Positions 1 through 51,959 of a stretch of DNA of 51,959 nucleotides are shown here, in pieces. Numbering within the stretch: the stretch's first letter is position 1; every line of letters begins with the position of its first letter. Source of the DNA: a virus; IMG/VR virus record IMGVR_UViG_3300044613_001140, positions 1 through 51,959 of that record, one strand, 5' to 3'. A program made the translations under genes and the position numbers. The notes under the pieces were generated by a model. That model saw only the letters and a list, made by a program, of their open reading frames with translations, ran no database searches and was not told where the DNA came from.

Positions 1-7683: not shown

Positions 7684-8147
7684 TGGAACAGCTAACTATA
7701 AACCGCAAGAGCCGTGATTCTGAGACCAGAGTAGAAATGCAACGCCCAATGGTTTGGCGTGCACCTGAAACTCTGCCATCACCTGAACCACGGCCCGGTT
7801 GGACGCACCGTTGGGTACGTACAAGCACTATGGGTGTAGCTGATCCGGGCAACATTTCGTCGAAGTTGCGCGAAGGATACGAGCCCTGCAAAGGTGACGA
7901 TTATCCTGAGCTCATGATGCACGCTGCTACTGAAGGTCGTTTCAAAGGAGCGATTGAAGTGGGTGGTTTGTTGCTCTGCCGCATCCCGTCTGAAATCTTG
8001 GTATCGCGCATGCAACAGCACGATCAAAAGAACAAATTGCAGATGGAATCAGTAGACAACACTTTCCTCCGTGAAAGGGACGCTCGATCTAATATGGCGA
8101 TGATCGTCGATAAGAAGTCGAAAGTCACTTTCGGTTCTGGTACATAA
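7680..8147 (+). CDS. Hypothetical head-module protein, 155 aa
   Basis: No family recognised with confidence. The N-terminal third is Pro- and Arg-rich and extended; the middle (GAIEVGGLLLCRIPSEILVSRM, split near residue 100) looks like a beta-alpha core; the C terminus is helical then basic. Two adjacent ATG codons (7680, 7683) could both serve; the first gives an ATGA overlap with the scaffold gene. Its place just before the decoration and capsid genes suggests a head completion or minor capsid role. Confidence 0.7.
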   Translation: MMEQLTINRKSRDSETRVEMQRPMVWRAPETLPSPEPRPGWTHRWVRTSTMGVADPGNISSKLREGYEPCKGDDYPELMMHAATEGRFKGAIEVGGLLLCRIPSEILVSRMQQHDQKNKLQMESVDNTFLRERDARSNMAMIVDKKSKVTFGSGT

Positions 8148-8163
8148 TTTTAGGAGTCATTAA

Positions 8164-8781
8164 ATGGCAGCTACAGCTTCCCCCTATGGGCTACGTCCCA
8201 TTAACCGTATTGATGGCATGCCCTATGCAGGTGCAACTCAGACTTTTCTGATTGACCCTGCTGGCGAGGCCACCAATATTTTCTATGGTCAGGTAGTCAT
8301 TATTGGTTCAGACGGCTATCTAGCCCTTTCCACCGCCACTGGTGCCGACATTACGACTAACAACCTTGGCGGCAACGGCATCGGTGCAATCGGCGTTTTC
8401 GTCGGTTGCGAATTTGTCAATGCACAAGGTCAGGTGATTAACTCGCAGTTCTACCCCTCCGGCACAACCGGCGTGGTTACGGCTAAGGTTATTACTGACC
8501 CAAGCGTTGCGTTCCAAGCACAGCTAGATGGTTCTGGCACTCAATCAGTTTTGGGCACTAACACCTTCTTTGCCGCTGTACAGTCCACTTCTACAGGTTC
8601 TACCCGTACAGGTAACTCGACCAGCGCTTTGGATGCCTCCGTGGTCACAACTGCTGCGGCTTTCCGTATTGTGGGCTTTGTTGAGCTGGAAGGCTTCTCG
8701 GAAATTGGCGACGCGTTCACTGATGTGTTGGTTAAATTCAACCCCAGTGCCCACTCGTATTTAAACAACGTCGGCCTGTAA
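8164..8781 (+). CDS. Putative capsid decoration protein, 205 aa
   Basis: Likely a head decoration or cement protein. It is rich in Gly, Thr, Ser and small hydrophobics with few Cys or charged residues, and is predicted all beta. It opens with SPYGLRPINRIDGMPYAG, a start I associate with a family encoded beside the capsid gene in environmental phages. It lies 11 bp before the major capsid gene, each with its own AGGAG site, so high co-expression is expected. Function is inferred from context. Confidence 0.65.
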   Translation: MAATASPYGLRPINRIDGMPYAGATQTFLIDPAGEATNIFYGQVVIIGSDGYLALSTATGADITTNNLGGNGIGAIGVFVGCEFVNAQGQVINSQFYPSGTTGVVTAKVITDPSVAFQAQLDGSGTQSVLGTNTFFAAVQSTSTGSTRTGNSTSALDASVVTTAAAFRIVGFVELEGFSEIGDAFTDVLVKFNPSAHSYLNNVGL

Positions 8782-8792
8782 GGAGTTAAATC

Positions 8793-9722
8793 ATGGCAAT
8801 TTCACGCGCACAACTACTTAAAGAACTCCTCCCGGGTTTGAACGCACTGTTTGGTTTGGAGTACGCTCGCTACGGCGAAGAGCACAAAGAACTGTACGAA
8901 ACAGAATCTTCTGAGCGTTCGTTCGAAGAAGAGACCAAGCTGTCCGGTTTCGGCGCTGCACCTGTTAAAAACGAGGGTTCGTCCATCGCTTTCGACAACG
9001 CGCAGGAAGCCTTTACTGCACGCTACACCCACGAGACCATTGCTCTGGGCTTCTCCATCACTGAAGAAGCAGTGGAAGACAACCTGTACGACAGTCTGTC
9101 TGCCCGCTACACCAAGGCTCTGGCTCGCGGTATGGCTTACACCAAGCAGGTTAAGGCCGCTGCGGTTCTGAACACAGGTTTCTCTGGCACCGCTCTTGGC
9201 GGTGACGGCGTGTCTCTGTTCGGTTACAACGCCTCTGCCGTTTTGGTCGGCCATCCGCTGGTTGGTGGTGGCGTAAACAACAACACCCCATCCACACCCT
9301 CTGATTTGAATGAGACTTCTTTGGAAGCCGCAACCATTCAGATCGCTGCTTGGGTGGACGAGCGTGGTCTGTTGATCGCTTCCAAGCCTGTCAAACTGGT
9401 GATCCCACCATCTTTGATGTTCGTGGCAAAGCGTTTGCTGGACACCGAACTGCGAGTTGCTACCGCTGACAACGACATCAATGCGTTGAAGTCAATGGGC
9501 ACCATCTCTGCTGGTTACACCGTCAACCACTATCTGACCGATCCGAATGCTTGGTTCCTGACCACAGACGTTCCTAACGGTTTGAAGCACTTCGAGCGTG
9601 CTGCGATGACAACATCGATGGATGGTGACTTCGACACCGGCAACGTGCGTTACAAAGCCCGCGAGCGTTACAGCTTCGGCTTCTCTGACCCACTGGGTAT
9701 CTTCGGATCACCCGGCGCGTAA
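8793..9722 (+). CDS. Major capsid protein, Mu gpT-like, 309 aa
   Basis: The main head subunit. The pattern fits the Mu gpT major head family: a helical N terminus with ELYETESSERSFEEET (about residues 34-49), TARYTHETIALGFSITEEAVEDN (split near residue 80), a central beta/alpha region with ASKPVKLVIPP, and a C terminus ending ERYSFGFSDPLGIFG. Length is typical. It is preceded by TAAGGAG and followed immediately by the strongest terminator in the window, as expected for the most abundant virion protein. Confidence 0.9.
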   Translation: MAISRAQLLKELLPGLNALFGLEYARYGEEHKELYETESSERSFEEETKLSGFGAAPVKNEGSSIAFDNAQEAFTARYTHETIALGFSITEEAVEDNLYDSLSARYTKALARGMAYTKQVKAAAVLNTGFSGTALGGDGVSLFGYNASAVLVGHPLVGGGVNNNTPSTPSDLNETSLEAATIQIAAWVDERGLLIASKPVKLVIPPSLMFVAKRLLDTELRVATADNDINALKSMGTISAGYTVNHYLTDPNAWFLTTDVPNGLKHFERAAMTTSMDGDFDTGNVRYKARERYSFGFSDPLGIFGSPGA

Positions 9723-9733
9723 GGGTAAATGAG

Positions 9734-9763
9734 AAAAGGGGGCCTTGTGCCCCCTTTTCTTTT
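9734..9763 (+). terminator. Rho-independent terminator after the capsid gene
   Basis: A perfect 10-bp stem (AAAAGGGGGC with GCCCCCTTTT), a 5-nt loop CTTGT, and the tail TTTTCTTTT. It sits 12 bp after the capsid stop. Because the stem ends A4/T4 it could also work on the minus strand, although no minus-strand gene lies near. Confidence 0.9.
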
Positions 9764-9773
9764 GGTGTATATT
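9745..9773 (+). promoter_or_regulatory. Candidate promoter overlapping the terminator
   Basis: TTGTGC (9745-9750), a 17-bp spacer and TATATT (9768-9773). The -35 box lies in the terminator loop and right arm. It could restart transcription for the genes from 9863 on. The -35 match is weak (three of six); the spacing and -10 box are good. Confidence 0.35.
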
Positions 9774-9862
9774 GCAGCTATTCCGGGCTTTCCGGTGTAT
9801 CAGACAGTCCCGGCTGACGACATGCAGACTGATACGCCTAACTTGCATGTAAGGACCATATC
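9774..9862 (+). promoter_or_regulatory. Leader of the post-capsid genes with inverted repeat
   Basis: GTATCAG (9797-9803) and CTGATAC (9829-9835) form a perfect 7-bp inverted repeat with a 25-nt loop that itself holds smaller repeats. It lies between the candidate promoter and the gene at 9863, whose ribosome site is AAGGA. It may be a leader hairpin or operator. Confidence 0.3.
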
Positions 9863-10435
9863 ATGGCATTGACCACATTCTCCGGCCCAGTTGCTTCGCA
9901 AAACGGCTTTATCACCACGATTTCCAATTCTTCCACTGGAGCATCCGCCTTCAATGCAAGCACGACCGCCGTCACGATGACGGGCGTTGGCGGCACAGGC
10001 GGACGCACCTTGTTCGAGATGGGCACTAACGTTGCTCTGGGTTCGTTCTCTAACGCTCTGAAAGCCCAAGTCACTTACGGTGCTACTGGTCGCACGACTG
10101 GTCTGGGTTCAGCCTTTGTTGCTGAGTTGACCCTTTCTGCTGGTACTTCTTCCGGTACCTACTCCCCTGTTGAAATCGAGTTGAACGCTGATACTGGCGC
10201 TTCTACCGGCACAGCAACTTCGCTGATCTACGCTTCGGTTAACGGTACAGGCAAAGCGACTGTCGATACCAACGGCTACCTGCTGAATCTGGCGGGCGTA
10301 ACTGTTGCTGCTGCCAAATTGGCTGCCACTGGCACAATTACCAACGTCAACGAAATTACGCACGGCCTTCGCGTGAAGATTGCTGGTAGTGACTATTACC
10401 TGCTGGCCGCTACTGCCGCTAACTTCAACGCCTAA
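9863..10435 (+). CDS. Hypothetical virion protein, beta-rich, 190 aa
   Basis: A Gly-, Thr- and Ala-rich protein without membrane segments, predicted beta. I recall similar sequences following capsid genes in environmental phages but no defined role. It could be a second decoration protein or head fibre base. It has its own ribosome site (AAGGA) and leader, and its stop overlaps the next start as TAATG. Confidence 0.65.
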   Translation: MALTTFSGPVASQNGFITTISNSSTGASAFNASTTAVTMTGVGGTGGRTLFEMGTNVALGSFSNALKAQVTYGATGRTTGLGSAFVAELTLSAGTSSGTYSPVEIELNADTGASTGTATSLIYASVNGTGKATVDTNGYLLNLAGVTVAAAKLAATGTITNVNEITHGLRVKIAGSDYYLLAATAANFNA

Positions 10436-10599
10436 TGGCCGCGCTGGATAGGGACTACCTGTTGGGTTTGAGGGGTCAGGCACTTGAGCAACGGCAAAAG
10501 TATCTGGACCTTATCCAACAGGCTAACGGTGCAATTGCAATGGTGGATGTTTTGTTGACCGAATTAGATCGACCATCAGCAGAACATAACGAGGATTAA
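10435..10599 (+). CDS. Small hypothetical protein, 54 aa
   Basis: It begins at the ATG inside the TAATG junction with the previous gene and ends three bases before the next start. The product is a single amphipathic helix rich in Leu and Gln (LRGQALEQRQKYLDLIQQ, about residues 12-29), with a charged end. It is probably made by re-initiation after the upstream stop. Tight spacing on both sides supports a real gene; function unknown. Confidence 0.65.
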   Translation: MAALDRDYLLGLRGQALEQRQKYLDLIQQANGAIAMVDVLLTELDRPSAEHNED

Positions 10600-10601
10600 T
10601 C

Positions 10602-11117
10602 ATGACAATGCAATATGATGTAAAACAAGGCCATTTAAACCAAAGCGGTTTCTTTGTAAAGTATCGTACTCGCGTTAAAGGCGTTTCGTTTTTTGGCGGC
10701 AGTGGAACTTTGGTTTTGTTTGATACAACCGCAGCTCCAGTCACTTCTAGCGTAACTTATGGTCGCAGCGGCACAACCGTGACGATTGGAAAAACTGCGC
10801 ATGGGCTAACAACCGGCACTGTTGTTGGCATTCACTTTGACAGTGGCTCAGGTGGCGCTGCCACTGATGGAAATTACCGCATTACCGTAACAACCGCAGA
10901 TGCGTTTACGATCACAGACATCAATACTGGGAATATTACAGGTTCTCCGGCAGCGCTTTATGTCAGTGGCGCAAATCGTTGGCTGTTAACTTACGAAACT
11001 CACTCATCAGACGAGTTTCAAAATGCCCCTGTTATTCCCGGCGAAGGCGTACTGGCAGTTAATGGGATTTACGCCTATATGGACGCCATTGACGGAGCGC
11101 AGATTTATTATGGCTAA
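10602..11117 (+). CDS. Hypothetical virion protein, 171 aa
   Basis: Predicted beta-rich, with a central segment (about residues 50-110: VTYGRSGTTVTIGKTAHGL, then ITVTTADAFTITDI) matching a module I know from phage adhesion and nozzle proteins. A similar TVTVNDTSHGAATGDFV segment occurs in the nozzle-like protein at 24616-26529. It is probably a minor structural or decoration protein. GAGG precedes the start; the end overlaps the next gene by 8 bp. Confidence 0.65.
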   Translation: MTMQYDVKQGHLNQSGFFVKYRTRVKGVSFFGGSGTLVLFDTTAAPVTSSVTYGRSGTTVTIGKTAHGLTTGTVVGIHFDSGSGGAATDGNYRITVTTADAFTITDINTGNITGSPAALYVSGANRWLLTYETHSSDEFQNAPVIPGEGVLAVNGIYAYMDAIDGAQIYYG

Positions 11118-11367
11118 AAAGAAAGGCCCAGTTCTCTCGGTTGGTCGCGGCGAAAAGCTGCCGGTCTCCAAGGGAGCGGGCTTGACTGCCAAAGGCCGTG
11201 CCAAATACAACGCAGCTACGGGTAGCAACCTGAAAGCTCCCCAGCCCCAAGGCGGCAAGCGCAAGGATTCGTTCTGCGCCCGTATGTCCGGGATGCCGGG
11301 TCCAATGAAAGACGAAAAGGGTAAGCCCACCCGCAAGGCGGCTGCTCTGAAAAGATGGAAGTGCTGA
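11110..11367 (+). CDS. DUF6321-like basic protein, 85 aa
   Basis: A small, strongly basic protein. The core KLPVSKGAGLTAKGRAKYN and the end SFCARMSGMPGPMKD then RKAAALKRWKC match what I recall of DUF6321, found in many phages and some giant viruses. Function is unknown; Lys/Arg richness suggests nucleic-acid binding. It overlaps the upstream gene by 8 bp and is the first of a run of Lys-rich small proteins (to 13378). Confidence 0.8.
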   Translation: MAKKKGPVLSVGRGEKLPVSKGAGLTAKGRAKYNAATGSNLKAPQPQGGKRKDSFCARMSGMPGPMKDEKGKPTRKAAALKRWKC

Positions 11368-11368
11368 C

Positions 11369-11617
11369 ATGACTGAAGACGCTATCCAAACAGCCCGTGA
11401 ACTTGCTACGCATGCGTCCGACATCAAGCACTTGCAAGATGACATGGACAAGATGCTGGAGAACATGAAGGCCATGCAGGCAACGCTGACAGCCATTGAC
11501 AAAACGCTGTCTGAGGCTCGCGGTGGCTGGAAAGTTTTGATGTTGGTTGGCGGAGCAAGTAGTGTCGTAGGCGCTGGTTTAGTTCAGCTTGTTAACTGGT
11601 ACGCAGGCGGCAAGTAA
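11369..11617 (+). CDS. Small single-pass membrane protein, holin/XhlA-like, 82 aa
   Basis: An N-terminal amphipathic or coiled helix (about residues 5-50) is followed by one hydrophobic segment (WKVLMLVGGASSVVGAGLV, about residues 54-72) and a short tail. This plan matches XhlA-like phage holin accessories and also many small structural membrane proteins. It lies in the head region, away from the endolysin, so a second lysis protein is possible but unproven. The stop overlaps the next start as TAATG. Confidence 0.65.
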   Translation: MTEDAIQTARELATHASDIKHLQDDMDKMLENMKAMQATLTAIDKTLSEARGGWKVLMLVGGASSVVGAGLVQLVNWYAGGK

Positions 11618-12285
11618 TGTATCTGACAAGCAACATCCCGTACTTCAAATGCTGGGTGCGCAAAGAGTTTACGAATGCTCACCAGAAGTACCAAGGTGAG
11701 TTTATTCACGGGTTGGCAGTGGCGGTCACTACCATTCCTGACAGAAGTTTGAGTTTTCAGATAATCTTCACTGGCCTTGAGGCCGAAGAGGGTGAGAACG
11801 TACATGGTGGGGCAATGTGGGCGAGGATGCCGCTTGCTGCGCTTGTTGGAGATATTCCGCTGGAAGTGTGGCCTGAACGTATGTTGAACCACTTGTCGCA
11901 GCCTTGGGACTGCAACTCATACAATCACTCCATCATCAGCTTGGAGCGTGCAAAGCCTTCTCCGTGGATGTGCAAGATAGGCGGGGAGTTTTACACCGGC
12001 AGGTATTTGTTCACTGTAGATTACGCAGAGAGCGATGTTTCTGAAGACCCGTCACAGCACAAGCAGAGTCATGTGCTGATATTGACGGACGCAGGTAAGT
12101 GGACTGGAAATGTTGTGGCGCTGCCCAACAACCGGGTCCGGGTAACAAGTCCAGCCTATTGGCAAACTGGACAGGGAGCGCCTGATTTCAGGCCAAACCA
12201 GTGGATTCACTGTGCGGAGCAAGATGACTCGTACATGGATGCGGAGCAGACGTTTAACAACCTTTATCAGGAGCAAGAGAAATGA
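11617..12285 (+). CDS. Hypothetical protein, 222 aa
   Basis: Not recognised. A soluble mixed alpha/beta protein with many aromatic residues (FKCWVRKEF near the start; MARMPLAAL-like and SQPWDCNSYNHS in the middle; WQTGQGAPDF near the end) and six Cys. The start is the ATG in the TAATG junction. It sits between the small membrane protein and the Lys-rich peptides and may be a virion or assembly factor. Confidence 0.65.
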   Translation: MYLTSNIPYFKCWVRKEFTNAHQKYQGEFIHGLAVAVTTIPDRSLSFQIIFTGLEAEEGENVHGGAMWARMPLAALVGDIPLEVWPERMLNHLSQPWDCNSYNHSIISLERAKPSPWMCKIGGEFYTGRYLFTVDYAESDVSEDPSQHKQSHVLILTDAGKWTGNVVALPNNRVRVTSPAYWQTGQGAPDFRPNQWIHCAEQDDSYMDAEQTFNNLYQEQEK

Positions 12286-12347
12286 TGAAATCAAAAATGA
12301 TGGCCAGTGGCGGCATGATGAAATCCAAAATGATGGCCAGTGGCGGC
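12282..12347 (+). repeat. 33-bp tandem duplication in coding sequence
   Basis: Two in-frame copies of a 33-bp unit encoding MMKSKMMASGG, with a single difference (TCA against TCC). The near identity suggests a recent duplication. Confidence 0.9.
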
Positions 12348-12572
12348 GCTATGCCCATGAAAGACGGCAAGCCTGCTTTTGTTGGCGACGGCGTAGGCAA
12401 GATGAAAAAAGGCGGCATGCCACCAGCATTGGCCAAACACGCAGCAAAACCCGCTTCCAAGGCCCACAAAGGTCTGGCTGGTGGCGGCATGACCAAAATG
12501 GGCGCAGTAAAAACGTCTTCTGGTCGTGATGGTATTGCTGTTAAAGGCAAGACCAAAGGCCGGATAGTTTAA
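12282..12572 (+). CDS. Lys/Met/Gly-rich protein with duplicated N terminus, 96 aa
   Basis: It begins with two tandem copies of MMKSKMMASGG, encoded by 33-bp repeats (12282-12314, 12315-12347) that differ at one base. The rest is Lys-, Gly- and Ala-rich, ending in SSGRDGIAVKGKTKGRIV, a C-terminal motif shared with the proteins at 14311-15024 and 15424-15627. It is highly basic, so DNA or RNA binding or packaging inside the head is plausible. Function unknown. Confidence 0.7.
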   Translation: MMKSKMMASGGMMKSKMMASGGAMPMKDGKPAFVGDGVGKMKKGGMPPALAKHAAKPASKAHKGLAGGGMTKMGAVKTSSGRDGIAVKGKTKGRIV

Positions 12573-12574
12573 AC

Positions 12575-12865
12575 ATGATGGCCAGCCGTGGCATGGGGGA
12601 CATCAACCCCAGCAAAATGCCCAAGGGCAAGAAGATCACCCGCAAGGATGATCCGAACAAGGTTGACTTGTTTGCTAAAGGTGGCAAGGTGAAGTCCAAG
12701 GTCAATGAGGCTGGCAACTACACCAAGCCTGAGCTACGTAAACGCATCTTTAACGCCGTGAAGGCAGAGGCCACAGCGGGCACTGGCGCAGGACAATGGA
12801 GCGCCCGTAAGGCGCAAATGGTGGCGCAGCGTTACAAAAAAGCTGGCGGCGGGTACCGTGACTAA
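12575..12865 (+). CDS. Basic conserved phage protein, 96 aa
   Basis: Lys-rich. The C-terminal half (YTKPELRKRIFNAVKAEA, then GQWSARKAQMVAQRYKKAG) matches a small domain I recall from phages and large eukaryotic viruses, possibly DUF5872; the name is unverified. The domain is helical and probably binds nucleic acid. It overlaps the next gene by 8 bp. Confidence 0.75.
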   Translation: MMASRGMGDINPSKMPKGKKITRKDDPNKVDLFAKGGKVKSKVNEAGNYTKPELRKRIFNAVKAEATAGTGAGQWSARKAQMVAQRYKKAGGGYRD

Positions 12866-13199
12866 ATGGTCAGACAAGCGCAAAAAGGCAATTAACTGTG
12901 ATGCCCCCAAAGGGTTCTCGGAGAAAGCCCACTGCGCTGGAAAGAAGAAGATGGCAACAGGCGGCTTGGCTAAACCGCAACAGTCTCTAAAGGACTGGGG
13001 CAAACAAGACTGGAGAACCAAAAGTGGTAAAAAATCTTCTGAAACAGGTGAGCGATACCTTCCAAGCGCTGCGATTAAAAGTCTCAGCCCTGCTGAGTAC
13101 GCTGCGACGACCAAAGCCAAGCGGGCAGGAAAAGCCGCCGGGAAACAGTTCGTAGCGCAGCCCAAGCGTATTGCAAAGAAAACAGCGGGGTTTAGATAA
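12858..13199 (+). CDS. Basic conserved phage protein, 113 aa
   Basis: Starts at GTG 12858 (MTKWSDKRKK), overlapping the previous gene. It is Lys-rich throughout. A central segment, KDWGKQDWRTKSGKKSS then GERYLPSAAIKSLSPAEYAA, matches a small domain I recall from phages and large eukaryotic viruses. It ends FVAQPKRIAKKTAGFR. Two Cys (CDAPKGFSEKAHC) lie near the N terminus. Probable nucleic-acid binding; function unknown. The stop overlaps the next start as TAATG. Confidence 0.75.
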   Translation: MTKWSDKRKKAINCDAPKGFSEKAHCAGKKKMATGGLAKPQQSLKDWGKQDWRTKSGKKSSETGERYLPSAAIKSLSPAEYAATTKAKRAGKAAGKQFVAQPKRIAKKTAGFR

Positions 13200-13378
13200 T
13201 GGCTGGTAAGAAATTTATCCAAGAAGCAATCAAAAAACCCGGTGCATTACGCGCCGCGCTTGGTGCTAAAGAAGGCAAGCCGATTCCAGCCAAAAAGCTG
13301 GCGGCTGCGGCCAAAGCCCCCGGTAAACTAGGCCAACGTGCCCGGTTTGCTAAAACGCTCAGAGGCTTTAAGAAGTAA
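13199..13378 (+). CDS. Small basic protein, 59 aa
   Basis: It begins in the TAATG junction and ends 3 bp before the adaptor gene. About a quarter of residues are Lys or Arg; the segment KKLAAAAKAPGKLGQRARF and the ending RGFKK are of a type I have seen repeatedly in environmental phages. It is the last of the Lys-rich run and may be a DNA-binding virion peptide. Confidence 0.72.
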   Translation: MAGKKFIQEAIKKPGALRAALGAKEGKPIPAKKLAAAAKAPGKLGQRARFAKTLRGFKK

Positions 13379-13381
13379 CCT

Positions 13382-14314
13382 ATGGCAACCACCTCTGGCA
13401 CAGCAGCCTTTAACCTTGACCTGACTGATCTGGTCGAGGAGGCGTTTGAGCGCGTCGGTAGCGAGATGCGTACTGGCTACGACTTGCGGACTGCCCGCCG
13501 GTCGCTGAACCTGCTGTTTGCGGACTGGGCTAACCGTGGCGTGAACATGTGGACGTTTGAGCAAGGCTCCATCACTTTGGTGCAGGGGCAAAACACTTAC
13601 GCCCTGCCGTCAGACACCGTTGACCTGCTTGAGCACGTCATCCGCACTGGTGCTAACACGGCGTCTACACAGGCAGACCTGACGATCACCCGGATCAGCG
13701 TATCAACCTACGCCACGATTCCGAACAAGATTCAACAGGCGCGGCCAATCCAAATCTGGATTCAGCGGTACAACGCACAAAGCTCGCCTACGGGCCTGAC
13801 GCTGAACGGCACCATTACCTCTACGGCTACAACACTCACCCTCAGTTCTACTGTGGGCCTGCCAGCTTCCGGTTTTATCAAAATTGACAACGAGACCATC
13901 AACTACAGCTACATATCAGGGAATACCCTAAACAACTGTTTCCGCGCTCAGAACAACACCACCGCAGCCTCTCACACTACGGGCACAGCCGTGTTCTTGG
14001 AACAGCTCCCGGCGGTCACTGTCTGGCCAACGCCGGATGGCTCACAGACCTACACGCTGGTTTACTGGCGTTTGCGCCGTACGCAGGATGCCGGTGGTGG
14101 TGTCAACGTCATGGATGTGCCTTTCAGGTTCGTGCCTTGCATGGTGGCTGGGCTGGCCTACTACTTGGCTATAAAGGTGCCCGGTGGCATTGAACGTCTG
14201 GGCGTGCTCAAACAGCAGTACGATGAGGCGTGGCAACTGGCTTCGGATGAGGACCGTGAAAAGGCGGCTGTACGGTTCGTGCCGCGCCAGATGTTTATTG
14301 GAAGCGGAACATGA
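13382..14314 (+). CDS. Head-tail adaptor-like protein, 310 aa
   Basis: Probably a ring adaptor under the portal (P22 gp4 or gp11-type connector). The N-terminal helical part, LTDLVEEAFERVG then RTARRSLNLLFADWANRG, followed by YALPSDTVDLLEHV (about residue 75), and a C-terminal helix with VAGLAYYLAIKVPG then a coiled end, are typical. A beta-rich insertion (about residues 140-208, NGTITSTATTLTLSSTVGL and following) looks like a small added domain. Context between head and tail genes supports this. Confidence 0.75.
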   Translation: MATTSGTAAFNLDLTDLVEEAFERVGSEMRTGYDLRTARRSLNLLFADWANRGVNMWTFEQGSITLVQGQNTYALPSDTVDLLEHVIRTGANTASTQADLTITRISVSTYATIPNKIQQARPIQIWIQRYNAQSSPTGLTLNGTITSTATTLTLSSTVGLPASGFIKIDNETINYSYISGNTLNNCFRAQNNTTAASHTTGTAVFLEQLPAVTVWPTPDGSQTYTLVYWRLRRTQDAGGGVNVMDVPFRFVPCMVAGLAYYLAIKVPGGIERLGVLKQQYDEAWQLASDEDREKAAVRFVPRQMFIGSGT

Positions 14315-15024
14315 AGTCAAAGAAAGTGCGTAAGTTTTCCGGTGCGGAGGGTAGTTTTATACTGCCCGCACAGGTGCGCACTTTTGCCGAGACGGTTGCA
14401 GGTAACCGCGACCCCATCACAGAAAAAAATTTTAGTAAAAAAGAAACACAACAGATGCGCGACGCTATTGCGCGTTCGAGGGAACGGCAATCGAAGATTG
14501 TAGAATTTGAAAAAAGCAAAGGTCGTAGAGGATACTACGACGAAACCGTAGACTATAAGGATTACGGCGCGGACAAGTTAAGACAGATGGACTCTAAGAG
14601 AGACTACAGCCCCCTACCGGGTGATGCCGCAAGAAACACATTGGGGCGTTTTAAGTACGAGAAGACGCCGGAAGGTCGTTTGGTTGTAACCGACAGTTAC
14701 GATTTCAAAGACGATCTCGTGGATAAAAACTCAAATATCCCGCGTTCGAAAGACTACGAAAAGTTGAGCACGTTTGAAAAACTGGGCAAACTGGCAAAAG
14801 ACACTATTGCTTCGGACAAAGGAGGTTTAACAACGCTCCCCAGCCGTGTGGGTAGTGCGTTTGTCGGAGCCGCATCCCGACCCGTGCGTGTTGACCTCGG
14901 AGAAGCCCCCTTTAGAAAAGGCGGAGCAGTAAAAGCACGAGCGCACGGCCCATCACGCACAAGTTCTTCTAAGCGCGGCGACGGCATTGCCAAAAAAGGC
15001 TTTACCAAAGGCAAGGTGCGATAA
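14311..15024 (+). CDS. Hypothetical protein with shared basic C-terminal motif, 237 aa
   Basis: No enzyme family assigned. The N-terminal half is charged and helical (QQMRDAIARSRERQSKIVEF). The middle (ARNTLGRFKYEKTPEGRLVV then TDSYDF, about residues 109-132) resembles a module I have seen in phage structural proteins. The C terminus is basic and ends SSSKRGDGIAKKGFTKGKVR, the motif shared with two other proteins here. ATGA overlap with the adaptor gene and TAATG with the next show tight coupling. Confidence 0.7.
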   Translation: MKSKKVRKFSGAEGSFILPAQVRTFAETVAGNRDPITEKNFSKKETQQMRDAIARSRERQSKIVEFEKSKGRRGYYDETVDYKDYGADKLRQMDSKRDYSPLPGDAARNTLGRFKYEKTPEGRLVVTDSYDFKDDLVDKNSNIPRSKDYEKLSTFEKLGKLAKDTIASDKGGLTTLPSRVGSAFVGAASRPVRVDLGEAPFRKGGAVKARAHGPSRTSSSKRGDGIAKKGFTKGKVR

Positions 15025-15413
15025 TGGGCAACCGTTTTTCCTCCGGCAAGAACTCGATTGCCATTTGCGACAGGTGTGGTTTTCAGTTTAAGCTGACCAA
15101 CCTGCGCAAAGAAGTTGTTAAGACAAAGATTAACAACACGCTGGTCTGCCCGTCCTGCTATGACCCGGATCAGCCACAGCTCCAGTTGGGCATGTACCCA
15201 GTAGATGACCCGCAAGCGGTGCGCAACCCCCGCAGGGACTCAACGTATGTTGAGGCTGGTGTAAACACGGCAGGGTTCAATACCGGGGGTAGCCGGGACA
15301 TCCAGTGGGGTTGGTATCCGGTTGGTGGTGCTAGCTTCTTCACCGAGTTGCTGACGCCAAACAATCTGGTGTTGACTACAGCGGTGGGTCAAGTGACAAT
15401 CTCAGTAACCTAA
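15024..15413 (+). CDS. Zinc-ribbon structural protein, 129 aa
   Basis: Two CxxC pairs, CDRC (C15, C18) and CPSC (C42, C45), form a clear zinc ribbon at the N terminus. The rest is Gly/Thr/aromatic-rich and beta-like, which suggests a virion part rather than a regulator. I recall similar proteins between adaptor genes in environmental phages. It is probably a small connector or tail-associated protein. Confidence 0.72.
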   Translation: MGNRFSSGKNSIAICDRCGFQFKLTNLRKEVVKTKINNTLVCPSCYDPDQPQLQLGMYPVDDPQAVRNPRRDSTYVEAGVNTAGFNTGGSRDIQWGWYPVGGASFFTELLTPNNLVLTTAVGQVTISVT

Positions 15414-15423
15414 GGAGTTAGAA

Positions 15424-15627
15424 ATGGCCATATCGTACAAAACCAGACCAGCCCCAACAAAGGCAGTGCTTCCGCCAACGAACAACGACAAGTATTTGGC
15501 GGATGTAAACGTGTCAGTGGGCAACAACCGCAGTAACGATTACAAGCCAACCAAGACCACAGGCATAGTGACCCGGGGTAATGGCTGCGCCACTAAAGGC
15601 ATCACCGCCCGAGGACCAATGGCGTGA
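15424..15627 (+). CDS. Small protein ending in RGNGCATKGITARGPMA, 67 aa
   Basis: The first 45 residues are extended and polar. The end RGNGCATKGITARGPMA is the third example here of a C-terminal GxGxAxKGxT motif (see 12282-12572 and 14311-15024). A ribosome site (AAGGAG) precedes it, and its stop overlaps the next start as GTGA. Function unknown. Confidence 0.75.
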   Translation: MAISYKTRPAPTKAVLPPTNNDKYLADVNVSVGNNRSNDYKPTKTTGIVTRGNGCATKGITARGPMA

Positions 15628-16310
15628 ACTACACCCAGTTAACAAATGCGATCTGCGATTACACGCAGAACTTCGACCAAGACTTCATTGACAACATTCC
15701 GGTGTTTGTGGAGCAGGCCGAAGAACGCATTTTTAACACTGTCCAGTTCCCGGCACTTCGCAAGAATCAGTTCTCTCTCATAACGACCAACAACAAGTAC
15801 GTGTCTTTGCCAAACGATTTCTTGTCTGTGTTTTCGTTGGCATTGGTGACAGGTGTTACCGGCGCAAACCTAGACACTGGCACGTACGAGTACTTGCTCA
15901 ACAAGGATGTAAACTTTATCCGGCAGGCTTACCCCAGCCCGAACGCAACAGGCGAGCCAAAATACTACGCTTTGTTCGGGCCAACGATTGTCAGTTCAGC
16001 GATCACCACTGAGCTATCACTCATCCTCGGCCCAACGCCTGATGCTGCGTATTACGTAGAGTTGCATTACTTCTACTACCCCGTTTCAATTGTCACGGCT
16101 GGCACATCTTGGCTTGGCGATAATTACGATCCCGTCCTGTTGTACGGCTCTCTGGTAGAGGCAAACACGTTCATGAAGGGTGAAGCCGACATGACCGCCT
16201 TGTACAACGGAAAATACACAGAAGCTTTAGCACAGGCCAAACGACTTGGTGATGGACTTGAGCGCGGAGATGCGTATCGGGACGGTCAGTACAAGCAAAA
16301 GGTGATCTGA
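15624..16310 (+). CDS. Adaptor / tail tubular A-like protein, 228 aa
   Basis: Likely a ring adaptor between head and nozzle, of the T7 gp11 or SU10 adaptor type. Evidence: N-terminal YTQLTNAICDYTQNFDQDF then FVEQAEERIFNTVQFPALRK, a beta part with YVSLPNDFLSVFSLAL, and a C-terminal helix with LLYGSLVEANTFMKGEAD then a long helix. This helix-sheet-helix plan and length are typical. The start is GTG 15624 coupled by GTGA to the upstream gene. Confidence 0.75.
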   Translation: MNYTQLTNAICDYTQNFDQDFIDNIPVFVEQAEERIFNTVQFPALRKNQFSLITTNNKYVSLPNDFLSVFSLALVTGVTGANLDTGTYEYLLNKDVNFIRQAYPSPNATGEPKYYALFGPTIVSSAITTELSLILGPTPDAAYYVELHYFYYPVSIVTAGTSWLGDNYDPVLLYGSLVEANTFMKGEADMTALYNGKYTEALAQAKRLGDGLERGDAYRDGQYKQKVI

Positions 16311-16311
16311 T

Positions 16312-16728
16312 ATGGCATTTGACCAGACACTCACCACAAGCTTCAAGCAGGATATTTTGCTGGGTGTACACGACCTTGACACAGACACGCTGAAGATGGC
16401 CTTGTACTTGGCGACAGCCAACCTTGACGCAGACACCACCGTTTACACAGCAACAGGCGAAACATCCGGTACAGGCTATACAGCCGGTGGCAATGTGTTG
16501 ACAGGCGTTACGGTTCAGACCTCGGGCACAACAGCCTTTGTAGATTTTGCCAACCCCACATGGAACCCCGCCAATTTCACGGCACGTGGCGCGTTAATTT
16601 ATAACGTCACCAAGAGCAACAAAGCGATTGCTATATTGGACTTTGGCTCTGACAAGGTGGCGACCACCACCTTTGTTGTTGAGATGCCAGCCAACACAGT
16701 GTCATCTGCGTTAATTAGAATTTCATAA
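16312..16728 (+). CDS. Tail/baseplate-like protein, paralogue A, 138 aa
   Basis: A beta-rich protein of a type common in phage tail regions: KMALYLATANLDADTTVYT, then ETSGTGYTAGGNVLTGV, a WNPANFTARGALIYN strand pair and an IAILDFGSDKV end segment. It is clearly related to the protein at 16942-17418 (same order of motifs: ALYL, SGTGYSAGG, IYNSTQSNKAVSVHTFGS). Probably part of a tail appendage. Confidence 0.7.
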   Translation: MAFDQTLTTSFKQDILLGVHDLDTDTLKMALYLATANLDADTTVYTATGETSGTGYTAGGNVLTGVTVQTSGTTAFVDFANPTWNPANFTARGALIYNVTKSNKAIAILDFGSDKVATTTFVVEMPANTVSSALIRIS

Positions 16729-16736
16729 GGACCAAC

Positions 16737-16931
16737 ATGCTTGTAACCACAACCAAAGGCGACATGGATGACTCCCTGCTTGAAAAGCGGGAAGGCACAG
16801 TGGATAATGACAACGAACTCACGACATGGGTTGAGTACTGGTTGGACGGAGAGCTTGTCCACCGTTCTGCGCATGTGACCTTGAAAAAAACAGCCGTCTT
16901 TGGTGGCGGCGAAACAGCTTCTTTTGCTTAA
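16737..16931 (+). CDS. Small acidic conserved phage protein, 64 aa
   Basis: The compact sequence MLVTTTKGDMDDSLLEKREG then VEYWLDGELVHRSAHVTLKK is of a type I have seen beside tail-fibre genes. It is predicted beta with a short helix. It lies between two paralogues, with AAGG ribosome sites around it. Function unknown; a chaperone or fibre adaptor is possible. Confidence 0.7.
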   Translation: MLVTTTKGDMDDSLLEKREGTVDNDNELTTWVEYWLDGELVHRSAHVTLKKTAVFGGGETASFA

Positions 16932-16941
16932 AGGATAAATC

Positions 16942-17418
16942 ATGGCAAACACTCAATCAATGTGTACCTCGTTCATGGGCGAGCTAATGACCGCAACCCA
17001 TAACTTTGGAACGGCACCGACCCGCGGAACAAGCGCAACCGACACGTTTAAAGCGGCTTTGTATTTGACATCCGCCACAGTTAACGCATCTACCACGGCG
17101 TACTCTGCTTCGAATGAGGTGTCTGGTACGGGTTACTCCGCAGGGGGCGTAACGGTAACGGCTGCAACCCCTCCTACGGCAACAAACTCTTCGGCAACTG
17201 CGGGGGTGGCGTTTTTTACCCCTTCGGCATCCATTGTTTACACAACAGTAACTTTGTCTACGGCGTTTGATGCGGTGTTGATTTACAACTCTACGCAAAG
17301 TAACAAGGCGGTTTCTGTCCATACGTTTGGCAGTCAGACCATCACGGCGGGTACTTTTACTTTGACAATGCCTGCTGATACGACATCAACTGCTTTGTTG
17401 CGTCTGGCTACAACCTAA
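16942..17418 (+). CDS. Tail/baseplate-like protein, paralogue B, 158 aa
   Basis: A paralogue of 16312-16728 with a longer N terminus (SMCTSFMGELMTATHNFGTA). Shared pieces include FKAALYLTSATVNASTTAYS, VSGTGYSAGGVTVTA, IYNSTQSNKAVSVHTFGS and a Thr-rich end. The two copies have diverged strongly, so the duplication is old. Probably a tail structural protein. Confidence 0.7.
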   Translation: MANTQSMCTSFMGELMTATHNFGTAPTRGTSATDTFKAALYLTSATVNASTTAYSASNEVSGTGYSAGGVTVTAATPPTATNSSATAGVAFFTPSASIVYTTVTLSTAFDAVLIYNSTQSNKAVSVHTFGSQTITAGTFTLTMPADTTSTALLRLATT

Positions 17419-17443
17419 GCGGAGGCGGCGTAAGCCGTAGACC

Positions 17444-18286
17444 ATGTTTGGTATATCCGCATTTGCACAGGCCCCATTTGCGGCTCTCGGTGAAAACGTA
17501 GTCGTCGTTGCCCTGACGGGCGTGTCCGCGTCCGGGAATGTTGGATCAGTTCTCAGTGGGCAAGAACTAACGGGCGTGTCTGCGTCTGGGGCTGTTGGGT
17601 CTGTAACAGGCTCAAGCACCGTTGCTCTGTCGGGTGTTGCGGCCTCCGGTTTTGTTGGATCAGTTACTGCGGCTTCGACAGTTGCCCTGACGGGCGTGTC
17701 TGCATCTGGAGAGGTTGGCACTGTTGCTCGCGGGGACACAGCATTTGCTCTGTCAGGGGTAGAGGCTTTAGGGGGTGTTGGTTCCGTCGGGGTGACAAAC
17801 TCTCTTGCCCTGATTGGCGTGTCTGCGGCGGGGGCCGTTGGTACTGTTTCTCGCGGGCCAACATTATTTGCCCTGACAGGGGTTGAGGCTTCCGGCGCTG
17901 TTGGGACAATGATCTACAACGAGTCGGATGCAACATCCGGCGATGTGGCAATAGGCGAAGTTGGCACAGTAGCCCCCTCTCTCACCGTCGCTCTTACGGG
18001 GGTGGCGGCTTCAGGTTTTGCAGGCACGGTGAGCCACAGCAAAACAATTGCGCTGACTGGAAATTTGGCAATCGGAACCGCTGGATCGGTTGGGTTTACA
18101 GAGTCTTTTGCGCTGTCTGGGGTGCAAGCCTCGGGCGCGGCTGGAACTGTAATCGCCGTTTATTGGATTTTGGTAGATGACAGTCAAACTCCAAACTGGC
18201 AAAATATCAACGATTCTCAAACACCCAACTGGGCGCTGGTAAATAACGCAGAAACGGCTGATTGGTCGTTGGTTGAGACGGATTAA
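17444..18286 (+). CDS. Tandem-repeat fibre-like protein, 280 aa
   Basis: About eleven repeats of 19-21 residues, consensus ALTGVxASGxVGTVxxxxTx, fill residues 20-240 and are likely stacked beta strands. The last 45 residues change to three short units centred on W (ILVDDSQTPNWQNINDSQT, then NWALVNNAETADWSLVETD). No membrane segment is visible. It is probably an elongated tail appendage or decoration. Repeats diverge at DNA level, so it is not a recent expansion. Confidence 0.72.
   Translation: MFGISAFAQAPFAALGENVVVVALTGVSASGNVGSVLSGQELTGVSASGAVGSVTGSSTVALSGVAASGFVGSVTAASTVALTGVSASGEVGTVARGDTAFALSGVEALGGVGSVGVTNSLALIGVSAAGAVGTVSRGPTLFALTGVEASGAVGTMIYNESDATSGDVAIGEVGTVAPSLTVALTGVAASGFAGTVSHSKTIALTGNLAIGTAGSVGFTESFALSGVQASGAAGTVIAVYWILVDDSQTPNWQNINDSQTPNWALVNNAETADWSLVETD
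17500..18150 (+). repeat. Imperfect 57-63 bp coding repeats
   Basis: Eleven degenerate in-frame units encoding ALTGVxASGxVGTV, with recurring DNA words such as CTGACGGGCGTGTC. These could recombine and change the length of the encoded appendage. Confidence 0.75.
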
Positions 18287-18294
18287 GGATACAT

Positions 18295-18753
18295 ATGGCT
18301 CTCGTACTTGCAGACCGGGTAAAAGAAACAACCACCACGACAGGTACTGGGACAGTAACGCTTCTGGGCGCATCAACGGGGTTCCAGTCGTTCGCGGCAG
18401 TTGGCGACGCCAACACCACCTATTACGCTATCGTGGCTCAAACCGGCACTGAATGGGAAGTTGGGATTGGTACGTATGCAACATCAGGCACAACCTTAGC
18501 CCGAACAGTGGTGTTGTCATCGTCTAACAGCGGATCAGCAGTCAACTTTAGCGCCGGAACAAAAGACGTATTTGTTACCTACCCGTCAGAACGCGCCGTG
18601 ATTGGGGGTGAGGGTTATGTTGAAAACTCCGCAACGGTTGCTGTTAGCTCGACTATTACGGCAGGAAACAACGCCATGAGCGCGGGGCCAGTCACAATTA
18701 ACTCAGGCATTACAGTAACAGTTCCTAGCGGTAGCCGCTGGGTTGTCGTTTAA
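18295..18753 (+). CDS. Tail fibre-associated protein, 152 aa
   Basis: The N-terminal part (GTGTVTLLGASTGFQSFAAV, then YYAIVAQTGTEWEVGIGTY and TLARTVVLSSSNSGSAVNF) is a compact beta domain I associate with fibre bases of environmental phages. The last 30 residues (NAMSAGPVTINSGITVTV, then PSGSRWVVV) are nearly the same as the end of 18811-19779, probably a trimeric beta tip. GGAT precedes the start. Confidence 0.72.
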   Translation: MALVLADRVKETTTTTGTGTVTLLGASTGFQSFAAVGDANTTYYAIVAQTGTEWEVGIGTYATSGTTLARTVVLSSSNSGSAVNFSAGTKDVFVTYPSERAVIGGEGYVENSATVAVSSTITAGNNAMSAGPVTINSGITVTVPSGSRWVVV

Positions 18754-18810
18754 CGGCAGTTGCCCACCATGCTTAAATCTGCGAAAATAACTTGAACGTA
18801 AGGGAAAGAC

Positions 18811-19779
18811 ATGGCAAGCACGTATTCAGACCTTAAATTTGAGCTGATTGGCACGGGCGAACAAGCAGGCTCTTGGGGCAGCACGACCAACGATAACATT
18901 GGCACGGCTATTGAGCAGGCCCTTGTCGGATTAGGCAACCCTGTTTTTACCAGCGACACCAACCTGACTATCAGCCTGAGCAACACAGTTGCGCTTCAGA
19001 CGGCGCGAGCCTTGGTCCTGAACGCTACGTCTACGGGCAGTCTGACGGTTACCCGTGAGTTGGTGGTGCCAACCATCGAGAAGCAGTACATTGTTCAGAA
19101 CAACACCTCGGGCGGTCAAAGCATTACCGTGAAGACCTCGGGCGGGACGGGTATCACGGTGCCCAACGGGCGCAAGGCGCATTTGTATGTAGACGGCACC
19201 AACGTCATCCAGATGTTCGACTTCGTAGACATCAACGGTGGTGCAATTGACGGCACTGTTATTGGTGGCGCTACTACGGCAGCGGGTAGTTTTACAACAC
19301 TCAACGCCACCGTCTTGACCGCCACCGCAGACTCGGCCTTCACGTCTACAGGTGCTGTGCAGATTTCCAAGGGAACGACAGCAGAGCGCCCCACGGGCGT
19401 TACGGGCAAGCTAAGGTTCAACACTACCACTGGTGAGTTTGAGGGCTACACGGGCGCTGGTTGGGCTTCTGTGGGCGGTTCTGCAATTGTCAACGACACC
19501 AGCACAGCGTCAAATATTTTCCCGCTGATGGCAAGTGCAACAAGCGGCACGGCCTTGACAGTCAACACCAGCAATGCCAAGCTGCTGTACAAGCCTTCAA
19601 CGGGGGAGTTTCAGTCAACAGTATTGGTGGCCTCAAACGGCATTGTGGTGAACAGCCAGACGGTGGCAGAGAATTACACTATTGCCGCAACAAACAACGC
19701 AATGTCCTCTGGCCCAATCACTATCAACTCCGGCATCACAGTCACAGTCTCCAGCGGCTCTCGCTGGGCTGTTGTTTGA
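18811..19779 (+). CDS. Tail fibre protein, 322 aa
   Basis: The N terminus (MASTYSDLKFELIGTGEQAG then SWGSTTNDN) is typical of phage fibre proximal domains. It is followed by beta-rich repeats, a shaft part with KGTTAERPTGVTGKLRFNTT and EFEGYTGAGWASVGG (about residues 190-222), and a C-terminal tip shared with 18295-18753. It probably forms a trimeric fibre attached near the nozzle. Confidence 0.8.
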   Translation: MASTYSDLKFELIGTGEQAGSWGSTTNDNIGTAIEQALVGLGNPVFTSDTNLTISLSNTVALQTARALVLNATSTGSLTVTRELVVPTIEKQYIVQNNTSGGQSITVKTSGGTGITVPNGRKAHLYVDGTNVIQMFDFVDINGGAIDGTVIGGATTAAGSFTTLNATVLTATADSAFTSTGAVQISKGTTAERPTGVTGKLRFNTTTGEFEGYTGAGWASVGGSAIVNDTSTASNIFPLMASATSGTALTVNTSNAKLLYKPSTGEFQSTVLVASNGIVVNSQTVAENYTIAATNNAMSSGPITINSGITVTVSSGSRWAVV

Positions 19780-19791
19780 AAGGAAACAAAC

Positions 19792-20466
19792 ATGACTTTA
19801 ATTCTAAGCGGCACTGACGGCCTTTCTGATGTGGACGGCACAGCAGCCGCCCCTGCTATTCGCGGCACTGATGCCAACACCGGCATCTTTTTTGGTACAG
19901 ACATCATCGGGTTTAGTGAAGGCGGTGTTGAGTCTGCGCGGTTCAACGCAGATGCCCAATTTGTTGCCGCCTCTGGTACAGCCGCGTTGCCCGTCATTAC
20001 GACTACCGGCGATGTCAACACAGGCATCTTCTTCCCTGCCGCTGACACAGTGGCTGTCAGCACTGGCGGCACAGAACGCGCCCGTATCGAATCAACGGGA
20101 AATTTCCTTGTCAAGCGACAAATTACTTCATTTACCACAAACGGGTTTGGAGTTTTTCGTTCGGGAAGCAGTCTTGATGTTGCAGATGGTTCCACCATTA
20201 CCTTATCTAGTGGGTCTGCTGCTCAATTGATTTGTGTTACATGTGGGACTTCTGGAAATGGGGGCACATTTTTTGCCAATTACAATGTAACAGTTTCACA
20301 AATTGGCGGGTCTGCTACTCAAATATCAACTACTGATGCAGGTGTTGTTGATATTGCTGTGTATAAATCTATAAATAACAACACAGTTACATTTAAGAAT
20401 CGCTCTGGATTTACAAAAAATTACACAATCTCTATTTTTTGTGCCGACAATGGTGACACAGTTTAA
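19792..20466 (+). CDS. Tail fibre / receptor-binding protein, 224 aa
   Basis: The N-terminal half holds two fibre-shaft units (APAIRGTDANTGIFFGTD and LPVITTTGDVNTGIFFPAAD), seen in many fibre proteins. The C-terminal half (from about residue 112) is a different, AT-rich encoded beta domain with two Cys (ICVTC). The abrupt composition change suggests a replaceable receptor-binding tip. Confidence 0.75.
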   Translation: MTLILSGTDGLSDVDGTAAAPAIRGTDANTGIFFGTDIIGFSEGGVESARFNADAQFVAASGTAALPVITTTGDVNTGIFFPAADTVAVSTGGTERARIESTGNFLVKRQITSFTTNGFGVFRSGSSLDVADGSTITLSSGSAAQLICVTCGTSGNGGTFFANYNVTVSQIGGSATQISTTDAGVVDIAVYKSINNNTVTFKNRSGFTKNYTISIFCADNGDTV

Positions 20467-20480
20467 TTAAAGGAAAAATC

Positions 20481-20723
20481 ATGCAAGTTGAAATCAAAAA
20501 CTTTGAAAACGAAACTGACAATAAGTTTGTCGGCTTTAATATTCGCAACGATGCAAACGCTTTGTTTATTATTGACAAACGAGTTCCATTGGTAAATGGA
20601 AAAACTGATGAGCAATATGTCCAAGATGCGCTTGCTCTTGCAAAACCAGAGATTGACGAATGGTTGGCATCACAGTCTTTTGTTGGTCGCAAGTGGAATA
20701 TTGCAACCAACTCTTTTGAATGA
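20481..20723 (+). CDS. Small fibre-partner protein, 80 aa
   Basis: A short soluble protein: a beta start (VEIKNFENETDNKFVGFNI), then VNGKTDEQYVQDALALAKPE and a Trp-containing end (GRKWNIATNSFE). The AT-rich DNA matches the fibre tip before it. Size and position suggest a fibre-assembly helper or tip cap, not proven. The stop overlaps a tiny frame as ATGA. Confidence 0.65.
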   Translation: MQVEIKNFENETDNKFVGFNIRNDANALFIIDKRVPLVNGKTDEQYVQDALALAKPEIDEWLASQSFVGRKWNIATNSFE

Positions 20724-20779
20724 CTAAAACAGCAGCCATGACAACCCGCATCACCGCACTTGAAGGAGCAGCAGCATGA
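20720..20779 (+). CDS. Very small ORF between fibre genes, 19 aa
   Basis: An ATGA overlap at both ends links it to its neighbours. The peptide contains RITALEGAAA, like the helical ends of fibre shafts (ITALEA). It may be a remnant of a longer fibre-partner gene or simply a spacer for translational coupling. Confidence 0.3.
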   Translation: MTKTAAMTTRITALEGAAA

Positions 20780-21387
20780 GCAGCATTGCAGTAACGGCCT
20801 CGGCAACCGGCACGGGCACAGTCACCCTGTTAGCACCCATCACAAACACAAACAGGACGCTGACGCTGCCTGATGCTACTGACACAGTGGCGGGTATTGC
20901 CGCGACTCAGACGCTGACTAACAAAACTATAAATGCAAGCCAATTAGTTGATGCGTCTGTAACACAAGCAAAACTTGGAACAAACGTGGCTGGCAACGGC
21001 CCTGCATTTAGGGCAACCCGTTCAACAGCGCAGACCCCATCAAGTAGCACTTGGACAAAAGTTACGTTTGATACAGAAACATTTGACACAAATAGCAATT
21101 TTGCTTCCAGTAGATTTACGCCAACTGTTGCTGGGTATTATCAGTTTAATTGGTCGGGTGGTGTTACGGGGTCTGCAAGTGAAGCATATGTGGCACTCTA
21201 TAAAAATGGAAGTAATGAAATTTATAATTTTATGATTGGTGTCTTAACACAAAATGGGTATTTTGCAAATGATTTGCAATATGCTAATGGCACGACTGAC
21301 TATTTTGAAGTATATATTTATATTACTGATGATGCCCCGTCTTGTAGTGTTTTAAATATGTCTGGTTTTCTTGCAAGGGGCGCATAA
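20776..21387 (+). CDS. Tail fibre with C1q/TNF-like tip, 203 aa
   Basis: The N-terminal shaft unit (VTLLAPITNTNRTLTLPDAT, then AATQTLTNKTI) is followed from about residue 75 by a C1q-like jelly roll: FRATRSTAQTPSSSTWTKV, FDTNSNFASSRFTPTVAGYY, AYVALYKNG, then a strand-rich end. C1q-type heads form trimers and often bind receptors. The tip is AT-rich against the GC-richer shaft, suggesting exchange between phages. Confidence 0.78.
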   Translation: MSSIAVTASATGTGTVTLLAPITNTNRTLTLPDATDTVAGIAATQTLTNKTINASQLVDASVTQAKLGTNVAGNGPAFRATRSTAQTPSSSTWTKVTFDTETFDTNSNFASSRFTPTVAGYYQFNWSGGVTGSASEAYVALYKNGSNEIYNFMIGVLTQNGYFANDLQYANGTTDYFEVYIYITDDAPSCSVLNMSGFLARGA

Positions 21388-21388
21388 C

Positions 21389-21553
21389 ATGACACTCTAC
21401 GACAAAATCAAAGCACTGTATCCTACGCTGACTCAGCAGGACTTCCTGACCACCATCCGCTTGCAGAACGACTCTGACGGCAAGGGTGACTACATTGCCG
21501 CTTGGGATCACCCGACCCTGGCACGACCCACTGAGGAGCAACTGAATGGCTAA
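21389..21553 (+). CDS. XkdW-like small protein, 54 aa
   Basis: The compact sequence LYDKIKALYPTLTQQDF, then IRLQNDSDGKGDYIAAWDHP and ARPTEEQL, matches what I recall of the XkdW family found next to tail-fibre genes. Function unknown; probably a fibre-assembly partner. Start ATG 21389 after AAGGGG; it overlaps the next fibre gene by 8 bp. Confidence 0.78.
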   Translation: MTLYDKIKALYPTLTQQDFLTTIRLQNDSDGKGDYIAAWDHPTLARPTEEQLNG

Positions 21554-22145
21554 CGGAACAATTGCAGCAAGCCAGCTTGAGATGCTGTCCCTAAGCGGGA
21601 CGGGCATCATCACCATCACGCCACCGGCTACCAACACGAACAGGGCGATCACTCTGCCTGACGCAGCGGGTGCGCTTGTTGTGTCTGGCACAACCCCGAG
21701 CTTGAACGGCATCACCTTCCCCGCTACGCAATCGGCAAGCGCTGACGCAAACACGCTGGATGATTATGAGGAGGGGACTTTTACGCCAATCATTGTTGGC
21801 GGCACTACTGCTGGTACAGCAACATATACCTCGCAAACTGGTCAGTACACAAAAATTGGAAATAGAGTTTTAATTAGCATTCGAATAGGTTATAACAGCG
21901 GAACTGGAACAGGGACTTTAAATATAGGTGGATTACCCTTTACAACAGATAGCGCAGGCGCATCTTTAAGTAACTATTCTGATGGTATTTCAATGACAGC
22001 AGGCCATGTAATGCAACTTATAACAGGAACTAGTAACACACTAATAAATGTTAATTCAGTCGCAACTGGCGGCGGTTCTGATGCAAATGTTGCTTATGAT
22101 GCACAAGGATTTATGGCAGTAAATGGTAATTACAAAATTGCTTAA
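21546..22145 (+). CDS. Tail fibre / receptor-binding protein, 199 aa
   Basis: The N-terminal shaft unit (ITITPPATNTNRAITLPDAA) is homologous to that of 20776-21387. It is followed by DANTLDDYEEGTFTPIIVGG, an entry sequence to a receptor-binding domain common in phage fibres, then GQYTKIGNRVLISIRIGY and a beta-rich, AT-rich tip. Confidence 0.78.
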   Translation: MANGTIAASQLEMLSLSGTGIITITPPATNTNRAITLPDAAGALVVSGTTPSLNGITFPATQSASADANTLDDYEEGTFTPIIVGGTTAGTATYTSQTGQYTKIGNRVLISIRIGYNSGTGTGTLNIGGLPFTTDSAGASLSNYSDGISMTAGHVMQLITGTSNTLINVNSVATGGGSDANVAYDAQGFMAVNGNYKIA

Positions 22146-22189
22146 TTATCTACATTGGATTATGCAGTCGGACATTTAAAGGAAATCAA

Positions 22190-22432
22190 ATGGCACTCAC
22201 CGAAACCAAAGTTATCGACCAAATCACCGTCACCGAGAACGGCATTGTGCTGTACCGCGAGGCTACACGCATCCTAAAAGACGGCGACCAGATTGCTCAG
22301 ACCTTTCACCGCACCAGCCTGACACCGGGCCAAGACCTCACTGGTCAACCTGCCAATGTCGTGGCAATCTGCAATGCGGCTTGGACTGCTGAAGTGGTTG
22401 CGGCGTATCAGGCTCAAGTCGCAGCAGCTTAG
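22190..22432 (+). CDS. Small fibre-partner protein, 80 aa
   Basis: A short protein: LTETKVIDQITVTENGIVLY, REATRILKDGDQIAQTFHR and an Ala-rich end. I have seen similar proteins after fibre genes of environmental phages. It is the third small gene following a fibre gene here. AAAGGA precedes the start. Confidence 0.7.
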   Translation: MALTETKVIDQITVTENGIVLYREATRILKDGDQIAQTFHRTSLTPGQDLTGQPANVVAICNAAWTAEVVAAYQAQVAAA

Positions 22433-22454
22433 CAAGAAACGGACTGTGTAAATT

Positions 22455-22613
22455 GTGGACGCGCTGCCGCCATTACCGCCAGCAGCACAAGCACCTGCTC
22501 CAACCTTTGAGTGCGTAAGGTGGTCGTGGTCCTCGGACCGCAAAGAAGTTTGGTGTCTCCAGTGGCGAGAAAAAGGCAAACCTGAACCTAAGAAGGTAGC
22601 GGAAAGTGATTGA
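22455..22613 (+). CDS. Small hypothetical protein, 52 aa
   Basis: Starts at GTG 22455. The first 16 residues are Pro/Ala-rich, followed by TFECVRWSWSSDRKEVWCLQ and a Lys-rich end. Two Cys and four Trp in so short a span suggest a compact fold. It overlaps the next gene by 8 bp, supporting its reality. It lies at the start of the lysis region; function unknown. Confidence 0.55.
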   Translation: MDALPPLPPAAQAPAPTFECVRWSWSSDRKEVWCLQWREKGKPEPKKVAESD

Positions 22614-23076
22614 TCCGATTACAGCCCTTGCAGGCATACAGGCAGCAGTTGCGCTCATCAAGAAGGTCAGCAAAACCGTTGACGATGTGTCGTCTCTTGG
22701 GCCTGTCCTTGGCAAGTACTTTGACGCAAAGTCCACCGCCACCAAGGCGGTTGTTCAGGCCAAGAAGTCCAAGTCATCAATGGGCACGGCCATCCAGATC
22801 GAGATGGCGCTCGACCAAGCTAGACGGTTTGAAGATGAGTTGCAACTCCTGTTCATGCAGGCGGGGAAAATAGACGTCTGGAACCGCATAAAGTCCAGAG
22901 CAGCGGCGATGGATGTGGAGTCTGCCCATGATGCGCGGCGGGAGCGTGAGTCTGCGGTCAAGCGCAAGCAAGAGATGGATGAGGTTGTTGAGTTGGCCTT
23001 GCTGGCAGTTATCTTTTTTAGCTTAGTCGGGGTGATCTTATATTTCACTATTGGCATCCTTGAGCAGCAAAGATGA
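22606..23076 (+). CDS. Membrane protein of the lysis region, 156 aa
   Basis: An N-terminal amphipathic part (DPITALAGIQAAVALIKKVS), a long charged helical middle, and one membrane segment near the C terminus (ALLAVIFFSLVGVILYFTI, about residues 131-149). I recall this family next to holin and endolysin genes; no precise role. A spanin-like or holin-accessory role is possible. Start GTG 22606, overlapping neighbours on both sides. Confidence 0.7.
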   Translation: MIDPITALAGIQAAVALIKKVSKTVDDVSSLGPVLGKYFDAKSTATKAVVQAKKSKSSMGTAIQIEMALDQARRFEDELQLLFMQAGKIDVWNRIKSRAAAMDVESAHDARRERESAVKRKQEMDEVVELALLAVIFFSLVGVILYFTIGILEQQR

Positions 23077-23681
23077 GTGACGAGCGTTTAAACCTAGTTG
23101 ACAAAGTGCTGGCGTATGTCAGCAGCCCGTTCCGTCTCTTTGCAATGGTGCTGATGGCCGTGCTCACGTTTGCTGGCTACTTTGTATATACAAACCAAGA
23201 GTTGTTGATAGGGGCGTACAAAGAGTCCAGAAAGATTCCCAGCATTGCCGAAGACCGCGTAGAAGACGCAGCAGCCCATCTGTTTAAACAGTCTGGCGCA
23301 CAGATCGTGGCGGTGTTCAAGGTCAACTCAATGTTTGGCACACGCATCCTGCACCGGGCCTACGCCAAGGACGGCAGGGACAAGACAAACGACGGGCTGG
23401 ACGTGGGGCTGTTTACACAGAACGCAGGCAACAATTCGGATGTGGTCAAGCTCATGGCTAACGAGATTCCGTGCAGCGAGTACAAGTCAGCGCAGTCGGA
23501 AATGGGTTTGTGGTACATCGCCAAGGGCGTTACCTATACGTGCCGTATCAGTGTGCCACCGGAACCGGGCAGATTTGTTGGGCAAATCACCGTTGGCTGG
23601 GCTACCCAGCCTGAAGACATGGACAGCACCCGCGCCATGCTTCAAATTGCAGCAACCATGCTTTCAAGGAGTAAACAGTAA
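23073..23681 (+). CDS. Membrane-anchored GAF-like protein, 202 aa
   Basis: One membrane segment near the N terminus (LFAMVLMAVLTFAGYFVYT, about residues 22-40) with the rest outside or in the periplasm. The soluble part (about residues 65-195: AAAHLFKQSGAQIVAVFKVN, then LWYIAKGVTYTCRISVPPEP and FVGQITVGW) has the layout of a GAF-like sensor fold. I recall similar proteins in the lysis cassettes of environmental phages. Function unknown; a lysis regulator is a guess. Confidence 0.65.
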   Translation: MSDERLNLVDKVLAYVSSPFRLFAMVLMAVLTFAGYFVYTNQELLIGAYKESRKIPSIAEDRVEDAAAHLFKQSGAQIVAVFKVNSMFGTRILHRAYAKDGRDKTNDGLDVGLFTQNAGNNSDVVKLMANEIPCSEYKSAQSEMGLWYIAKGVTYTCRISVPPEPGRFVGQITVGWATQPEDMDSTRAMLQIAATMLSRSKQ

Positions 23682-24178
23682 TGGATTGGCTTAAACAAAT
23701 CGCGCCCACAATTGCCACGGCAATGGGCGGTCCACTGGCGGGGATGGCTGTCTCGGCTATCTCCAAGGCAATCGGCGTAGACCCCGACAAAGTGGGCGAC
23801 CTGATCTCCAGCAACAAGCTGTCCGCCGAGCAGATTGCTCAAGTCAAGATCGCTGAGATCGAGTTGCAGAAACAAGCGCAGGAGCTTGGCCTCAACTTTG
23901 AAAAGCTGTCTGTAGAAGACAGGAAGTCTGCACGGGACATGCAAGCCGCCACGAGGTCAATTGTTCCCCCGGCCTTGGCCGCAATCATCACGGTTGGGTT
24001 CTTTGGCATTTTGGGCATGATGCTTTTTGGCAAGGTTGACGGCAGCAACCCAACGATCTTGATGATGCTGGGCAGTTTGTCCACCGCTTGGACAGGCATC
24101 ATTGCTTACTACTTCGGCTCCTCTGCTGGCTCACAGGCCAAGACAGACCTTCTTTCTAAGGCTCCGGCAATCAAATGA
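23681..24178 (+). CDS. Holin, 3-TM family, 165 aa
   Basis: Likely the membrane pore that releases the endolysin. It has an N-terminal hydrophobic helix (APTIATAMGGPLAGMAVSAI), a charged coiled middle (about residues 45-85), and two strong membrane segments (PPALAAIITVGFFGILGMML and MMLGSLSTAWTGIIAYYF), the plan of the Holin_3TM family (PF11351). It lies directly before the endolysin with an ATGA overlap. Confidence 0.82.
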   Translation: MDWLKQIAPTIATAMGGPLAGMAVSAISKAIGVDPDKVGDLISSNKLSAEQIAQVKIAEIELQKQAQELGLNFEKLSVEDRKSARDMQAATRSIVPPALAAIITVGFFGILGMMLFGKVDGSNPTILMMLGSLSTAWTGIIAYYFGSSAGSQAKTDLLSKAPAIK

Positions 24179-24597
24179 CACCACACTTTACCCTCGCGGA
24201 ACTGACCGTTACAAATCACCGTCAGTTTGACAACACGCCAAACGAAGCCGAGACAGCCAACTTGCAACGGCTTGCTGAGTTCTTGGAGCAGGTAAAAACT
24301 GTGCTGGGCGGCAAGCCGATTATGATTAACAGCGCCTTCCGGTCAAAGCAAGTCAACGACAGCGTTGGCTCCAAAGACACGAGCCAGCATAGAATTGGTT
24401 GCGCGGCAGACTTCCGTGTTCCCGGGATGACTCCCGATGCTGTGGTACGTGCAGTGATTGCTGCGGGTTTACCCTTTGACCAAATTATCCGTGAGTTTGA
24501 TTCTTGGACGCATATCAGTGTGACAAACACACCGGACGGAACCCCACGTAAGCAGGCGCTTATCATTGATAAAGCGGGCACTCGACCTTTTGCCTGA
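24175..24597 (+). CDS. Endolysin, M15 peptidase, 140 aa
   Basis: Zinc peptidase that cuts peptidoglycan cross-links. It shows the M15 signature: INSAFRSKQVN (about residues 51-61), SQHRIGCAADF with ligands H72 and D79, and EFDSWTHIS with catalytic E107 and ligand H113. At 140 residues with no signal peptide or cell-wall-binding domain it is a globular endolysin of the type found in phages of Gram-negative hosts. Its partner holin is just upstream. Confidence 0.9.
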   Translation: MTPHFTLAELTVTNHRQFDNTPNEAETANLQRLAEFLEQVKTVLGGKPIMINSAFRSKQVNDSVGSKDTSQHRIGCAADFRVPGMTPDAVVRAVIAAGLPFDQIIREFDSWTHISVTNTPDGTPRKQALIIDKAGTRPFA

Positions 24598-24615
24598 TAC
24601 GTGGGAAAATGAATC

Positions 24616-26529
24616 ATGCCTCTACAAAAACTCCAGCTAAGACCGGGAATCAACAAAGAGTCCACAACTCTGGCCAACGAGGGTACTTGGTTCGAGATGG
24701 ACAAGGTGCGCTTTCGTTCAGGCTACCCCGAGAAAATTGGCGGTTGGACTCTCGATACCGGCACAACTAATTCTGCGCTGGCACCCCCTGCGGGGTCGTT
24801 TTGGGGCGTATGCCGCTCTTTGTTTAACTGGGTTACGCTGTCCGGCTACAACTTGTTGGGCGTTGGCACAAACCTCAAGTTTTATATTCAGAACGGCACC
24901 ATTGGTATTTTTTACGACATCACACCTATCCGGCTTGTAGAGTCCGTAGCGGCTAATGCGTTTACTACCGTTAATGGTTCGACAACAGTTACGGTAAACG
25001 ACACAAGCCACGGAGCCGCAACGGGCGACTTTGTAACAATCTCAGGTGTCGGGGGAGCGATAAACGGCATTCCAGCAACAGCACTTAACCAAGAATTTAG
25101 ACTCACGGTGCTAAGCGCCAATACGTACAGCATCGTTGTTTCTTCCCCGGCAAGCTCCTCGGGAACGACGGGCGCTGCCACGTTTACATATCAAATCTCC
25201 ATTGGCCCTGAAATCTTTACAGCCCCAAACGGTTGGGGCGCAGGCGGCTGGGGTGGCGTTACTGGCTCGTCAACGCCGACAGGTTGGGGGTTGTCTGCCA
25301 CAACGGGAATTGCTTCCCAGCTTCGTTTGTGGAGTCAGTCTAACTACGGCGAAGACTTGATCTTTAACCCACGGGGTGGTGGCCTGTATCTCTGGGAAAC
25401 CAACGCCGACCCAAACATTTTTGACCGTGGCGTTCTGCTCACTAGCGGGGATACCCCAGACGTTTGCAACTTTGTCATGGTGTCGGACGCTTCACGCTTT
25501 GTGATTGGGTTTGGTGTAAACGACTACGGCTCCGCCGTACAAAACCCTATGTTGATACGCTGGTCAGACCAAGAAGACTACACCCAATGGACACCGGCTA
25601 TCACCAACCAAGCTGGTAGTTTTACACTCAGTGACGGTTCTCAAATTATTACTGCTATGCAGTCGCGGCAAGAGATTTTGGTGTGGACAGACTCTGCGTT
25701 GTATTCCATGCAATACCTTGGCCCACCATACGTATGGGGTTTTCAACTTCTCGCCGACAACTTGTCTATTGTTGGCCCCAACGCAACATCTACAGCCAAC
25801 AACATCGCCTACTGGATGGGCGTGGACAAGTTCTACATGTATTCTGGACGGGTGGAAACCCTGTATTGTCCTCTTCGTCAGTATATTTTTAACGACATTA
25901 ATCTATCCCAGTCATATCAGTTTTTCTCAGGTACCAACGAGGGGTACAACGAGATTTGGTGGTTTTACTGCTCCGCAAATTCAACAGCGGTTGACCGATA
26001 CGTGATTTACAACCACTTGGAAAAAATCTGGTCTTACGGCACCCTTGCAAGAACGGCGTGGCTTGACTCGCCGCTGCGAGCCTCGCCAATGGCTACAGGA
26101 TATAACGGGCAGCTTATATACCATGAAAGCGGTGTAGACGACGGCGCGACAAACCCGCCCACAGCCATTACGTCTTTCTGCCAATCTGCCGACATCAACA
26201 TCGGGGACGGGCACAACTACGGCTTTGGTTATCGGATGATCCCGGACGTTACGTTCAACGGCTCTACGGTGAACAACCCCGCAGTTACCTTTACGCTGCG
26301 GCCCCGGCAAAACCCCGGTTCGAATTACAGCGCATCGGCAACCCCTGCGGTCACTAGTACGCAGAACTACCAGTCCACCCGCAATTACGAAGTGCAGCAG
26401 TTCACGGAGATCGTGTATGTACGTGTTCGTGGGCGTCAAATGGCGTTCCGAATCAGCTCGAACACCCTTGGGGTGCAGTGGCAGTTGGGTGTGCCGTCCA
26501 TTGATATACGCCCAGACGGACGGAGGTAA
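24616..26529 (+). CDS. Tail nozzle / DNA-stabilisation-type protein, 637 aa
   Basis: Probably the tail hub or nozzle (T7 gp12 or P22 gp10 type). It opens LQLRPGINKESTTLANEGTW then FRSGYPEKIGGW, a start I know from this family, and continues as repeated beta-propeller-like strands with NPMLIRWSDQEDYTQWTP, IITAMQSRQEILVWTDSALY and YWMGVDKFYMYSGRVETL. A small inserted segment (about residues 115-190, TVTVNDTSHGAATGDFVTIS) resembles one in 10602-11117. A GGGAAA lies a few bases before the start. Confidence 0.82.
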   Translation: MPLQKLQLRPGINKESTTLANEGTWFEMDKVRFRSGYPEKIGGWTLDTGTTNSALAPPAGSFWGVCRSLFNWVTLSGYNLLGVGTNLKFYIQNGTIGIFYDITPIRLVESVAANAFTTVNGSTTVTVNDTSHGAATGDFVTISGVGGAINGIPATALNQEFRLTVLSANTYSIVVSSPASSSGTTGAATFTYQISIGPEIFTAPNGWGAGGWGGVTGSSTPTGWGLSATTGIASQLRLWSQSNYGEDLIFNPRGGGLYLWETNADPNIFDRGVLLTSGDTPDVCNFVMVSDASRFVIGFGVNDYGSAVQNPMLIRWSDQEDYTQWTPAITNQAGSFTLSDGSQIITAMQSRQEILVWTDSALYSMQYLGPPYVWGFQLLADNLSIVGPNATSTANNIAYWMGVDKFYMYSGRVETLYCPLRQYIFNDINLSQSYQFFSGTNEGYNEIWWFYCSANSTAVDRYVIYNHLEKIWSYGTLARTAWLDSPLRASPMATGYNGQLIYHESGVDDGATNPPTAITSFCQSADINIGDGHNYGFGYRMIPDVTFNGSTVNNPAVTFTLRPRQNPGSNYSASATPAVTSTQNYQSTRNYEVQQFTEIVYVRVRGRQMAFRISSNTLGVQWQLGVPSIDIRPDGRR

Positions 26530-26532
26530 GCC

Positions 26533-26805
26533 ATGAGCAATCCTCTCGTCCGCGCTCCGCGTTTAGTAAGTCCACCGGCTGAATACAACCAACAGTATAT
26601 GGAGGTGTTGCTTAGCTCCATACGTCTGTATTTCAACCAGTTGGACAACCCCGGAGACATAGCTGGGGCTGCGTTAAACTTGAACCTTGATACGCTCCCA
26701 ACCGACGCTGATCTCGCTACTTTAAGGCTTGGCGACGTGTACAGAGACACGCAGGATGGTGTGCAGGTAAATAGTCAAATGCTTCGCATAAAGACAGCAC
26801 CATGA
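26533..26805 (+). CDS. Small hypothetical tail-region protein, 90 aa
   Basis: Helical: SPPAEYNQQYMEVLLSSIRL then YFNQLDNPGD, followed by a short beta end. I recall similar proteins after nozzle genes in environmental phages. Its ribosome site (GGAGG) overlaps the upstream stop. Function unknown. Confidence 0.68.
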   Translation: MSNPLVRAPRLVSPPAEYNQQYMEVLLSSIRLYFNQLDNPGDIAGAALNLNLDTLPTDADLATLRLGDVYRDTQDGVQVNSQMLRIKTAP

Positions 26806-26839
26806 TAAACTCGACCCACCCCCGATTTCAGAGGCAACC

Positions 26840-28804
26840 ATGAATCAAACTGCACAAGGACTCGCTGCGCTAGGTCGCGGGCCTGACACCATGCTGGTCC
26901 ACATGGCCCCCGAAGAAGTCGCGGGTCTGCAAGCGCTTGCCCTGAAACACGGCGGCACGCTAACCATCAATCCAGAGACGGGTCTGGCAGAAGCAGGCTT
27001 CCTAAAAAGCATACTGCCGATGATTGCTGGTTTTGCGCTTGGCCCTGCCGGATTTGGGTTGTCTTCCGCTATGGCGGGCCTTACAGTCGGGGGCATTACT
27101 GCCCTTACTTCTAAGAGCTTGGAAAAGGGTTTGATGGCCGGTCTGGGCGCGTACGGCGGCTCCGGGCTTGGCGAAAGTCTAATGGGCGCAGGCACAAACG
27201 CGTTGTCCTCCGCTGGAGCTAACGCAGTTGTGCCCCCAGCCGCTGAATCAATTGTTCCCCAAGCGGTTGTACCAGAAAGTTTGGCAAATGTTGTCCCCGC
27301 TTCTAGCGCCGGAGCTACGGCGGGTATGCAGCCCCTAGCGGGCGTTCCGGGCAAGTTTGTAACCGACGCGTTGCCGCAGCCAGCAGTACCCGCAATCCCA
27401 ACAACAACGCCAACAATTAGTCCAGCCGAGTTGGGTGGGACCGGTGACTTTGCTCGTTTTGACCGCGCTTATAGCGCTGAGTTGGGTGCGCAAGCCGGAC
27501 CTTCGACCGGCGATTTTGCACGTTTTGACCGAGCTTATAGCCCCGGCTTAGGTGCCAGCCAAACGGACAAACTCGGCGCGGGATTCAATGCCGTTACTGC
27601 CAGCCCCAGTGCCGCGTTGGAGTTTGCCAAAGCCAACAAACTGCCGCTTGCTGCTCTTGGGATTGCTGCGCTCTCTGGCTCAGACGACAAAAATGTGCCT
27701 ACTCTAACCAGTCCGGGTTTAATCCGCCCCTACACGTACTCCCGCACTAAGGTTCCCGGGGCTTTTGACCGCACGCCAAACGATCCGATGTCGTCCAGAG
27801 AGCGTCAGTATTTCAACGACCAGTACACCGCACTCACCCCCTACAAAGCCCCCGGCCCAGAGTACATGGCTGTGGGCGGTCCCGTTGAGGACATGTCAAA
27901 CGGTAACGACATGGCTGCGTACATGGGGCAGGATAAGTTTGACCGAGGCGGTTCTGTTACGGGCACGGTAGGTGGCTACACATACAATCCTAGAACGGGG
28001 CTCTACACCAAACCCGGCGGGCAAGGAGCCACAACGGTTGCACCTACCGGGGGGCTTTCTGGGGCCAGTGGTTCGAGCGGTGGCGGGGATAATTCCCTCA
28101 ACTACGTTAATCCTAACGTGGCTAAAGAAACTTTTGAAGAGCAAAGTGCGCGTAATCAGAAGCTCAACGATTTTCTGACAGAGGTATTGCCAACAGTACT
28201 TAGCCCCTTTTCCACAATGGCTCGCGGACTTTATGACACGCCTATAGCGGGGGGTATTGCCAATTTCTTCTCTCCCCCCGGAAGCATGCCTAATTTCAGT
28301 ATTCCGGTGGATAACACGGGCACCTATGCGGGAATGCCTGCAATGGGCCAAACAAGCTACGAATCGGGCGTGGGTAACCCCGCAGAAGGTGGCGGTGGCT
28401 CCAATCAAGAAAGCTCTGGTTTTACATCTGGTGCAGACCCCGGTGGTTATGGCGGGGGTGATTTGGGTTCGTTTCTTGCTGGTGGCGGTCTAACTGCGCT
28501 GGCTCAAGGCGGCATCGCCAATCTCGGCGACTACTCCGATGGCGGCAGACTTTTGCGCGGCCCCGGTGATGGCGTCTCGGACAGCATTCCCGCACGTATT
28601 GGGGCCAAACAAGAAGCCCGTCTTGCCGATGGTGAGTTTGTAGTCCCCGCACGCATTGTGTCTGAGCTGGGTAACGGCTCGACTGAAGCTGGCGCTCGTC
28701 AGTTGTACGCCATGATGGACCGGGTGCAGAAAGCCCGCAAGAAAACAGTCGGCAAAGACAAAGTGGCAACGAACTCCCGCGCAGCAAAACTTCTGCCAGC
28801 ATAA
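26840..28804 (+). CDS. Virion protein, likely internal/ejection-type, 654 aa
   Basis: Low-complexity Gly, Ala, Ser and Pro sequence. An N-terminal region (HMAPEEVAGLQALALKHGGT) leads into a hydrophobic helix-rich stretch (about residues 50-120). TGDFARFDRAYS occurs twice (about residues 203 and 224). The C terminus (GDGVSDSIPARI, then LADGEFVVPARIVSELGNGS) is a conserved module I have seen in large virion proteins of environmental phages. It is probably packaged in the head and ejected. Confidence 0.65.
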   Translation: MNQTAQGLAALGRGPDTMLVHMAPEEVAGLQALALKHGGTLTINPETGLAEAGFLKSILPMIAGFALGPAGFGLSSAMAGLTVGGITALTSKSLEKGLMAGLGAYGGSGLGESLMGAGTNALSSAGANAVVPPAAESIVPQAVVPESLANVVPASSAGATAGMQPLAGVPGKFVTDALPQPAVPAIPTTTPTISPAELGGTGDFARFDRAYSAELGAQAGPSTGDFARFDRAYSPGLGASQTDKLGAGFNAVTASPSAALEFAKANKLPLAALGIAALSGSDDKNVPTLTSPGLIRPYTYSRTKVPGAFDRTPNDPMSSRERQYFNDQYTALTPYKAPGPEYMAVGGPVEDMSNGNDMAAYMGQDKFDRGGSVTGTVGGYTYNPRTGLYTKPGGQGATTVAPTGGLSGASGSSGGGDNSLNYVNPNVAKETFEEQSARNQKLNDFLTEVLPTVLSPFSTMARGLYDTPIAGGIANFFSPPGSMPNFSIPVDNTGTYAGMPAMGQTSYESGVGNPAEGGGGSNQESSGFTSGADPGGYGGGDLGSFLAGGGLTALAQGGIANLGDYSDGGRLLRGPGDGVSDSIPARIGAKQEARLADGEFVVPARIVSELGNGSTEAGARQLYAMMDRVQKARKKTVGKDKVATNSRAAKLLPA

Positions 28805-28821
28805 ATATTTGAGGAATCGAA

Positions 28822-29844
28822 ATGGCCGAACCAACACAAACAAACATTACGCAGACAAGCATCCCCGACTATGCGAAGCCGTACGTTGAGGGCTTGCTGG
28901 GTAAGACCGAAGCGCTGACCGCCACCCCGTACCAGACCTACGATGCCAACCGTATCGCCGGGTTTACCCCTATGCAGCAGCAGGCGTTCCAAGGCGCTCA
29001 AGGCATGCAGACTTCTGGCCTGTCTGGGCTTGGTGGTCAGTATGCGGGGGCAGCTACGCTGGGCGCTCTGGGCACGAACTACGGCCCAACTCAGTTCCAA
29101 GGCGGACAGTTCGGGCAGCAAGACGCGCAGCAGTACATGTCTCCGTACATGCAGAGTGTTGTTGACATCCAGCAGCGCGAAGCCCAGCGTCAAGCAGACA
29201 TTGCCGGTACACAGCGAGGCGCTCAAGCCGTTAGATCGGGTGCGTTTGGCGGTGGTCGCCAAGCCATTATGGACGCCGAAGCTGCCCGGAATCTGGCCAT
29301 GCAAAAGGGCGACATTCAAGCGCAAGGTTTGCAGTCCGCTTACCAGCAGGCGCAAGCCCAGTTCAACGCCGACCAAGCACGCCGCATGCAGGCGCAGCAG
29401 CTCGGAGAGCAATCCAAACAGTACGGCGCGGGTCTTGGCCTTCAAGGTCTTCAGACGGCGTTGCAGGGTGCGGGTCAGATGGGTCAGCTCGGCGGTCAGC
29501 AGTTTGCTCAGGGCATGGACATCAACAAGCTCCAGCAGTCTTACGGCACGCAGCAACAGCAGCAAGAGCAGAACATCATGTCGCAGCAGTATCAGGACTT
29601 CTTGAACCAGCAGAACTACCCGTACAAGCAGTTGGGCTTCATGTCCGACATGCTGCGCGGCCTGCCGCTGTCGCAGTCGTCATCGCAGATTTATCAGGCC
29701 CCACCATCAGCCTTGTCCACAGCAGCGGGTCTGGGTACGGCAGCGCTCGGCGCGTCTAGACTTGGGATGTTTGGTGCCGCAGGCGGCGCGGTAATAGACC
29801 GACCTGCCGGTCTGGCTGAGCTGGCAATCTCAAGAATGGCGTAA
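28822..29844 (+). CDS. Gln-rich internal virion protein, 340 aa
   Basis: Starts with a conserved-looking segment (TSIPDYAKPYVEGLLGKTEA, then RIAGFTPMQQQAFQGAQG), followed by Gln/Ala/Gly-rich helical sequence with AVRSGAFGGGRQAIMDAEA (about residue 145) and long coiled parts. This family commonly lies beside ejection proteins. Its role as an ejected or tail-channel protein is inferred from composition and place. Confidence 0.65.
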   Translation: MAEPTQTNITQTSIPDYAKPYVEGLLGKTEALTATPYQTYDANRIAGFTPMQQQAFQGAQGMQTSGLSGLGGQYAGAATLGALGTNYGPTQFQGGQFGQQDAQQYMSPYMQSVVDIQQREAQRQADIAGTQRGAQAVRSGAFGGGRQAIMDAEAARNLAMQKGDIQAQGLQSAYQQAQAQFNADQARRMQAQQLGEQSKQYGAGLGLQGLQTALQGAGQMGQLGGQQFAQGMDINKLQQSYGTQQQQQEQNIMSQQYQDFLNQQNYPYKQLGFMSDMLRGLPLSQSSSQIYQAPPSALSTAAGLGTAALGASRLGMFGAAGGAVIDRPAGLAELAISRMA

Positions 29845-29853
29845 GGGTAAACC

Positions 29854-31605
29854 ATGATTAACGTCAATCAGATCACTTCGCAACTGGCCCGGATGCCAGA
29901 CCAAGCGTTGCAGCAGTACGCCATGATGCACAAGAACGACCCGTACACGGTGTCGCTGGCGCTGTCCGAGTCTAACCGCCGCAAGCAGATGCGCGATGCC
30001 GCGCAGGGCCAGCAAGGTATGGCACCGCAGCCCAAAGTGGTCGATCAAGGTATTGCCGGTATGGCGGCACCGAGCGAAATGAACCCCGCTCAAATGGAAG
30101 CGCTGATGCAGCAGTTGGATCGGAAAAAAGAACAGGAATACCGTGAGTTCACTAGGGGCGCGGCTCCGGCTCCGCAGCCCATGCCAGAAGATGTGGGTAT
30201 CGGCGCTCTCCCAGCGCCCAACATGCAGGGCATGGCCGGTGGCGGCATCGTGGCTTTTGGTGGTGGCGGAGACGTGCAGCGGTTTGATGGTGGTGGTGCG
30301 GTTGACGCCGCTCGCGCTAGGCGAGACGCCGCGCAGCAAACACTGTACACATACGGGCTTCGTCAGCGTAGGGATGATCCGCAGGGTTTTATGGCGGCAC
30401 AAAACGAATTTAACACGGCGCAACAAGCTGTCGCCGCTGCGGAAGCTGCATATGCGGCAGAAATGTCCGGCACAGGCACCACACGAGCGGCAATGGGGGC
30501 GCAAGACGTTGGCGCAACCAAGCAATTTTCAACACTACCGGCAGTAGCTCCCGCAGTAGTACCCCCCGTAGCTGCTGCGCCGGGTGCTCCAACCCTCCGT
30601 TTCCCCCCTACTGCACCCCCCGCTTCCAGTGTTAAAACTCCCCCTGTTGCGGGTCCTCGTCCGGCTTCTGCTGCCAGTAATAAGCCCCCCGTTGCGCCTG
30701 TTGCTCCCGCCGCTCAAGCAGGGCTTGGCGATCTTGCCACAACGTATTCGGACATCCTTAAAAAGCAGGACTTTAAAGACCCTGCCGAAGCAAGGCTGGG
30801 CGCTTTGGAAGCGAAGGAACGGGCTGCTACCGAAGAAAACAAAGCTGCACTTTTGCGCGATCAAGCAAAATTTGACGACGCGTACAAGGGGCGTGAGAAA
30901 CGCTTGTCTGACCGCGAATTGGACATTGGCAAGCAGAAAGACACCAACACAGGTTTGGCGCTTTTGAACGCGGGTCTGTCCATCATGTCCACTCCGGGCG
31001 GATTGGCTACGGCTATTGGCAAGGGTGCGCAGGTTGGCACCGCGCAGTTTGCTGCCGGTTTGGACAAGATTCGTTCCGCACAAGAGCGCTTAGACGATGC
31101 CAGAGACAAGATGGAGGACTTGAAGCTCAACCGTGCTGAGATGTCCGCCAAGCAAATCCGAGATGCCGAAAAAGACATCCGCAATGTGGGCATCGACGCA
31201 GAGAAGCGCGGTATTGATGGCCTCCGTATGGCTGCTGATGTGAACCGCAGAACAGCGGCGGACATGTTTAAGGCTACTGTGGACGTAGGCGTCAACCGCG
31301 AACGGATGGAGTCCGCGCAAAACATTGCCGAGATGCAAGAAAAAGGACAAAGCTCACGGTCTGCTGCGCAGATTGCTGCTACGCTCAACACACCTGACCG
31401 GCTTATCTTCAATAAACTGCTCAAAGACAACAATAACGATGCCGTCGCAGCCGCTACTGCGCTTCAAAAATTAAAAACTGAAAAGTTCAGCGTAACCACT
31501 TCTTACGCTGACTATTTGAAATCGTTTGCAGGCAAAGACACTTTGACACCGCCCCTGTCTTTTGCCAACTATGCGGCACAATTTGGGGCTACCCTGCCGC
31601 GTTGA
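29854..31605 (+). CDS. Internal virion protein, 583 aa
   Basis: The N-terminal helix (MPDQALQQYAMMHKNDPYTV) leads to GMAGGGIVAFGGGGDVQRF (about residue 126), a Pro/Ala-rich flexible centre, and a long coiled coil (about residues 290-500). The end (about residues 505-583) is a separate helical part. The composition fits ejection proteins, and it lies immediately before the giant protein. Confidence 0.65.
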   Translation: MINVNQITSQLARMPDQALQQYAMMHKNDPYTVSLALSESNRRKQMRDAAQGQQGMAPQPKVVDQGIAGMAAPSEMNPAQMEALMQQLDRKKEQEYREFTRGAAPAPQPMPEDVGIGALPAPNMQGMAGGGIVAFGGGGDVQRFDGGGAVDAARARRDAAQQTLYTYGLRQRRDDPQGFMAAQNEFNTAQQAVAAAEAAYAAEMSGTGTTRAAMGAQDVGATKQFSTLPAVAPAVVPPVAAAPGAPTLRFPPTAPPASSVKTPPVAGPRPASAASNKPPVAPVAPAAQAGLGDLATTYSDILKKQDFKDPAEARLGALEAKERAATEENKAALLRDQAKFDDAYKGREKRLSDRELDIGKQKDTNTGLALLNAGLSIMSTPGGLATAIGKGAQVGTAQFAAGLDKIRSAQERLDDARDKMEDLKLNRAEMSAKQIRDAEKDIRNVGIDAEKRGIDGLRMAADVNRRTAADMFKATVDVGVNRERMESAQNIAEMQEKGQSSRSAAQIAATLNTPDRLIFNKLLKDNNNDAVAAATALQKLKTEKFSVTTSYADYLKSFAGKDTLTPPLSFANYAAQFGATLPR

Positions 31606-31674
31606 TTTTTGTAATAATAGGCAAGCGCTAAAACATTCGGGGTTGCGCCCCCCGATCACAATTTAAGAACTGCT
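31606..31674 (+). promoter_or_regulatory. Short spacer with G/C hairpin before the giant gene
   Basis: TCGGGG (31637-31642) and CCCCGA (31650-31655) form a 6-bp stem with a 7-nt loop. No T-run follows, so it is not a classical terminator. It may be an mRNA-processing or attenuating hairpin 20 bp before the giant gene's start. Confidence 0.35.
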
Positions 31675-34600
31675 ATGGCCGACAAAATCCAACTCCCCAA
31701 TGGTGCTTTTTTTCCTGTTAAGGAGGGCGAGAGTAAGGAGCAGGCACTGGCCGTAGCCAAGCAAATGTACCCCGATGCGTTTCAAAAAACGCAATCTGCG
31801 GAGCCAAAACAAGACACATCTGGATTCAAAGCGGCAGCATCTGCCGGTGCTACCCGATTAGGCGGGGAGTTTGAACTACTCAAAGGCAAGCTCGGCGTAA
31901 AGAGCGAAGCCGAAGCGCAGAAAGAATACGAAGCCGCGCAAGCAAAAGCAGCCGCACGCTTTACCCCCACAGAGAAGGGCTTTACGGAAGCCCCGTTTTT
32001 GAAGTTTAAGGAACTTCTTGGCGGCTCTGTTCCGTACGTGGTTGCGCCTGCGGCTGCGGGTCTTGCTGCTTTGGCTGCTCCTGTTGCCGCTCCGGTTGCT
32101 GCGGGTCTTGGTTTGTTGGGCGCAAGCGCGGTGTCCGCAGGTCAGTTCACGGGCTCCAACCTTGCCGCGCAGGTAGACACAGGCAAGACGCTGGAAGAAG
32201 CCAGCCTTGGCAAAGCGGTCGGCGCAGCAATTCCGCAAGCGCTAATTGACACGGCGGCTATGGCCCTCTTACCCGGTGTGGGTAAATTGTTTAGTTCTGT
32301 TGGTTCCAAACTGACTGCCGAACAAGCCAAAGCAATTGCATCACAGACGCTGGCCCGCACCGCTGCGGACTACACCGCAAAAACAGGTCTGGCAATGGGG
32401 CGCGAGGGTATTACGGAAGTTGCCCAACAGGTGCTTGAGCGTTTGCAAGCAGGACTTGCGATTGCAGACCCCGAAGCACGCAAAGAGTACATTGACAGCT
32501 TTATTGGTGGCGCGGTATTAGGTGGGACTCTTGCCCCCGTTGGCCGTGCATTTGAGCGCAGTGGTGCCAAGAGCCAAGCGGCTGCCGAAGATCGCAAAAC
32601 AAGACTGGCCGCAAAAGCCGAGGAGCAACGTCTTGCCGCTGAAGCCGATGCCAAAGAAGAGGCGTTTAAAAAGTCCCCTGATTACGCGCTCAAAGTAGCA
32701 GATGACTACGCCGCTGCCGAGAAAGCTAAAGCGGATTTAATGGCTCAAAAGCGCAAGATTGTTAAGGGATCGCCCACTGAGACTGCGGACAAAGCGTTTA
32801 ACACGATTATTACCAAGCAGCTTCAAGCGCAAGCGCCGGAGCTTAAAGCCCTTGGTGACGAATATGTTCGCCTTGAACCTATTATCAAGCAGGCAATTGA
32901 ACAAAAACGAATTGAGACGCTGACCCCTGAAGAGTATTCGCTGGAGCAGATGCAGGCTGATGTTGCCGGTGCTGCCCCCCGCCGCACTCGTGACGAGCGT
33001 TTGGCGGCTTTGAATCAGCCAATTCCTGAAGAAGAAACGGCCCCCTCCCCCGACGCTGCGTACGTTGATGACCGTCTTGCATTGGCAAGAGCACAGGTTA
33101 CCTTTACGGGGGACATTGAAAAGGATGCTCCCGATTACGTTGACTACCTGATGACCGACCCGCGCATGGCCCAGACCATCGTAAACAATCAAACAGCGTT
33201 GCCGGGATTTAACCGTAAAGAACAAAACCTTATTCGGGACATATTAAAGGTAAAACTGGACGCATTTCCGCAACCCCAAGCAGGCACCGCTGCGTCTCAA
33301 GCTCGTGTTGGCATTGTTGAAGAAGAAGAGCAAGCTGCCATTGAAGCCCAACGCGCTGCGGACGAAGCCGAAGCTACCCGCATGGAGACGGAACGCGCTG
33401 ATGCACAACGCACTGCTCGGCTTGCCCCCGAGGTAGAAGGTATCAAGCGGTTAGGCAAAGTGCCCGAAGGTGCTTTTAGTTCCGCCAACGCAGACGCTAT
33501 TTTCCGCGACATGTATCTAAAACAAGCGGACGAGGAGCGCGTAGATCAATTGCTGTCTACGTTGCCCATGAGCAGCATCACGACGCCCGGTAAAATTTAC
33601 GCAGGCTTGGGGTTTGAGACGGCCAGCCGCCGTGACTTACTCACCCGCATTGCAGTGGCCAAAGCCCACACAGGCACGGAAGACGTAGCGCAGTTGCGCG
33701 AAGCGTTGGCCAAACTTGATGCCGAAGCCGGTAGCAAAGCCAACATGAGCGAGCGCCTGCCCGGTGAAGGCTTGCTGCCCGAAGCAGAAAAGAAAACGAT
33801 TGCGGCTGAAAAACTTGCCGACCAGCAGAGTCGTACATTGCAAGAGTACATCCAGTTTTTGGAAGATAAAAAACGCGGCAAGCCGCGTGGCACGCTGCGT
33901 CTGGGCCGCAAAGAACGACTCGAAACCGCTGGCGACGAGTTTAAAGCTGCGTACGCCAAGCAGCATGTCGATGAGGTGAATGCGCGTTTGGATGCGTTTG
34001 GTTTGCCCCAACTTACAGAAACAGAAGCCAAGATTGCCACGGGGCGTGTTATGCGCAACCTCAACGAGCTTGGTGAGCGTTGGACGGTATCTAGCACAGC
34101 AGCGCCGGGATTGGGGACGTTTGCTGCGCCCGTTAAGGCTATGGAAGTTTTGCAAGAGCAGATTCGCAGCGGAATGTTCAAGACAATCAACGACGCGGCA
34201 GAGCGTGCTAACTTGGTGCGGCGCGGGGAAAAAGCCGGAAAGACTCGCACTGCTGAAGGCGGCGCACGCATTGCCACTCCTGACGAACTCAAGCTCCGCG
34301 CCGAGTCCACCGTTCCAAAAAATGACAAGCGCATTGCTACCGAGTTGGCGACGCAGTTGCGGGATACGCTCGACCAGCGCACATACGCTAGGCCAGAACA
34401 ACCAGCCCCTAAAGGCAAAGAGGGTTCTAATCGCGCAGACATGGCACTTGCCTTTGGCGCTCAAGAGCGCGGGATGCGTGCGGATATTGCCAGTCGCGCA
34501 GAGTCCCTTGACGAAGACACCAAGGACTTTGTTCGCCTTGCAGCCGACACGTTGGACCAGATCAAGGATGAATCGCTTATCACGCGCCTTAAAGAAGGTT

Positions 34601-37600
34601 TGCAAGACGTGGCTGAAGGCCGCAAAGTCAGCGCACTGACGCAGCAAGAACTCAAAGACTTTGTAGCCACTCGTGCCAAGGATGTGCAGAGCACCACGCG
34701 CCCCGGCGCTACCCCTGAAGAGTTGCAACGCACCAGCGCCCAGCCGCAAATGTCGCTGGCTGGTTTTGATGAAGTTGGAGAGCGTACTCAGCGTGCTACA
34801 CCTAAGAACTTTCAGAAGATGCTTGACTCTAAGGATGTGCAGGGCATGCGTGCAGCTATTGCAAAAATGCGCACCGACAACATAGTGGCAATACAAGAAG
34901 CCGCACGTAACACCCCCGCAGCGCTGCGTGCAGCACGTACCGCCAAAGCTCGTGTAGCGTATAACGCGGCACTTGCACAGGAACAGAAAAACTCTTCAGT
35001 TGTCAGTAAGCTAAAAGCCGTGTTCACAGAAGAGCGGGCGGGCGCAAGAGAAGTTGTTGACGCGCTGCAAAATCAACTTGTTGGTTTGCAAAAAAGAATT
35101 GACGAAGTTGCCGAAGTTCGTTCGATGTTAGGAAAAGAAACAAACGACATGGCGTTGATGATACAAGCGCCAAGTGTTTTGGGGCAGGAAAAAGCACTTC
35201 AAAAACGTTTGAAAGAAACGCAGACTGCTTTGGATTTTGCTAAAGATTTGGTTGTTGCCGTAGACAAACAAAACGCTGCCAGTGCGACGTTGTATGACAT
35301 GCTCACTAAAGAAGTCACAACTACTACAGAAGTCAGGCGTACTAGAGAAACAGGCGGTCGGTTCCAAGCGTTTGAAAAACAGCAGCGGCGGGGCGAGCAA
35401 GCGGTTGAGGATGCGCGTAAAGAGCTGGATGCTGCTGAAAGGGCCGAACGTGAAGCCGCCGTAGAAATTAAAAAAACTAAGTCGGTACAGTCGGAGTTTC
35501 GTGATACTGCGCAGCGTGCTCGTGAAGGTTTGGACTTGCCCGGACTGCGCAGCACGGTTGACACAACCAAGATGCGGACGCAAATTAGCAACATCCGCAG
35601 CGCTATGGGATCGCTCGATGCTCAGCTCAATGCGGAAACAGACCCCGTTAAGAAAGCAGCTATCCAAGCAAAGATAGACGCTACGGCGGCTAAGCTAGAA
35701 ACTGTTTACGCGGACGCCCCGCGTATCACGACGGCTATTGCTGAAAAAGACCAGCTCTTGTTTGAGCAGACGTTTGATGACGTTCATATTGCTGCGTACG
35801 ACAAGCAGATGGCCAAGGCACGTATCAAGGGCGGTGAATACGGCCCTGCGCTTTCCAACCGCAGGCAAGGCACGGTAGATCGTCCACAAACCGGGGGACG
35901 TATTGTACAAACGGGCGAGAAACGTGCAACTCCAGCCAGTGAGATGGCCGGTAGCGCTCTTGAACGCGTTGCGCAGGAGCGTGCCGCGCTGCGTGAACTG
36001 GAAGACCGCGTAGCTTTCTTGCGTGCAAACGGCAAAGACAAAGTTAAGGGTCGGCTGACCGACGCTTTTAAGGCGCTGCAAGAAAAAGTTACAAAGCAAA
36101 AAGTGGTTGTCAGGGAAACGGAAGAAGCACAGAAAGCAACCGTTGCAGCCGTGCGCGACATCAACAAAGAAGAACGTGCCGAAAAAGCGCGGGTTCGTAA
36201 GGCAGAGGTAAAAGCTGAAGATGACGGCGTGGTGTTCCGCACAACTACCCGGGGCGGGCCTACGTTGGCTACCGAAGAAGTGTCCGCAATTGCGGATCGC
36301 ATCACCGCTGACTGGAAAAACGCTCCTGAAATTGTTGTAGTGGCAACGGAGAACGAACTGCCACTGCGTATATTGGGGCTGCTTGTCAAACGCGAAGCCA
36401 CCAAAAACACCCCCGGTTTGTTTGATATTCCAAGTGGCAAGGTGTACTTGATCGCCAGCAATTTGCGTAGTGCCCAAGATGTGGTGCTTACAGTTGCACA
36501 CGAAGCAACGGGCCACTTTGGTTTGCGCGATTTACTTGGCGGCGACTACACGCGCACGATGGACAGCCTCTACGCAGGTAATCCGGATGTACGCAAACAA
36601 GCCGACGCGAAGCTGGCAAAGGAACCCGCGCTAACTCAGCAAGTTGCTGTGGAAGAAGTGTTGGCCGACATGGCCGAGACGGGCGGCGTTACGCCCGCCG
36701 AGAAAAGCGCATTGCGCCGTATTTACGAGGTTCTGCGTAACTGGTTCCGCACCACCTTCAAGCTGCCAAACGTCACCGATGCGGAAGTCCAGCAGCTCGT
36801 TGCCAATGCCCGCAAGCAGGTTATTGAGGGCGGCAAGAAAGCAGAAGGCGTTGCGCCGGAAGGCGGGATACTGCGCCGAACTAAGCAGACAGAACCGGCT
36901 AACGCGTTGGAATCGCTAGCGCGGGAAATCACAGCACAGCCCCTAACGCTCAAGGAAAAGCTGGGCAACAACCTTGCACTGCAAACCGAAATGCAAGCAG
37001 TGGACATGCGTGCAGGTCTGCGCGAAACGCTCCGCTTTGGAGACGACAGTCTGTTTACCCAAGCCATGTACCACGTACGCAAGGCTGAGCAGAAAATGGC
37101 GCAGATGTTCACCGTCATGAACAGCGGTCCGCTGGTGGCGTACAAAGATGCCAAAGGGTTTATAGGGTATCGAAGTTCCAATGAAAACAGCGCTCGTGAT
37201 GTGTTTGACGCGATTGCTGACATCCCTGTGGACGATCCGCAGCTAAAGACCAATATTGCACAGGCGTATCTAGTTGCTATCCGCGCAAACAACAAAGGCT
37301 TGTCCAAGCTGGATATGGGGGAACTGGGCGTTACACAAGAAGCCCTTGACGCGGCGCTGGCCGCAGCCGATGCCGACCCTGCTTTGAAAACCGCACTGGA
37401 GAACGTGCGCCGCAAGTACAACGCGTACAACAAGGGGCTTATTGAGTTCCTTGCTTCGACTGGCCGTATCTCTAAGAAGGCAGCAGCCGACTTGCTGAAA
37501 GACGGCGATTACGTTCCGTACTACCGTGTGCGCGACAACGGCATGGCTGAGCTGAACTTTGGCAACAACGTCACGTTCAACGTGGGCGACATCCGCCGCC

Positions 37601-39531
37601 AGCCATACCTTGCGGAGCTTAAAGGTGGCCAGACCAAGTTGCTGCCCCTGAACGAAGCCATTCAGCAAAACACATTGTTGCTGACGGACATGGCGCTGAC
37701 CAACAATGCTGCGAAGAGCGTTGCGTACGGCTTGCAAGCGCTGGGCAAAGGCATGGGTCCCGTCGATCCTATTACAGGTAAACCCGGCAATCTGATGCCG
37801 ATCAAGACTGGCCCCGGTCCTGCTGACGCACGCACCATCCGTTTCTTCCAAGAGCCTGACCCAAGCAACCCGAAGGACACCGGCGAGCGCCATCTGATTG
37901 TCAACACCAAAGGCACCGCAGCCGAAGGCATCCCCGCCGAGCTGGTCGTGCAGAGTTTGGAAGGCGCAAGCCTTGCGCTCCCCGGGTTTTTCAAGCTGGG
38001 CGGAGCTGCTGCCGATTTGCTGCGTGCTGGTGTGACCCGCACGCCCTTGTATATTGCCCGCAAGCTGATCCGTGAGCCTATGGCCGCAGCTTTTACAGGT
38101 GGCCTGAACAGCAACGTGTTTTCTGCGGTCTTCAAAGCAGGCGCTGAGTTTGTGCGCATGAGCCGTGGTACCAGTGACGCGCAAGCCAAGCTCATTGAGA
38201 AGGGTTTAATTCAGTCCAACATCTTTGCAGGCGACATGTCTGACATGAAGAAGATGGCTCTTCAGCTTGCCAGCGGCAAAGACCAGAGCGCATTTGACAA
38301 AGTGCTGGCCGCAGCCGACCGATACGCGATGCGTGCCGATGCTGCCACACTGGCGCTGGTGCTCAAAAACGCTGAAGAGAACGGGCTGTCAGAAGTTGAA
38401 GCTGACATGATGACGATGGAGTCCATGAACTTCTACAAGCGTGGGCTTTCGCCTACGCTGCAATACGCCAGCCGTTTGATCCCGTTCTTCAACGCGCAGA
38501 TTCAGGGTCTGAGCGTTCTGATTAAGGCTGCTCGCGGCAATATGCCGTTTGAGGAACAGCAGCAAATCAAGCGCAAGTTCTTTAACAATGCCATGCTGCT
38601 AATGGCTACGGGGCTTGTGTACGCAATGGCGATGGAAGATGACGAGACATTCCGCAACGCCCGCCCTCGGGACAAGTACTCCAACTTCTTCTTACCTATT
38701 CCGTTCGTGGATGAGCCCATTAAACTGCCCATCCCGTTTGAAGCCGGTTACTTCTTCTCGCTGGCGGTGGCTGCTGTCGATGGCATGCGTGCCGAGACTG
38801 ATGGCAAGGCGCAGTTCCAAGCGCTGCGCGACTTGTTCTTGGGGTCTATCCCCGGCTACTCGTCTATGGGAATGCCTGCACTTGTTAAGCCTGCTTTTGA
38901 AGTATGGGCCGACAAGAACTTTTTGACCGGTGGTTCCGTGGAGCCTCGCCGTTTGCAGAGTGTCAACACTGAGGAGCGCTACCTTGCGACCACCACAGAG
39001 CTGGCCAAGCAGATGAGCAAGGCGGTGCCAATCCTGTCACCCATTCAGATCGAGCACATTGTGCGCGGGTATCTGGGCGTGCTGCCCTTGGTGGCTGCGG
39101 CGGGAGCCAACAGTTTGTTTGAGGGTGAGAAAAAGGCGGAGAAACCCGAAAGCCGTGCGTCTGAATTACCGTTGATTGGCACCGCGTTCCAGAAAAAGTA
39201 CGGTGGTGGCGATGCCGACGTGGTGTACCGCGAAGCGCAAGAAGCCATTGAGGCTCGCAACACATTTAACAAGATGCTCAGAGAAGGCCGCAGAGAAGAC
39301 GCCGTTGCTTACCGCGATAAGAACAAGGCCGATCTAGCTATGGCTTCCGCTGCGGGGCAGTATCGGCAAGTGGTTGGTCGCATCAACGAGGACATCCGCC
39401 GTACGCAAGATCGCACTGACCTGACACCACAAGAAAAGCGCATCCGTTTGGATGCGCTGGATAAGGCAAAACAGGAACGCGCCGATGCGTTTATCCAAAT
39501 GTCACGCAGAATAGCGGAGCGGGTAGGTTAA
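31675..39531 (+). CDS. Giant internal virion protein with zincin motif, 2618 aa
   Basis: Probably ejected with the DNA. The N terminus (QLPNGAFFPVKEGESKEQAL) is a module seen at the front of such proteins. A hydrophobic stretch (about residues 117-165) could enter a membrane. Long coiled regions fill about 290-1530. HEATGH (1609-1614, in LTVAHEATGHFGLRDLLGG) is an HExxH zincin motif. The C-terminal 800 residues resemble large polyvalent-protein-associated regions (LPD38-like: IPGYSSMGMPALVKPAFEVW near 2395). No RNA polymerase or transglycosylase motif was seen. It ends within four bases of a convergent gene. Confidence 0.82.
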   Translation: MADKIQLPNGAFFPVKEGESKEQALAVAKQMYPDAFQKTQSAEPKQDTSGFKAAASAGATRLGGEFELLKGKLGVKSEAEAQKEYEAAQAKAAARFTPTEKGFTEAPFLKFKELLGGSVPYVVAPAAAGLAALAAPVAAPVAAGLGLLGASAVSAGQFTGSNLAAQVDTGKTLEEASLGKAVGAAIPQALIDTAAMALLPGVGKLFSSVGSKLTAEQAKAIASQTLARTAADYTAKTGLAMGREGITEVAQQVLERLQAGLAIADPEARKEYIDSFIGGAVLGGTLAPVGRAFERSGAKSQAAAEDRKTRLAAKAEEQRLAAEADAKEEAFKKSPDYALKVADDYAAAEKAKADLMAQKRKIVKGSPTETADKAFNTIITKQLQAQAPELKALGDEYVRLEPIIKQAIEQKRIETLTPEEYSLEQMQADVAGAAPRRTRDERLAALNQPIPEEETAPSPDAAYVDDRLALARAQVTFTGDIEKDAPDYVDYLMTDPRMAQTIVNNQTALPGFNRKEQNLIRDILKVKLDAFPQPQAGTAASQARVGIVEEEEQAAIEAQRAADEAEATRMETERADAQRTARLAPEVEGIKRLGKVPEGAFSSANADAIFRDMYLKQADEERVDQLLSTLPMSSITTPGKIYAGLGFETASRRDLLTRIAVAKAHTGTEDVAQLREALAKLDAEAGSKANMSERLPGEGLLPEAEKKTIAAEKLADQQSRTLQEYIQFLEDKKRGKPRGTLRLGRKERLETAGDEFKAAYAKQHVDEVNARLDAFGLPQLTETEAKIATGRVMRNLNELGERWTVSSTAAPGLGTFAAPVKAMEVLQEQIRSGMFKTINDAAERANLVRRGEKAGKTRTAEGGARIATPDELKLRAESTVPKNDKRIATELATQLRDTLDQRTYARPEQPAPKGKEGSNRADMALAFGAQERGMRADIASRAESLDEDTKDFVRLAADTLDQIKDESLITRLKEGLQDVAEGRKVSALTQQELKDFVATRAKDVQSTTRPGATPEELQRTSAQPQMSLAGFDEVGERTQRATPKNFQKMLDSKDVQGMRAAIAKMRTDNIVAIQEAARNTPAALRAARTAKARVAYNAALAQEQKNSSVVSKLKAVFTEERAGAREVVDALQNQLVGLQKRIDEVAEVRSMLGKETNDMALMIQAPSVLGQEKALQKRLKETQTALDFAKDLVVAVDKQNAASATLYDMLTKEVTTTTEVRRTRETGGRFQAFEKQQRRGEQAVEDARKELDAAERAEREAAVEIKKTKSVQSEFRDTAQRAREGLDLPGLRSTVDTTKMRTQISNIRSAMGSLDAQLNAETDPVKKAAIQAKIDATAAKLETVYADAPRITTAIAEKDQLLFEQTFDDVHIAAYDKQMAKARIKGGEYGPALSNRRQGTVDRPQTGGRIVQTGEKRATPASEMAGSALERVAQERAALRELEDRVAFLRANGKDKVKGRLTDAFKALQEKVTKQKVVVRETEEAQKATVAAVRDINKEERAEKARVRKAEVKAEDDGVVFRTTTRGGPTLATEEVSAIADRITADWKNAPEIVVVATENELPLRILGLLVKREATKNTPGLFDIPSGKVYLIASNLRSAQDVVLTVAHEATGHFGLRDLLGGDYTRTMDSLYAGNPDVRKQADAKLAKEPALTQQVAVEEVLADMAETGGVTPAEKSALRRIYEVLRNWFRTTFKLPNVTDAEVQQLVANARKQVIEGGKKAEGVAPEGGILRRTKQTEPANALESLAREITAQPLTLKEKLGNNLALQTEMQAVDMRAGLRETLRFGDDSLFTQAMYHVRKAEQKMAQMFTVMNSGPLVAYKDAKGFIGYRSSNENSARDVFDAIADIPVDDPQLKTNIAQAYLVAIRANNKGLSKLDMGELGVTQEALDAALAAADADPALKTALENVRRKYNAYNKGLIEFLASTGRISKKAAADLLKDGDYVPYYRVRDNGMAELNFGNNVTFNVGDIRRQPYLAELKGGQTKLLPLNEAIQQNTLLLTDMALTNNAAKSVAYGLQALGKGMGPVDPITGKPGNLMPIKTGPGPADARTIRFFQEPDPSNPKDTGERHLIVNTKGTAAEGIPAELVVQSLEGASLALPGFFKLGGAAADLLRAGVTRTPLYIARKLIREPMAAAFTGGLNSNVFSAVFKAGAEFVRMSRGTSDAQAKLIEKGLIQSNIFAGDMSDMKKMALQLASGKDQSAFDKVLAAADRYAMRADAATLALVLKNAEENGLSEVEADMMTMESMNFYKRGLSPTLQYASRLIPFFNAQIQGLSVLIKAARGNMPFEEQQQIKRKFFNNAMLLMATGLVYAMAMEDDETFRNARPRDKYSNFFLPIPFVDEPIKLPIPFEAGYFFSLAVAAVDGMRAETDGKAQFQALRDLFLGSIPGYSSMGMPALVKPAFEVWADKNFLTGGSVEPRRLQSVNTEERYLATTTELAKQMSKAVPILSPIQIEHIVRGYLGVLPLVAAAGANSLFEGEKKAEKPESRASELPLIGTAFQKKYGGGDADVVYREAQEAIEARNTFNKMLREGRREDAVAYRDKNKADLAMASAAGQYRQVVGRINEDIRRTQDRTDLTPQEKRIRLDALDKAKQERADAFIQMSRRIAERVG

Positions 39532-39725
39532 GAAACACGGTCGGGGAGGCGATAGAACCACACCCCGATGATGCCGTTACGGATGCCCGCAATAGCGCGG
39601 GCATCTCGGTATCTCAACGCTTGGTTCAGCCCCTTGATGCGCACGGCTTCCGTGTCGAGGCAGGGGACAAAGAACCCCTGTCCTCGCTCAGTCTTGTCCC
39701 ACGGGAACCGAATTGAGTAGCTCAT
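39528..39725 (-). CDS. Conserved small phage protein, 65 aa
   Basis: Sequence RFPWDKTERGQGFFVPCLDT, then LNQALRYRDARAIAGIRNGI and GVWFYRL. I recall the family in many phages, always small and often near replication genes; function unknown. It is the last gene of the minus-strand unit, overlaps the primase-helicase 3' end by 38 bp, and its stop lies inside the giant gene's stop region. Confidence 0.75.
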   Translation of the reverse strand: MSYSIRFPWDKTERGQGFFVPCLDTEAVRIKGLNQALRYRDARAIAGIRNGIIGVWFYRLPDRVS

Positions 39726-42624
39726 TATCCTTCTCAGTAATAAGGCGTGAAATCTTCAGCACAGCCACACGCATCTGGGGGCCACGGGTCTTGGCGGTCA
39801 TGTCCTTCTTGGAGATTTCCGACACCTTGAACAGCGCCCCAAGCTGACGCTTGAAGTCCGCGTAGCCGAAGCTCATGTTGGCGCAGCAAGCCTTGAGCAT
39901 ACTCTGCTCGATGAAGTAGTCAATGTACCCCGGCGTTGCGCCGTGCTCAATGCGCCCCATGATGCGTGATCTGGTGGTCGAGTCATCGACCTCCTTGCCG
40001 TTGCCAAGCTCTGCCAGTACGCGGTTGCCCTCGACGTGGCGGATAACGATGAACTGGCCGTAGTGCTCGCGGGTATAAGCGTTCAGGACATCTTCGGCGC
40101 TACGGGCGTTGCCTTTGATATTGTTGCGCATGCCGGTGACAATCCCGTGCAGGAACTCGATGATCTTGCCCATCGGTATGTCAATGATACCGGCATGGGT
40201 GCTCGACATGAGAATGCCAGCGCCGACCAGCTCGGCAATACCCGCCATCCAGAAGCGCTCATCATTGGTAGCGTTGAACTCCTTGTACATGTTCGACACG
40301 ATCTCGGGCACCATTGTCTTGAGCAACTCGACGTTCTTGGCCATGTACTCGACCAGCATGTGGCCAGCTACCGCATAGTTGTGCTGCAAGGACTTGACGA
40401 TCTCAATCTCGTGCGGCTCCCATGTCAGCGGCTGGTCCATGATGAACTCCAGCAGGCGGCGAAGCTCGCCCTCAGACGCATGGTTGCGGCCCCCCGTGAG
40501 CATATCAACGGCGTGGGTGTTGGACGACATGATCGCCACGGTCATCCATGTGGACAGGTTCAAGCGCTCTTTGTTGGAGCCGGACTCCATACGCTCCTTG
40601 CCACGGCCCTCGGTCATGTCCAGCAGGAACTCGGGGAACCACTCGAAGTTGTTGCGGTTCTTGCTGGTGATCTCATCCGTAATCAGCGGGTTGCTGTTGA
40701 GTAGACCCAAGCGCTGCTGCATGGCTACGGGGGATGTGCCCTTGCCTGTGCGGTAGTGGGTGGGGTGGCCCCAGACGGATGCGGCTGCTTCCAGCGCCAG
40801 CGTCTTGCCTGTGCCGGACTCGGTTGAGCCGCAGTGGTAGGTCATGCCGTAGATACCCGTGAAGCGCATCAGGGGCGCTCCAGCACCGGCAAGCATGACG
40901 GCCAAGTGGGCGTACATCTTCTTGTGGATAAGTAGGTTGATGAACGCACGCCACGCCTCGATGGTGCCGGTTGGTTTGGTGTTTGCCACGATGTTCTCAA
41001 GTCCGGCCATAGGCACGGAGATGGGCGCTGCTGCCTTGCTGTAAATCTTGCCAGCGAAGACGTAGGTATCGTCCTCTTGCCAGCCATAGTTTGATGGCAC
41101 TTTAACGGCTGCCTTACCGGTACTTGCTTGTTCCACGCATGCCCTCACATATTCAAAAAGGTTTTTGTCATTACCAGCGCCAAAGGAGGCGATGATGTTT
41201 TGTTGAGCCAGTGCTTTGACTGTCTCGTCTTTGCTCACCACCGCTCTTTGCGGGATGGTGATTGTTGCTGGGCCTTCTGGCCGCAGCGCTAGCATGTGAA
41301 CAGTGTGTTCACCGCCGCTGTTCAGGATATCCACCACGAACAGATCGTATGGCAACAACATCACCTGCTTCTTGGTTGTGTTGCCGTCAGCATCTTCCAT
41401 CGACTTTTCGGAAAACACGCCGCCCTTGCTGCCGTAGCCGAACCCACGCGGAGGCGTAGGACGCAGCAGTTTCTTGACCTCGGGCGCGATGCTAGGGCTT
41501 TCCGATGGGATAACGATTTCGATTTCTTTCTCAGCCACGTCCATTTCAATCACACGGCCAAGCGCAAGCGGGTTGGTGATCTTGCCAAAGTGTTGACACC
41601 CGTCACAGCCGCCCGGGTTCTCGCTCTCAAACTTCACGCACGGGTACGGCCCCTTGATCTGCGCCTGCTTTTCACGCATGCGCTGCTCGTCGTAGGGATG
41701 CAACCCACTGAGCCACGCCGCTGCACGCTCGCCGTCCGAACACTTCTGGGCAATGCTCAGCCAGCCACGCCACAAGGGCTCCATGCCGTCCTCTTCGGCG
41801 TTCTCTACGAAGTGCTTGAGCTGAGCGCAGCCGGTGCCGTTCTTGGTCTTCAGGAAGATCGTGCCGAACTTGGTCGTGCTGTTCTCAAACAACTTGGCTC
41901 CGGCCATCGTAGTCGGCACTGCTGGCGCTGCATCTGGGCGCTTCCCCGGCAGGCTCAACGCAGACGTTGCCGCTGCTGGAGCCGTCGTAGTTAGCTTGGC
42001 TGCAATGGCTTGGCTGATGGTGTCAAAGTTAAAGCGGTCGCCCTCGGTCAGCAGCTTGACTTGCTTAGGCTCCCCGTACTTCCACGAGCCATCCTCTTTG
42101 TTCTTCTTAAAGTTGAACGTGTTGGGGATCCGCAGCACCCGTGCAGCGTCTGCTGTCACAGTCATGTCGATGTTGAGCTTTTGCTGCTTGCACAGGCGCT
42201 TCAAGTTCTCGGCAGTGGGCTTCCACACAGCCACATCGATGTCTTCAGTGAACGGCCAGTAGCAGTGCAGCCCGCCGCCAGAGAACACGATCCACGGAGC
42301 GCCCAGCGCATCCAAGCCAGTTTCGGCAAGGAACGCACCGAGTGCCAGCGCAGCCTGCTTCTTGGAAGCGTAGCCGTCCATGTCGATGAACAGGGATTTG
42401 ATGGAGCGAGCGTTCTCTGCCGTGCGCTTGCCCGATGTCTCGAACGATGCCAGTGCGAAGTAAACGTCCTGCTGTGCCTCGACCCAGTTGTCTACGGCAG
42501 GGTAAAAGTCTTCCAGATTCTCGACATACCGGTGCTCTTTCTTTTTTGTGCTCAGTTCCGCCGCGCAGTACAACCCGTTATCCGGGGACGGCAAAACCAC
42601 CGCAAGGAATTCAAGCGGGTTCAT
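39688..42624 (-). CDS. Primase-helicase (AEP primase plus DUF927-like ATPase), 978 aa
   Basis: Likely makes primers and unwinds the fork. The N-terminal archaeo-eukaryotic primase fold shows FIDMDGY (D81, D83), SGGGLHCYWPF (H120) and ARVLRIPNTFNFK (R162, R165). A Cys cluster follows (C266, C295, C329, C340, C343), probably binding metal. The C-terminal ATPase shows Walker A GSTESGTGKT (599-608), Walker B LITDE (647-651) and a sensor-like MSSN (699-702), in the style of DUF927 helicases. The start has AAGGACG upstream. No separate DnaB-type helicase is present. Confidence 0.85.
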   Translation of the reverse strand: MNPLEFLAVVLPSPDNGLYCAAELSTKKKEHRYVENLEDFYPAVDNWVEAQQDVYFALASFETSGKRTAENARSIKSLFIDMDGYASKKQAALALGAFLAETGLDALGAPWIVFSGGGLHCYWPFTEDIDVAVWKPTAENLKRLCKQQKLNIDMTVTADAARVLRIPNTFNFKKNKEDGSWKYGEPKQVKLLTEGDRFNFDTISQAIAAKLTTTAPAAATSALSLPGKRPDAAPAVPTTMAGAKLFENSTTKFGTIFLKTKNGTGCAQLKHFVENAEEDGMEPLWRGWLSIAQKCSDGERAAAWLSGLHPYDEQRMREKQAQIKGPYPCVKFESENPGGCDGCQHFGKITNPLALGRVIEMDVAEKEIEIVIPSESPSIAPEVKKLLRPTPPRGFGYGSKGGVFSEKSMEDADGNTTKKQVMLLPYDLFVVDILNSGGEHTVHMLALRPEGPATITIPQRAVVSKDETVKALAQQNIIASFGAGNDKNLFEYVRACVEQASTGKAAVKVPSNYGWQEDDTYVFAGKIYSKAAAPISVPMAGLENIVANTKPTGTIEAWRAFINLLIHKKMYAHLAVMLAGAGAPLMRFTGIYGMTYHCGSTESGTGKTLALEAAASVWGHPTHYRTGKGTSPVAMQQRLGLLNSNPLITDEITSKNRNNFEWFPEFLLDMTEGRGKERMESGSNKERLNLSTWMTVAIMSSNTHAVDMLTGGRNHASEGELRRLLEFIMDQPLTWEPHEIEIVKSLQHNYAVAGHMLVEYMAKNVELLKTMVPEIVSNMYKEFNATNDERFWMAGIAELVGAGILMSSTHAGIIDIPMGKIIEFLHGIVTGMRNNIKGNARSAEDVLNAYTREHYGQFIVIRHVEGNRVLAELGNGKEVDDSTTRSRIMGRIEHGATPGYIDYFIEQSMLKACCANMSFGYADFKRQLGALFKVSEISKKDMTAKTRGPQMRVAVLKISRLITEKDNELLNSVPVGQD

Positions 42625-42639
42625 TAGCGTCCTTGGGGT

Positions 42640-42822
42640 TTACGCGAACAGGTCGAGTTGCTTTTCGTCGCGGACGGGGTATTCGTTGATAACGGCGAGG
42701 CGGCAGAAGCGGGAGTACAACTCAAACTGAACGTCGAGCGGGAAGCCCTCTGCTGTCCAGATGTTGTCGCAGTGCAAGATCAACTCGCGGTTGCTCAGGC
42801 TTGAAGGTTGTAGTGTTGACAT
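42640..42822 (-). CDS. Small hypothetical protein, 60 aa
   Basis: LSNRELILHCDNIWTAEGFP then FELYSRFCRLAVI suggests a helical protein with two Cys. The ATG at 42822 has GGA about 7 nt upstream; another ATG at 42834 would add four residues but has its purine run only one base away. It overlaps the HTH gene. Function unknown. Confidence 0.65.
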   Translation of the reverse strand: MSTLQPSSLSNRELILHCDNIWTAEGFPLDVQFELYSRFCRLAVINEYPVRDEKQLDLFA

Positions 42823-43073
42823 ATTTTTTTCCATGCCTCGTCGGCAGAGCGTGAAGTTTGAAGGAATTTGAGCAGCGTTTCTACGCGGTGCTCGTACGCA
42901 GGAAAGATGTCTCCGCCTGCGAACCAGTTGTATGCGGTCTGGCGTGTAACGCCTAGCGCTTTGGAGATGCGAACGACAGAGAAGTCATGGTGAACAGCCC
43001 AACGTCCGAGCTGATTGCCCGGAGTCTTCGGCGCACGCATAACCATGTCGATTGTTTTTTGTGAGTAGGCCAT
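42795..43073 (-). CDS. HTH transcriptional regulator, 92 aa
   Basis: A Cro/XRE-like helix-turn-helix lies at about residues 31-52 (FSVVRISKALGVTRQTAYNW). The size fits a phage Cro-type regulator. The C-terminal part is helical and may dimerise. It is preceded by the structured intergenic element at 43084-43182 and lacks a clear ribosome site, so its translation may be controlled. It could bind the operator-like array at 901-929, by inference. Confidence 0.78.
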   Translation of the reverse strand: MAYSQKTIDMVMRAPKTPGNQLGRWAVHHDFSVVRISKALGVTRQTAYNWFAGGDIFPAYEHRVETLLKFLQTSRSADEAWKKICQHYNLQA

Positions 43074-43083
43074 AAGGGTCTTA

Positions 43084-43182
43084 AAGGTGGGGGTACTCGC
43101 TGCGTCTGTGCCTTACTGGTTATTGCCACAATTCCCTGTTACGGGTCAGAGGCATCACAGCATCCGCTTTCCCCCCGAAACT
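43084..43182 (-). promoter_or_regulatory. Structured intergenic element, copy A
   Basis: Bounded by two conserved 14-bp words also found at 43781-43867 (plus-strand AAGGTGGGGGTACT and TTCCCCCCGAAACT). Their G5 (43089-43093) and C6 (43171-43176) can pair. Inside are an 8-bp stem with a bulge (43106-43113 with 43150-43160) and a CCC/GGG hairpin (43134-43145). It lies between the 94-aa gene and the HTH gene. A leader RNA, processing site or regulator binding site are all possible. Confidence 0.4.
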
Positions 43183-43185
43183 TAC

Positions 43186-43470
43186 TTAGGTCTTGGCAGG
43201 GAACAGTTGGGCCAGCACAGCCTCATACTGGGTCTTGCGGCGCTCCAGCAGCGCTACCTTGTCCAGCTTGTCCAACAGGCTCGGGAAGTTGATGTCTTCC
43301 TTGGCGCACTGCTCTTGGATGTCTGCCTCAAGGCGAATGAGTTCATCGTCCAGCTTGGCCATCTCTAGCTCAGCTTGGCTGCGAACCTTGCGTGCTCGGA
43401 TGGGTGCCAGTGCTTCGGACAGTTTCTCCTTGGACATGGCGATGATTTCTGCGAATGGTTTGAGTTTCAT
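43186..43470 (-). CDS. Coiled-coil hypothetical protein, 94 aa
   Basis: Almost wholly helical and highly charged: RSQAELEMAKLDDELIRLEA then LLDKLDKVALLERRKTQYEA. I have seen this family between SSB-like and primase genes in environmental phages. No function assigned. AGGAG lies upstream; it overlaps the 99-aa gene by 4 bp. Confidence 0.75.
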   Translation of the reverse strand: MKLKPFAEIIAMSKEKLSEALAPIRARKVRSQAELEMAKLDDELIRLEADIQEQCAKEDINFPSLLDKLDKVALLERRKTQYEAVLAQLFPAKT

Positions 43471-43766
43471 AATGTTTCTCCTGTGAGTAAAAGTTTGTTG
43501 TCTGGTTTGTTGAGGAATGCCAACGGGCTTTTTGGATCGTGTTTTGGTTTTTGGCTCTGTTCCTGACTCATCTGACCGAAAAGTGCTTGGCCTCCCTGTA
43601 TGTGCCCGAAGCCTTGTTGCACGTACATCTGCTGCTGCTGTATGAGTCGGCGGTAGTCTTCCTCTTTCATGTGGCGAAGCTGCATCTCACGCTCGTGCTC
43701 GTACCTCTCTCGCTCAAGATATACGTCACGGTTGGCATCGTAAAGCTGGTTCGTTGTTACTGCCAT
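43467..43766 (-). CDS. Hypothetical protein, charged and Gln-rich, 99 aa
   Basis: The first 55 residues are a charged helix (YLERERYEHEREMQLRHMKE) ending in a Gln tract; the rest is disordered, with PKSPLAFLNKPDNKLLLTG near the end. It is preceded by structured element copy B and a good AAGGAG site. Function unknown. Confidence 0.7.
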   Translation of the reverse strand: MAVTTNQLYDANRDVYLERERYEHEREMQLRHMKEEDYRRLIQQQQMYVQQGFGHIQGGQALFGQMSQEQSQKPKHDPKSPLAFLNKPDNKLLLTGETL

Positions 43767-43780
43767 GTCTTTCTCCTTGT

Positions 43781-43867
43781 AAGGTGGGGGTACTGACGGT
43801 GCTCTCCTTGTGACGGCACCAGTTTATTGGTAGAGAGCGAGGCGACTCCCGCGTTCCCCCCGAAACT
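43781..43867 (-). promoter_or_regulatory. Structured intergenic element, copy B
   Basis: Has the same outer words as copy A. G5 (43786-43790) can pair with C6 (43856-43861). Inside, GCTCTC/GAGAGC (43801-43806, 43833-43838) and ACCA/TGGT (43818-43821, 43828-43831) nest; an alternative stem GGTGC/GCACC (43798-43802, 43816-43820) would exclude them. A minus-strand AAGGAG inside this element has no start codon after it; the true ribosome site lies just downstream. Confidence 0.42.
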
Positions 43868-43869
43868 AA

Positions 43870-44841
43870 TTATTCGTCATCCCAGTCGGCAACGACATCG
43901 GCCAGCGCTTTCTTGCCGGGCACAGCCGTTGGCTTTGCCGCTGCTGCCTTCTTCACGACTGGCTCTTCGTCTTCCTCGGGCGCTTCGACCACTGGGGCTG
44001 GCTTGGCCTTGGCTTTAGCCTTGGGGGCTGGTGCGGGGGCTTCGTCTTCCTCGGGCTCTTCGACCACTGGTGCGGCCTTGGCCTTCGGCGCTGCACCCTT
44101 GAGCGCATCAGCAGGCTTGCCCATGTCCATACCAGTGGAGTCCATCGTGATGGCTTTCTTGGCTTCGGCGGTGTCGCCCTGCTTGGTGGCTTCAGCGAAC
44201 TCGTCATCAGTCAACCAGCGCATGGCCTTGAAGAACAGCTTGGGGGACTCGCTGGCAGTGTCGAACTTCATGCGGGTCACAACAGTGCTCGGGTCAACGC
44301 CTTGGGCCACGAGCCAGCGTGCGTACGCTTGCAGTGGGCGGTTGTCGCCTTCGTCCTTACCGAAGATCGAGGTGGCTGGCAGGGATAACTGCATCACATC
44401 GCCTTCGATGTTGTTGGCCAAGACGACTGCCAAGCGCTGCTGGTAACGGCAAGCGCGGGTATTGCCAGTACCGGAACCGGCCACGTTCTGTGGGCAGGCT
44501 GCGCAGGTGTCGGACTGTTTGTTCTTGCTATTGGAGTCTGGTGTGTCGCCATCGTTGGACTGACAGTCAGGTTTGGCGGCGGTTGCGTCCTTGTCGTACT
44601 TGGCGGCGTAGAACACACGGGCCACTTTCGGTGCGGCCTTGACGATCACCACATCGAGGAAGCGCTCATCGACTGCTGCGATTTCTTTGCCGTCAGAGAT
44701 CAGACGGAACACGCCACCTTTGATCGACACGCGTTTGCCGCTGGCACCACCACCCGCAAGGGCTTTGGCAATGTCAGACATCTCGGCCTTGCGTGCGAAG
44801 GCGGGTACTTGGGCGGGGTTAAACAGAGCTACATTACTCAT
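43870..44841 (-). CDS. SSB-like protein with zinc site and acidic tail, 323 aa
   Basis: Likely binds single-stranded DNA during replication. The first 235 residues or so form a folded part with four Cys (C93, C113, C116, C131; CAAC in the middle) that may bind zinc as in T4 gp32. Then comes a low-complexity Ala/Pro/Lys/Glu linker with a near repeat (APVVEEPEEDEAP, APVVEAPEEDEEP) and an acidic end (ADVVADWDDE), typical of SSB tails that recruit replication partners. It lies among replication genes. Confidence 0.72.
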   Translation of the reverse strand: MSNVALFNPAQVPAFARKAEMSDIAKALAGGGASGKRVSIKGGVFRLISDGKEIAAVDERFLDVVIVKAAPKVARVFYAAKYDKDATAAKPDCQSNDGDTPDSNSKNKQSDTCAACPQNVAGSGTGNTRACRYQQRLAVVLANNIEGDVMQLSLPATSIFGKDEGDNRPLQAYARWLVAQGVDPSTVVTRMKFDTASESPKLFFKAMRWLTDDEFAEATKQGDTAEAKKAITMDSTGMDMGKPADALKGAAPKAKAAPVVEEPEEDEAPAPAPKAKAKAKPAPVVEAPEEDEEPVVKKAAAAKPTAVPGKKALADVVADWDDE

Positions 44842-44852
44842 GGTCTTCTTTC

Positions 44853-45257
44853 TTACTTGCTTGGTTTGCGAACGGAAATATCGTACTCAGCGTTGGAGTT
44901 GAGTCCGGGTGGCAGAACGCCGGGGTTTTCTTCGAGGAACTGCTTCATGTTGGTCTGAGCAATTCGTTTCTCGAACAGGTCGAGCGCGTCATGCTGCGTC
45001 ACAAAGGTCTTGAACGAGTCCCAGTCCGTTGTTGAGTAGCGTGTCTTGATCGACATGACAACAGTGCCTTGCGGCGTGTTGACGGATGTGACGCCAAGCG
45101 CTTGCATCTGGTCTTTCATTGCATGCTTGATGTCGTCTTGCGTAGCCTTGAGCAACTCCACTTTCGTGTCGTACTCTCTGGTCAGGGTTTCGATTTCGCT
45201 GCGAATCTTTCGGTAGACCTTCGCTAACTTGTCGAGTGGTATGACTGTTGTAGTCAT
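44853..45257 (-). CDS. Conserved phage hypothetical protein, 134 aa
   Basis: The N-terminal coiled coil (VYRKIRSEIETLTREYDTKV, then KATQDDIKHAMKDQM) leads to a small beta part (VNTPQGTVVMSIKTRYSTTD) and an ordered C terminus with RIAQTNMKQFLEENPGVLPP. I recall this family often next to SSB-like genes. Function unknown. GGAG precedes the start. Confidence 0.75.
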   Translation of the reverse strand: MTTTVIPLDKLAKVYRKIRSEIETLTREYDTKVELLKATQDDIKHAMKDQMQALGVTSVNTPQGTVVMSIKTRYSTTDWDSFKTFVTQHDALDLFEKRIAQTNMKQFLEENPGVLPPGLNSNAEYDISVRKPSK

Positions 45258-45325
45258 GGGCTTCTCCTATTTTTGTTTGTCTAAGGTTGGACAGTGTACA
45301 CAGGTTTCTGGTCTTTGCAACTCCT
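45258..45325 (-). promoter_or_regulatory. Spacer with weak candidate promoter
   Basis: On the minus strand TTGCAA, 16 bp, TACACT could serve as a promoter; a GTGTACAC palindrome overlaps the -10 box. The AGGAG of the next gene follows. The promoter match is poor, and internal read-through from upstream genes is equally likely. Confidence 0.25.
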
Positions 45326-46888
45326 TTATTTTTTAATTTCCATGTTGAACATCTCAGTCAAAAGTGAGTGACTGCTTACATTACTTTGCAAGGCTTTGAA
45401 CATCTTCTTCTCGATGGGGCTACCCTCGATGTGAATGACCGTCACCTTGTCAGAGTTCTGACCCTTCCTGTCAGCGCGTGCAATGCACTGCACGTACTGC
45501 TCAACAGACATCAACGGTCCGTAGAACACCACAGTGTCCGCAGCAGTTAGGGTAATCCCGTGTGCCGATGCCTGCGGTTGCATCACAAGGACTCGCGGGT
45601 TGGCTTCGGTTTGAAAGCGCTTGATGATGTCAGCACGCTTGGGCGCTGTAACGCCGCCGTGTATGCACTCCGCGCTGATGCCCTTCTTGAGCAGGTGCGT
45701 GTGCAGCGCGTCAATGCTGGAGCGGAACAGCGCGAAGATCAGAACCTTGCGGTCAGTCTCCTCAAGGATTTCTTCAATGACGCTAAGCCTTGGGCTGGCA
45801 TCAAACTCTACTACCTCGTGGTCGTCCGTGTAGGCCGCACCACAACTGATCTGGAGCAGCTTGGACACGCTAGCTGCGGCATTGACCGCGCTGATTGTTT
45901 CCCCCGCCGCATGGATCATCATGCTGTCCTTGAGCAAGTTGTAGTACTTGGCCTGCTGCGGTGTGAGCGCCACTTCACGCGTCACGGTAACGACCGGTGG
46001 CAAGTCCAGACACTGCGCCTTGGTGAACCTGATGGCCGGTTGCAGCGCCTCATGCACGAGGTTCTTTGCGTCAGGCTTCGGTGCCCACTTGAACATGGTG
46101 ATCTTGTTCATCACTTTGTCGCGCCATGCTGTGAAGAACTTCGGAACACCCTCCGGGTTCACCAGCTTGGCCAAGCCATACGCATCGACCGGAGACTGAG
46201 ACGCAGGAGTTCCCGTCATCATCCACAAAAAAGTCTGGGGCTTGATGATTGTTGATAGGGACTTCCAGCGCTTGGTGCTCATGGTCTTGTACGCATTGGC
46301 CTCATCAACGATGACCAGATCAAACTTGCCGTTGGCCACGATCTCACTGGCGATCAGGTTCAAGCCCTCGTAGTTGGTGATGACGATCTCGTAGTTCTTC
46401 TGGATCATCTCGATGCGGCGCGATGCTTGCGGGTGGTGGGCAATGATGGCCGAGCGGTGGATGACGCTGTTGCTGATGTCTCCCATCCAAGCGGACTGCA
46501 TGATCGACAACGGGCACAGGATAAGCACGCGCCTGATCTCCCCACGCTGCATCAGATAGTCAGCCGCCCACAGCGCACTGAGCGTCTTGCCTGTGCCGGG
46601 TTCACTGAACACGAACGCCTTGCGGTTAAGCGTCAGGAACGATGCCGTCTCGATCTGGTGCTCCATCGGCGTGTAGCGCCCGGGCCAGTCGTAGTTGCGT
46701 GTGATTGGCGATGGCAAGTTCTTGACGCCGAGGTTCTTGAGAACTCTGACTTCATCCAACCCCCAGAAAACTGCTACCGAACTTGATCCGTCATCGTGCT
46801 CTTCAACTACCTTGCTTCTCGGAATTACCCGATACTTCTCAGGGCTGCGCGTACGCAAGAGCAGCGCCTTGTTCTCGATGATTTCCAT
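45326..46888 (-). CDS. SNF2-type helicase, 520 aa
   Basis: An SF2 ATPase that probably remodels or unwinds DNA in replication and recombination. Motifs include YTPMEHQIE (Q-motif region, about 72-80), Walker A SEPGTGKT (95-102), DEAN box (195-198), TGTPASQSP and motif VI QCIARADRKGQ (467-477). The length is that of a minimal SNF2/DEAD phage helicase without extra domains. Confidence 0.9.
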   Translation of the reverse strand: MEIIENKALLLRTRSPEKYRVIPRSKVVEEHDDGSSSVAVFWGLDEVRVLKNLGVKNLPSPITRNYDWPGRYTPMEHQIETASFLTLNRKAFVFSEPGTGKTLSALWAADYLMQRGEIRRVLILCPLSIMQSAWMGDISNSVIHRSAIIAHHPQASRRIEMIQKNYEIVITNYEGLNLIASEIVANGKFDLVIVDEANAYKTMSTKRWKSLSTIIKPQTFLWMMTGTPASQSPVDAYGLAKLVNPEGVPKFFTAWRDKVMNKITMFKWAPKPDAKNLVHEALQPAIRFTKAQCLDLPPVVTVTREVALTPQQAKYYNLLKDSMMIHAAGETISAVNAAASVSKLLQISCGAAYTDDHEVVEFDASPRLSVIEEILEETDRKVLIFALFRSSIDALHTHLLKKGISAECIHGGVTAPKRADIIKRFQTEANPRVLVMQPQASAHGITLTAADTVVFYGPLMSVEQYVQCIARADRKGQNSDKVTVIHIEGSPIEKKMFKALQSNVSSHSLLTEMFNMEIKK

Positions 46889-46903
46889 TGCTTCTCCATG
46901 TTC

Positions 46904-47137
46904 TTATTTGTTGTCGCCTTGATTGGCGCTCTTGCTGCGTAGTCGCGTGTTGCCCGGTATGGTCTTGCCACCTTTGCGCAGGGGCTTGATGTGGTCGATG
47001 TCCTTGCCTGCGCGGTCTACGCCCTTCTTGTCGTACGCCCGCCGTGCCTTCTGGCGTTCGTGTTGGTCTGAACTAGGGCCGGACTTGCCGGTTTCTAAAT
47101 CGCGCTTGTACTCTTTCTTGTAGTCTCTGGTTGCCAT
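46904..47137 (-). CDS. HNH endonuclease, 77 aa
   Basis: A small nuclease. The first 45 residues are basic and helical; then comes IDHIKPLRKGGKTIPGNTRL with D48/H49 and N63, and SKSANQGDNK with N72 and N76, matching the HNH layout. It has no DNA-binding extension as free-standing homing enzymes often do. It sits between the SNF2 helicase and Cas4-like genes; role in recombination or packaging unknown. Confidence 0.8.
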   Translation of the reverse strand: MATRDYKKEYKRDLETGKSGPSSDQHERQKARRAYDKKGVDRAGKDIDHIKPLRKGGKTIPGNTRLRSKSANQGDNK

Positions 47138-47140
47138 GAT

Positions 47141-47809
47141 TTACCTCTTAGTGTTGAACTCGCAGCCAGCGCAGGGGCACCAGCCGCAGAGCGGGGTTCG
47201 TGTGGGGTTCCACACATTGTTTGCTACTGACGCCTCAATCTTAGCGACTCGCTCCCGATAGCGCCACCACTCAGCTTCGGCTTCGTCAACCGTCATGCTG
47301 TGCTTGACCATCGAGTTCTTGACCACAAACAAAAGCGCAGAGTTAACCTTGCGTATGTGCGGGAAGTGCTTGAACACCATCAATGACATGAGGCGTAGCT
47401 GGTCGCGGTCTGGGTACTTGTCGTTGCCCGTCTTGTAGTCCACGACCCACGCTGTCATGTTCTCGTCGTCGATGATGAGCAAGTCGGCAATACCCCGCGC
47501 CCATGCGTCTTTGGACTTCCAATCGCACACCCGCAAGTCCTGAGTCAGCGCCATCTGAAGCTCGGCTATCTTGCGCCCGGGCTTGGCGAGCAGCGCATCG
47601 AGCGTGTCCTTGACGTACTCGAACTCAGGGGGGATGGGCGTGCCGTCAGCCACGTACTCTTCTGCGGCCTTGTGCAGTATCGTTCCGTAGCGCGTTGCCT
47701 CAGTCTCAACGAACGGGTACTTCTTGAGAATCTTGACTTCGTGGTAGCGGCGGGCGCAGCCCTCGTAGTCCTTGAGGGAGCTGTGGCTCCACGTTACTGG
47801 TTTGGTCAT
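47141..47809 (-). CDS. Cas4/RecB-like PD-(D/E)XK exonuclease, 222 aa
   Basis: Likely a single-strand exonuclease for recombination. Motifs: WSHSSLKDYEGCARRY with C18, YGTILHKAAEEY with H46, GIADLLIIDD with D109, and VVDYKTGN with D124 and K126. Near the C terminus CGWCPCAGC (C208, C211, C213, C216) with C18 gives the Cys set of a 4Fe-4S cluster, as in Cas4 and AddB. There are no CRISPR genes nearby, so a replication or recombination role is more likely than adaptation. Confidence 0.85.
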   Translation of the reverse strand: MTKPVTWSHSSLKDYEGCARRYHEVKILKKYPFVETEATRYGTILHKAAEEYVADGTPIPPEFEYVKDTLDALLAKPGRKIAELQMALTQDLRVCDWKSKDAWARGIADLLIIDDENMTAWVVDYKTGNDKYPDRDQLRLMSLMVFKHFPHIRKVNSALLFVVKNSMVKHSMTVDEAEAEWWRYRERVAKIEASVANNVWNPTRTPLCGWCPCAGCEFNTKR

Positions 47810-48127
47810 TCAAAATCTCGCTGAGTTAATGGCCTTGGTAAGCCGGTGTGCAAACTCGGTAACAAACTTCTCGTCTCGGTTCAGCGTGTCACGCCCCATG
47901 TCGTGCAGGATTGCGTGGGTTACTTCGTGCCAGAACGACTCCTGTACTTGCGTCGGTGCGAATGGTTTGTGCGTCACATTACTGCGCCTGCCCAGCTTGA
48001 TTGTCTGCGCCGTGTAGCTGATGCGTCCCATGACTCTCTTCTCAAGCATGGCCTCCACGATCTCGATTGAATACTGCTTGTTACCCACGCGCACCTTGCG
48101 CGGTATGGGTGCTTTGATTACTGCCAT
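47810..48127 (-). CDS. Small HExxH metalloprotein, 105 aa
   Basis: HEVTH (residues 67-71, in ESFWHEVTHAILHDMG) with a downstream Glu (E91, in TEFAHRL) is the layout of a gluzincin such as SprT or ImmA-like proteins, but the protein is only 105 residues. The N-terminal half is beta-rich. A protease or inactive metal-binding role are both possible. It lies inside the replication unit; the next start follows the stop directly. Confidence 0.7.
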   Translation of the reverse strand: MAVIKAPIPRKVRVGNKQYSIEIVEAMLEKRVMGRISYTAQTIKLGRRSNVTHKPFAPTQVQESFWHEVTHAILHDMGRDTLNRDEKFVTEFAHRLTKAINSARF

Positions 48128-48633
48128 TACTTCTCCTTGCTTTCTAAGAATTCTTTGAATAGCGCATCCAACCCACCCTTAGCAAAGGTGGCTGCGTCGG
48201 CCTCCCACTCGGCTTTCTCGGTTTCGTAGCGGCGCATAAACTCCTCCCACGAAATGGCGGGCTCTGGAATCGGCTCACCTTGTTCTCTTTCGTGCCAGTG
48301 TGCCATCACAAGCTCGACGTATTCTTTGTTCAGCCCGAACGCTTCGGCAACCGTTTGCCAAACACCGTCCGCCGCTTGTGCAGCCGTAGCCGTCAGAAGG
48401 CTGTCAATCGGGGAGCCCTCTTCAAAATCCTCGGGTTCATATAAACGCGCCGCAAAAAGTCGCGCTTCATCTCGCACTTCACACCAATGTCTCGGCCCTG
48501 CTTTGTCAAAGTAAACGTGCATTGCGTCTCCAATATCGACTTCGGCTTCGTCATCGTCGTACTCGTTTAGGCTCCAACGAATTATGGTTTCAAACACCTC
48601 GTCCTTATCTTGCTTGTGGTACGGTCTCTTCAT
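48127..48633 (-). CDS. Hypothetical acidic protein, 168 aa
   Basis: Highly acidic and helical. Segments FETIIRWSLNEYDDDEAEVD and WQTVAEAFGLNKEYVELVMA and an acidic/aromatic end (ISWEEFMRRYETEKAEWEAD) are of a type I have seen next to PolA genes in environmental phages. It could mimic DNA or regulate the polymerase; no evidence either way. Confidence 0.7.
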   Translation of the reverse strand: MKRPYHKQDKDEVFETIIRWSLNEYDDDEAEVDIGDAMHVYFDKAGPRHWCEVRDEARLFAARLYEPEDFEEGSPIDSLLTATAAQAADGVWQTVAEAFGLNKEYVELVMAHWHEREQGEPIPEPAISWEEFMRRYETEKAEWEADAATFAKGGLDALFKEFLESKEK

Positions 48634-48644
48634 CTGCTTCTCCT

Positions 48645-50615
48645 TTAATTCTTCGCCAAGCCATAACGCTTGTGTGCGCCTCCGTCAGCGGCCAGTGGTA
48701 TGCCCGGCATGTACTTCGGCTCCATAGTCATCTGCGCCAAAACCCATGTTTTAGCGTCAGCAACGTCCTCATCAGGCACAACAGCAATCTGCTCGTCATG
48801 CACGGTTCCAGCCACGAAGTACCTCTTCGCGGTTCTCAGCATCCCATCAGTCATCACGCATCTCGCTACGCCCTGCGTGACATTGTTGGTTATTTTTCCT
48901 GCATACAGTTTAGTCTCATCTGCGCCGTATGTCCACTGCAACCTGCCTTTTTCATCTTTCCCCGGTTTCAGGTCAGGATATAGCAGGCTCATGCCAGAGG
49001 GCAGCACGATCTCCCCCTTCTTGAAGGTCACGCACTTGTGGGTGTACTCCTTGCCTTCGTACAGGCTGTACTGGATCAGGTGCCCGAACATGTTCCACAG
49101 CGCCACCACAGGCTCGGCAGTCAGGCGGTACTTGTCGATGATGGCCTTGGCCGCGAGACAGTGGATGACCAACTCCGTCATGGTGCAGATGTGCGGTATC
49201 TCTTCGAGCTTCTTGAGGTTGTCATCCCAGTCCAAGAACTTCTCGGCGGTCTCGGCAGTCACTCCAAGCGTCTTGGCGAACTCCTTGGTGTACCTGACCG
49301 GCGGTGCCCCAAGGAAACCGACGAGTAGCTGAGCCGCAAACGATGCCCAGCCAAGACCATAGCCGCACCCGAGTAGGGCCGATTTAGCAGACTGACGAAG
49401 GTCTGGATGCGACTCCTTGGTAAGCCCGGGAATGTTAAACATCTGGGAGCCGAAAGCGGCATAAGGGTCACCCCCTGCGCTGAAGATGTCGAGCATATTC
49501 CCGTAATCCGAAAGCCACGCGAGGACTCGCGGTTCAATCTGCGATAAGTCCCCCACGACGAGCTGGTGCCCCTCGGGAGCCATAATTGCTTTGCGTAGGA
49601 ACGAGCCTCGTTTGAGGTTCTGCATATTGATGGCGCTGCCTTTGCTGGCCGTCCACCTACCCGTGCTGGCCCCGTAATAGCTGAGCGGGACCGGCAGCGC
49701 TCCGCGCTTGCTGATGTCGAGGAACCGCTGAGCACGCGTACGTTCAGTAGTTGATTTGACCGCCAGTCTCGCTTCGCATAGATGCGCCACGTCTTCATTG
49801 GCTCCGTTGAGGAGGGCTTGGAACATAGCGTCATTTTTAGCGAGAGCAAGCGTGCTCTTGCCGGTTGTCTTACTGATTTTGCGCGGCGGCGGTATGCCGA
49901 GCGCTTCCAGTGCTTCTGCAAATTTAGGGTTCGATGCCAGTACAGCCTCGTCCACGCCGAGCCGATGTAGTAGTGCTTCACGTTTTTCCTTTTCTTCATG
50001 TAGTGCGTCAACCAGCATGGCGCTGTCAAGTTGTAGCACCGGGTTCGTGTACATCTTGAGCGTCATGTCTATAAGCCTAAGTTCCTTCGCTGGGTAGCCT
50101 CGTGATAGCCGTTGGAAGATTTGTTCGCATAGATATACGTCGTGTTTGCAATACTCTGCAAGTTCATGTTCCATGTTCGCGTCCAGCTCGGCCAGACCAT
50201 CGGTACTGTATACGGCGGTCCCTTTGGCGGGAAGACCAAAAGCTGCTGCAAGTCGGGCGAGACTGTTGCCAACCTCAACGCCACGCAAAGCTCGCGCCAT
50301 TGACAGGGTATCGAAGATGAAACAGGGGTGGGTGTCGTACTCCCATCCAAGGATGGATACGTCGAACTGTGCGTTATGAGCAAGGATGGCGGTTCGTCCC
50401 CAGTCGTACTGCTGAAGGTACTCAGATAGGTCTCGTCCTCGTACCCACTCAATTGGCTCATCGCTTCCGTATACATGGACGCAAGCTCCGAACGCGTGGA
50501 ATCTCTCATGGCGTATGTACTCCTCGGTTGTCATCATGGACAGTGAGTAGCCGGTCTTGCGGTCCCACACTGTCTCAAAGTCAATGCTTACTATCTGGTC
50601 GTAGGGGGCGCTCAA
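48645..50615 (-). CDS. polA: DNA polymerase I, family A, with 3'-5' exonuclease, 656 aa
   Basis: The replicative polymerase. The exonuclease half shows SIDFET (D12, E14), HNAQFD (H80-D85) and YCKHD (Y155-D159). Polymerase motif A is VVGDLSQIEPR (D356, E361), motif B RQSAKSALLGCGYG (R407, K411, Y419, G420) and motif C VHDE (605-608). Leu415 lies where E. coli Pol I has Phe762. There is no 5' nuclease domain. The start is TTG 50615, 8 nt after AAGGAG and sharing TTGA with the previous stop; no better ATG exists. Confidence 0.93.
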   Translation of the reverse strand: MSAPYDQIVSIDFETVWDRKTGYSLSMMTTEEYIRHERFHAFGACVHVYGSDEPIEWVRGRDLSEYLQQYDWGRTAILAHNAQFDVSILGWEYDTHPCFIFDTLSMARALRGVEVGNSLARLAAAFGLPAKGTAVYSTDGLAELDANMEHELAEYCKHDVYLCEQIFQRLSRGYPAKELRLIDMTLKMYTNPVLQLDSAMLVDALHEEKEKREALLHRLGVDEAVLASNPKFAEALEALGIPPPRKISKTTGKSTLALAKNDAMFQALLNGANEDVAHLCEARLAVKSTTERTRAQRFLDISKRGALPVPLSYYGASTGRWTASKGSAINMQNLKRGSFLRKAIMAPEGHQLVVGDLSQIEPRVLAWLSDYGNMLDIFSAGGDPYAAFGSQMFNIPGLTKESHPDLRQSAKSALLGCGYGLGWASFAAQLLVGFLGAPPVRYTKEFAKTLGVTAETAEKFLDWDDNLKKLEEIPHICTMTELVIHCLAAKAIIDKYRLTAEPVVALWNMFGHLIQYSLYEGKEYTHKCVTFKKGEIVLPSGMSLLYPDLKPGKDEKGRLQWTYGADETKLYAGKITNNVTQGVARCVMTDGMLRTAKRYFVAGTVHDEQIAVVPDEDVADAKTWVLAQMTMEPKYMPGIPLAADGGAHKRYGLAKN

Positions 50616-50890
50616 TTAAATTTCTCCTTGGGTGGTGCGCCTACTGTGGCCATGAACGACGTCAGGTTGTGTGCGTAGTTAATCATGTTGGCAGCGGGTA
50701 TCTCGTCACAGTTAACGGTACACATTGCGATCTGGTTGGTGTTGTCCCTGCCGAACAGCAGCACCGCCTCGTGGTCGTCATCTACAAAGCAGCGCACTAT
50801 GCGGCTGATGAGGAGCTTGAGGTATTCCCGCTCGGCTTCGTCCAGCTCCCCGATTGCTCTGTCAATTTCTTCTCGTGTCATCTCATCCAT
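50612..50890 (-). CDS. Hypothetical protein, 92 aa
   Basis: A helical, acidic N terminus leads to IVRCFVDDDHEAVLLFGRDN and CTVNCDEIPAANMINYAHNL, a small alpha/beta pattern I recall in phages beside PolA. The overlap with the polymerase start suggests coupled translation. Function unknown. Confidence 0.72.
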   Translation of the reverse strand: MDEMTREEIDRAIGELDEAEREYLKLLISRIVRCFVDDDHEAVLLFGRDNTNQIAMCTVNCDEIPAANMINYAHNLTSFMATVGAPPKEKFN

Positions 50891-51171
50891 TGCAGCTTCT
50901 CCCTTAGTTCCTGTATGTTTGTTTCGTTGACCACCATCGTCATGCCCCCTGCTGTGCGGATGGCGGCTAGCTCCCTGTCTTGCAGGGCCGTGGTGACTCC
51001 CTTACCTGCCTTGCACTCGATGGCAATGAAGCGCCCCCCGAAGCAGCAGATGATGTCCGGTATCCCCGCACGCCCGTAGCCATTGGCCGCAGGCGAGAAG
51101 TAATAGATACCGAACTCAACCAGCAGCTTACGCACTGCTGCCTTGACTTTGCCTTCGGGGGTTTGTGCCAT
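50878..51171 (-). CDS. VRR-NUC nuclease, 97 aa
   Basis: The small stand-alone VRR-NUC fold: AGIPDIICCFGGRFIAIECK with D39, E52 and K54 as the catalytic PD-(D/E)XK set, then QDRELAAIRTAGG. Such proteins act as structure-specific or Holliday-junction nucleases. It sits directly upstream of the replication genes and could resolve branches before packaging. Confidence 0.88.
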   Translation of the reverse strand: MAQTPEGKVKAAVRKLLVEFGIYYFSPAANGYGRAGIPDIICCFGGRFIAIECKAGKGVTTALQDRELAAIRTAGGMTMVVNETNIQELREKLQWMR

Positions 51172-51386
51172 CAGATCACTTCTTTGAGTTTTTGCATATA
51201 GTGCTTGGCCTTGCCTGCGTCATCGCTGCCGTCCTTACGGCCAGCACGCATGGCGTACTTGATGATGTTGCCCTTGAGAAATCCTTGGAACTCCTCTGGG
51301 GTAAGCACCGCTTCCATCAGCGCCCACGGCTGGATGGGCATGTCCTTGTAGTGGCTACCACTGACCTGTACTTCGTCTGCTTTCAT
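51171..51386 (-). CDS. DUF3310 protein, 71 aa
   Basis: The core VSGSHYKDMPIQPWALMEAV, then FLKGNIIKYAMRAGRKDGSD, fits DUF3310, a short domain common in phage nucleotide and replication regions and sometimes called nucleotide-kinase-like. Its activity is unknown. It overlaps the VRR-NUC gene by one base. Confidence 0.85.
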   Translation of the reverse strand: MKADEVQVSGSHYKDMPIQPWALMEAVLTPEEFQGFLKGNIIKYAMRAGRKDGSDDAGKAKHYMQKLKEVI

Positions 51387-51709
51387 TGGGCTACTCCTTT
51401 AGCTCGTTGTGCTTTGCTGTAAATGGTGAACTGCTTGGGCTTCAGCGCGATCAGGGCTTCTGTCTTGGTGGTGAACGGCACGGTGCCGTAGTTCGGGTTA
51501 GTCTCACGCACTCTCTCAACAGTCTTGGTTGACATTGTGCTGCGTTTGTAAGTCATGTCCTGTGTGACGGGCTTGTCGCCGCGCCTGCTTGCTTCTTCTA
51601 CAACATAGCGCTTCCACTCGAACGCATTGGCGGGGGGCTTGGGGTTTAAATCTTTCAAAACAAAACATCCTTTGATGGGGTCATAACGGGACAGGGTGGC
51701 TATTGTCAT
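51383..51709 (-). CDS. Hypothetical protein, 108 aa
   Basis: No family recognised. Short beta parts at the N terminus (LSRYDPIKGCFVLKDLNP) lead to basic helical sequence (MTYKRSTMSTKTVERVRE) and TKTEALIALKPKQFTIYSKA. The basic middle suggests nucleic-acid contact. It sits in tight overlap with both neighbours. Confidence 0.65.
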   Translation of the reverse strand: MTIATLSRYDPIKGCFVLKDLNPKPPANAFEWKRYVVEEASRRGDKPVTQDMTYKRSTMSTKTVERVRETNPNYGTVPFTTKTEALIALKPKQFTIYSKAQRAKGVAQ

Positions 51710-51878
51710 CTACTTTCTCCTTGGTTTTCTTTGGGCGTCCGCGCTTCTTGTCGGGGATTACCCGCTCTTCGGTTGTGAATGTGTGGTCGTTAGCGCATCT
51801 GCGTCTGCGCTCTACAAAGCCGCCCAAGTTCTTTGTCTGCTCGACTGTCGTCCATGCGATACAGGTTGGGCATTTCAA
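51681..51878 (-). CDS. NrdR-like zinc ribbon with AT-hook, 65 aa
   Basis: CPTC (C3, C6) with RRRRCANDHTFTTEERV (C28, H32) matches the zinc ribbon of NrdR, a repressor of ribonucleotide reductase genes, but the ATP-cone is absent. An AT-hook-like KKRGRPKKTKEK follows (residues 44-55). It could be a small DNA-binding regulator. The start is TTG 51878, with GGAG 11 nt before it and sharing bases with the upstream stop. Confidence 0.7.
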   Translation of the reverse strand: MKCPTCIAWTTVEQTKNLGGFVERRRRCANDHTFTTEERVIPDKKRGRPKKTKEKVDDNSHPVPL

Positions 51879-51959
51879 GTGTTCTTCTCCTCAACCATCT
51901 TTACAACATCCTCGTGCGTGAGTCCAATCGCTTCCAAGTCATCGGGGACGTACATGACC
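51875..51959 (-). CDS. C-terminal part of an early protein, cut by window edge
   Basis: Only the last 27 or so residues are visible, ending DDLEAIGLTHEDVVKMVEEK-NT. An in-frame ATG at 51955 would make a 26-residue peptide, but a longer gene running past the edge is more likely. The reading frame stays open to the end of the window. Function unknown. Confidence 0.5.
   Translation of the reverse strand, partial: VMYVPDDLEAIGLTHEDVVKMVEEKNT

Follow-up and report, generated by a model that had tools for sequence, protein, structure and literature searches.

Why should three proteins of one virus, different along most of their length, finish in closely related peptides? The question is raised by a 51,959-nt stretch of viral DNA (IMG/VR record IMGVR_UViG_3300044613_001140), referred to here as the window, in which the three genes and their tags lie on the + strand. 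P0001 (12282..12572) is a 96-aa basic protein of net charge +17 that belongs to an extended class 1 carrier family; its C-terminal tag (12522..12569) is GRDGIAVKGKTKGRIV, followed by the stop. P0002 (14311..15024), a carrier of 237 aa and net charge +21, ends in the class 1 tag RGDGIAKKGFTKGKVR (14974..15021) and the stop, with seven residues between the second G and the stop. P0003 (15424..15627) is a 67-aa protein of a class 3 family; its tag, RGNGCATKGITARGPMA (15574..15624, then stop), has eight residues after the second G where class 1 has seven, and its gene adjoins the second adaptor gene on the upstream side. A sequence-only reading of the window had pointed out these open reading frames and C termini, and all were found in the sequence. 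The remainder of each protein is dissimilar: the three bodies are mutually unrelated and the resemblance is confined to the tag. The same reading had described one motif common to all three; the ends are related, but P0001 has GRDG rather than RGDG and P0003 represents a separate sub-class. The motif falls within the last 20 residues in three of the 379 stop-to-stop segments (at least 60 codons) of the window, compared with a mean of 0.009 for shuffled residues, the motif pattern in this comparison having been picked after inspection of the data.

Related peptides were found in other viral contigs. Class 1 was scanned for in IMG/VR using a DNA pattern for RGxGIAx[KR]GxT[KR]G, without a stop codon, and was present on at least 120 contigs; 126 of the 131 strict class 1 copies among the matches listed end exactly three residues past the matched core. 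The class 2 scan of IMG/VR, also without a stop, used the pattern RGxGAAxRGx[KR]FxG, modelled on pelagiphage HTVC023P. Among the matches listed, the core RGxGAAx[RK]G is followed by exactly seven residues in 126/134. The class 2 form is RGxGAAxRGxxFxGhh, and its position relative to the stop is fixed as in class 1: in both classes seven residues and the stop lie beyond the second G. Class 3, KTxGIKxRGxGAATKGxxARGPMA with the stop directly after it, has eight residues beyond the second G and marks a conserved small-protein family that includes P0003. Conservation of the residues that the DNA patterns specify is built into the search; independent information comes from how far the motif lies from the stop and from the positions left unspecified. 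The tag is real, and its distance to the stop is fixed for each class; the strong concentration of the motif at C termini bears out what the sequence-only reading had supposed for other phages. The motif strings were not found in the open-access papers searched. Judged from these patterns, RGxGxAx[KR]G with a fixed-length tail is a large, undescribed family of peptides of about 16 residues.

Longer and displaced versions also occur. In relatives of P0001 the motif is typically followed by TMIKMxKGGKxC; such extended class 1 tags run 13-31 residues beyond the second G, and Cys is usually the last residue (28/42). N-terminal copies are encoded at L121:19768-19995, L007:5276-5470 and L115:270-464 (MAGRGMGCATRGGG, MARGDGIAKKGxTKGK), another was found in phage DSL-LC04, and internal copies are represented by the extended tags and by L088. 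The few N-terminal (L007, L115, DSL-LC04) or internal copies indicate that a free C terminus is not strictly required. Proteins of L004 and L088 ending RGVGAARxxxATIY are possibly a further tag variant, and the C terminus of a 63-aa post-portal protein reads KKTATWY or VKATWY (L271:16967-17158, L272:12068-12259). A C-terminal position, a fixed length and hydrophobic residues near the end recall cleavage or degradation signals for a phage or host protease. We regard this explanation as very doubtful: conservation reaches the stop, on either side of any possible cut, and both the extended versions, with their conserved further tail, and the N-terminal copies speak against it.

The variation among the tags shows what is conserved. 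For the class 1 unique tags listed (n=160), entropy averaged 0.50, 0.46, and 1.54 bits at codon positions 1, 2, and 3; for the class 2 tags listed (n=134) the averages were 0.64, 0.54, and 1.67 bits. With third codon positions free to vary, it is the peptide that is under selection. Because unrelated genes repeatedly end in the motif, one might suspect a DNA-level element or a recombination junction with the peptide as by-product. This is disfavoured and highly improbable, given that conservation is seen at codon positions 1 and 2, third positions being almost unconstrained, and that the DNA of class 1 tags from a single locus differs at about 30% of positions. Among the class 1 positions that the pattern left unspecified, D is found at -14 in 154/160 of the tags listed, K at -7 in 138/160 and K or R at -3 in 153/160, and position -2 is hydrophobic in nearly all 160. 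Within a genome, tag residues resemble one another weakly (class 1, p ~0.05; class 2, not significant). Free variation between close relatives would have spoken against the sequence-only reading; almost every family of homologous carriers shows a tag that equals or exceeds the body in conservation. Relatives of P0002 with 59-98% identity keep the class 1 tag, and the linker ahead of it differs in length.

The proteins that carry the tag are short and basic and come from many unrelated families. BLAST sorted the bodies of the carriers with listed tags into 155 groups, 111 being singletons; 155 is an upper bound, because some class 2 rows were entered twice as class 3. Median lengths of the carriers listed are 87-159 aa; 91-100% of their bodies are positively charged and 80-86% of the residues are disorder-promoting. 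MCP, portal, TerL, and scaffold-like proteins are acidic. Pfam and PHROGs gave almost no annotation across the 134 carrier rows scanned. An N-terminal module of two carriers matches families called virion structural protein. L061:4088-4576 and L140:5084-5377 have an N-terminal module whose relatives begin PSxSKKQHNFMAAVAxNPxFAKKxGxPQSVGKxF; it is also present in phiKZ PHIKZ165.1 and about 140 other phage records. Searches of phage records by tblastn gave no match for the tag with its upstream stretch (32 aa) or for P0002, and the class 2 locus stretch L196:5085-5282 had no match in the phage-record search. The class 3 family showed one weak cyanophage match, to S-H9-1 (E 0.2), the aligned part of which lacks the tag. 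AlphaFold models of P0002 (pLDDT 39.6) and P0003 (pLDDT 57.2) gave no confident structure. The P0002 family (14311-15024) contains a strongly conserved stretch, RNTLGRFxYxKxPxGxLxxxDxYDFKxDL, for which a convincing family match was not found.

Carrier genes are almost always part of the head-connector cluster, where capsid, portal, and adaptor genes are their neighbours. Seven window markers were used as profiles: TerL, portal, the scaffold-like protein, a 155-aa protein, the major capsid protein (MCP), and two SU10 adaptors. At least one marker was detected at 225 of the 237 tag loci listed, the remaining 12 being short (median 4.2 kb), and in the tag loci listed tag genes and markers were co-directional in 1098/1098 pairs. 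In the window, the MCP gene (8793..9722, +) is followed by SU10-type adaptor 1 (PF24175; 13382..14314, +) and SU10-type adaptor 2 (PF24175; 15624..16310, +). MCP was upstream of the class 1 tag gene in all 76 listed class 1 tag-MCP pairs (76/76), and adaptor 1 was downstream of it in 160/160 pairs from the loci listed. At those loci, adaptor 2 lies directly downstream of class 3 tag genes, with a median gap of 2 bp, and class 2 tag genes mostly flank the portal gene. Small, basic proteins, mostly without assigned function, might instead be sent by the tag to the ribosome, membrane or nucleoid late in infection. Such host targeting is quite unlikely for genes that are nearly always within the head-connector cluster and co-directional with it.

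Several other features of this region were observed. Both SU10 adaptors are encoded in one genome, and between them lie two tagged genes and one for a 129-aa protein. The tract 11023-13378 encodes, among others, small proteins of strongly basic character (net +15 to +21). One is an untagged DUF6321 protein of net charge +20 (11023..11367, +); in several PHROG families, DUF6321 matches fall at the C-terminal end. Small basic-protein sets similar to this tract were found in HTVC023P and HTVC027P, and T7-like cyanophage P-SCSP2 has a comparable set between its scaffold and capsid genes. A protein matching a PHROG family labelled ferredoxin is encoded within the head gene cluster (11617-12285). 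Further along, at 31675-39531, a 2618-aa protein without a PHROG match is encoded downstream of a putative DNA ejection protein.

The gene order of TerL, portal, GroES, capsid, and adaptor in the window phage, two of whose proteins score over the curated PF24175 cut-off, matches that of SU10/Pam1/HTVC023P-like podoviruses, which have the head-connector gene order, SU10 adaptor domains, GroES, capsid, and portal as in the window. The sequence-only reading had mentioned similar ends in other environmental phages. They are present elsewhere, but the motif marks essentially one clade, these podoviruses. HTVC023P has two class 2 tags. The fixed-length pattern including the stop matched 17/21 phage records and no controls, which is not a frequency, as 16 of these records had been found through their tags; CRP-901, DSL-LC04, ct7L0027, and Pag-Yong1, phages of this clade, were the records without a fixed-length tag. 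The strict class 1 DNA pattern had no matches in the genomes of about 85,000 species of bacteria and archaea.

The tag is exchangeable as a module. Locus L140 encodes two adjacent unrelated proteins, one starting AVAHNPAFAKKVGIPQSVGKEF and the other with PIVTKEELEKSGMSLRDFLN, and both have class 2 tag ends; relatives of both in many genomes have class 1 or extended class 1 ends, and the other head genes of L140 resemble those of class 1 genomes. The same class 2 pair was found in four contigs of a related lineage (L273-L276), with carriers about 51% identical to those of L140, and L278 has the second L140-type body with a class 1 tag. The class 2 pairs of L140 and L273-L276 indicate that the tag is a separable module that tends to be common within a genome. 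A single tag class was observed in 119 of the 121 listed loci with at least two tags; of the two exceptions, L314 is a true mixture of classes 1 and 2, and L118 has a protein in the class 3 slot that matches the class 2 regex. The mixture in L314 implies that recognition need not be class-specific. Tag class agrees broadly with capsid phylogeny, with exceptions, and single-class genomes may result partly from shared descent.

These observations bear on the possibility that the tag is an RG-box-like, nucleic-acid-binding tail, through which the carriers would compact the phage DNA or work at the packaging motor with no single protein partner. Tags that are basic and RG-rich, bodies that are basic in 91-100%, and genes clustered near portal, capsid, and adaptors all suit such a tail. 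We nevertheless consider it unlikely: the D at -14, the invariant I/A/T or A/A/F, the hydrophobic residues near the end and the fixed length exceed what charge needs, and free charge binding does not explain why neighbours jointly have the other class.

A common tag with one partner, as the sequence-only reading proposed, is the best-supported reading, in view of the fixed distance to the stop, selection on the peptide, the unrelated carriers and the class 2 neighbours. Cleavage, one of the signal types it had listed, is disfavoured; sorting, packaging, and nucleic-acid binding are inseparable by sequence. We tentatively suggest, as an explanation that falls only a little short of probable, that the tag is a terminal docking peptide by which small basic proteins are drawn to one shared component of the head or connector during assembly. 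That component would be a scaffold-like protein, the portal protein or the inner capsid surface; binding of the tag would bring the small basic carriers to the particle, where they would probably neutralise or organise DNA or seal the connector. The candidate partners (portal, the scaffold-like protein at 6685-7683, and MCP) are acidic, which suits a basic tag. In 15 gene trees no protein distinctly tracked tag class. As a lead from one case, L005 has a small-gene block and a cement-like protein that are class 1-like, and its capsid, scaffold-like protein, and portal are not. The tag is not a general packaging signal, being absent from the window's large putative internal proteins, that of 2618 aa among them. 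A more specific version, in which a capsid or connector protein recognises a modular cargo tag that loads many fast-evolving small proteins into the particle, is possible but rather doubtful. If the tag does serve loading, it would allow a class of accessory particle proteins to be picked out without regard to function in phages that are very abundant and have mostly unannotated small genes; it would also provide a natural peptide with which to put proteins into phage shells.

Short shared peptides are known from other systems. In encapsulin systems, the cargo-loading peptide is short, usually C-terminal and present on different cargo proteins, and cargo genes lie near the HK97-fold shell gene, with several cargoes per shell possible (PMC8346489). 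The phage tag is likewise short and at or near the C terminus of different proteins. Unlike in encapsulins, the proposed shell would be a virus capsid or connector, to which binding is putative, and small basic proteins take the place of enzymes as carriers. We know of no sequence resemblance between encapsulin cargo peptides and the tag, and PDB profile searches with the three tag alignments, which could miss such short peptides, gave chance hits or none and no relevant match, including to known cargo peptides. RG/RGG boxes are Arg-Gly rich, basic elements of disordered regions that bind nucleic acid and tolerate variable repeat number and spacing; the tag is also RG-rich and basic, but strict in length and residues. 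The capsid targeting sequence of T4 is a short peptide common to different small internal proteins, which marks them for head packaging; it is N-terminal and is removed by the gp21 protease. The tag, in contrast, is almost always C-terminal (126/131 among the matches listed), N-terminal copies being rare, and has no evident processing site. Membership in either the encapsulin cargo peptides or the T4 targeting sequences is not supported. The best reading by analogy is that the tag is functionally most like an encapsulin cargo peptide or, at the opposite protein end, the T4 signal; if cargo loading is indeed its role, a clade of abundant environmental phages would have its own equivalent of the encapsulin system, using a tag code that can be exchanged.
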